NCBI RefSeq assembly: GCF_025980345.1
Contig: NZ_JAPDUI010000023.1
Location: forward strand, 1-39,581
DNA length: 39,581 nucleotides
From: Arenimonas sp. GDDSR-1
Lineage (GTDB): Bacteria > Pseudomonadota > Gammaproteobacteria > Xanthomonadales > Xanthomonadaceae
Direction: 5' to 3'
Shown: one piece after another, positions 1-39,581 of the stretch
Layout of the letters: each line of letters starts with the position of its first letter
Numbering within the stretch: position 1 is the stretch's first letter
Notes under the pieces: generated by a model
Told to the model about the DNA's origin: nothing
Database searches by the model: none
What the model saw: the letters and a program-made list of their open reading frames with translations, nothing else
Position numbers and translations under genes: made by a program

Positions 1-1629
1 GGTGGTGCCGGTGAAGTACAGGTGGTGGAAGGTGCCGAGGATGCCGCCGGCCATGAACACGATGGTGGCGAACAGCACGTTGACGGTGGCGGTCTTGCCG
101 CGCACCAGGCCGAGCTTGACGAACAGGAAGCTCATCACCGCCACGGCGAACACCTCGAAGAAGCCTTCGACCCACAGATGCACCACCCACCAGCGCCAGT
201 ATTCCACCATGGAGAGGTGCGTGTGCTCGCCCCACATCAGGCCGGCGGCGTAGAACATGCCGATGGCCACGGTGGACAGGAACAGCAATCCGACGATGGA
301 GGACATTTCGTCCTTGCGGCGCAGCGCCGGCCACAGCGCACGCCCCATCAGCAGCAGCCAGACCATCAGGCCGACGAACAGGAAAGCCTGCCAGAACCGG
401 CCGATATCGACGTATTCCCAGCCCTGGTGACCGAACCAGAAATTATTGGCCAAGCCGAGTTTCTGCATGACCGCAAACCATTGGCCGGTGAAAGCGCCGA
501 TCACGATGATCAGCAGACAGGTGAACAGGAAATTGACCCCGGCGCGCTGGAATTTGGGTTCAACCCCGGAAATCGCCGGTGCGATGTACAGACCGGTGCC
601 GAGCCAGGCCGTGGCGATCCATAAAACGGCCAACTGCGTATGCCAGCTTCGGGTCAGTGAGTACGGCAGTACTTCGGCCAGATTGAAGCCGTAAAAATTC
701 TGGCCTTCGACCTGGAAGTGCGCAGTGAATGCACCGAGCAGGATCTGCACCAGAAACAGGGCCAGAACCACCCAGAAGTACTTCGCGGTCGCCTTCATCG
801 AGGGCGTGATGTTCAGGCCGCGCAGCGGATCGGTTGCCGGCGGCGTCGGGGCCCCTTCCCGGCCGTGATACACCGCGTAGTGCCAGCCGAGCAGGGCGAT
901 ACCGGCAATCATGAACAGCACGCTGAACACCGTCCACAGGAAGGTACTCGACGTGGCCTGGTTGCCGACGGTCGGGTCATACGGCCAGTTGTTGGTATAA
1001 CTGACCTCCTGGCCGGGGCGATGGGTCACCGCTGCCCAGGAGGTCCAGAAAAAGAAAGCACCCATTTGCCGGCGGTGTTCGGCGGTATCCACCGTGCCTT
1101 CCTTCATGGCATAGGTTTCGCGCAGCGAAGCGCTAGTCGGATCGCTGCTGAATACCGATTCGTAATGGCCGGCCACGGCGGCAATGGCCTTGGCCCGCTC
1201 CTCGCTGATGGTCAGTGTTCCGGTAGCCGCATCGAAGCGGTTGCCGCGGATATCCGGCTGCAGTTCGGCCTTGAGTTTGGCCTGCTCGCCCGCGCTCAGA
1301 TCAACGAAGGCCTTGTTGAATTGTGCCCGTGCCCGCAAATCCAGCCAGGCTTCGGATTCACGGTGAAGCCAGTCCGCGCTCCAGTCCGGGGCGACCAGGG
1401 CGCCATGCCCCCAGATTGATCCCAGTTGCTGTCCGCCGATGCTCTGCCAGACCTGCCGACCGGTTTCGATATCGCTGCGGGTGAAAACCGTCCGCCCGCT
1501 TTCGGTAACAACCTGTTCGGGAATGGGCGGCTGCTGCCGGTGGATTTCGCCACCCATCCAGAGCAATACACCGAAGCCGACGGTCAACAGCAACCCCAGC
1601 CCGATCCATAAACGTTTCGTGGTATCCAT
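1..1629 (-). CDS. norB: Quinol-dependent nitric oxide reductase (qNOR), C-terminus cut off by window edge
   Basis: Reduces NO to N2O in the cytoplasmic membrane with electrons from quinol. The 543 codons present read through to the window edge, so roughly the last 200 residues of a normal qNOR are missing. An N-terminal membrane segment (about 7-25) is followed by a periplasmic region (about 30-225) that resembles the cytochrome c-like domain of qNOR but has no CxxCH, which separates it from cytochrome-dependent cNorB. Then come heme-copper-oxidase-type helices. Visible ligands are H330 (low-spin heme), H484 and E488, and H535-H536 (FeB site); the 484-to-536 spacing equals that of known qNORs. 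The start at 1629 has AAAGGA six bases upstream. The gene follows the FNR-type regulator on the same strand and has an FNR-like box in the gap, so anaerobic or NO-dependent activation is likely. Confidence 0.95.
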   Translation of the reverse strand, partial: MDTTKRLWIGLGLLLTVGFGVLLWMGGEIHRQQPPIPEQVVTESGRTVFTRSDIETGRQVWQSIGGQQLGSIWGHGALVAPDWSADWLHRESEAWLDLRARAQFNKAFVDLSAGEQAKLKAELQPDIRGNRFDAATGTLTISEERAKAIAAVAGHYESVFSSDPTSASLRETYAMKEGTVDTAEHRRQMGAFFFWTSWAAVTHRPGQEVSYTNNWPYDPTVGNQATSSTFLWTVFSVLFMIAGIALLGWHYAVYHGREGAPTPPATDPLRGLNITPSMKATAKYFWVVLALFLVQILLGAFTAHFQVEGQNFYGFNLAEVLPYSLTRSWHTQLAVLWIATAWLGTGLYIAPAISGVEPKFQRAGVNFLFTCLLIIVIGAFTGQWFAVMQKLGLANNFWFGHQGWEYVDIGRFWQAFLFVGLMVWLLLMGRALWPALRRKDEMSSIVGLLFLSTVAIGMFYAAGLMWGEHTHLSMVEYWRWWVVHLWVEGFFEVFAVAVMSFLFVKLGLVRGKTATVNVLFATIVFMAGGILGTFHHLYFTGTT

Positions 1630-1686
1630 GACACAGTCCTTTCATTCGGGATGCGTCATGGTCGCCTTTGCATCAAGGCGGCTGCA

Positions 1687-1700
1687 TTGATGTAGGTCAA
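1687..1700 (-). promoter_or_regulatory. FNR/DNR-type box upstream of NO reductase
   Basis: TTGAT-GTAG-GTCAA matches the FNR consensus TTGAT-N4-ATCAA with one mismatch. It lies in the 78-bp gap between the regulator gene and the NO reductase, centred about 64 bp before the reductase start codon. A class II arrangement would put transcription start near 1652. The -10 there is weak (CATGAC at 1660-1655), as is common for activator-dependent promoters. The site is seen directly; its use by the adjacent regulator is inferred. Confidence 0.75.
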
Positions 1701-1707
1701 GCCGTAT

Positions 1708-2454
1708 TCAAATGCGCAGGACCGGCTTGGCCAATGCCTCCAGTTCATCCCGTTTGGCGAGATGGAACTCGCGCCGGTCCACTTCGATCAGGCCGTGGTC
1801 CTGCATCCTGCGAAGCACCCGGCTGACCGTCTCCGGGGCTAGGCGCAGGTAATTGGCCATATCGGTCCGGCTCATGGTCAGCAGCAGATGGCTGGCCGAA
1901 AATCCGCGTGCGGCGTATCGCCGGGAAACCGAAATCAGGAAAGCGGCCAAACGCTGTTCGGCGCTGTAATCGCCGGCCAGCAGAGCCGCCTTGTTGATGT
2001 CCTGCGACAACAGGCGGAACAGGTGCGCCTGCAGGCCCGGCATCTTGCCGGCCAGAACCGCCATTTTCGGGAAGGAAAATCGGCACAGCATGACCGTATC
2101 CAGCGCCACCACATTGCAGGGATACTTGTTCTGGTGGATGGCGTTCAGGCCGACTACTTCCCCAGGGAAAAAGAAACCCAGAACCTGCGCATCGCCATTG
2201 CTGTCGATGACCGTGGTTTTTACCGTGCCGGCGCGCACCGCGGCGATGGCCTTGAAATCATCGCCTTCGCGGAAGATCACGTCGCCTTCGTGGAAGGGGC
2301 CGATGTGCTCGACCAGCACATGCAGGTCCATCAGCGCCGATTTGTCGTAGCCTTCCGAAAGACAGGCCTGCGAAAAGGCACAGGTGCTGCAGAAACGCAG
2401 GGCATCGCCGTCATCGGCGGGTGCAGGCTGCTTGCGGAACGGGGTATAGCTCAT
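1708..2454 (-). CDS. fnr: FNR-family oxygen-sensing transcriptional regulator
   Basis: A 248-residue Crp/Fnr-family activator. The N-terminus carries C22-x2-C25-x5-C31, and a further cysteine, C124, falls where E. coli FNR has C122, so all four ligands of an oxygen-labile [4Fe-4S] cluster appear present (C113 is an extra cysteine). A cyclic-nucleotide-binding-like beta-roll spans about 45-130, a dimerisation helix about 131-160, and a helix-turn-helix about 193-218. The recognition helix has E208, S211 and R212, the E-SR signature of proteins that read TTGAT half-sites. Matching boxes occur before the NO reductase, hemerythrin, outer-membrane and YdcH genes in this window. The start at 2454 has GGGAAGG just upstream with short spacing. 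It could equally be called Anr or Btr, the names used in other gammaproteobacteria. No matching box was seen before the gene itself. Confidence 0.93.
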   Translation of the reverse strand: MSYTPFRKQPAPADDGDALRFCSTCAFSQACLSEGYDKSALMDLHVLVEHIGPFHEGDVIFREGDDFKAIAAVRAGTVKTTVIDSNGDAQVLGFFFPGEVVGLNAIHQNKYPCNVVALDTVMLCRFSFPKMAVLAGKMPGLQAHLFRLLSQDINKAALLAGDYSAEQRLAAFLISVSRRYAARGFSASHLLLTMSRTDMANYLRLAPETVSRVLRRMQDHGLIEVDRREFHLAKRDELEALAKPVLRI

Positions 2455-2573
2455 TGCCTTCCCGCAGGGTCGTGGCTCATGGGTTTGGCGGCAGGGGGCC
2501 TGGTTGGATTATGCATGCCTCAATTATAGCCAAGTTGCGGCGGAATCCGGCTCTTTATGGTCTAATACGCACT

Positions 2574-4550
<1,977 letters not shown>

Positions 4551-4561
4551 TATCCTAGACA

Positions 4562-4577
4562 GGCGCCGTTCGGCGCC
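4562..4577 (+). other. Short GC-rich hairpin between thiC and the fusion gene
   Basis: GGCGCC-GTTC-GGCGCC forms a perfect 6-bp stem with a 4-base loop in the 48-bp gap after thiC. No T-run follows, so it is not a clear intrinsic terminator; it may only weaken read-through or stabilise the thiC transcript end. Confidence 0.35.
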
Positions 4578-4598
4578 CGATTCCGGAACCGTCCGTCC

Positions 4599-6428
4599 AT
4601 GAAACTCGATTATCCGTTCATCCAGCTGCCGCTGACTTTCGATGCCGACCGCCTGTTGAAAGAGGTCTCCGCCATCGATGCCTCGGCCTGGCAGCCGCAC
4701 CCGCAGGGCTATGCCGGCAATTTCGCGATGACCCTGATCACGCCGAACGGCATCAACAACAACGACGAAATGTCGGGCCCGATGATGCCGACGGACTACC
4801 TGAAAAGCTGTCCGTACCTGATGGAAGTGCTGCGCTGCATCGGCGGCGTCTGGGGCCGTTCGCGCCTGATGAAATTATCCGGACAGGCCGAGGTCACGCC
4901 CCATATCGATACCAATTACTACTGGCGCGAGCGCATGCGCGTGCATGTGCCCATCGTCACCCAGCCCAGCGTGCGCTTCTACTGCGGCGAGCAGGACATG
5001 CACATGCCGGCCGGGGAATGCTGGATCTTCGACACCTGGAGCATGCACAACGTCGTCAACGATGCCAGCGAAGAACGCATCCATCTGGTCGCCGACACCG
5101 TCGGCGGCGAGGAATTCTGGCAGTGGTTCCGCGCCGGCCGCCCGCTCGGCATGGATATTCCCGGCTGGAGCCCGCAGCACATTCCGGTGTTCCACCGCGA
5201 GCCGCCGCCGCTCCGGCTGGAGACGCAGAATCTTCCCGAGGTGATGACGCCCTGGGAAATGCGCGAACACTTCAGTTTCCTGTTCAATGAGGCAGCCCCC
5301 CATCCGGACCTGCAAGCACTTTCTGCAATCACCTACGATTTGACGCTGGCTTGGCAGGCGCTGTGGACGGAATGCGGCAGCAATCCTGCTGCCTACCCGC
5401 GATACGCGAGACTCCGAGACGACTTCATACAGACTTTGGGCCGTTTCGAGTACCTGCAATTGAGAAGCGGTTATCCGCTGACAAGAGGAATTATCCAAGG
5501 ACTGATGCTGCACTGCCTGAAGGATGCCAAACGCACGTTCAAGGAGCACCGCGATACCGGCCGGGAATCGCCGGCATCACGGCCCGAGGCCGGCGGACGC
5601 ATCGAGCGTCCGGTCATTCTGGTCAGCGCCCCCCGTTCGGGTTCGACCATGTTCTTCGAGGCGCTGGAGAAAAGTCCGGATCTGTGCAGCATCGGCGGCG
5701 AGAGCCACGGCCTGATGGAGAGCATCAGTATGCTGCATCCGGGCTCGCGCAACTTCGATTCCAATGTGCTGGCCGCCAAGCATTGTTCGCAGGACATCGC
5801 GCGCGAACTGCGGTTCCGTTTCTGGGAGAGCGCTTTCAGGCCGGACGGTACCAAGCCCGGAAATGGAGCGCCGATGCGGCTGCTGGAAAAGACTCCGAAG
5901 AACGCGCTGCGCATTCCGTTCATGAAGCAGTTGTTTCCCGATGCGCTGTTCGTCTATCTCTACCGGGATCCGAAGCAGGTGCTCGCCAGCATGATCGATG
6001 CCTGGCAATCCGGAAAATTCCGCACTTATCCGGACCTTCCCGGCTGGCCGGGCCTACCATGGTCGCTTCTGCTGACGCCGGGCTGGCGCGACATCGCAGG
6101 GCAGCCCCTGCATCACATCGTGGCGCATCAGTGGGCGACGGCAACCCGGATCATGCTCGACGATCTGGAAGCGCTGGATCCGCAGTGCGTGGTGAAGGTT
6201 CGTTATGAAGATCTGCTGGCCGGACCAAAGGCCGAGCTCGACCGGGTCTGCGCCTTCTGCGGAATCGCACAGGTTCCGCACTTCGATGACCTGCCGCTGT
6301 CCAAACATACCCTGACGCTGCCGGATCCTGAAAAATGGAAGCGCCATGAAGCCCTGATCAACGAAATATGGCCGATTGTCGCCGGGCAGGCGGCGCGCGC
6401 CGAGCGTTTTATCGCAACCGATTCCTGA
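4599..6428 (+). CDS. Aspartyl/asparaginyl beta-hydroxylase-like + sulfotransferase fusion protein
   Basis: A 609-residue two-domain protein. Residues about 1-200 look like the aspartyl/asparaginyl beta-hydroxylase (Asp_Arg_Hydrox, Fe(II)/2-oxoglutarate) family: H102-I-D104, H150 as second histidine ligand, and R160 in an RIHLVAD block that would hold 2-oxoglutarate. A linker of about 130 residues with little similarity to known domains follows. Residues about 338-605 form a PAPS-dependent sulfotransferase: the 5'-phosphosulfate loop SAPRSGST at 343-350, and a YRDPKQVLASM block that fits the 3'-phosphate-binding R...S motif. No signal peptide or membrane helix is visible, so it is probably cytoplasmic. 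The domain pairing suggests hydroxylation then sulfation of one substrate, which is unknown. Its 3' end overlaps the convergent acetyltransferase gene by 20 bp. Confidence 0.85.
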   Translation: MKLDYPFIQLPLTFDADRLLKEVSAIDASAWQPHPQGYAGNFAMTLITPNGINNNDEMSGPMMPTDYLKSCPYLMEVLRCIGGVWGRSRLMKLSGQAEVTPHIDTNYYWRERMRVHVPIVTQPSVRFYCGEQDMHMPAGECWIFDTWSMHNVVNDASEERIHLVADTVGGEEFWQWFRAGRPLGMDIPGWSPQHIPVFHREPPPLRLETQNLPEVMTPWEMREHFSFLFNEAAPHPDLQALSAITYDLTLAWQALWTECGSNPAAYPRYARLRDDFIQTLGRFEYLQLRSGYPLTRGIIQGLMLHCLKDAKRTFKEHRDTGRESPASRPEAGGRIERPVILVSAPRSGSTMFFEALEKSPDLCSIGGESHGLMESISMLHPGSRNFDSNVLAAKHCSQDIARELRFRFWESAFRPDGTKPGNGAPMRLLEKTPKNALRIPFMKQLFPDALFVYLYRDPKQVLASMIDAWQSGKFRTYPDLPGWPGLPWSLLLTPGWRDIAGQPLHHIVAHQWATATRIMLDDLEALDPQCVVKVRYEDLLAGPKAELDRVCAFCGIAQVPHFDDLPLSKHTLTLPDPEKWKRHEALINEIWPIVAGQAARAERFIATDS

Positions 6429-6933
6429 TCCGGACTCCGTCCGGAAGGGCGGCCTGCAGCGAAACCCGTTTCCGGCCGCCGTCCAGCAATTGCGACCCGA
6501 TTTCGGCAAAGCCGAATTTGTCATGGAAGCGCCGTGAAGGTTCGTTCGGGGGTTCGATATTGTATTCACAGCAGATGACCGGCACGCCCTGTGTTCGTGC
6601 CCGTTCGAAGAGCGCTTCGTAGAGGCGGGTGCCGAGTTTCAGCCCGGCATGCTCCGGAGCGATGACGATCCGGTCGATGTACAGAAACACCGGATAGCGT
6701 GCCGCGAAGAACGCGTAATTGGGATTGGCGTAACCGGCGCGTTCGCGCATGGCCAGCAGGAAGCCGGCCACGGAGCCATCGACGGTAAGCAGCCAGTTGC
6801 AACTCGCCATCGCCTGCAATTCCTGAAGCCGAACAGCATCCATGGCGCTGGTGTGTTGAACGGCTACATCATTCAGCGCCAGAAGCGTGGACGCATCATC
6901 TGCATCGGCATCGCGGATGCGGATGTCCGGCAT
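6409..6933 (-). CDS. GNAT family N-acetyltransferase
   Basis: A 174-residue single-domain acetyltransferase of the GNAT fold. An N-terminal IRIRDADADDASTLLALN block is typical for the family, and the acetyl-CoA loop region is GLKLGTRLYEALFERA (about 97-112). The C-terminal segment PPNEPSRRFHDKFGFAEIG is the usual alpha4-beta7 region. The substrate cannot be read from the sequence. The start at 6933 shares one base with the malQ stop (TGATG), so it is translationally coupled as the last gene of the glycogen operon. Its 3' end overlaps the convergent fusion gene by 20 bp. Whether it works in carbohydrate metabolism is unknown. Confidence 0.85.
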   Translation of the reverse strand: MPDIRIRDADADDASTLLALNDVAVQHTSAMDAVRLQELQAMASCNWLLTVDGSVAGFLLAMRERAGYANPNYAFFAARYPVFLYIDRIVIAPEHAGLKLGTRLYEALFERARTQGVPVICCEYNIEPPNEPSRRFHDKFGFAEIGSQLLDGGRKRVSLQAALPDGVRIRNRLR

Positions 6934-8453
6934 CAGGGCAGCGGCAACAGGGCGATCGGCGCCCGTCCGCTGGCGGCGCTGATCAGGCCGAGCACGCGGG
7001 CCGGTTCGCTGCCCAGCCAGTCCCAGTGGAAACGCCAGGTCCAGTTGTGCGCGCCGATGGTGCCGGGCACGTTCATGCGGTGCGCGCCGTCCAGGCCGAG
7101 CACATCTTGCAGCGGAAACACCGCAATGTTCGCCACCGAATTGCAACAGGCACGGATCATCGCCCAGTGCGCATTGTCGGCATCGGTGGCCAGATAGCTG
7201 CCGGCATAGACGCGTTCGCGTTCGCTGGCCGAATCCCACCAGCCGCGCACGGTGTCGTTGTCGTGGGTGCCGGTATAGGCCACGAAATTCCGGCCCCAGT
7301 TGTGCGGCAGGAAGTCGTCGGTGCCGTCGGTGCCGAATCCGAACTGCAGGATTTTCATGCCGGGAAAGGCGAAGCCGTCGCGCAGGGCAATCACGTCTTC
7401 GGTGATCAGGCCGAGATCTTCGGCGATGATCGGAAGCCGGCCGAGCGTACGCTCGATGGCCTCGAACAGGGCCTTGCCCGGGCCGGGAATCCAGCGGCCC
7501 TCTTCGGCGGTCGGACAGCTCGCGGGAATTTCGTAATAGCCGGCGAAACCGCGGAAGTGATCGATGCGGAACACATCGGCCTGGTTCAGGGCCCGTTTCA
7601 GGCGCGCGCTCCACCAGGCATAATCCTCTTCCGCCATTTTATCCCAGCGGTACAGCGGATTGCCCCAGCGTTGTCCGGTCGGTGCCATCGCGTCCGGCGG
7701 ACAGCCGGCGACCACGGTCGGCTGGAAATGCTGATCCAGGGTGTACAGGTCCGGACGCGACCAGCAGTCGGCACTGTGATGCGCGATGAAGATCGGCAGA
7801 TCGCCCATGATAGCGATGCCCTTGCCGTTGGCGTACTGTTTGAGCGCGGCCAGTTGGGTGTCGAAGCACCATTGCACGAACGACCAGAATGCGATTTCAT
7901 CGCGCAGACGCGTGCGTGCTTCGGCCAGGGCGGCGGTTTCGCGGCGGCACAGGGCCTCCGGCCATTGCCACCAGGCCTTGCCGGCATTTTCGGTTTCCAG
8001 GGCCATGAACAGCGCGTAATCATCCAGCCAGGCGGCTTCGCGGATACGCCACGCAGAAAACGCGGCCTGCTCGCCGGCATTGTTCTTGCCTGTGAATCCG
8101 GAAAATGCCGCGCGCAGCTGGGTCAGCCGCCAGGGCACCACCTGGGCGAAATCGACGCGCAGCGCATTGAATCCGCTTTCCGGCATCGCCGGTTTGTCCA
8201 GCCAGCCGGCCATCAGCAGCGGCTCCAGCGCCACCATCAGCGGCGATCCGGCGAATGCCGACACGCTCTGGTACGGCGAATCGCCCGGACCGATCGGCGT
8301 GGTCGGCAACCACTGCCAGATTTTCTGTCCGGCGCTGGCCAGCCAGTCCACGAACCGGAATGCATCCGGTCCGAAATCGCCGATGCCGTTCGGACCGGGC
8401 AGCGAGGTGACATGCAGCAGCACACCGGCTTGGCGTTGTTGCAGATCGATCAT
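6933..8453 (-). CDS. malQ: 4-alpha-glucanotransferase (amylomaltase) MalQ
   Basis: Moves alpha-1,4-glucan segments between maltodextrins, recycling the short chains released by phosphorylase and debranching enzyme (GH77). The 506 residues match the short bacterial amylomaltase form. The catalytic triad is visible: D298 in FRIDHFRG, E345 in IAEDLG and D398 in GTHDND. The start at 8453 (MIDLQQRQAGVLLHV) is chosen because the family begins there and because its ATGA overlaps the glgX stop; a longer frame exists but its extra 43 residues have no family match. Confidence 0.96.
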   Translation of the reverse strand: MIDLQQRQAGVLLHVTSLPGPNGIGDFGPDAFRFVDWLASAGQKIWQWLPTTPIGPGDSPYQSVSAFAGSPLMVALEPLLMAGWLDKPAMPESGFNALRVDFAQVVPWRLTQLRAAFSGFTGKNNAGEQAAFSAWRIREAAWLDDYALFMALETENAGKAWWQWPEALCRRETAALAEARTRLRDEIAFWSFVQWCFDTQLAALKQYANGKGIAIMGDLPIFIAHHSADCWSRPDLYTLDQHFQPTVVAGCPPDAMAPTGQRWGNPLYRWDKMAEEDYAWWSARLKRALNQADVFRIDHFRGFAGYYEIPASCPTAEEGRWIPGPGKALFEAIERTLGRLPIIAEDLGLITEDVIALRDGFAFPGMKILQFGFGTDGTDDFLPHNWGRNFVAYTGTHDNDTVRGWWDSASERERVYAGSYLATDADNAHWAMIRACCNSVANIAVFPLQDVLGLDGAHRMNVPGTIGAHNWTWRFHWDWLGSEPARVLGLISAASGRAPIALLPLP

Positions 8454-10558
8454 GGATGAAGCTCCTGTGCAGTTTGGGCGCGCGCGAGAATCAACAGGGA
8501 GTGCGCGGGGACGGTGACATGATAAATCGGTTCGTGCGAGGCCGGCGCTTCCGGCGCGGTGGTATCGAGCACGATCCGCCACGGACCGTGCGCGAGGCGG
8601 ACCTCACGGTCGGCGTTCTGCGGATTGAACACCACGCAGGAATCCGGCACCGCCTGCGCGCCGTCCTGCACCTGGCAGGCGAAAACGCTGTCGCTGCGGT
8701 CGTGCCAGTCGGCGATGGCCATGCGTTCGCCGGCCGCGGTGTACCAGTGCAGTTGCGGCGTACAGCTGGTATCGCCCTCGTCGGCGAACCAGCGCGGATG
8801 CCGCAGCAGCGGATTGATGCGGCGCAGCGCCGCCAGCTTGGCGACCAGCAGGGCCGTGCCCGGGTCGCGGTCGCCGGCCGACCAGTCCAGCCAGCCGGTG
8901 GGATTGTCCTGGCAGTAGGCATTGTTGTTGCCGTGCTGCGAGTTGCCGAATTCATCACCGGCGCAAAGCATCGGCGTGCCCTGTGCCACCATCACCGTGG
9001 CCAGCAGGGCGCGCCGGACGCGGATGCGGGTATCGCGGATGGCGGCATCGCTGCTGTCGCCTTCGGCGCCGAAGTTGGCGCTGATTTCGTGTGCGTGGCC
9101 GTCGCGGTTGTCTTCGCCATTGGCATGGTTGTGTTTCTGCGTGAAACTCACGGCATCCTGCAGGGTGAAGCCGTCATGGGCGGCCACGAAGTTGACGCTG
9201 GCCACCGGCTGCCGGCCGCCGTGGTGGAACACATCGCTCGAGCCGGTGACGCGGCGCGCGAATTCGCCGCGGCTGACGCCGGTGCCGAGCCAGTAACCGC
9301 GCACGGCATCACGGAAGCGGTCGTTCCATTCCAGGAATTTCCCGGGAAAGCGGCCAAGCTGGTAACCTCCGGGGCCGGTATCCCAGGGTTCGGCGATCCA
9401 ATGCACATCGGCCAATACCGGATCCTGGCGCAATGCCGTGAAAAACGGCGCCGAGGCATCGAAGCCCTGGCGCGTGCGCCCGAGTACCGGCGCCAGATCG
9501 AAGCGGAAGCCGTCGACGCCCATCACTTCGACCCAGTAACGCAGCACATCCATGACGAACTGCGCCACGCGCGGATGCACCACGCGCAGGGTATTGCCGC
9601 AACCGCTGTGGTTTTCATAGCGGCTGCGGTCATCCGGCGCGAGCATGTACCAGCTGGCGTTGTCCAGGCCGCGGAAGCACAGGGTCGGACCATCGGCACC
9701 GCCCTCGGCGGTGTGGTTGAACACCACATCGATCACCACCTCCAGGCCGTGTGCATGCAGGGCCTGCACCGTCTGCCGGAACTCCTCGCGTTGCGCTTCC
9801 GGCGTCTTGGCGGCGCACAGGCGCGGATCGGGGCAGAAGAAACCGATGGGATTGTATCCCCAGTAATTCACCAGGCCTTTTTCGGCGAGATGCCGTTCGC
9901 TGAGGGCGTACTGCACCGGCAGCAGCGACAGGGTGGTGACGCCCAACCTCTTGAAGTGTGCAATCGCTGCCGGATGCGCGAGCGCCGCAAACGTGCCGCG
10001 CAGGTGATCCGGGAGGCCCGGCAGCTGCATGCTGAAGCCTTTGACATGCAGTTCGTACAGCACCACATCGGCGGCGGCATGGCGCGGCCGGTTGACGCCG
10101 CCCGGTGCCGGTCCCGGATCGGCCAGCACGCGGCTTTTCAGGGCGGTGGTACCGTTGTCGCAGGCATCGGGAAGGCGGTCGCCTTCGGGGTGGTCGCGCA
10201 GGCAGCCGTGATGCTCATCCTGCCAGTCGAAACGGCCCTCGATCGCGCGCGTGTACGGATCGAGCAGCAGTTTGTTGGCATTGAAGCGCCGTCCGCGTTC
10301 CGGCCGGTATTCGCCCTGTGCGCGGTAGCCGTAATGCAGACCCGACGTGGCGCCCTCGAGAAAGCCATGGAAGATGCCGTCGTCCGGGCCGTGCATCCGG
10401 TAGCGTTTGCGTTCGGTGACGCCATCATCGGCATACAGGCAGAGCTCGATGGCTTCGGCGCGCTGGGAAAAGACCGCAAAGTTGATCCCGCCGCTTACGG
10501 CATGCGCCCCCAGCGGCGACGCACGACCGGGCGCGAGGCGCTCGGGCAGGACGCTCAT
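8450..10558 (-). CDS. glgX: Glycogen debranching enzyme GlgX
   Basis: Hydrolyses alpha-1,6 branches of phosphorylase-limited glycogen (GH13, isoamylase type). The 702 residues carry an N-terminal carbohydrate-binding fold (about 14-120), then the (beta/alpha)8 barrel with D354 (FRFDLA, nucleophile), E390 (WIAEPWD, acid/base) and D462 (AAHDGFTL), and a C-terminal beta domain. The start at 10558 (MSVLPERLAPG) forms an ATGA overlap with the glgB stop. The sequence upstream in the same frame is inside glgB and has no family match. Confidence 0.96.
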   Translation of the reverse strand: MSVLPERLAPGRASPLGAHAVSGGINFAVFSQRAEAIELCLYADDGVTERKRYRMHGPDDGIFHGFLEGATSGLHYGYRAQGEYRPERGRRFNANKLLLDPYTRAIEGRFDWQDEHHGCLRDHPEGDRLPDACDNGTTALKSRVLADPGPAPGGVNRPRHAAADVVLYELHVKGFSMQLPGLPDHLRGTFAALAHPAAIAHFKRLGVTTLSLLPVQYALSERHLAEKGLVNYWGYNPIGFFCPDPRLCAAKTPEAQREEFRQTVQALHAHGLEVVIDVVFNHTAEGGADGPTLCFRGLDNASWYMLAPDDRSRYENHSGCGNTLRVVHPRVAQFVMDVLRYWVEVMGVDGFRFDLAPVLGRTRQGFDASAPFFTALRQDPVLADVHWIAEPWDTGPGGYQLGRFPGKFLEWNDRFRDAVRGYWLGTGVSRGEFARRVTGSSDVFHHGGRQPVASVNFVAAHDGFTLQDAVSFTQKHNHANGEDNRDGHAHEISANFGAEGDSSDAAIRDTRIRVRRALLATVMVAQGTPMLCAGDEFGNSQHGNNNAYCQDNPTGWLDWSAGDRDPGTALLVAKLAALRRINPLLRHPRWFADEGDTSCTPQLHWYTAAGERMAIADWHDRSDSVFACQVQDGAQAVPDSCVVFNPQNADREVRLAHGPWRIVLDTTAPEAPASHEPIYHVTVPAHSLLILARAQTAQELHP

Positions 10559-12708
10559 GGGACGGGCACCAGGAACACGGTGGACAGCGGCGGCAAGGTC
10601 ACGGCCAATGAGCGGACATGGCCGTCGGCGGCAACGTCCTGGCATTGCAGCACGGCGCCGGTATTGCCGACGTCACTGCCGCCGTAGTGGTGCGAATCGG
10701 TATTCAGCGCTTCCTGCCAGCGCGGTGGCAGCGCCTCCGGCAGGCCGACGCGGTAGGCCGGGCGCGGTACCGGGGTCATGTTGCACAGCACCATGACGGC
10801 ATTGCCGTTTCCGTCATGGCGCAGCCAGGACAGCACCGAGTTGTCGGCATCGCCGCCATTGAGCCATTGGAAACCTTCCGCTTCGCAGTCTTTCGCGTGC
10901 AGCGCAGGCCTATCGCGGTAGAGCGCATTGAGGTCGCGGATCAGGCGCTGGATGCCGGCGTGTTGTGCATTTTCAAGCAACGCCCAAGGCAGTTCCCGAT
11001 CGTGATGCCATTCGTCCGGCTGCGCGAATTCCTGGCCCATGAACAGCAGTTTTTTCCCGGGATGGCCCCACATGAAGCCGTAGTAAGCGCGCAGGTTGGC
11101 GAAGCGCTGCCAGTCATCGCCGGGCATCTTGGCCAGCAGCGAGCCTTTGCCATGCACCACTTCGTCGTGCGAAAGCGGCAGCATGAAATTCTCGCTGAAG
11201 GCATACACCAGACTGAAGGTGATTTTGTCGTGGTGCCAGCGCCGGTGTACCGGATCCTCATGCATGTACTGCAGGGAATCGTTCATCCAGCCCATGTTCC
11301 ATTTGAAATGGAAACCCAGGCCGCCGGCGTGTACCGCCGTGGTCACGCCGGGGAAGGCGGTCGATTCTTCGGCCACGGTAATGGCGCCGGGGCTGCCGCC
11401 GATTTCGGTATTGATGCGTTGGAACAGCGCTATCGCTTCCAGATTCTCGCGCCCGCCGAAGGCATTCGGCAGCCATTCGCCGGGCTTGCGTGAATAATCC
11501 CGGTACAGCATGGAAGCGACGGCGTCGACGCGCAGGCCATCGACGCCCCAACGCTCGATCCAGTAACGGGCACTGCTGCTCAGGAAGTTGCGGACTTCGT
11601 TGCGGCCGAAATTGTAGATGGCGGTGTTCCAGTCGTGGTGCCAGCCTTCGCGCGGATCGGCGTATTCGTAAAGCGCCGAGCCGTCAAAGCGCGCCAGGCC
11701 ATGGGCGTCTATCGGAAAGTGCGCCGGCACCCAGTCCAGCAGCAGGCCGAGACCGTGGGCATGGCAGGCATCGATGAAGCGGCGCAACCCCTCGGGCGGC
11801 CCGAAACGCGCGCTCGGCGCGAACAGGCCGAGGGTCTGGTAGCCCCATGAACCGTCGAACGGATGTTCGCTGATCGGCATGAGCTGTATGTGGGTAAAGC
11901 CCAGCGATGCGGCATAGGCCGGCAGCGTTTCGGCCAGCGCATCCCAATGGGCGAATCCGCCGTCCGCGCCTTTGCGCCAGGATCCGGCATGCACTTCCCG
12001 GTTCGCGGCGATGCGTGCCTGCGGCAGCGGTGTCGGTGCCGGCAGGCCCGCGACGCGGCTGGCGGTGCCGGGGCGCAGTTCGGCGGCGCGCGCATACGGA
12101 TCGGCTTTGGCCGGCAACAGGATGCCGTCGGCGTCGGTGATTTCAAATTTATACAGGTCGCCGAGGGTGGCGTGCGGGATAAAGATTTCCCAGACCCCCG
12201 CGGCATGCCGCAGGCGCATCGGGTGCCGACGGCCGTCCCAGACATTGAAGCTGCCGATGGTGCTGACCCTGCGTGCATTCGGCGCCCAGACCGCGAAACG
12301 CACGCCGTCGATGCCGTCCACACGCTGCGTGTGCGCACCCAGCACGGCATAAGGTGCCGGATGATTGCCATCACGCAGCTGCTCCAGATCGCGGTCATCG
12401 AGCTGCGGTCCGAATGCATAGGCATCGGCCAATTCGGTTTCACCGTGCGGCCAGCGGATACGCAGACGGTAGGCGAAGGATTTGCGCCGGCGCGGAATGG
12501 CGCCTTCGAAAAGACCGGCGGCATCACGGATGGGCAAGCTGCAGAGCGCCTTGCCGCTGGCGGCATCGATCACCGTGACCTGTTGCGCGCCGGGCAGCAG
12601 CGCCCGCAGCCAAAGCCGGCCATCGGCGCCGGCATGCAGACCGAGCACGGCGAACGGATCGGCATGGCGCGCCGCAAGCAGATCGGCGGCGTCGCGCGCC
12701 TCAAGCAT
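10555..12708 (-). CDS. glgB: 1,4-alpha-glucan branching enzyme GlgB
   Basis: Makes alpha-1,6 branches in glycogen (GH13 subfamily 9). The 717 residues include two N-terminal beta-sandwich domains, N1 at about 5-105 and N2 at about 117-225, as in E. coli GlgB. The barrel follows with D395 (GLRVDAVASM) as nucleophile, the glutamate of VAEEST (447/448) as acid/base, and SHDEVVHGK as the third conserved region. The start at 12708 overlaps the glgP stop by 8 bp. Branching activity normally acts on glycogen synthase product, yet glgA and glgC are not in this operon. Confidence 0.97.
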   Translation of the reverse strand: MLEARDAADLLAARHADPFAVLGLHAGADGRLWLRALLPGAQQVTVIDAASGKALCSLPIRDAAGLFEGAIPRRRKSFAYRLRIRWPHGETELADAYAFGPQLDDRDLEQLRDGNHPAPYAVLGAHTQRVDGIDGVRFAVWAPNARRVSTIGSFNVWDGRRHPMRLRHAAGVWEIFIPHATLGDLYKFEITDADGILLPAKADPYARAAELRPGTASRVAGLPAPTPLPQARIAANREVHAGSWRKGADGGFAHWDALAETLPAYAASLGFTHIQLMPISEHPFDGSWGYQTLGLFAPSARFGPPEGLRRFIDACHAHGLGLLLDWVPAHFPIDAHGLARFDGSALYEYADPREGWHHDWNTAIYNFGRNEVRNFLSSSARYWIERWGVDGLRVDAVASMLYRDYSRKPGEWLPNAFGGRENLEAIALFQRINTEIGGSPGAITVAEESTAFPGVTTAVHAGGLGFHFKWNMGWMNDSLQYMHEDPVHRRWHHDKITFSLVYAFSENFMLPLSHDEVVHGKGSLLAKMPGDDWQRFANLRAYYGFMWGHPGKKLLFMGQEFAQPDEWHHDRELPWALLENAQHAGIQRLIRDLNALYRDRPALHAKDCEAEGFQWLNGGDADNSVLSWLRHDGNGNAVMVLCNMTPVPRPAYRVGLPEALPPRWQEALNTDSHHYGGSDVGNTGAVLQCQDVAADGHVRSLAVTLPPLSTVFLVPVP

Positions 12709-15190
12709 GCCGCGTGCCGGAGTCCAGACTGTCGGCCGACCAGACCCGTGCGACGTACTCACGGATGGTGCGGTCGGCGGAGAAACCGCCCATGCCGGCG
12801 ATATTGCGGGCCACCGCCGCTTGCCAGCGCGCCGGTTGCGCATACAGCGCATCCACGCGCTGCTGCGCCGCCACGTAGTCGGCGAAGTCGGCAAGCAGGA
12901 AGTAGCGGTCGCGTCCGACCAGATCATCGATCAGCGCCTTGTAGCGGTTCGGTTCGCCGGGACTGAAAGTGCCGCGGCCGATGGCGTCGAGTACCGCATG
13001 CAGGGCCGGATTCTGTTGCGCGATCCACAGCGGCAGATAGCCCAGATCACGCAGTTTCTCGATGCCGTCGGCGCGGTGGCCGAACACGAACACATCCGCT
13101 TCGCCGATGGCTTCGGCCATTTCGATGGTGGCGCCGTCCCAAGTGCCGATGGTCAGCGCACCGTTCAGCGCGAACTTCATATTCCCGGTGCCTGAGGCTT
13201 CAGTGCCGGCAGTGGAAATCTGTTCCGAGAGGTCGGCAGCCGGGATGATGGATTCGGCCAGACTGACGCCGTAATTGGGCAGGAACACCAGCTTCAGCCG
13301 ACCCTGCAGGCGCTCATCGGCGTTGATGACATGGCCGATGTCATGCGCCAGACGGATGATCTGCTTGGCGGTATGATAGGCCGAAGCGGCCTTGCCGGCG
13401 ATGATGACGGTGCGCGCCTGCCAGCCGTTGCCGTCCGGGCCGGCTGGATCGGCCAGCATGGCCTGATAACGCGCCACCACATGCAGCAGATTGAGCAGTT
13501 GGCGTTTGTACTCATGGATGCGTTTGATCTGCACGTCGAACAGGGAATGGCTGTCGACGCGGATGCCGGTTTCGCGCAGGATACGTTCGGCCAGGCGCGC
13601 TTTGTTGGCGAATTTGATCAGGCCCAGGCTCTGTCCGAGTACCGGATCGTCGGCCTGTACACGCAGTGCGCTCAGGCCGTCCAGGTCGCGGCGCCAGCCG
13701 GTGCCGATGCGGGCATCGAGCAGGCCGGACAGTCCCGGATTGGCCTGCTGCAGCCAGCGTCGTGGCGTAACGCCATTGGTGACGTTGTGGAAGCGTTCCG
13801 GATAAAGCAGGGCATAATCGGCAAAGATGGTTTCGACCATCAGCTGTGAATGCAGGGCCGCCACGCCGTTCACCCGGTGCGAGGCGACCACCGCCAGCGA
13901 TGCCATGCGCACATGGCGTTCCCCGCTCTCGTCGATCAATGAAACGCGCTTGGCCAATTCCTCGTCGTCGGGAAAGCGCGCACGCACTTCAGCCAGAAAC
14001 CGGAAGTTGATGTCGTAGATGATTTCCAGATGGCGCGGCAGCAGCGATTCCATCAGGGCCACCGGCCAGGTTTCCAGGGCTTCCGGCATCAGGGTGTGGT
14101 TGGTGTATGACACCGCTTCACGGGTGATGCGCCAGGCATCATCCCATGACATGCCGTGTTCATCGACCAGCAGACGCATCAGCTCGGCCGGCGCCAACGC
14201 CGGATGGGTGTCATTCAGATGGATGGCATTGCGGCGCCCGAGGCATTCGAGCGTGCCGAATTCGGCCAGATGGCGCTGCAGCATGTCCTGCAGCGAGGCG
14301 CTGACCAGAAATGCTTCTTGGCGCAGACGCAGTTCGCGCCCGGCCGCATGGCTGTCATCGGGATACAGCACCCAGTTCAGGGCATCGGCCTGCCATTCGG
14401 GTTTGGCAGCGGTGGCATAATCGCCGCGGACAACGGCCTGGAAATCGATCGCCTGTTCCGGCAGGGCCTGCCACTGGCGTAGGGTGGAGACCCGCCTGCC
14501 GTGATGCGCTGGCACGATGAAATCAAATGCACGGGCACGCACGCGTTCGGCGGGGACCCAATGACGGCCGCTGCCGCGGTCGGTTTCCAGACGGCCGCCG
14601 GCGCGGGTGGATTCGATCCGCCCGCCGAAGCCGACGGTGTATTCGATGCTGCTGCGTTCCCGCAGCCAGTCATCGGCGGTTTCCACCTGCACACCATCGG
14701 GCGCGGTCTGTTTGAACATACCGAAGCGGTAACGCAGTCCATAGCCGAAGGAGGGCAGCTCCAGCTCGGCAAAGGCATCCAGAAAGCAGGCGGCCAGACG
14801 ACCGAGACCACCGTTGCCGAGCGCGGCATCGGACTCGCTTTCCAGCGCGGTGCTCAAATCAATGCCGTGTGCGGCCATCCGTTCCCGCAGGGCCGGCTCC
14901 AGCCCGAGCGCTGCCAGGGCATTGCCCATGGCGCGGCCCATCAGAAACTCCATGGAAAGGTAATGCACCCGCCGGCACGGAGCCCGTTCGCCACGAATGG
15001 CATCGGCCTGCTGGGTTTCCGCCCAGCGCGTGGCCAGCTCGTCGCGGCAGGCTTCGGCGGCCAGCCGCAGTGCGGCGCGCGTGTCCAGAACGCCGGCCTG
15101 TTGGGCGGCAAGGTGGTTGAACCGGGTCACCACTGCATTTTTCAGGGTGTCACGGGAGGCGGAATCCAGAGGGGATGCGGTGTCAGTCAT
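12701..15190 (-). CDS. glgP: Glycogen/maltodextrin phosphorylase GlgP
   Basis: PLP-dependent GT35 phosphorylase releasing glucose 1-phosphate from alpha-1,4-glucans. It has 829 residues, a normal length for bacterial phosphorylase. The active-site signature EASGTGNMKFALNG is present with the PLP lysine at K672, and the N-terminal RVHYLSMEFLMGR and C-terminal SADRTIREY blocks are intact. The start at 15190 (MTDTASPLDS) was chosen because the upstream extension lacks family similarity; no strong ribosome site is visible, so the start is the weakest part of the call. It is the first gene of a five-gene minus-strand operon, so its promoter should lie in the 140-bp gap before the divergent hydrolase gene. 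Confidence 0.95.
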   Translation of the reverse strand: MTDTASPLDSASRDTLKNAVVTRFNHLAAQQAGVLDTRAALRLAAEACRDELATRWAETQQADAIRGERAPCRRVHYLSMEFLMGRAMGNALAALGLEPALRERMAAHGIDLSTALESESDAALGNGGLGRLAACFLDAFAELELPSFGYGLRYRFGMFKQTAPDGVQVETADDWLRERSSIEYTVGFGGRIESTRAGGRLETDRGSGRHWVPAERVRARAFDFIVPAHHGRRVSTLRQWQALPEQAIDFQAVVRGDYATAAKPEWQADALNWVLYPDDSHAAGRELRLRQEAFLVSASLQDMLQRHLAEFGTLECLGRRNAIHLNDTHPALAPAELMRLLVDEHGMSWDDAWRITREAVSYTNHTLMPEALETWPVALMESLLPRHLEIIYDINFRFLAEVRARFPDDEELAKRVSLIDESGERHVRMASLAVVASHRVNGVAALHSQLMVETIFADYALLYPERFHNVTNGVTPRRWLQQANPGLSGLLDARIGTGWRRDLDGLSALRVQADDPVLGQSLGLIKFANKARLAERILRETGIRVDSHSLFDVQIKRIHEYKRQLLNLLHVVARYQAMLADPAGPDGNGWQARTVIIAGKAASAYHTAKQIIRLAHDIGHVINADERLQGRLKLVFLPNYGVSLAESIIPAADLSEQISTAGTEASGTGNMKFALNGALTIGTWDGATIEMAEAIGEADVFVFGHRADGIEKLRDLGYLPLWIAQQNPALHAVLDAIGRGTFSPGEPNRYKALIDDLVGRDRYFLLADFADYVAAQQRVDALYAQPARWQAAVARNIAGMGGFSADRTIREYVARVWSADSLDSGTRHA

Positions 15191-15330
15191 GGGTTGGCAG
15201 GCGGGCTTTTCATTATTGTGGGAATAACGCCACGCCGGCGTCATTGAAACCATTGCCAGTGTAGAAGCCATGCTCCGGCGGGGCAAGGAAAATGCAAACG
15301 TATTCATGCCCGTGGAGTTAAGATAAGTCC

Positions 15331-16497
15331 ATGAAACGACGCACATTACTGAAATTCGGCATCGGCCTGCCGATGGCATTGGCGCATTCCGGGGTTCATG
15401 CACAGGCTCCGTTCTGGCAGCGGGTTTTCGCCGCCATGCCGGAGCCGTTTTCCGTCATGCCCCGCAATCCCGAGTACCGCATCCAGATTCTCTGCCAATA
15501 CCGCCGCGCGGGCGGCCGATGGCACAGGCAGGCCTGGCAATTGAACCGCGAGCGCTGGTTCAGTACCGGTAGCGTCGCCAAGCTGCCCATGGCGGTGCTG
15601 GCCTGTGAACGCATTGCCGCCCTTGGACTCGATCTGAATGCACGGATCGGATTCAGCCAGCCGCCCATCGGCGGCGAGTGGCCGGATGATGAGCCGGATT
15701 TCGAATCCCTGCGCCGCAGCCTGACCCGGATCTTCACCGTCAGCGAAAACCCGCCGTTCAACCGCCTGTATGATTTCCTCGGGGTCGATGCCATTCATGC
15801 GCGTCTGGCCGCGCTCGGTTATCCGGAGGCGCGTCTGATCAGCCGGATGAGTGCGCCGGTGCGCGAGAATGTCCGCACGCGCGCCGGGCAGGTCCGCGAT
15901 GAAGGCGGCCGGGTGTTGGCGACGTTCCCGGAACGCATCGGTTCGGTGCGCCGGTTTCCATTTGCCGATGCCCGAACGGGTTCGGGATTCCTGCGCGATG
16001 ACGGCGTTCTGGAGTCCGGCCCGCATGATTTCTCGGCGGCGAATTTCATCGCGCTCGCCGATTCGCAGCAGATGCTGAAAGCCTTGGTCGATCCGGAAGC
16101 GGTTCCGGCGCATCAGCGCTGGGCGCTTCCGGAATCCATGCGCACCGAGCTGCTGCGGATCATGGCGATGCTGCCGCGGGAAAGCCGGGACCCGGTCTAT
16201 GCCGAGACTGAGTATCCCGACGGCTATGCGCGGTTCTTCATGCTCGGCGACAGCCGGGCACGCAAACCCGAAGGTCTGCAGCTGGTCGGCAAGGTCGGCG
16301 ATGCTTACGGATTCGCCACCGATGTCGAATACCTCACTGCCGAGGGCTCAAATGTGGAGTGTCTGCTTTCGGCCAATGTGTACGTGAATGCCGACGGCAT
16401 CTTCAACGATGACCGTTACGAGTACGAAACGCTCGGCTATCCTTTTCTGGCGGCGCTTGGCCGTGCAGTCTGGCAAATCCTGAGCGCGCCGGATTGA
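15331..16497 (+). CDS. Exported class A beta-lactamase-like serine hydrolase
   Basis: A 388-residue protein with an export signal at 1-25 (MKRRTLLKFG..., cleavage near AHA/AQA); the RRTLLKF stretch resembles a twin-arginine motif, so Tat export is possible. The penicillin-binding/beta-lactamase motifs are visible: S81-V-A-K84 (SxxK), S138-E-N140 (SxN-like) and K321-V-G323 (KTG-like). The fold therefore looks like the class A beta-lactamase-related family, but the altered KTG box and long insertions make true beta-lactam hydrolysis doubtful; a peptidase, esterase or peptidoglycan role is as likely. It is transcribed divergently from glgP and converges with the lipoprotein gene one base away. 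Confidence 0.8.
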   Translation: MKRRTLLKFGIGLPMALAHSGVHAQAPFWQRVFAAMPEPFSVMPRNPEYRIQILCQYRRAGGRWHRQAWQLNRERWFSTGSVAKLPMAVLACERIAALGLDLNARIGFSQPPIGGEWPDDEPDFESLRRSLTRIFTVSENPPFNRLYDFLGVDAIHARLAALGYPEARLISRMSAPVRENVRTRAGQVRDEGGRVLATFPERIGSVRRFPFADARTGSGFLRDDGVLESGPHDFSAANFIALADSQQMLKALVDPEAVPAHQRWALPESMRTELLRIMAMLPRESRDPVYAETEYPDGYARFFMLGDSRARKPEGLQLVGKVGDAYGFATDVEYLTAEGSNVECLLSANVYVNADGIFNDDRYEYETLGYPFLAALGRAVWQILSAPD

Positions 16498-16498
16498 A

Positions 16499-17038
16499 TC
16501 AGTGGCAGGCTTCAGCAATAAGGGTCAGGCGTTCCGAAAGCAGGCCTTTCTGCGCGAAATCCCAGGTTCCCCGATGTTCGATATCGGCGATACGCCAAAG
16601 TCCATTGTCGCGTTCGAGCAGCAAGGCATCGGTCCATTGCGTCGGTTGGGTGTCGAATTGTGAAGGGCCATAGGTCCAGTGCATTTCAGCCACGGCATGG
16701 GCGCCCTTCGTGTTGATGGGTCCGACACCGCCGCTGGTGGCACCTTCGAACAGTGAAGTCAGCAGATCACCCTGAACAATGGGCGGCTCACTATTGCCCA
16801 CTTTCGCATGATGGCATTCATGTGCTTCGATGGCAGCTTTGAACTGCTCCTGGAGTTTCTGGGTCAATAGCGGTGCCAGTTTATCGAGTTCGGCACTGCT
16901 GGGCATGCCACGACCGTGGTCGCGGAAATAAAATGCCCGAAAGTCTTCGGCGGTCTGACGCGGTGTGGACGGTATTTCGGAATTCGGCGCGCATCCGGTC
17001 AACAGGAAAACAAGCAGTCCGGCGAGGACGGCGCGCAT
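16499..17038 (-). CDS. Hypothetical lipoprotein
   Basis: A 179-residue protein with a short hydrophobic signal and a lipobox LLTGC, so C16 would be lipidated and the protein tethered in the envelope. The mature part has a helical start (about 28-75) and a C-terminal segment with the pattern ALLLERDNGLWRIADIEHRG, which resembles the last strands of NTF2-like/DUF3828-type folds. I do not recognise a specific function. A 27-codon ORF ends 4 bp before its start, and the two are probably cotranscribed. Confidence 0.8.
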   Translation of the reverse strand: MRAVLAGLLVFLLTGCAPNSEIPSTPRQTAEDFRAFYFRDHGRGMPSSAELDKLAPLLTQKLQEQFKAAIEAHECHHAKVGNSEPPIVQGDLLTSLFEGATSGGVGPINTKGAHAVAEMHWTYGPSQFDTQPTQWTDALLLERDNGLWRIADIEHRGTWDFAQKGLLSERLTLIAEACH

Positions 17039-17042
17039 CGGA

Positions 17043-17126
17043 TCAGTTTCCGGAATCGGCTTTCGAAGCCGGTTTCAGCAGACCGCCGAGACGGTAGCCG
17101 CTAATCAGAAGAAACATCGTCAGCAT
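17043..17126 (-). CDS. Possible small protein or leader peptide before the lipoprotein
   Basis: A 27-residue frame (MLTMFLLISGYRLGG...) with a good ribosome site, AAGGGGGA, 5 bases before the ATG. It ends 4 bp before the lipoprotein start, an arrangement typical of translational coupling. The first half is hydrophobic, the second half basic and polar. It may be a small membrane peptide or simply a coupling leader. No family is recognised, and the call rests on ribosome site and spacing alone. Confidence 0.45.
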   Translation of the reverse strand: MLTMFLLISGYRLGGLLKPASKADSGN

Positions 17127-17245
17127 AGGAATCCCCCTTGGAAGGACAGCAATCGGGTACGGGCCGAACCCGCAAGGCAACCCCATCATACGTATCCGGT
17201 ATGCGAGCTTGTGGCGCAATTGTGAACTCTGTCCTTGCTTGGGCC

Positions 17246-17270
17246 AAAAAAGCCCGCCTTGACGGCGGGC
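17246..17270 (-). terminator. Intrinsic terminator after the hemerythrin pair
   Basis: GCCCGCC at 17252-17258 pairs with GGCGGGC at 17264-17270 around a 5-base loop. On the minus strand the stem is followed by six T residues (17251-17246). It lies 29-53 bp past the stop of the second hemerythrin gene. Confidence 0.85.
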
Positions 17271-17298
17271 AAGAGGGGATCGGTACGAAACTCCCGGT

Positions 17299-17709
17299 TC
17301 AGTGATGGGTCGCGCCTAAATAGGCTTTGACCGCATCCACGTAGGCCCGGTCTTCCTTTCGGATGTGGTTGAACAGCCAGGAGGCAAGAAGTGTATGCAA
17401 GGCTTCGACGCAGTCCTCGCCGGCGCGGAACCGTAGTTGCAGCGCATGGACCTGCACGATGAATACGTTATGGGCCTTGCGGTGCGTGTCCAGCAGATCG
17501 TAACCGGCTTCTTCAAGCAGGCTTTCCTCGAAGCCGAAATGGAACAGGGCGTAGTCGGAGGTCTGCTCGAAAACCTCGGCGATGGCGGCGGTATCCCCCT
17601 TTTTCTTGGCATCCGCCAACCGGTTCAGGTAGTCGGCAATCAAACGATGCTGGCCGTCGATGACATCGATGCCGAGGTTCAGGTCGCTTGTCCAGGTCAG
17701 GTGCTGCAT
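17299..17709 (-). CDS. Bacteriohemerythrin (second copy)
   Basis: A 136-residue four-helix protein with a di-iron site that binds O2 and possibly NO. All ligands are visible: H21 (DGQH), H57 and E61 (HFGFE), H76 and H80 (HRKAH), H115 and D120 (HIRKED). Positions match the upstream paralogue exactly, so the two arose by tandem duplication, although many surface residues differ. The start at 17709 (MQHLTWTSDL) is set by the family; the upstream extension overlaps the first copy. It lies 10 bp after the first copy and before a terminator, so both share one transcript. Confidence 0.95.
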   Translation of the reverse strand: MQHLTWTSDLNLGIDVIDGQHRLIADYLNRLADAKKKGDTAAIAEVFEQTSDYALFHFGFEESLLEEAGYDLLDTHRKAHNVFIVQVHALQLRFRAGEDCVEALHTLLASWLFNHIRKEDRAYVDAVKAYLGATHH

Positions 17710-17719
17710 GGCCAAGCCC

Positions 17720-18190
17720 TTACCGGTGGCTGCCGAAGAAGCGACCGATCGAGCGTGACAGCCAGCCGCCTTCGTGGGTTTCACGGGTCAGGCGCTGCAT
17801 GTTGCGTTTCACCGATTCGACATAGTCGTGGTCGTCGTTGCGGATGTGGTTGACCAGCCAGCGCGAGAGCAGGCCATGCAGCTCACCGGAAATATCCTCA
17901 CCGGCACGGAATCGCATCTGCAGATCGGCAACGCGTTTGACGAATAGCTCATGCACACGTTTATGTGGCTTGCTGAGGGCATAGCCGGCATCTTCCATCA
18001 GGGATTCCTCGAAACCGAAATGCGAGAGCGTGTATTCCACTGTCGATTCGATGACATCGGCGATGGCATCCTTGTCGTTGCGTTCGCGGGCGTCGTGCAG
18101 CTGATTGACGTAATCGACGATGCGGCGGTGCTGGCCGTCGATGACATCGATGCCGGTATCGAGTTCGCTGGACCACTTGAGATAAGCCAT
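17720..18190 (-). CDS. Bacteriohemerythrin (first copy)
   Basis: A 156-residue hemerythrin with ligands H21, H57, E61, H76, H80, H115 and D120 at the same positions as in the downstream copy. It has about 20 extra C-terminal residues ending GGWLSRSIGRFFGSHR, a basic amphipathic tail that the second copy lacks. A likely role is O2 or NO binding or delivery, in keeping with the FNR-like box upstream. GGGGA lies 6 bases before the ATG and falls in one arm of a long inverted repeat. Confidence 0.95.
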   Translation of the reverse strand: MAYLKWSSELDTGIDVIDGQHRRIVDYVNQLHDARERNDKDAIADVIESTVEYTLSHFGFEESLMEDAGYALSKPHKRVHELFVKRVADLQMRFRAGEDISGELHGLLSRWLVNHIRNDDHDYVESVKRNMQRLTRETHEGGWLSRSIGRFFGSHR

Positions 18191-18193
18191 GTC

Positions 18194-18236
18194 ATTTCCC
18201 CATAGCGGTGCGGATGCACCGCGTTCATGGGGAAAT
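18194..18236. repeat. 43-bp inverted repeat over the hemerythrin transcription/translation start
   Basis: A 10-bp outer pair, ATTTCCCCAT (18194-18203) and ATGGGGAAAT (18227-18236), surrounds an inner 7-bp pair, GCGGTGC (18205-18211) and GCACCGC (18216-18222), with the 4-base loop GGAT. On the minus strand one outer arm contains the ribosome site of the first hemerythrin, while the other overlaps the predicted -10 and start site. It could be an operator, or an RNA hairpin that hides the ribosome site if transcription starts further upstream. Confidence 0.8.
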
Positions 18237-18276
18237 CATAGGCATGCCGGAACCGGTGCGTTTTGACTCAAATCAA
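18235..18276 (-). promoter_or_regulatory. FNR-class promoter of the hemerythrin operon
   Basis: The box TTGAC-TCAA-ATCAA (18263-18276) differs from the FNR consensus at one base. On the minus strand a near-perfect -10, TATGAT, lies at 18240-18235. Start of transcription would be near 18228, 41.5 bp from the box centre, exactly the class II FNR spacing. It stands between the outer-membrane gene stop and the first hemerythrin. Confidence 0.8.
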
Positions 18277-18302
18277 GTCGGCTGTCGGGCCGGATTTTTT
18301 GC

Positions 18303-19253
18303 TCAAAACAGCAGGGTTCCGACCACCCGGAACATCTTGCCGTCCGAACTGTTGGTCTTGTTGCTGTCTACGGTTTCACCGTAGGAAAACTTGAGGCTGG
18401 CGGTCTTGGCTACGGCCACGCTGAGGGTGGCGCCCAGCTTCAGGGAATACTGGCGGTTGTTGTTGTCGACACCGTCGGTTTCGGTTTCGCCGCCATTGGA
18501 AACCAGCGCGTCGGCGGAAATCCAGACGGCTTTGTTCAGGTTGCGGGTGATGTGGCCTTCCAACCGGAAAATCGGCTCCTGGCTCGTCGTATTGGCACGG
18601 AACGGCTCATCATTGTCGCCGTAAAAAGTGACCGAGGGCAGCAGTTCGAAAGAGGTCAGTTTCGGATCCAGATAGGATTCACCGATGACCCAACCCATCG
18701 GTGCGCCCAATTGCAGGTTCCAGCGGTTGGCACCGAGATTGAGCGCTTTGTCCTGGGTATAGGAGCCGGTCGGCAGGGTCAGTTTGGTCAATGCTCCGAT
18801 GGAGAATCCGGGTTTGAATTTGGCATAGTCCTGCAAGGACAGCGAAGGCGAGCCTTTCAGTCCGATCACTGCGCCAAGCACCACATCGCCGACGCCCGAG
18901 GCGTCACCGCTGATGCCGTTGAACGGCGGGCGTGCAGTAAGGGAGCCATCGACCTGGCCGAACGGCAGGGCCACGAACAGGCCGCTGGCCTGGCCGCGGA
19001 CACTGATCGGATGCACGTACTGCACGATGCCGATATCGATGGAAATATCGGAACCTTCGATGATGGTGGCCGGATCGATGGTTTCGTTGCCGTCCTGGAA
19101 AATGCCATAGACCGACAGGGCGTGCACGCCCTCGGGCAGCATTTGGTAGGCCCGCGGTCCGTCGCCCTGGGCCTGGGCATGGACATGGGCGGAGCCGAAC
19201 AACCCGGCGGCCATAACAGCGGCGCCGGTCAGGGCGAGGCAATGGTTACGCAT
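18303..19253 (-). CDS. Outer-membrane beta-barrel protein (transporter-like, Phenol_MetA_deg family type)
   Basis: A 316-residue exported protein: signal peptide 1-26 with cleavage after AHVHA, then alternating amphipathic beta-strands and a final phenylalanine (VVGTLLF), the usual outer-membrane insertion signal. Blocks such as SGVGDVVLGAVIGL, KLTLPTGSY and LGANRWNLQLGAPMGW fit the family often annotated as transporter or MetA-pathway of phenol degradation. Substrate unknown. It follows the molybdopterin oxidoreductase on the same strand but has its own FNR-like box in the 107-bp gap, which suggests induction at low oxygen. Confidence 0.8.
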   Translation of the reverse strand: MRNHCLALTGAAVMAAGLFGSAHVHAQAQGDGPRAYQMLPEGVHALSVYGIFQDGNETIDPATIIEGSDISIDIGIVQYVHPISVRGQASGLFVALPFGQVDGSLTARPPFNGISGDASGVGDVVLGAVIGLKGSPSLSLQDYAKFKPGFSIGALTKLTLPTGSYTQDKALNLGANRWNLQLGAPMGWVIGESYLDPKLTSFELLPSVTFYGDNDEPFRANTTSQEPIFRLEGHITRNLNKAVWISADALVSNGGETETDGVDNNNRQYSLKLGATLSVAVAKTASLKFSYGETVDSNKTNSSDGKMFRVVGTLLF

Positions 19254-19317
19254 GAATATCCCCTAATCTGGTGGTGGTTTTGGTTTTATGTGACGCTTTT
19301 CTCAGATTAACGCGTGT

Positions 19318-19331
19318 TTGATGAATGTCAA
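19318..19331 (-). promoter_or_regulatory. FNR/DNR-type box upstream of the outer-membrane protein gene
   Basis: TTGAT-GAAT-GTCAA matches the FNR consensus except for one base and is identical in both half-sites to the box before the NO reductase. Its centre is 71 bp before the start codon. A -10-like CATAAA lies at 19290-19285, a few bases further than ideal class II spacing. Confidence 0.7.
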
Positions 19332-19360
19332 ATCGGGCCGCTGCCGCCATCACGCTGAAT

Positions 19361-21448
19361 TCACGCCGGTGAGACCCGGACGCGGACGCCGTTGAGGGCA
19401 GCATTGCCCGACGGGCCATCCAGCGCCCCGGCATCGGTCAGGTCGTTGTAGCTCGGTCCGGCCACGGCTTCGGCACGGCGCAGACGCAGCCCTTCACGTT
19501 GGTGGCCGAAACCGTGCGGCAGGCAGACCACGCCCGGGCGCACGGCTTCGCTGGCCTTGACCGTAACCGCGATGCTGCCGGTCCGGGAGCTTACCCGCAC
19601 GGTCTGTCCGTCGTTCAGACCGCGTCGATCGAGATCGTCGGCATGCATCCAGAGTTCATGGCGTGTTGGTCCTTTGACCAGTCGGGGGGCGTTGTGCATC
19701 CAGGAATTGTTGCTGCGGATGTCGCGACGGCCAACGAGCAGCAGGGCGTCATCGGTCGGCACAGTGGCCGATTCTGCCGCCAGGGCTTCCAGTGCTTCGA
19801 TGAACAGGCGGGGCGCCGCCTCGATGCAGCCGCTCGCGGTTTCAAGCCGCGCCAGCAGGCCGGGCTGCAGCGGGCCGAGGTCCAGCCCGTGTTCGGCGGC
19901 CTCCAGCTCGGCCATGGACAGGCCGGAACCGCCGCGTGCCAGCCCGGCGGCGATGAGTGCTTTCGGCGGCGGTAGCATCCGCCATTCGCGTCCGCAGGCG
20001 GCGGCGAACGCCGCGCCCAGCCCGTTGATGATTTGCCAGTCGGCGCGCTCTTCCGGGGCGCGCTCCTGCACCGGCCGGTTCAGGCGTGCTACCCGGCGCA
20101 CGGCGAAGGCATTGAATACCGAGTCGTAGTGGTCCTGGCTCAGGAAAGACGCCGGGGGCAGGATCAGATCGGCATGTCGCGTGCTTTCATTGATGTAGAT
20201 GTCGATGCTGAGCATGAAATCCAAGCCGGCCAACGCGTCATCGAGCGCCCTGCCATCGGGGGTGGACAGCACCGGATTGCCGGCGCTGGTGATCAAGGCC
20301 CGGATCCGGCCCGGCCCTGGCGTGACGATTTCTTCGCGCAACGCCGCCACCGGCAGTTCGCCGGCGAATTCCGGCAAGCCCCGGACGCGGCTTTTCCAGC
20401 GCCCGCGGGCACCGGGCGAGGTGCCCGGGCCGGTAATCGGCAGTGCAGCGTCGTTCACCAAGGCACCGCCGGGTTTGTCCAGATTGCCGGTGTACAGATT
20501 GATCAGTTGCAGCAGCCATTGGCACAGGCTTCCGTGTTCCTGCACCGAGACGCCCATGCGGCCGTAAGCAACGGCACGTTCGGCATTGTAGAACTCGCCG
20601 GCCAGACGTTTGAGGGTTTCGGCCGGAATGCCGGTCCGTGCATCGCTAGCGGGAATCGCTATCGCGTTGATGGCCGCCATCGCCGCATCGAAGCCCTGCA
20701 ATTTTCCGGAGTAAGCCGCCAGGCGTGGCGGTCCGTGCGCCTGCAACGCATGCAGGAAACCCAGAAGAAAACACACATCGGTGGCGGGGGTAATGAAGTG
20801 ATGTTCACTGGCCAGCTCTGCGGTTTCGGTGCGCCGCGGATCGATGACCACCAGCTTGCCGCGCGCGGTCAATGCCTTGATGCGTGCGCGCACATCGGGA
20901 ACCGTCATCAGGCTGCCGTTGGAGGCGATGGGATTGGCGCCGAGCATCAGGAAATAATCGGTATGATCGATGTCCGGAACCGGCAGCAGGAATTGATGGC
21001 CGTACATCTGCGCGTTGACCAGCTGGTGCGGCCATTGGTCGACCGAAGAGGCGCTGAACACATTCGGGCTGCGGATCAGTTTGAGCAGGGACGGCAGATA
21101 GGCGATGTGTCCGAAATGATGCACGTTCGGATTGCCGAGATAGGCGCCGACGGCGGCGGCACCGTGTTCGGCCTGAATGGCGGCCAGGCGTTCGCCGGCA
21201 AAAGCAAAGGCGTCGTCCCAGCCGATTTCATGCCACTGTCCGTTTTCGCGCCGCATCGGCCGGCGCAGACGGTCGGGGTCGTTTTCCAGATCGAGGATGG
21301 CGTTGCCCTTCGGGCAGATGTGGCCGCGGCTGAACGGATCGGCGTCGTCACCGCGGATGGCCGCGAGCCGGCCGTCGTCGTACTGCAGTTCGAGACCGCA
21401 GATGGCTTCGCACAGCGGGCAGGCGCGGAACTTGGAATGGCGGGCCAT
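19361..21448 (-). CDS. Molybdopterin-dependent oxidoreductase (Fe4S4 type, BisC/formate dehydrogenase-like)
   Basis: A 695-residue single-subunit enzyme of the DMSO-reductase superfamily. The N-terminal [4Fe-4S] motif is C10-x2-C13-x3-C17 with C45. Molybdopterin-binding domains follow, with LGANPIASNG and VVIDPRRTETAE typical of guanine-dinucleotide binding, and a C-terminal beta-barrel dinucleotide-binding domain from about 575. There is no Tat signal, so it should be cytoplasmic. At the usual metal-ligand region the sequence reads SASSVDQWP, with no cysteine or selenocysteine; Ser or Asp may bind the metal. The substrate cannot be named. No partner subunits are adjacent, and no FNR-like box was seen in the 90 bp upstream. 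Confidence 0.88.
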   Translation of the reverse strand: MARHSKFRACPLCEAICGLELQYDDGRLAAIRGDDADPFSRGHICPKGNAILDLENDPDRLRRPMRRENGQWHEIGWDDAFAFAGERLAAIQAEHGAAAVGAYLGNPNVHHFGHIAYLPSLLKLIRSPNVFSASSVDQWPHQLVNAQMYGHQFLLPVPDIDHTDYFLMLGANPIASNGSLMTVPDVRARIKALTARGKLVVIDPRRTETAELASEHHFITPATDVCFLLGFLHALQAHGPPRLAAYSGKLQGFDAAMAAINAIAIPASDARTGIPAETLKRLAGEFYNAERAVAYGRMGVSVQEHGSLCQWLLQLINLYTGNLDKPGGALVNDAALPITGPGTSPGARGRWKSRVRGLPEFAGELPVAALREEIVTPGPGRIRALITSAGNPVLSTPDGRALDDALAGLDFMLSIDIYINESTRHADLILPPASFLSQDHYDSVFNAFAVRRVARLNRPVQERAPEERADWQIINGLGAAFAAACGREWRMLPPPKALIAAGLARGGSGLSMAELEAAEHGLDLGPLQPGLLARLETASGCIEAAPRLFIEALEALAAESATVPTDDALLLVGRRDIRSNNSWMHNAPRLVKGPTRHELWMHADDLDRRGLNDGQTVRVSSRTGSIAVTVKASEAVRPGVVCLPHGFGHQREGLRLRRAEAVAGPSYNDLTDAGALDGPSGNAALNGVRVRVSPA

Positions 21449-21538
21449 GGCGACAGACTTCCAGCACGGGAAAGTCCAAGATTAAGGGGTCGTACCTGCA
21501 GACGCAAGCGCGATAGCGTATTCCCTGAATCTCAGAGA

Positions 21539-22684
21539 TCAGGCCTCGAACATCAGCATCAGATAGGCGGCGAACATCAGCATATGCACCGCGCCGAGCA
21601 TGGCATTGGTGCGGCTGTTGGAGAAAGTGAGGGTGCTGACCGACAGCAGCAGCACGAGCAGGATGGTGTTGACCGGACTCAGGCCGAGCACGATGGTGCT
21701 CTCGGTCACCAGCCCGATCATCAGCACGGCCGGAATGGTCAGGCCGATGGTGGCCAGCACCGAACCGAGCAGGATGTTCACGGCGCGCTGCAGCTCGTTG
21801 TTCAGTGCGGCCTTGACTGCGCTCATCGCCTCAGGAGCAAGGATCAGCAGCGCCACCACGAAGCCGTTGAGCACGTCCGGTGCGCCGAGCACATCGGTGC
21901 CGTATTCCAGCGGCAGCGCAAGTTTCTTGGCCAGCAGGACCATGGGCAGGATGTACAGCAGCAGGAAAACGGCATGGTAGGCGGTCGATCGGGTTTCGTG
22001 ATGGCCGTGGATCAGATCGTCCTCGCGGCGGTGGCTTTCGGTTGGCGCAGTGAAATAATCGCTGTGCCGGCTGGTCTGCACGCCGAGGAAGATGCCGTAA
22101 ATGCCGAGCGACATGGCGCTGAGGAAAATACTCTGGAATGCGGACAGCGTTCCGGCCGAGGTGCTGGTGGTGAAATTCGGCAGAATCAGGCCGAGAACGG
22201 CCAGCGGAACGATCAGCGCCAGGAAAGTCCGTGCCCCCTCGAGGTTGTAGCTCTGCTCGTGGTGTTTCAGGCCGCCAACCAGCAGCGACAGCCCGGCGAT
22301 GCCGCCGAGCAGAATCATCACCACCGAAAACATGGTGTCGCGAGCCATGGTCGGATTGCCATCGCCCGAGAGCATCACCGCGGAAATCATCAGCACTTCC
22401 ACGCCGATGATCGAAAGCGTGAGCACCAGCGTGCCGAAGGGTTCGCCGAGCAGTTCGGCGAGGCTTTCAGCATGACGGACGATCGCGAAGGCCGACATCA
22501 GGATGACCGTGAGCAACCAGCCGAGCATGAATGCGAACCACAGGGGGTCATAGAGGCTAGAAAGCCAGACGTTGCCGAAGTTGGCAAACAACAGCATGCT
22601 GAGCATGCTGAGCAGCAGCGGATATTCGCGCCGGAGCAGAGCGCCGAGAGCCGGACCGCTGTTTGCGTCGTTTGAGCTTCCCAT
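21539..22684 (-). CDS. chaA: ChaA-type calcium/sodium:proton antiporter
   Basis: A 381-residue integral membrane protein of the CaCA superfamily. About eleven hydrophobic helices are visible in two halves separated by a hydrophilic loop near 205-235 that contains HxHH-like histidines (LIHGHHET). The two alpha-repeat regions carry the expected acidic residues: GEPFGTLVLTLSIIGVEVLMIS in the first half and LILAPEAMSAVKAALNN in the second. It should expel Ca2+, Na+ or K+ in exchange for protons. It lies downstream of ppa but is separated from it by a terminator. Confidence 0.88.
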   Translation of the reverse strand: MGSSNDANSGPALGALLRREYPLLLSMLSMLLFANFGNVWLSSLYDPLWFAFMLGWLLTVILMSAFAIVRHAESLAELLGEPFGTLVLTLSIIGVEVLMISAVMLSGDGNPTMARDTMFSVVMILLGGIAGLSLLVGGLKHHEQSYNLEGARTFLALIVPLAVLGLILPNFTTSTSAGTLSAFQSIFLSAMSLGIYGIFLGVQTSRHSDYFTAPTESHRREDDLIHGHHETRSTAYHAVFLLLYILPMVLLAKKLALPLEYGTDVLGAPDVLNGFVVALLILAPEAMSAVKAALNNELQRAVNILLGSVLATIGLTIPAVLMIGLVTESTIVLGLSPVNTILLVLLLSVSTLTFSNSRTNAMLGAVHMLMFAAYLMLMFEA

Positions 22685-22715
22685 GCCTGCATTCTAGCAA
22701 GCATCGGCAATGAAA

Positions 22716-22733
22716 AGCCGCCTTTCGGCGGCT
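22716..22733 (-). terminator. Intrinsic terminator after ppa
   Basis: AGCCGCC-TTTC-GGCGGCT is a perfect 7-bp stem. On the minus strand it is followed by a short T-rich stretch (TTTCATT). It lies just past the ppa stop and before chaA. Confidence 0.75.
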
Positions 22734-22741
22734 CGGGGTGT

Positions 22742-23290
22742 TCAGAAGTTCGGCTTTTCCGGCGCTTCTTCGAAGCGTGTGACCGATTCAAGAATGATGC
22801 GTTTGGCTTCCTCGGCGCCGCCCCAGCCGTCGAGTTTGACCCATTTGCCCTTTTCGAGGTCTTTATAGTGCTCGAAGAAGTGACCGATGCGGTCGAGCCA
22901 GTGCTGCGAAACCTGACCGATATCCTGGATATGTGAATAACCGTCGAACACCTTGTCGATCGGTACCGCCACCAGCTTCTCGTCGGAGCCGGCCTCGTCC
23001 TTCATGCGCAGCACGCCGACCGGACGACAGCGGATGACCGAGCCGGGCACCAGCGGCAGCGGCAGAATGACCAGGACATCGGCCGGATCGCCGTCGCCGC
23101 ACAGGGTGTGCGGAATGTAGCCGTAATTGCAGGGATAGCGCATCGGCGTGGAAAGAATGCGATCGACGAAAATGGCGCCGGTGGCTTTATCCACTTCGTA
23201 TTTCACCGGTTCGGCGTCTTTCGGGATTTCAATGATGACGTTCACTTCATGCGGAACGTCTTTGCCGGTCTGTACCAGGTCCAGGCCCAT
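22742..23290 (-). CDS. ppa: Inorganic pyrophosphatase, family I
   Basis: Soluble Mg2+-dependent enzyme that hydrolyses PPi to two phosphates. At 182 residues it is the usual bacterial length. The signature CGDGDPADVLV carries metal-binding D66, D68 and D71, and other family blocks (KYEVDK, RYPCNYGYIP, KWVKLDGW) are intact. The start at 23290 has AAGGAG seven bases upstream. A membrane pyrophosphatase and a PPi-dependent phosphofructokinase are encoded nearby, so the cell has competing uses for PPi. Confidence 0.97.
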   Translation of the reverse strand: MGLDLVQTGKDVPHEVNVIIEIPKDAEPVKYEVDKATGAIFVDRILSTPMRYPCNYGYIPHTLCGDGDPADVLVILPLPLVPGSVIRCRPVGVLRMKDEAGSDEKLVAVPIDKVFDGYSHIQDIGQVSQHWLDRIGHFFEHYKDLEKGKWVKLDGWGGAEEAKRIILESVTRFEEAPEKPNF

Positions 23291-23364
23291 GGGTTACTCC
23301 TTGAATTGCAAGGTGTGCATGATACCCCAGCCGGGCTGAATATTCACTCCACGGCGGCGCCGTA

Positions 23365-23405
23365 TTGACCTCGGTCAAGGGGCTATGGCGGATTTGCGGT
23401 AGACT
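23365..23405 (+). promoter_or_regulatory. FNR-class promoter of the YdcH-like gene
   Basis: TTGAC-CTCG-GTCAA (23365-23378) is a perfect palindrome with one mismatch per half-site to the FNR consensus. A -10-like TAGACT lies at 23400-23405, placing transcription start near 23413, 41.5 bp from the box centre, the class II FNR distance. The ydcH-like start follows at 23440. The box is also 81 bp upstream of the divergent ppa start, so an effect on ppa is possible. Confidence 0.7.
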
Positions 23406-23439
23406 GCACGTATCAGTACCGTAAACGAAGGAGTTTTCC

Positions 23440-23685
23440 ATGCAGTCATCCATGCTTTCGCACGCCCTTGCCACCGAATTCCCGGAGCTCAGCGACAAAA
23501 TCCATGCGCTCAAGGCCAGCAACCACCATTTCGCGCGTCTGCTCGCCGAGCACGATGCCATCGACCAGCGCATCATCCGTGACGAGGAAAAGATCGAGCC
23601 CCTGAACGACGAAACCCTGCATGAACTCAAGCAGCAGCGCCTGAAGCTGAAGGACGAACTGTACCAGATGGCCACGGCGGCCTGA
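23440..23685 (+). CDS. YdcH family protein (DUF465)
   Basis: An 81-residue, highly charged, mostly helical protein. The pattern LSDKIHALKASNHHFARLLAEHDAIDQRI then LKQQRLKLKDELYQM is typical of the DUF465/YdcH family, whose molecular role is not established. The gene is a single cistron: strong ribosome site AAGGAG six bases before the ATG, terminator directly after. The FNR-like promoter suggests induction under oxygen limitation or NO. Confidence 0.9.
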   Translation: MQSSMLSHALATEFPELSDKIHALKASNHHFARLLAEHDAIDQRIIRDEEKIEPLNDETLHELKQQRLKLKDELYQMATAA

Positions 23686-23704
23686 ATTCCGCCGCCGGAA
23701 TCGG

Positions 23705-23728
23705 AAAAGGCGCCCGCGGGCGCCTTTT
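23705..23728. terminator. Bidirectional intrinsic terminator
   Basis: A perfect palindrome: AAAAGGCGCC and GGCGCCTTTT flank CGCG, giving A-runs and T-runs on both sides. It sits between the converging YdcH-like and VOC genes and can serve both. Confidence 0.9.
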
Positions 23729-23746
23729 CTGTATGTCGGTGCCGGC

Positions 23747-24124
23747 TCAGGCCGGCGTGTAGCAGAACAGGTTCAACTTGTTGCCGTCGAGATCGCGCAC
23801 GTAGCCGGCATAGAATCCGTTCATGCCGCGCGGGCCGGCCGGCCCTTCATCCTTGGCGCCGAGCTCCAGGGCTTTGGCATACAGGCGGTCGACCTGCGCG
23901 TTGCTGTCCATCACCAGCGAAACCATGGTGCCGTTGCCGGCGGTGGCCGGCTGTCCGTCGAAGGGCAGGATGACGCCGAGGCTGGGTTTGTCGGGGGCCG
24001 TCGCCCAGGCAATGAAGCGGTCCGATTCCATCCAGCGGCGGGCGCCGATTTCCGCCAGCAGGGCGTCGTAAAAGGCCGCGGCGCGGGCCAGGTCGTTGGT
24101 TCCCAGGGTTACATAACCGATCAT
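23747..24124 (-). CDS. VOC family protein (glyoxalase/bleomycin resistance fold)
   Basis: A 125-residue single-domain protein of the vicinal oxygen chelate superfamily. Two beta-alpha-beta-beta-beta units are visible: MIGYVTLGTNDLARAAAFYDALL at the start, and GFYAGYVRDLDGNKLNLFCY at the end. The expected first metal-ligand histidine is replaced by tyrosine (GYVTLG), so it may not bind a metal in the usual way. The function is unknown. It is on the same strand as, and 63 bp after, the ExoD-like gene. Confidence 0.85.
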   Translation of the reverse strand: MIGYVTLGTNDLARAAAFYDALLAEIGARRWMESDRFIAWATAPDKPSLGVILPFDGQPATAGNGTMVSLVMDSNAQVDRLYAKALELGAKDEGPAGPRGMNGFYAGYVRDLDGNKLNLFCYTPA

Positions 24125-24187
24125 GTCGCGCTTCTCCGTGGCGGTCGGGTTGAAGCGCTCACTCTAGCAGAAAGCCGCCGTCGGATT

Positions 24188-24841
24188 CTAGCCGGGCAGC
24201 AGGCCGCTCTGGCTGATCCAGCGCCAGAGCAGCAGCGCGGTCGCGATGACCGCCGACAGGCCGATGATGAATCCGATGATGCCGGCGATGAATGAAATCA
24301 GCATCAACAGGCCGTCGCGCTCGACCATGGCGAAACCGAACAGGGCGATGGCGATGCCGGGCGGCACGTTGGTGAACGGCCCCGGTAGCAGGATGACCGA
24401 GGCCAATATGAAACAGCAGACCGCGGCGATACGGCTCACGGTCCCGCCGGTCAGCCGTCGCCAGCGCGGTTTGGCGAAACGTTCCAGACGCAGCAGCCAT
24501 TTCTCCTGGCGCTGGATGCCGGCCTGCACGGCATCCGCCGAGAACTGCTTGCCATCGAAACGCTTGGGCATGGTTGGACGGTGCCGGCCCAGGGCCTGTT
24601 GCGCGGAAAACAGCAGTATCGGCAGAGCCATCACTGAACACAGGCCGGTCGGCAAGGCGCCGGCCAGCATGCCGAACAGGATGTAGACGAATCCGAAGCC
24701 GCGCGGACCCATCGCGTTCAACAGGTCGCTCAGGTGGATGTTTCTGCCGCGATAACCGTCCAGAAGATGCATCAGGGCCCCATGCAACGGGCCGTCGCCG
24801 TGGCTTGCGGTGGGTGCGGGAAGGGGGGCGTCCATCGGCAC
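24188..24841 (-). CDS. ExoD-like membrane protein
   Basis: A 217-residue inner-membrane protein of the exopolysaccharide synthesis ExoD family. Family blocks are visible: SDLLNAMGPRGFGFVYILFG near 38-57, SVMALPILLFSAQQALGR near 69-86, and LLPGPFTNVPPGIAIALFGFAMVERDG near 150-176. About four to five hydrophobic segments are seen. The family was named from a rhizobial mutant; its biochemical function is not settled. The start is GTG at 24841, with ATG two codons later as an alternative; neither has a clear ribosome site. Confidence 0.82.
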   Translation of the reverse strand: MPMDAPLPAPTASHGDGPLHGALMHLLDGYRGRNIHLSDLLNAMGPRGFGFVYILFGMLAGALPTGLCSVMALPILLFSAQQALGRHRPTMPKRFDGKQFSADAVQAGIQRQEKWLLRLERFAKPRWRRLTGGTVSRIAAVCCFILASVILLPGPFTNVPPGIAIALFGFAMVERDGLLMLISFIAGIIGFIIGLSAVIATALLLWRWISQSGLLPG

Positions 24842-24882
24842 AGTATGGCGCAGTGACGCCGTAGCTTGGTGAATCCATCATG

Positions 24883-24908
24883 AAAAACCCCGCCGGAGCG
24901 GGGTTTTT
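24883..24908. terminator. Intrinsic terminator after hppA
   Basis: AAAAACCCCGC pairs with GCGGGGTTTTT around the loop CGGA: an 11-bp perfect dyad with A- and T-runs. It lies just past the hppA stop and before the ExoD-like gene. Confidence 0.9.
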
Positions 24909-24929
24909 CATGAAACGGTTGCGTTCCGA

Positions 24930-26969
<2,040 letters not shown>

Positions 26970-27099
26970 TCCATACTCCCAGATTCATGAAGGATCGGGC
27001 GGTCTGCGCCGCCGCCCCAAGAGTATGGCAGAGGCCGTGAAACTTAACTAGGGCTGAATATTCAAAATGCTCCGGTTTCCGTCGGGGCGACGGCCGGAT

Positions 27100-27155
27100 T
27101 TGCCAAAAGCCACCCGATTGGGCATTATTTCCATTAAATTGTGATGTTCATCACA
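27100..27155 (+). promoter_or_regulatory. Putative promoter with a perfect CRP/Clp-type operator
   Basis: TTGCCA (27100-27105) and CATTAT (27123-27128), 17 bp apart, form a plausible sigma70 promoter with start near 27135. TGTGA-TGTTCA-TCACA at 27140-27155 is an exact CRP-consensus palindrome (read by Crp, Vfr or Clp in gammaproteobacteria). It lies downstream of the predicted start and only 26 bp before the start codon of the secreted-protein gene, a position that fits repression better than activation. The operator is clear; the promoter is tentative. Confidence 0.6.
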
Positions 27156-27181
27156 TTTTATTGCTCAGAAAGGGGAAGGCT

Positions 27182-28114
27182 ATGCGTTTTTTGGGAATGC
27201 TCATCGTGGCCGTTTTGGCTGCTCCGGCCCTACAGGCCAAGGGCACGCCGGAATGGAAAGAGGCCGGCAATGCCTATAAAGGGAAGTCGGCGGTGCCGGT
27301 CCGTTCGCTGGCGGTGGGCGCGGTCAATGTCGATGTCGGCGTTCATCTGGAGCGCTTGACCCTGCTCAGCGGTGAAGGCCATACCGGTAAAAAAGTGGCC
27401 TCCGGCCTTCTGGCCGGAGCGCTGACCCTGTCCGGCATGGGCGCGGGGGTCGATACCGCCTCCCGGGAGCCGATCGAGGAACACTTGACTCCGGAAGATG
27501 CCAAGAAGATCGCGGCCGATGTCGCCCAGGTGGTCTGCGCCCGTTTCAAGACCCTGCCCGGTTTGAAAGTCTATACCTGCGATGAGGTCACCAATTCGCC
27601 GTTCTACAAGGATGTGACCGGCAGCTACGAGCAGGACGACCACAAGAAAGGGGTGCAGGACGGACGCTGGGGGGCCGAGTATTATTTCGGCTACTACTCC
27701 TCGCCGGCCGGCGGCTACAAATACCGTCCGCTGGAGAAATTCAGCTTCTCCGACAAGAACTTCTCGCCGGCGGTACGGCAGAGCCTGGGTGTCGATGCCG
27801 TGGCGCAGGTCAATCTGTTCTTGGCCAATACCCGCAAGGAATTCCGGATCCAGGACATGTCGGTGAAGCTGACCGGCATCACCTGGTCGGGGCAGAAAGG
27901 CGGCGATATGCCGACATTGACCTATACCTTGGATGATGCCGGCGCGGTGGCGGTGCCGCTGGAAGGCAAGGACAAGGACAAAGACAACTACGGGGCGTGG
28001 TTGGCCTTGAAGCCCCAGTTCGAAGCGCAGCTGGATCTGGTGATCGCCAAAATCCGCGCGGCGATTCCACCGGCACCGGCGGAAGCGGCACCCGCCGCAC
28101 CGACCGGCCGTTAA
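27182..28114 (+). CDS. Secreted protein of unknown function
   Basis: A 310-residue protein with a signal peptide at 1-19 (MRFLGMLIVAVLAAPALQA). The start at 27182 is preferred over an upstream TTG in the same frame because AGGGGAAG precedes it and the signal peptide begins there. A glycine-rich hydrophobic segment (VASGLLAGALTLSGMGAG, about 76-93) may insert in a membrane or be buried. Two cysteines (VVCARFK and KVYTCDEV) could form a disulfide. The tail is rich in proline and alanine (PPAPAEAAPAAP). I recognise no family. It lies alone between divergent hppA and converging pfp, behind a CRP/Clp box and before a bidirectional terminator. Confidence 0.8.
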   Translation: MRFLGMLIVAVLAAPALQAKGTPEWKEAGNAYKGKSAVPVRSLAVGAVNVDVGVHLERLTLLSGEGHTGKKVASGLLAGALTLSGMGAGVDTASREPIEEHLTPEDAKKIAADVAQVVCARFKTLPGLKVYTCDEVTNSPFYKDVTGSYEQDDHKKGVQDGRWGAEYYFGYYSSPAGGYKYRPLEKFSFSDKNFSPAVRQSLGVDAVAQVNLFLANTRKEFRIQDMSVKLTGITWSGQKGGDMPTLTYTLDDAGAVAVPLEGKDKDKDNYGAWLALKPQFEAQLDLVIAKIRAAIPPAPAEAAPAAPTGR

Positions 28115-28120
28115 TGACAA

Positions 28121-28146
28121 AAAGGGGCGGAAATTTCCGCCCCTTT
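28121..28146. terminator. Bidirectional intrinsic terminator
   Basis: AAAGGGGCGGAAA and TTTCCGCCCCTTT form a perfect 26-bp palindrome with A- and T-runs at its ends. It separates the converging secreted-protein gene and the phosphofructokinase gene. Confidence 0.9.
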
Positions 28147-28148
28147 GA

Positions 28149-29405
28149 TCATTTCACCCACGCCTTCAGCTTTTTCTTCACCAACGGCAGTTTGGGTTTG
28201 AAGTGCACGGGCAGACCGTTCTTGCCGAGCGGGACGGCAGCCTGGCCCTGGATCAGCGGCGACAGGTAGCGGCGGCAGGCGGCGGTGATGCCGAAGCCGT
28301 CTTTGCGGATGAATGCGTCCGGCATTTTCTTCTCGACGTTGGCGATCCGGCTCAGCGGAACCGGATCGATGTGCCAGCGGTAGGGAGCGTCCGAGGTGCG
28401 GATGATGGCCGGCATGACCCCGTTGTTGCCGGACAATGCCAGCTCGACCGCGGCCTTGCCGACGGCCATGGCCTGATCGAGGTCGACCTGCGAGGCCAGA
28501 TGGCGTCCGGAGCGTTGCAGGTAATCAGGCACGGTCCAGTGCACCTTCATGCCCAGCGCATCCTTGACCAGGCCGGCCAGCATCGGGGCGGCGCCGCCGA
28601 GCTGGCTGTGACCGAAGGCGTCTACGCTGCCTTCGGCCTGTGCCAGGAAGTTGCCGTCCGGTGTTTTCACGCCTTCGGAAACCACCACCACGCAATAGCC
28701 GACCTTGGCCACGGTGTCCTTGACCTTGGCCAGGAACACGGCTTTGTCGAAGGTCCGTTCCGGGAACAGGATGATGTGCGGGGCGTCCTTGGCGGTTTCA
28801 CCGGCCAAACCGGCCGCCGCCGCCAACCAGCCGGCGTGCCGGCCCATCACTTCGTAGACGAACACCTTGGTTGAGGTCTCGGCCATGGCTTCCACATCGA
28901 TGGCGGCCTCCAGGACCGAGACCGCGGTGTAGCGGGCGGCCGAACCGAAACCCGGGCAGCAATCGGTGATGACCAGATCGTTGTCGACCGTTTTCGGCAC
29001 CGCCACGCAGGTCAGCTCATAGCCGGATTGCTGCGCCAGTTGCGAGATTTTGAGCGCGGTATCGGCCGAGTCGTTGCCGCCGTTGTACAGGAAGTAACGG
29101 ATGTCGTGCGCCTTGAACACCTCCAGCAGCCGTTGATACTGGGCGGCGTCCTGTTCGAGGGATTTCAGTTTGTAGCGGCAGGAGCCGAAGGCGCCGCCGG
29201 GAGTATGCGCCAACGCTTTGATTTCACTGGCAGTAAGCCCGGCGGTGTCGAACATCTGTTCGCGCAGAATGCCCAGAATGCCGTTCTTGCCGGCATACAC
29301 CGGAATTTTGCGGGCACGGGCCTGCGCCAATACCGCGCTGGCGCTGGCATTGATGACGGCGGTGACGCCGCCGGACTGGGCGTAAAGTAATCTGCCTTTC
29401 GACAT
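28149..29405 (-). CDS. pfp: PPi-dependent 6-phosphofructokinase
   Basis: Interconverts fructose 6-phosphate and fructose 1,6-bisphosphate with PPi instead of ATP, so it can run in both glycolysis and gluconeogenesis. The 418 residues include G109-G-N-D112 at the phosphoryl-donor site and PKTVDND at 137-143. K138 stands where ATP-dependent enzymes have glycine, the accepted marker of PPi use; D141 is the catalytic base. MGRHAGW at 187-193 is also conserved. ATG at 29405 is chosen over ATG at 29411 because AAGGA lies five bases before the former and touches the latter. Confidence 0.93.
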   Translation of the reverse strand: MSKGRLLYAQSGGVTAVINASASAVLAQARARKIPVYAGKNGILGILREQMFDTAGLTASEIKALAHTPGGAFGSCRYKLKSLEQDAAQYQRLLEVFKAHDIRYFLYNGGNDSADTALKISQLAQQSGYELTCVAVPKTVDNDLVITDCCPGFGSAARYTAVSVLEAAIDVEAMAETSTKVFVYEVMGRHAGWLAAAAGLAGETAKDAPHIILFPERTFDKAVFLAKVKDTVAKVGYCVVVVSEGVKTPDGNFLAQAEGSVDAFGHSQLGGAAPMLAGLVKDALGMKVHWTVPDYLQRSGRHLASQVDLDQAMAVGKAAVELALSGNNGVMPAIIRTSDAPYRWHIDPVPLSRIANVEKKMPDAFIRKDGFGITAACRRYLSPLIQGQAAVPLGKNGLPVHFKPKLPLVKKKLKAWVK

Positions 29406-29420
29406 AAACATCCTTTAAAA

Positions 29421-29449
29421 TTGACGAAACAGACGGCAACGGTTAGGGT
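29421..29449 (+). promoter_or_regulatory. Possible adk promoter
   Basis: TTGACG (29421-29426) and TAGGGT (29444-29449) with a 17-bp spacer lie about 80 bp before the adk start. The -35 is strong but the -10 matches only at its ends, so the call is tentative. Confidence 0.35.
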
Positions 29450-29529
29450 GTCATTATGGCAAATTTTCGCCGTGGCAGCCGGTTCTCCGATTGGCGCCCG
29501 ACTCCATTACTATGACTTTCCGAGGTTTT

Positions 29530-30108
29530 ATGCGATTGGTTCTTCTCGGTGCCCCCGGTTCGGGCAAAGGCACCCAAGCGGCGCGGTTGAAGGAATATCT
29601 CAATGTTCCGCACATCTCCACCGGCGAGCTGCTGCGCGCCGCCGTGGCCGCCGGAACCCCGCTGGGTCTGCAGGCCAAGGAAGTGATGGAAGCCGGTGGT
29701 CTGGTTTCCGACGATGTGGTGCTCGGCATGCTGGAGGAACGCCTGCTCAAGCCCGATACCGGCAACGGCTTCATCCTCGATGGCTACCCCCGCAATCTGG
29801 CGCAGGCCAATGCCCTGGCGGCGCTTCTGAAAAAACTCGGTCAGCCGATCGATATCGCCGTGCAGCTGGATGTCGATACCGAGTTGCTGGTCGAGCGCCT
29901 GGCCGGCCGCGCCAAGGCCGAAGGCCGCGCCGATGACAGTCCGGAATCGGTGCGCAAACGCCTGGGCGTCTATGAAAGCCAGACCGCGCCCGTCGTCGAT
30001 TATTACCGCAGTCTCGGCAAGCTCGCGCATCTGAACGGCGTCGGCACGCTCGACGAAGTGTTCACCCGCATCACCGAGGCTTTGGCCGGAACGCCGGAAG
30101 TCGGCTGA
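29530..30108 (+). CDS. adk: Adenylate kinase
   Basis: Converts ATP and AMP to two ADP. The 192 residues carry the P-loop GAPGSGKGT at 7-15, ISTGELLR in the AMP-binding region and DGYPRN. The LID is the short form without a zinc-binding cysteine quartet. The start at 29530 (MRLVLLGAPG) has GAGG four bases upstream and is the family start; a longer frame adds 13 residues without support. mpl follows after 8 bp. Adenylate kinase also recycles AMP formed together with PPi in activation reactions, which fits the nearby PPi enzymes. Confidence 0.97.
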   Translation: MRLVLLGAPGSGKGTQAARLKEYLNVPHISTGELLRAAVAAGTPLGLQAKEVMEAGGLVSDDVVLGMLEERLLKPDTGNGFILDGYPRNLAQANALAALLKKLGQPIDIAVQLDVDTELLVERLAGRAKAEGRADDSPESVRKRLGVYESQTAPVVDYYRSLGKLAHLNGVGTLDEVFTRITEALAGTPEVG

Positions 30109-30116
30109 ATCCCGTC

Positions 30117-31475
30117 ATGAATCTGCATATTCTGGGCATCTGCGGCACCTTCATGGGCGGCGTAGCCGCTTTGGCGCGCGAGCTCGGCCACCGCGTACAG
30201 GGCTCGGACGCCAATGTCTATCCGCCGATGTCGACCCAGCTGGAACAGCTCGGCATCGGTCTTTATTCGGGTTACGCTCCCGCCGACATCGCCGCCGATA
30301 GCGATTGCGTGGTGATCGGCAACGCCCTCTCGCGCGGCAACCCCGCTGTCGAGCATGTGCTCAACCGTCAGATCAACTACCGATCCGGTGCCCAATGGCT
30401 GGCCGAGAACGTATTGCCGGGCCGGCATACGCTGGCGGTGGCCGGCACTCACGGCAAAACCACCACCACATCGATCCTGGCCTTCCTGCTGGAAGCGGCC
30501 GGGCGCGATCCGGGTTTTCTGGTCGGCGGTGTGCCGGAGAATTTCGGCGTCTCGGCGCGTCTGGGTTCCGGCCGGGAATTCGTGGTCGAGGCCGATGAGT
30601 ACGATACTGCGTTCTTCGACAAGCGTTCCAAGTTCGTGCACTACGGCCCGCGCGTGGCCATCCTCAACAATCTGGAATTCGACCACGCCGATATTTTTCC
30701 GGATCTGGCCGCGATCCAGCGCCAGTTCCATCATCTGGTCCGCATCGTGCCGGGCGAAGGCCGCCTGATCGTCAATGGCGAGGATGCCGCGTTGGCCGAG
30801 GTTCTGGCCATGGGCTGCTGGACGCCTGTTGAACGATTTGCCATTGATGCCGAGGCCGAATGGCAGGCCGAACTGGTGCAGGCCGATGGATCCGAGTTCA
30901 TCCTGAAACATCTCGGCCAGACGCTCGGTACCGTGCGCTGGAATCTGCTTGGCCGCCACAACGTGATGAACGCGCTGGCCGCCTTCGCCGCCTGTCATGC
31001 AGTCGGCGCCACTGTTCCTGAAATCATTCCGGCATTGGCCGATTTCGTCAGCGTCAAACGCCGCATGGAAGTGATCGGCGTCGCCGCCGGCGTCACCGTC
31101 TATGACGACTTCGCGCATCACCCGACCGCCATTGCAACCACTTTGGCCGGCCTGCGCGCCAGAGTGGGCGATGCGCGCATCGTGGTGGCCATGGAGCCGC
31201 GTTCGAATTCGATGCGCCTCGGCGCCCATTCGGCGCAGATCGCGCCCTCGCTGGCCGATGCCGATGCCGTGGTGTTTCTGCACCGGCCGGAACTGCCCTG
31301 GGATGCCGAAGCGGTTGTATCGGCACTGAAAGGCGAAGGCCGAACAGCCGCCAGCGTCGATGCCCTGATCAATGCCATCGTCAGCACAGTGCGTGCCGGC
31401 GATCATGTCGTGTTCATGTCCAACGGCGGCTTCGAAGACGCGCCGCGCCGTTGCCTGAAAGCCCTGCAATCCTGA
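30117..31475 (+). CDS. mpl: UDP-N-acetylmuramate:L-alanyl-gamma-D-glutamyl-meso-diaminopimelate ligase
   Basis: Cytoplasmic Mur-ligase family enzyme that joins recycled cell-wall tripeptide to UDP-MurNAc. The 452 residues start with the Rossmann-like HILGICGTFMGG, followed by the ATP loop AGTHGKTTTTS at 109-119, the VEADEYDTAFFD block near 155-166 and NNLEFDHADIF. The arrangement NLHILGICGTFMGG separates Mpl from MurC. It is 8 bp after adk and 23 bp before the SDR gene on the same strand, so adk-mpl-SDR-glyoxalase is likely one transcript. Confidence 0.96.
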   Translation: MNLHILGICGTFMGGVAALARELGHRVQGSDANVYPPMSTQLEQLGIGLYSGYAPADIAADSDCVVIGNALSRGNPAVEHVLNRQINYRSGAQWLAENVLPGRHTLAVAGTHGKTTTTSILAFLLEAAGRDPGFLVGGVPENFGVSARLGSGREFVVEADEYDTAFFDKRSKFVHYGPRVAILNNLEFDHADIFPDLAAIQRQFHHLVRIVPGEGRLIVNGEDAALAEVLAMGCWTPVERFAIDAEAEWQAELVQADGSEFILKHLGQTLGTVRWNLLGRHNVMNALAAFAACHAVGATVPEIIPALADFVSVKRRMEVIGVAAGVTVYDDFAHHPTAIATTLAGLRARVGDARIVVAMEPRSNSMRLGAHSAQIAPSLADADAVVFLHRPELPWDAEAVVSALKGEGRTAASVDALINAIVSTVRAGDHVVFMSNGGFEDAPRRCLKALQS

Positions 31476-31498
31476 ATCAACGCCACTTCGGAGGCATT

Positions 31499-32308
31499 AT
31501 GTCTTTACAGGGAAAAACCCTTTTCATCACCGGTGCCTCGCGCGGCATCGGTCTGGCCATCGCCCGTAAAGCCGGCAGTCTGGGTGCCAATGTGGTCATC
31601 GCCGCCAAATCGGCCGTGGTCAATCCGAAGCTGCCGGGCACCATTTTCACCGCGGCGGCGGCAGTGGAAGAAGCCGGCGGCAAGGCGCTGGCCATCCAGT
31701 GCGATATCCGCGATGAAGCCAATGTCGAAGCGGCGATGGCGCAGGCGGCCGAACATTTCGGTGGCATTGATGTCTTGGTCAACAATGCCAGCGCGATTTG
31801 GCTGCAGGGCGTGCTGAACACGCCCATGAAACGCTTTGACTTGATGAGCCAGGTCAATTCGCGCGGTACGTTTCTGTGCGCGCAGAAAGCGCTGCCGTAT
31901 CTGCTGAAGTCCGGAAATCCCCATATTCTGACCTTGGCGCCGCCGCCGAATCTCGATCCGAAATGGTGGGGTTCATTTACTGGCTACACCTTGGCAAAAA
32001 TGGGCATGAGCTTCGTCACCCTTGGCTTGGCCGAAGAATTCAAGGGCCGCGTCGCGGTCAATGCCTTATGGCCGAAGACGGTCATTGCCACCGATGCCAT
32101 CAACATGATTCCCGGCGTGGATATCAATGCCGCCCGCAACGCAGAAATCGTTGCCGATGCGGCCATTGCCATTTTGCTTCAGAAATCCAGCGCCGCCACC
32201 GGCCAGTTCTACATCGATGAGGATCTGTTACGCGATAACGGTGTTACGGATTTCGAGCAGTACGCCATGGCTCCGGGAACGCCATTGCTTCCCGATTTTT
32301 TTCTGTAA
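31499..32308 (+). CDS. Short-chain dehydrogenase/reductase, HSDL2-like
   Basis: A 269-residue NAD(P)-dependent oxidoreductase of the SDR family. The cofactor loop TGASRGIG is at 10-17, NNAS near 102-105, and the catalytic YTLAK near 161-165. The long form with HILTLAPPPNLDPKWW resembles bacterial and eukaryotic HSDL2-type enzymes; where relatives have a serine in SPP before the active-site Tyr, this protein has alanine (APP). The start at 31499 has GGAGG six bases upstream. The substrate is unknown; fatty acyl or steroid-like compounds are guesses from the family. Confidence 0.9.
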   Translation: MSLQGKTLFITGASRGIGLAIARKAGSLGANVVIAAKSAVVNPKLPGTIFTAAAAVEEAGGKALAIQCDIRDEANVEAAMAQAAEHFGGIDVLVNNASAIWLQGVLNTPMKRFDLMSQVNSRGTFLCAQKALPYLLKSGNPHILTLAPPPNLDPKWWGSFTGYTLAKMGMSFVTLGLAEEFKGRVAVNALWPKTVIATDAINMIPGVDINAARNAEIVADAAIAILLQKSSAATGQFYIDEDLLRDNGVTDFEQYAMAPGTPLLPDFFL

Positions 32309-32317
32309 GGAATTGCC

Positions 32318-32737
32318 ATGAAGTACCTGCACACCATGGTCCGTGTCAGCGATTTGGAGGCTTCGCTGCGTTTTTATTGCGAAGGTCTGGGACTGAAGGA
32401 AGTCCGGCGCATGGAAAACAGCGCCGGCCGATTCACGCTGGTGTTTCTTGCCGCCGATGAAACCCCGTCGGCTGAAATCGAGTTGACCTATAACTGGGAT
32501 CCGGAACCGGCCTACGGCAGCTCCCGCAATTTCGGCCATCTGGCCTTCCGTGTCGAGGATGTTTATGCCGTCTGCGCGCGCCTGCAGGCGATGGGCTACA
32601 TCATCAACCGGCCGCCGCGCGACGGGCATATGGCGTTCGTGCGCTCGCCGGACCTGATTTCCATCGAGCTGCTTCAGGAAGGCCATCTTCCGCCGCAGGA
32701 GCCCTGGGCGTCGATGCCCAATACCGGCAGCTGGTAA
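32318..32737 (+). CDS. Lactoylglutathione lyase-like VOC protein (GloA type)
   Basis: A 139-residue glyoxalase I-type protein. Metal-ligand candidates are all visible: H5 in YLHTMVRV, E in IELTYNW (about 56), H in FGHLAFRV (about 74) and E in SIELLQ (about 112). The N-terminal [23 protein letters not shown] is close to GloA. It probably isomerises the methylglyoxal-glutathione hemithioacetal, though GloA-like paralogues with other substrates are common. AAGGA lies seven bases before the start, 10 bp after the SDR stop. Confidence 0.88.
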
Positions 32738-32738
32738 C

Positions 32739-33974
32739 TCAGTTCCAGAACAGAATGCGTTCCTGCCAGGCTTTATCCGGTTCGCGTGCATGCGGCGGAT
32801 AGGCGATGTCCAGCGTATGCGCACCGGACTTCATCGGACGCAGGTCGATCATCGCGCGCAGGGCTGCCGGCTGGCCGTAGCGTGCCGGCTCGTCGATCCA
32901 GACGGGGCGAATCGGCTTGCCGTCGAGTTCGAGCCGAAGGTGCCCGGAAAGGCAGCGCTTCAGGCCTTTCGGAAAATGCTTCTGGGCGCATTCCGGAACC
33001 GTCGAAGGCGGCATCTGCAGCGGATGAGGAATGCGCAGCTCCAGATACTCGGTGTCGATGGTTTCGCTCTGGATCGACGGCCGCAGGGCATACTTCAGAT
33101 CACCGTCCTGTCGGTCGCGATAGTGGGCGGCATCCAGCGTTGCAGGCTGTGCGCCGCCGGCTGGCACTTTGCTAAAACGCGGAATGGTCAGTGCCGTGGA
33201 CAGCAGCGTGAAGGTGATGCCCAGAATGATCGCCGCCATCGCGGTGTTGCGGCTGCGCTGCATGGAAAAGAAATAGGCCGACAACCTGTTGCCGGTCGAG
33301 GACATGCCGAGGGCATCGATGCGCCGGATGGCGCGCTCCAGCAGTCCGTGCGCCCGTGGCCAGTTCTGCATCCGCGCCCCTGCCTTGGCGTCAAGCCAGA
33401 GCGGCAGCATCAATGCCAACAGGGGCAGACAGAGCCCGGCCATGAAAACCAATACCGTTGCGCCCTCGGATTCTGAAATCAGCCAGGTCAGCCACGCCAC
33501 CAGTGCGCCGGCCAGCACGATGACGCTCGGTACCAGGATGGTCAGCGCGAATCCGATGCCGATGGCGAACACCAGCGTGCTGCGGTTGTCGGCGCGCTCG
33601 ATGATGTCATCCATGCTGCCGTGCTTTTCGTCCATGACCCGTTTCTGGATCGGCCCGATTTTGAGTTTGTCGTGATCCAGACCCTGCGGGTGGATCGAGT
33701 GCAGGCCAATCAGGCTGACCCAGTAGGCGCGCAGGAGGATGTGGATGAGCAGGGTGATGATCAGCGCATAGGCCGCACCCTTGACGTAGATGAACAGCGG
33801 ATTGATCAGGCCGGAGAGCTGGTTGTTGGCCAGTGCCAGCTGGATCGAAAGGAAGTGGCTGTTGATCCAGCCGGGGAACTGCATGAGTGCGAACACCGAG
33901 GCGCCGGAAAGCAGCAGTTCGATCTCCCAGGTCGGCGTGGTGCGTTTCGGCATTTTCAGCGCGTTGTCGGTCAT
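32739..33974 (-). CDS. Multi-pass membrane protein of unknown function
   Basis: A 411-residue protein with about five to six hydrophobic segments in residues 20-275 (for example AAYALIITLLIHILLRAYW, LVFAIGIGFALTILVPSVIVLAG and AAIILGITFTLLSTALTI). A soluble C-terminal domain of about 140 residues, probably periplasmic, contains two cysteines (VPECAQK and LKRCLSG). I recognise no family. Two starts are possible: 33974 (MTDNALK), 10 bp after the upstream gene's stop, preferred here; or 33998, which overlaps that gene by 14 bp. It is the last gene of the thiE-hemL operon and stops 1 bp before the converging glyoxalase gene. Confidence 0.82.
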   Translation of the reverse strand: MTDNALKMPKRTTPTWEIELLLSGASVFALMQFPGWINSHFLSIQLALANNQLSGLINPLFIYVKGAAYALIITLLIHILLRAYWVSLIGLHSIHPQGLDHDKLKIGPIQKRVMDEKHGSMDDIIERADNRSTLVFAIGIGFALTILVPSVIVLAGALVAWLTWLISESEGATVLVFMAGLCLPLLALMLPLWLDAKAGARMQNWPRAHGLLERAIRRIDALGMSSTGNRLSAYFFSMQRSRNTAMAAIILGITFTLLSTALTIPRFSKVPAGGAQPATLDAAHYRDRQDGDLKYALRPSIQSETIDTEYLELRIPHPLQMPPSTVPECAQKHFPKGLKRCLSGHLRLELDGKPIRPVWIDEPARYGQPAALRAMIDLRPMKSGAHTLDIAYPPHAREPDKAWQERILFWN

Positions 33975-33984
33975 GTAGTCGGTC

Positions 33985-35103
33985 TCAGAGCAGGGCATGT
34001 TTCAGGTCGTCGATCAGGTCGTCCGGATGCTCCAGACCGACCGAAATACGCACGAGATTGTCCGCCGAGACCGGGCGCGGTCCTTCGATCGAGGCGCGGT
34101 GTTCGATCAGGGATTCAACGCCGCCGAGCGAGGTGGCATTGGTGAAGATCCGCACGCGCGAGGCAAAACGCAGGGCGGCATCGCGGCCGCCGGCGAACTG
34201 CACCGAAAGCATGCCGCCGAAGTCGCGCATCTGCCTTGCGGCAACGGCATGTCCGCGGTGGCCGGGCAGGCCCGGATAGTGAACCGCCGACACGCCCGGC
34301 TGTGCGGCCAGGAATTCGGCCACGCGCTTGGCGTTGCTGCAATGCCAGGCCATGCGTGCCGGCAGCGAGCGTGCGCCGCGCAGGATCAGCCAGCTGTTGA
34401 ACGGCGAGGCAATGCTGCCGGTGATGTGCCGCCGGTGCGCGGCCTGTTCGTACACCGAGTCGGCCTGCGCGAACACCAACGCGCCGCCCATGACATCGCT
34501 GTGGCCGCCGAGGTATTTGGTGGTGGAGTGCATGACCGCATCGGCACCCAGCGCGAGGGGCCGCTGCAGCGCCGGGGTGGCGAAGGTGTTGTCGCAGACC
34601 AGACGCGCACCATGCGCTTTGGCGATTTCCGCCAGCGCCGCGATGTCGGCCACGGCCAGCAGGGGATTGGACGGTGTTTCCGCCCAGATCAGTACGGTTT
34701 CCGGGCGCATTGCCGATTCGACCGCGGCCAGATCGGACATGTCCAAGGCGGTCGCGCTGATGCCGCGCAGCGGCAGGAATTCGCTGAACAGCGTGCGCAG
34801 CCCGGTGTAGCAGTCGTCGGGGATCAGCACGTGCGCGCCGTTGGGCAGGCACTCCAGATAGCCCTGCATCGCCGCCATGCCCGAAGCGTAGACCAACGCG
34901 CGTTCGCCGCCTTCCAGCGCCGCCAGACAGGTTTCCAGACGGTCTTGGGTCGGATTGGTCTCGCGCTGGTATTCATAGCCGGCACGCCGTTCGCCGGCAG
35001 CACCGTGTTTGAAGGTGGTGCTCAGATGCAGCGGCGGCGCGACGGCACCGGTTTCGGCATCGGCTTCGGCGCCGGCGTGGATGGCGAGGGTTTCAAAGCG
35101 CAT
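33985..35103 (-). CDS. metB: PLP-dependent trans-sulfuration enzyme (cystathionine gamma-synthase/lyase type)
   Basis: A 372-residue Cys/Met-metabolism PLP enzyme. The PLP lysine is K196 in MHSTTKYLGGHSD, D171-N172 contacts the cofactor ring, and the YASGMAAMQ and SLGGVESLIEHRAS blocks are family hallmarks. It should act in the cysteine-homocysteine interconversion through cystathionine. Sequence alone does not separate gamma-synthase (MetB) from gamma-lyase, so the symbol is tentative. Its start overlaps the HAD hydrolase gene by 11 bp. Confidence 0.88.
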   Translation of the reverse strand: MRFETLAIHAGAEADAETGAVAPPLHLSTTFKHGAAGERRAGYEYQRETNPTQDRLETCLAALEGGERALVYASGMAAMQGYLECLPNGAHVLIPDDCYTGLRTLFSEFLPLRGISATALDMSDLAAVESAMRPETVLIWAETPSNPLLAVADIAALAEIAKAHGARLVCDNTFATPALQRPLALGADAVMHSTTKYLGGHSDVMGGALVFAQADSVYEQAAHRRHITGSIASPFNSWLILRGARSLPARMAWHCSNAKRVAEFLAAQPGVSAVHYPGLPGHRGHAVAARQMRDFGGMLSVQFAGGRDAALRFASRVRIFTNATSLGGVESLIEHRASIEGPRPVSADNLVRISVGLEHPDDLIDDLKHALL

Positions 35104-35722
35104 GCGAATCTCCGGTGCTCAGGCCGCGTTGGGCGAGTTCCTGTTGGAAGTGATTGTCGTCTTGATAGACGAAGGCGTCCAGTCCGGCTTGTCGGGCGCC
35201 TTCGACATTGGGTGCTTTATCGTCCACGAACAGGGTCGATGCCGGGGAAAATCCGAGCCGGCGCAGACAGAGCAGGTAGGCTTCCGGATCGGGTTTGGTC
35301 AGGCCGAGGCTGCCGGAACAGATGAAGCGGGTGCGGAACAGCGGCATCAGTTCCGGCACGATGCGCTCGGCATGCTGTGCCAGCCAGTGGCCGTTGTTGC
35401 TGAAGACGCCGAACTGGACCTGCCCGGCCAGCGCCGTGCAGATGTCAAGCAAGGGCTGCCGTATCCGTGTCGCGCTGCGGCGGGCGGCAATGAAATCCGC
35501 ACTCGGAATATCCAGGCCCCATTCGCTGCGCAGGCGGTCCATGTAGTCGTCAAGGCCGAATTCGCCGCGGTCGGAGCGTCTTTCCAGGCCGCTGTCGAAG
35601 ACGGCGCGCGCAATGCTGTCCTCATCGACGCCGGCGGTTTCGGCCAACGCCCGGCATCGGCGCGGCCGGCTGTAGTCGACCAGCACATCGTCCAGATCGA
35701 GCAGCAGCAGTTTCGGCGGCAT
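35093..35722 (-). CDS. HAD superfamily hydrolase (subfamily IA)
   Basis: A 209-residue haloacid dehalogenase-type phosphatase. Motif I is D9-L-D11 in LLLDLDDVLVDY, motif II GVFSNNG (near 105-111), motif III K143 in LTKPDPEAY, and motif IV D167-D168 in LFVDDK. A helical cap of C1 type lies between motifs I and II. The natural substrate is unknown. It is coupled to hemL by a one-base overlap (TGATG) and overlaps the next gene by 11 bp, so it is part of a tight operon. Confidence 0.92.
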   Translation of the reverse strand: MPPKLLLLDLDDVLVDYSRPRRCRALAETAGVDEDSIARAVFDSGLERRSDRGEFGLDDYMDRLRSEWGLDIPSADFIAARRSATRIRQPLLDICTALAGQVQFGVFSNNGHWLAQHAERIVPELMPLFRTRFICSGSLGLTKPDPEAYLLCLRRLGFSPASTLFVDDKAPNVEGARQAGLDAFVYQDDNHFQQELAQRGLSTGDSHAL

Positions 35723-37014
35723 CAGCCGGCGGCGATTTCGTTGAACACGGCGTGCGCCGCGGCCAGGGTGTGCGCGATTTCGGCCTCGCCGTGCATGGCG
35801 GACAGGAAGCCGGCTTCGAACGCGGATGGGGCGAAATACACGCCGCGTTCCAGCATGCCGTGGAAGAAGCGGTTGAAGCGGGCGCTGTCGGAACGCATGG
35901 CATCGGCGTAGCCGGCAATCGGTCCTTCGCAGAAATACAGGCCGAACATGGCGCAGACGCCGGTGGTGGTGAACGCAATGCCGGCCTCATCCGCGGCCTT
36001 CTGCAGGCCCTCGCGCAATTGCTGCGTCCGCGCCGCAAGGTTTTCATAGAAGCCCGGCGCTTGAATCAGTTCCAGCGTGGCCAGGCCGGCGGCCATGGCC
36101 ACCGGATTGCCGCTCAGCGTTCCGGCCTGGTAGATCGGGCCGCTCGGCGCGATCTGGCTGAGCAGGTCACGGCGGCCGCCGTAGGCGCCGACCGGCATGC
36201 CGCCGCCGATGATCTTGCCGAAGGTGCTCAGATCCGGAGTGATCCCGTACAGCGCCTGCGCGCCACCGAGCGCGACCCGGAATCCGGTCATCACTTCATC
36301 GAAAATCAGCAGACTGCCGTACTGCGTGCACAGTTCGCGCAGGTGCTGCAGGTAGCCTTCGGCCGGCAGGATGCAGTTGGCATTACCGACAATCGGTTCG
36401 ACGATGACGCCGGCGATGTCATTGCCGAGTTCGGCGAACAGGCGCGTCGCGCCTTCGAAGTCGTTGTAGGTCAGGGTCAGGGTCAGATCGGCCAGGGTTT
36501 TCGGCACGCCCGGCGAGTTCGGAACGCCGAGCGTGAGCATGCCGGAGCCGGCCTTGACCAGGAAGGAATCGCCATGGCCGTGATAACACCCTTCGAATTT
36601 CACGATGCGGTTGCGGCCGGTGGCGCCGCGCGCCAGCCGGATGGCCGACAGCGTGGCTTCGGTGCCGGAATTGACCATGCGTACCATTTCGCAGCTCGGC
36701 ACCAGCCGGGTGATGGTCTGTGCCATGGTCACTTCCAGCGCGTTGGGCACGCCGAAACTCAGGCCGTCGCGCATGACCTTGTCCACCGCAGCAATCACGG
36801 CAGGATGCGCGTGGCCGGCAATCATCGGGCCCCAGGAGCCGATGTAGTCGATGTAGCGGTTGCCGTCGACGTCGATCAGGTAAGCGCCTTCGGCGCGCTT
36901 GGCGAAGAAGGGCTCGCCGCCGACCGATTTGAAGGCGCGTACCGGCGAATTGACGCCGCCGGGCATCAGCGGCAGGGCTTGCTGGAACAGGGCATGGCTT
37001 TGATCGTGGTTCAT
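35722..37014 (-). CDS. hemL: Glutamate-1-semialdehyde 2,1-aminomutase
   Basis: PLP enzyme that forms 5-aminolevulinate in the C5 heme pathway. The 430 residues match the family length. The PLP lysine is K267 in [30 protein letters not shown] at the start, [17 protein letters not shown] near 114-130 and [10 protein letters not shown] near 237-246 are diagnostic. Its ATGA start overlaps the thiE stop by 4 bp. The thiE-hemL pairing is common in gammaproteobacteria. Confidence 0.97.
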
Positions 37015-37649
37015 GGGTCAACCTGGCTGAAGGAGTGGTGGTATGCGGCGAGCGCCGCGGACGGGTCCGGGGCATCGAAGACACCGGAAATCACCGCAAT
37101 GAAATCGGCGCCGGCATCGCGCAGTCGGGCACTATTATCGGGGGTTATGCCGCCAATGGCGACTGTCGGCTTGCCCAGATGCCGGGCCTCGGCGAACAGG
37201 TGCAGCGGCGCCTGCGGCGCCAGCGGCTTGGTCGGGGAAGGAAAGACCGCACCGAAGGCTAGATAATCGACATCCAGCGCGGCGGCGGCCCGCGCCCGCG
37301 CGATGTCGTCGTAGCACGATATGCCGATCAGTGCTCGGCTTCCCAAAGCCCCGCGTACCGCCACCGGGTCGGCATCATCCCGGCCCAGGTGTACGCCATC
37401 GGCGCCGATGTCAGCGGCCAGCTGCCAGTCATCGTTGATCAGCAGCGGAACGCCGGCGTTCCGGCAGGAGGCCAGCAGCGCGCTTGCCTGTTGGCGTTTC
37501 AGCACGGCAGGCGCAGCTTTGTTCCGGTATTGAATCAGGGCCACGGGCTGCTTCAGCAGCATCTCGCACAGGGCGAGCAGGCGGCGGGTGTCGTCCAGGT
37601 CCGGCGTGATCAGGTACACGCCGCGGCGGTTTTCCAAGCGGGAAGGCAT
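37011..37649 (-). CDS. thiE: Thiamine-phosphate synthase
   Basis: Couples hydroxymethylpyrimidine diphosphate (from the ThiC product) with the thiazole phosphate to make thiamine phosphate, releasing PPi. The 212-residue barrel has GVYLITPD at the start, IQYRNKAA with the diphosphate-binding Arg/Lys, [30 protein letters not shown] and AIGGI. No TPP riboswitch precedes it, unlike thiC. It is the first gene of the thiE-hemL-HAD-metB-membrane protein operon and is divergent from rubredoxin. Confidence 0.96.
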
Positions 37650-37659
37650 CAGGCTGAAA

Positions 37660-37665
37660 TATAAT
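37660..37665 (+). promoter_or_regulatory. Probable -10 of the rubredoxin promoter
   Basis: A perfect TATAAT lies 30 bp before the rubredoxin start in the 45-bp divergent gap. No good -35 is found at 16-18 bp upstream, where the sequence is already inside thiE. Confidence 0.45.
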
Positions 37666-37694
37666 GGCGGCAGAACTCCATTCTAGGTGCTTTT

Positions 37695-37877
37695 ATGTCG
37701 GACAACGCGGAATTTCGCAGCTGGATCTGCATCGTATGCGGATTCGAATACCACGAAGCCGAAGGTTGGCCCGAGGAGGGCATTGCGCCCGGTACCCGAT
37801 GGGAAGACGTGCCCGAGGACTGGTGCTGTCCGGACTGCGGCGTCGGCAAAGCCGACTTCGAAATGGTGATCGCTTAA
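37695..37877 (+). CDS. Rubredoxin
   Basis: A 60-residue one-iron electron carrier. Both metal-binding knuckles are present: [13 protein letters not shown] and [12 protein letters not shown], with the aromatic residues usual between them (W near 25, W near 36). It probably passes electrons to an oxygenase, NO or ROS reductase; no partner gene is adjacent. AGGTG lies five bases before the ATG at 37695. Its stop TAA overlaps the stop of the converging SirB1-like gene, the two sharing TTAA at 37874-37877. Confidence 0.96.
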
Positions 37878-38719
37878 TTCAGGCGCTTGGGTAGGGCGGC
37901 AGCCTCAATCAGAAGGTTGCGGACGCCATCGGCATCCTCGGCGTCGGGCCGCAACTGGAGATAGCGGGTCAAATCGGCGTTGGCGCCACTGCGATAGCCG
38001 ATTTCAGCGTAGGCAAAGCCGCGGTCGCGCAGAGCCTCCGGAAGATCAGGTGACAGTTTCAGGATGCGGTCGGCACTCCGGGCAACCCGTTCAAAGTCCC
38101 CCTGATGCTGGTAAATCGTCTGCAGATTGCGCAGCATCCGCATCAGAATGGTGCGGGCGGTGGCGGGCGCCAGAATCTGGAACAGCTGCGAGTCGCTGGG
38201 CGCAAGGCCATCCAGATGCGGGGTCACCCGCTCCCGCAGTTCTTCGATGCTGACCGGCCGGCCCTGGTTGAACGGGTCGAGAACCAGAATGCCGTCGTCG
38301 ACCGGAAGCCGCACCAGAAAATGCCCCGGGAAGGAAATTCCTTCAAGCGGCAGGCCGATCCGGTGCATGACGGCGATATGTACCACCGCCAAGGAAATCG
38401 GAATCCCCAGCCGGCGGTCGAATACCTGATTCAGGTAGCTGTTGCGGGGGTCCTCGTAGTTCCGGGCATTGCCGGAGAATCCCAGTTCCTTGTACAGGAA
38501 ATGGTTGATGGCGGTCAGTTTCGAGGGAATGTCCAATCCCTCGCTCAGGGAAGCGCTCAGGCGCCGGCCATACCCGTCAACCATGGCCAGATAAGCGCCG
38601 GTCTCCAGCTCCGGATACTCGTCGCGTGCGATCAGAAGGGCCGTTTCCAGCAAGGGCAGTTCGGCATCGGACAAAGTCGCGAGGCGGTTCCAGTCCGGCA
38701 ATCCGGCATTTTCGGCCAT
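37874..38719 (-). CDS. SirB1 family transglutaminase-like/TPR protein
   Basis: A 281-residue protein. Residues about 50-160 form the transglutaminase-like SirB1 domain, with [46 protein letters not shown]; the catalytic cysteine of true transglutaminases is not evident here, which is normal for this family. Residues about 190-265 look like two TPR motifs. The function is not established. The start at 38719 has AAGGAG six bases upstream; the longer frame lacks support. It follows the DUF192 lipoprotein gene after 17 bp. Confidence 0.9.
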
Positions 38720-38736
38720 CTGCTGCTCCTTTGGGC

Positions 38737-39192
38737 TTACCGGGCGGGTTGCACGCCATTCAAACGCAGGGGGTCCCCGGGTTTCAGGCCCAGGCTGTCG
38801 GCCTGCCCGGCGTTCAATTCCAGCACATAGCGGGCCGGACCGGCGCTGGGGAAAACCGGGCATTGCGGTTGATCGCCGCAGGGCGGCACGCCGAGCTGGG
38901 CGGAGACCAGTTTGAGCTTGCTGTCGAAGTAAAGGATATCGAGCGGAATGTAGGTGTTTTTCATCCAATAGGCCACCGGCTCCTCGCTGTCATGGATGAA
39001 CAGCATGCCGGCATCGGCGGGCAAATCGCGGCGGAACATCAGGCCGCGTTCGCGCAGCTCGGGGGTGTCGGCCAGCTCCACGGTATAGCGCTTGCCCTTG
39101 AGCTCGACCGAGGGGGCGTCGGCAAGCTCTGCGCAGCCGGTGGCCGTGAGAACAAGGTTGAGCATGAAGCCGAACAGGAGCGGATTGCGCAT
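38737..39192 (-). CDS. DUF192 family lipoprotein
   Basis: A 151-residue protein. Residues 1-20 are a lipoprotein signal ending LTATGC, with C20 as lipidation site. The DUF192 domain follows: YTVELADTPELRERGLMFRRDLPADAGMLF, then WMKNTYIPLDILYFD, and a C-terminal RYVLELNAGQADSLGLKPGD. The domain's function is unknown. The start at 39192 is chosen because the signal sequence begins there; the ribosome site is poor. It heads a two-gene unit with the SirB1-like gene. Confidence 0.9.
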   Translation of the reverse strand: MRNPLLFGFMLNLVLTATGCAELADAPSVELKGKRYTVELADTPELRERGLMFRRDLPADAGMLFIHDSEEPVAYWMKNTYIPLDILYFDSKLKLVSAQLGVPPCGDQPQCPVFPSAGPARYVLELNAGQADSLGLKPGDPLRLNGVQPAR

Positions 39193-39342
39193 GGCGGATT
39201 TTCCAAGGATGACAGGGACAGAATTCCCTGTTTGTGCCCCTGTCGTCAAGCGTCGGAAGGTCTGTAGCCCGGATTGACGGTTTTGCCCGGCGGCGCAGAT
39301 GGGCGGCTAACTGAACTGCAGGTTAACTTTGCCGGAAAGCGG

Positions 39343-39371
39343 TTGACGGTATTTCAGATTCTTGTCATAAT
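39343..39371 (+). promoter_or_regulatory. Strong sigma70-type promoter P1 (probable rrn promoter)
   Basis: TTGACG (39343-39348), 17-bp spacer, CATAAT (39366-39371); start near 39378. It points out of the window to the right. The 150 bases before it, back to the DUF192 start at 39192, show no gene. Near-consensus hexamers with ideal spacing and the downstream boxA-like element point to a stable-RNA operon. Confidence 0.75.
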
Positions 39372-39380
39372 GTTCAACTC

Positions 39381-39504
39381 ACTTCGGGGCGAAATGCTCG
39401 GAAGCAAATGCCTCGCAACATACGAAATTCAATTTCAAAATGTTGACGCGGCGAAAAAGGTCTGCCATACTGTGCGACCACTTCGAGACGAAATGTCCGA
39501 AGCG
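39381..39504 (+). repeat. Duplicated promoter-leader unit, period 99-100 bp
   Basis: The sequence after P1, ACTTCGGGGCGAAATG then CTCGGAAGC (39381-39405), returns after P2 as ACTTCGAGACGAAATG then TCCGAAGC (39480-39503). With the two promoters this makes a diverged tandem copy. A third partial match, CTTCGGGGCGA, follows at 39511-39521. Each has the small dyad TTCG-NNN-CGAA. Confidence 0.7.
39443..39471 (+). promoter_or_regulatory. Strong sigma70-type promoter P2 (probable rrn promoter)
   Basis: TTGACG (39443-39448), 17-bp spacer, CATACT (39466-39471); start near 39478. It lies exactly 100 bp after P1. The GC-rich discriminator GTGCGACC after the -10 fits stringent (ppGpp) control of rRNA promoters. 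Confidence 0.75.
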
Positions 39505-39527
39505 CGAACCCTTCGGGGCGAGCAGAA

Positions 39528-39540
39528 TGATCTTTGTAAA
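39528..39540 (+). promoter_or_regulatory. boxA-like antitermination element
   Basis: TGATCTTTGTAAA matches the rrn boxA consensus TGCTCTTTAACAA at 9 of 13 positions. It lies about 50 bp after the predicted P2 start, where rrn leaders carry boxA. The mature 16S rRNA would begin beyond the window. Confidence 0.5.
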
Positions 39541-39581
39541 TGTGCGCAGGAAATTTGTGCGGGCGTCTGTAAGATGGGATT

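Follow-up and report, generated by a model that had tools for sequence, protein, structure and literature searches.

Two groups of described proteins stand closest to the protein analysed here. One is the PF05118 family with human AspH, the animal members of which have, judging from the titles of PDB entries, a TPR domain joined to the oxygenase; the other comprises the protein-tyrosine sulfotransferases (TPSTs) together with the sulfotransferase domains of CurM and the olefin synthases. To our knowledge, protein sulfation has rarely been reported in bacteria, and we know of no general role for it at the outer membrane. Genes of both kinds have been recorded with lasso peptides: the excerpts of one study report that CanE beta-hydroxylates Asp in a lasso peptide and mention Firmicutes lasso clusters with a putative sulfotransferase gene (PMC8498205), and a table excerpted from another shows, for Pontixanthobacter and Allopontixanthobacter, nearly consecutive clusters of a lasso-peptide B2 protein, sulfotransferases and an aspartyl beta-hydroxylase, if, as we infer, its numbering follows gene order (PMC10040529). 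A fusion of both enzymes is not described in the excerpts of PMC4414956, PMC10040529 and PMC8498205, and no account of it was found in the open-access literature, which covers few subscription papers and preprints.

Such a fusion is encoded in the window, by which we mean the whole analysed stretch of 39,581 nucleotides from Arenimonas sp. GDDSR-1. The gene, its parts and its upstream surroundings are as follows:

2569..2657, + strand: TPP riboswitch (RF00059, 63.9 bits), upstream of thiC
2691..4550, + strand: thiC, 48 nt upstream of the fusion gene and on the same strand
4562..4577, + strand: perfect 6-bp hairpin between thiC and the fusion gene, read from the sequence, with no T run and absent from the list of terminator-like structures
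4599..6428, + strand: 609-aa fusion protein with a 2OG-oxygenase half and a PAPS sulfotransferase half (ORF with ATG start, Pfam)
4599..5168, + strand: double-stranded beta-helix oxygenase domain, about residues 1-190 (Pfam, conservation, fold match)
5184..5525, + strand: helical module, about residues 196-309, assigned to the hydroxylase half (conservation, predicted model)
5526..5591, + strand: predicted flexible hinge, residues 310-331 (pLDDT under 50)
5592..6416, + strand: sulfotransferase domain, about residues 332-606 (Pfam, conservation, fold match)
within 5592..6416, + strand: PAPS loop 343-350, candidate base E368, K431, and 3'-phosphate loop R456/S464 (conservation, fold alignment)

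The initial annotation had placed the gene at 4599-6428 and read it as two domains in one chain, and both statements hold: the ORF at this position has an ATG start and encodes 609 residues, and Asp_Arg_Hydrox (PF05118) matches residues 68-167 with 59.3 bits and Sulfotransfer_3 (PF13469) residues 338-471 with 92.9 bits, far over the curated Pfam cut-offs of 22.6 and 27, respectively. No NCBIfam family scored over its cut-off with the 609-aa protein. The G+C contents of 0.62/0.45/0.77 at the three codon positions, in a window of 63% G+C overall, fit a coding gene. A genome of the same genus (G001) has a full-length copy that is 93% identical, and both Pfam families match all 38 aligned fusions at E up to 5, which rules out an assembly or frame artefact; a chance fusion was likewise ruled out by this copy and by the full-length copies found across many genomes. 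Among 50,697 phage records, two matched the fusion, each covering just 15-16% of the query.

The oxygenase half has all the residues expected of its family. H102, D104 and H150, which we take to be the Fe(II) ligands, and R160, presumably the 2OG-binding arginine, were correctly located by the initial annotation; they are invariant in 38/38 fusions (alignment A1) and kept in 95 of 103 hydroxylase rows of a wider set, and the eight rows without them are seven hydroxylase-TIGR03032 fusions lacking a sulfotransferase and one fragment. The rows of this set, as well as the 92 rows of the C half discussed below, are non-identical ORFs in which a gene cut at a sequence edge may count twice, and each set includes one fragment without the key columns. 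The HxD...H and R residues are common to AspH and the PF05118 family, and the fold of human AspH (5jqy) is matched with Z 15.1 (2.7 A, 160 residues). Residues 1-190 also match a beta-hydroxylase from a nucleoside-antibiotic pathway (7v4m; Z 16.9, 2.1 A, 153 residues), L-proline cis-4-hydroxylase (Z 15.7-15.8) and proline 3-hydroxylase (Z 15.4). Unlike its PF05118 relatives, the window protein has an extra conserved helical module and the fused sulfotransferase, and in contrast to animal AspH there is no TPR match in its 609 residues. The NCBIfam model for nonproteinogenic amino acid hydroxylases (TIGR04531) gave 12 bits, below its subfamily cut-off of 300.

The sulfotransferase half appears equally complete, and the full PAPS loop noted initially is present as SAPRSGST from residue 343. 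P345, R346, G348, S349, E368, H370, K431, R456 and S464 are invariant in 38/38 fusions (alignment A1), and among the 92 C-half rows R346, K431 and R456 are kept in 91 each, E368 in 88 and S464 in 87. The PAPS loop and R456/S464 are shared with the PF13469 relatives. The best fold match is protein-tyrosine sulfotransferase 1 (TPST1, 5wri; Z 17.7, 3.4 A, 224 residues), which is also found by profile comparison (E 2.4e-12), yet identity is only 18%; CurM is similar (4gbm; Z 16.6, 4.0 A, 223 residues; profile E 9.3e-15), and over the fold matches the TPSTs and CurM share 18-23% identity with the window domain. E368 aligns with a Glu of TPST1 and of CurM. The nodulation sulfotransferase NoeE (NF052394) scored 19 bits, under its equivalog cut-off of 500. 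As a separate observation, in genome G003 the sulfotransferase half is broken over two reading frames next to an intact hydroxylase (L017 and L073).

The two domains are separated by about 130 residues, which the initial annotation had called a linker matching nothing known. Most of this region turned out to be a helical module of the hydroxylase half, followed by a hinge of 22 residues; what stands is that a clear match in the PDB was not found. AlphaFold2 modeling on the 38 aligned fusions gave a mean pLDDT of 89.2, with four confident helices within residues 218-301 and pLDDT under 50 in one segment only (residues 310-331). The pTM was 0.56, and the predicted placement of the domains relative to each other is therefore uncertain. 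Predicted alone, the module reached a pLDDT of 89.7. Its residues E208, N211, M216 and E220 are invariant in the aligned fusions and W219 is nearly so, and since hydroxylase-only genes of about 325-355 aa include the module, it is part of the hydroxylase half. A disordered spacer is ruled out by the model and by these hydroxylase-only genes. Foldseek found no PDB match for the module at E under 1e-3, and a comparison with 29 chains gave a best Z of 5.7 over 84 residues and no clear fold match, which does not prove a new fold. The module may have a part in substrate binding.

The fusion has no hydrophobic segment (highest 19-residue mean 0.94), and neither a secretory signal nor a membrane anchor was found in its sequence; because of the missing hydrophobic segment, the protein is probably cytosolic. 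PAPS can be made by the organism, as a 696-aa frame of the window genome matches APS kinase with 234 bits. A lipid A-like acyl chain had been among the substrates considered initially. LpxO 2-hydroxylates an acyl chain, and the fusion could in principle carry out such a 2-hydroxylation with a subsequent sulfation, for which the faint match to the LpxO model (NF033391) could be quoted; however, the 12.7 bits of this match are far below the equivalog cut-off of 500, the protein lacks a membrane segment, and no lipid-synthesis gene was identified among the recurrent neighbours. We therefore disfavour a lipid-modifying enzyme and regard it as very improbable.

How tightly the two halves belong together was assessed from their distribution. 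Of the 398 genomes in the order sample, 86 gave matches at E up to 1e-20. Both halves are present in 49 of these, 33 with a fusion (one full-length match) and 16 with adjacent matches on the same strand, and a fused or adjacent pair is thus present in 49/49 genomes with both halves. The hydroxylase half alone was found in 27 genomes and the sulfotransferase half alone in 10, a division of the 86 that was counted by eye from the list of places and in which "alone" denotes the lack of a second match at E up to 1e-20, with mostly the three best candidates scored per genome. Four of the 49 genomes have an extra hydroxylase match apart from the pair (G049, G225, G363, G403), which lies beside the fusion in G363 and G403. 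For one genome of a smaller sample (G019), adjacency cannot be told, as the halves lie on two contigs, both within 200 bases of a contig end, and may be separated by an assembly break. Profile searches at E up to 1e-15 gave 32 matching genomes among 369 of the class sample (6 with both halves, 3 with the hydroxylase half, 23 with the C half only) and 22 among 398 of the phylum sample (4 with both, 14 with an N match, 4 with a C match). Beyond the order, most matches are thus lone halves, and full-length fusions were found in G550, G662, G672 and G457 and, beyond the class, in G797 and G1065, which belong to one family. Among named organisms, the fusion is carried by Rhodanobacter lindaniclasticus and, on plasmids, by Diaphorobacter sp. 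HDW4B and Asticcacaulis sp. DW145. One genome (G194) has two full-length fusion copies in tandem (L049, 8001-11873).

In several split pairs, the end of the first gene overlaps the second (L064, L065, L066, L071), and on a hydroxylase tree of 88 rows the label "fused" needs 16 changes, 13 of them forced by starred branches, which indicates that fusion, fission or loss occurred many times. For this tree, the duplicate loci L013, L016 and L017 and the partial row L160 were omitted, the tandem hydroxylase genes L057_0 and L039_0 were labelled "N", and fusion with TIGR03032 was a label of its own. The sulfotransferases of three split pairs (L068, L069, L070) have lost E368 and have changed residues in the 3'-loop, two of them also at S349, and the adjoining hydroxylase is intact. 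Frequent separation of the halves and loss of catalytic residues had both been named initially as findings that would speak against a joint route, and each was encountered in part: 37/86 genomes have one half only and lone halves dominate beyond the order, and catalytic loss affects none of the 38 fusions but the three split sulfotransferases and seven of eight hydroxylase-TIGR03032 fusions. Lone halves and lost active sites in some lineages show that the two reactions are separable in evolution.

These data have to be weighed against the idea that the protein performs two independent modifications, at different sites or on different molecules, on a scaffold shared for co-expression only. Such independence would account for the 27 and 10 order genomes with one half, the 23/32 matching class genomes with a C-half match only, the residues lost in L068-L070 beside an intact hydroxylase, and the at least 13 changes on the tree. 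Against it stand the fused or adjacent pair in every order genome with both halves and the two intact sites in every aligned fusion, and we consider it rather unlikely. The linkage and the coupled reading frames argue that the halves serve one pathway, and the many lineages that have lost one or the other suggest that either reaction can be of use by itself. Hydroxylation followed by sulfation of a single substrate, as initially proposed, is thus in agreement with the intact sites, the constant pairing and the PAPS supply, and as a strict route it is weakened by the lineages that have lost one half or its active site.

The neighbourhoods in related genomes give hints to the substrate. The initial annotation concluded that no cluster surrounds the gene and that the enzyme acts alone, which is correct for the window and does not extend to many relatives, where receptors, hydroxylases, sulfotransferases, secDF and exported proteins are found nearby. 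Of the 64 loci that span 14 kb or more and include the hydroxylase domain, many of them close relatives, 16 have a TonB-dependent receptor, recognised by similarity to four examples, at most two genes away; the receptors occupy 16/256 slots within two genes, 7/252 at a distance of three to four and 1/381 at five or more. The 21 genomes searched have 9 to 99 plug-domain matches each. The slots are not independent, as 15 of the 16 loci belong to family f1 and may derive from one ancestral arrangement; the receptor gene is, however, upstream in most of the 16 loci but downstream in L102, and separated by a TPR-sulfotransferase gene in L078. On the Asticcacaulis plasmid, a receptor, a family 2 sulfotransferase, a hydroxylase, a TPR-sulfotransferase and the fusion form, in this order, an operon on one strand; this fusion is a single 596-aa ORF that starts 3 nt past the preceding gene. 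In the gene table of this plasmid, only 8916-9791 is listed as a sulfotransferase within the ORF at 8001-9791 (L230), so the hydroxylase half is unlisted. A similar cluster is found in L160, and contig C45 of the window genome carries together a second hydroxylase (PF05118, 134 bits), another oxygenase, a TPR-sulfotransferase and a TonB-dependent receptor. Such clusters thus combine the same two chemistries beside a receptor, with the fusion itself in the operon in Asticcacaulis, whereas their other members are separate genes, some with TPR repeats or from other sulfotransferase families.

Genes for protein export and exported proteins are also among the neighbours. The order yajC-secD-secF directly precedes the pair in L071 and L072 and a lone C half in L172 and L180. 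In L059, the fusion has an Ig/beta-helix protein with an IPTL-CTERM match as its neighbour; in L074 and L075, beta-helix proteins of about 1,800 aa are encoded one gene past the fusion. An IPTL-CTERM protein gene is divergent from the fusion in Diaphorobacter, and choice-of-anchor Q proteins occur near L189, L190, L191 and L193 as well as close to the TIGR03032 gene that stands alone in L196. Many other loci have no receptor, secDF or large exported protein nearby. Neighbouring genes were called with our own codon-composition script, which missed some genes (at first the C half of L067, L069 and L070, later recovered, and nearly all genes of L187), and the labels secD, secF, yajC, ppa, hppA, araC, cadC, TPR and P4H come from reading sequences rather than from family searches.

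Based on these partners, modification of an exported or outer-membrane substrate in the cytoplasm is the most economical reading, and a cytoplasmic enzyme for such proteins is what we tentatively favour, at somewhat less than even chances. The invariant catalytic residues, the constant pairing of the halves and the protein-tyrosine sulfotransferases as best fold matches of the C domain also speak for this enzyme. The fusion would be soluble and two-headed: its N-terminal 2OG/Fe(II) oxygenase would introduce a hydroxyl group into a side chain, and its C-terminal domain would move sulfate from PAPS onto an oxygen of that molecule, be it the hydroxyl just formed or that of a Tyr, Ser or Thr nearby. 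The target would most likely be a protein bound for export or for the outer membrane, with TonB-dependent receptors and large surface repeat proteins as examples, and it would be modified prior to export. Gene linkage does not identify a substrate, since the linked receptor may instead import the molecule that is modified, and a small molecule or short peptide (a free amino acid, a siderophore-like ligand or a RiPP) could be hydroxylated and sulfated, with the receptor taking up the product, possibly again after its release. The receptor linkage suits uptake as well as modification, and together with the proline-hydroxylase-like N domain, whose nearest solved relatives also include the nucleoside-antibiotic beta-hydroxylase, it is compatible with such a substrate, for which the lasso-peptide clusters in the excerpts of PMC10040529 and the CanE reaction in those of PMC8498205 offer precedents. 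However, no protein of 350-800 aa with an SGGxD motif, a crude test for lasso cyclase-like proteins, was present among the called genes of 96 loci, and secDF and large exported repeat proteins are unlike the partners expected in a small-molecule cluster; we regard this alternative as possible but doubtful. Under our favoured reading of protein modification before export, the hydroxylase-sulfotransferase pair of related bacteria, which often lies beside genes for outer-membrane or surface proteins, may represent an undescribed surface-protein decoration, and the fusion with its intact sites near receptors and surface proteins is a concrete candidate for bacterial protein sulfation.

A third domain is found in some relatives. 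The C-terminal extensions of L074 (1,003 aa) and L077 (1,058 aa) are TIGR03032 domains (425 and 393 bits, cut-off 251.5) added to the same two domains, and those of L075 and L076 match this family by similarity. TIGR03032, which we take to be the family named DUF4915 in Pfam, is functionally uncharacterised, and no paper on TIGR03032 or DUF4915 was found in the open-access literature. In Diaphorobacter, it is encoded by a separate gene that overlaps the fusion gene by 4 nt, and 19 of the 61 genomes in the relatives sample have it; the window protein has no counterpart of this domain, and none was found in the window genome. TIGR03032 can also be fused to the hydroxylase directly. Seven such proteins (L079, L188-L193) have lost both iron-binding His residues and the Arg and have kept the rest of the domain, and only L080 among the eight hydroxylase-TIGR03032 fusions of the tree set retains the catalytic residues. 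Judged by these substitutions, the hydroxylase domain of the seven proteins is likely a pseudo-enzyme. Taken together, one can envisage a widespread system that hydroxylates and O-sulfates outer-membrane or surface proteins before export. It would consist of AspH-like and TPST-like domains that are fused or coupled in translation and to which TIGR03032 can be added; its targets would be TonB-dependent receptors and large repeat proteins, and the inactive hydroxylase fold of the hydroxylase-TIGR03032 fusions would serve to hold the substrate. In this full extent, the proposal is speculative and, on balance, unlikely. The associations nevertheless offer a functional context for the uncharacterised TIGR03032 family.

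The fusion gene of the window has no receptor or surface-protein gene next to it, which counts against the reading favoured above; downstream, on the opposite strand, a GNAT acetyltransferase gene and glycogen genes follow. The TPP riboswitch and thiC, which ends 48 nt upstream, suggest thiamine-controlled read-through into the fusion gene, and co-transcription of the two genes is possible in view of their arrangement. thiC is also directly upstream in L055, L057, L092 and L093, with gaps of 32, 7, 4 and 18 nt (gaps in the gene table run from the last sense codon and are 3 nt larger), and no functional tie between thiC and the fusion was found. The pyrophosphatase genes ppa and hppA, named from their sequences, recur as neighbours in relatives. 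They were considered as functional partners, but because many genomes have the gene flanked by thiC and ppa, we read their recurrence as a conserved order on the chromosome.

A last observation concerns a C-terminal motif resembling FxDGFE on exported proteins near fusion-type genes, which was seen in 7 of 1,086 called proteins (0.38 expected). As a general substrate tag of the enzyme it was rejected, because families f3, f4 and f9 have the motif in abundance and f1, which likewise contains the fusion, does not. As a DNA pattern, F-x-D-[GSR]-F-E occurs 22-108 times per genome in ten genomes of f3, f4 and f9 (G038, G039, G050, G044, G054, G072, G100, G086, G104, G049), 0-4 times in twelve f1 genomes, 11 times in G047 (f12) and twice in G105 (f7), and the reversed pattern 0-6 times per genome in all 24. 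It lies at most 20 residues from a stop codon at 14 of 17 places read in the ten genomes and at 16 of 32 read overall; example loci are L199, L200, L204, L205, L206, L208, L209, L222, L223, L224, L227 and L228. By its position and abundance, the motif looks like an unfamiliar sorting or anchoring tag.
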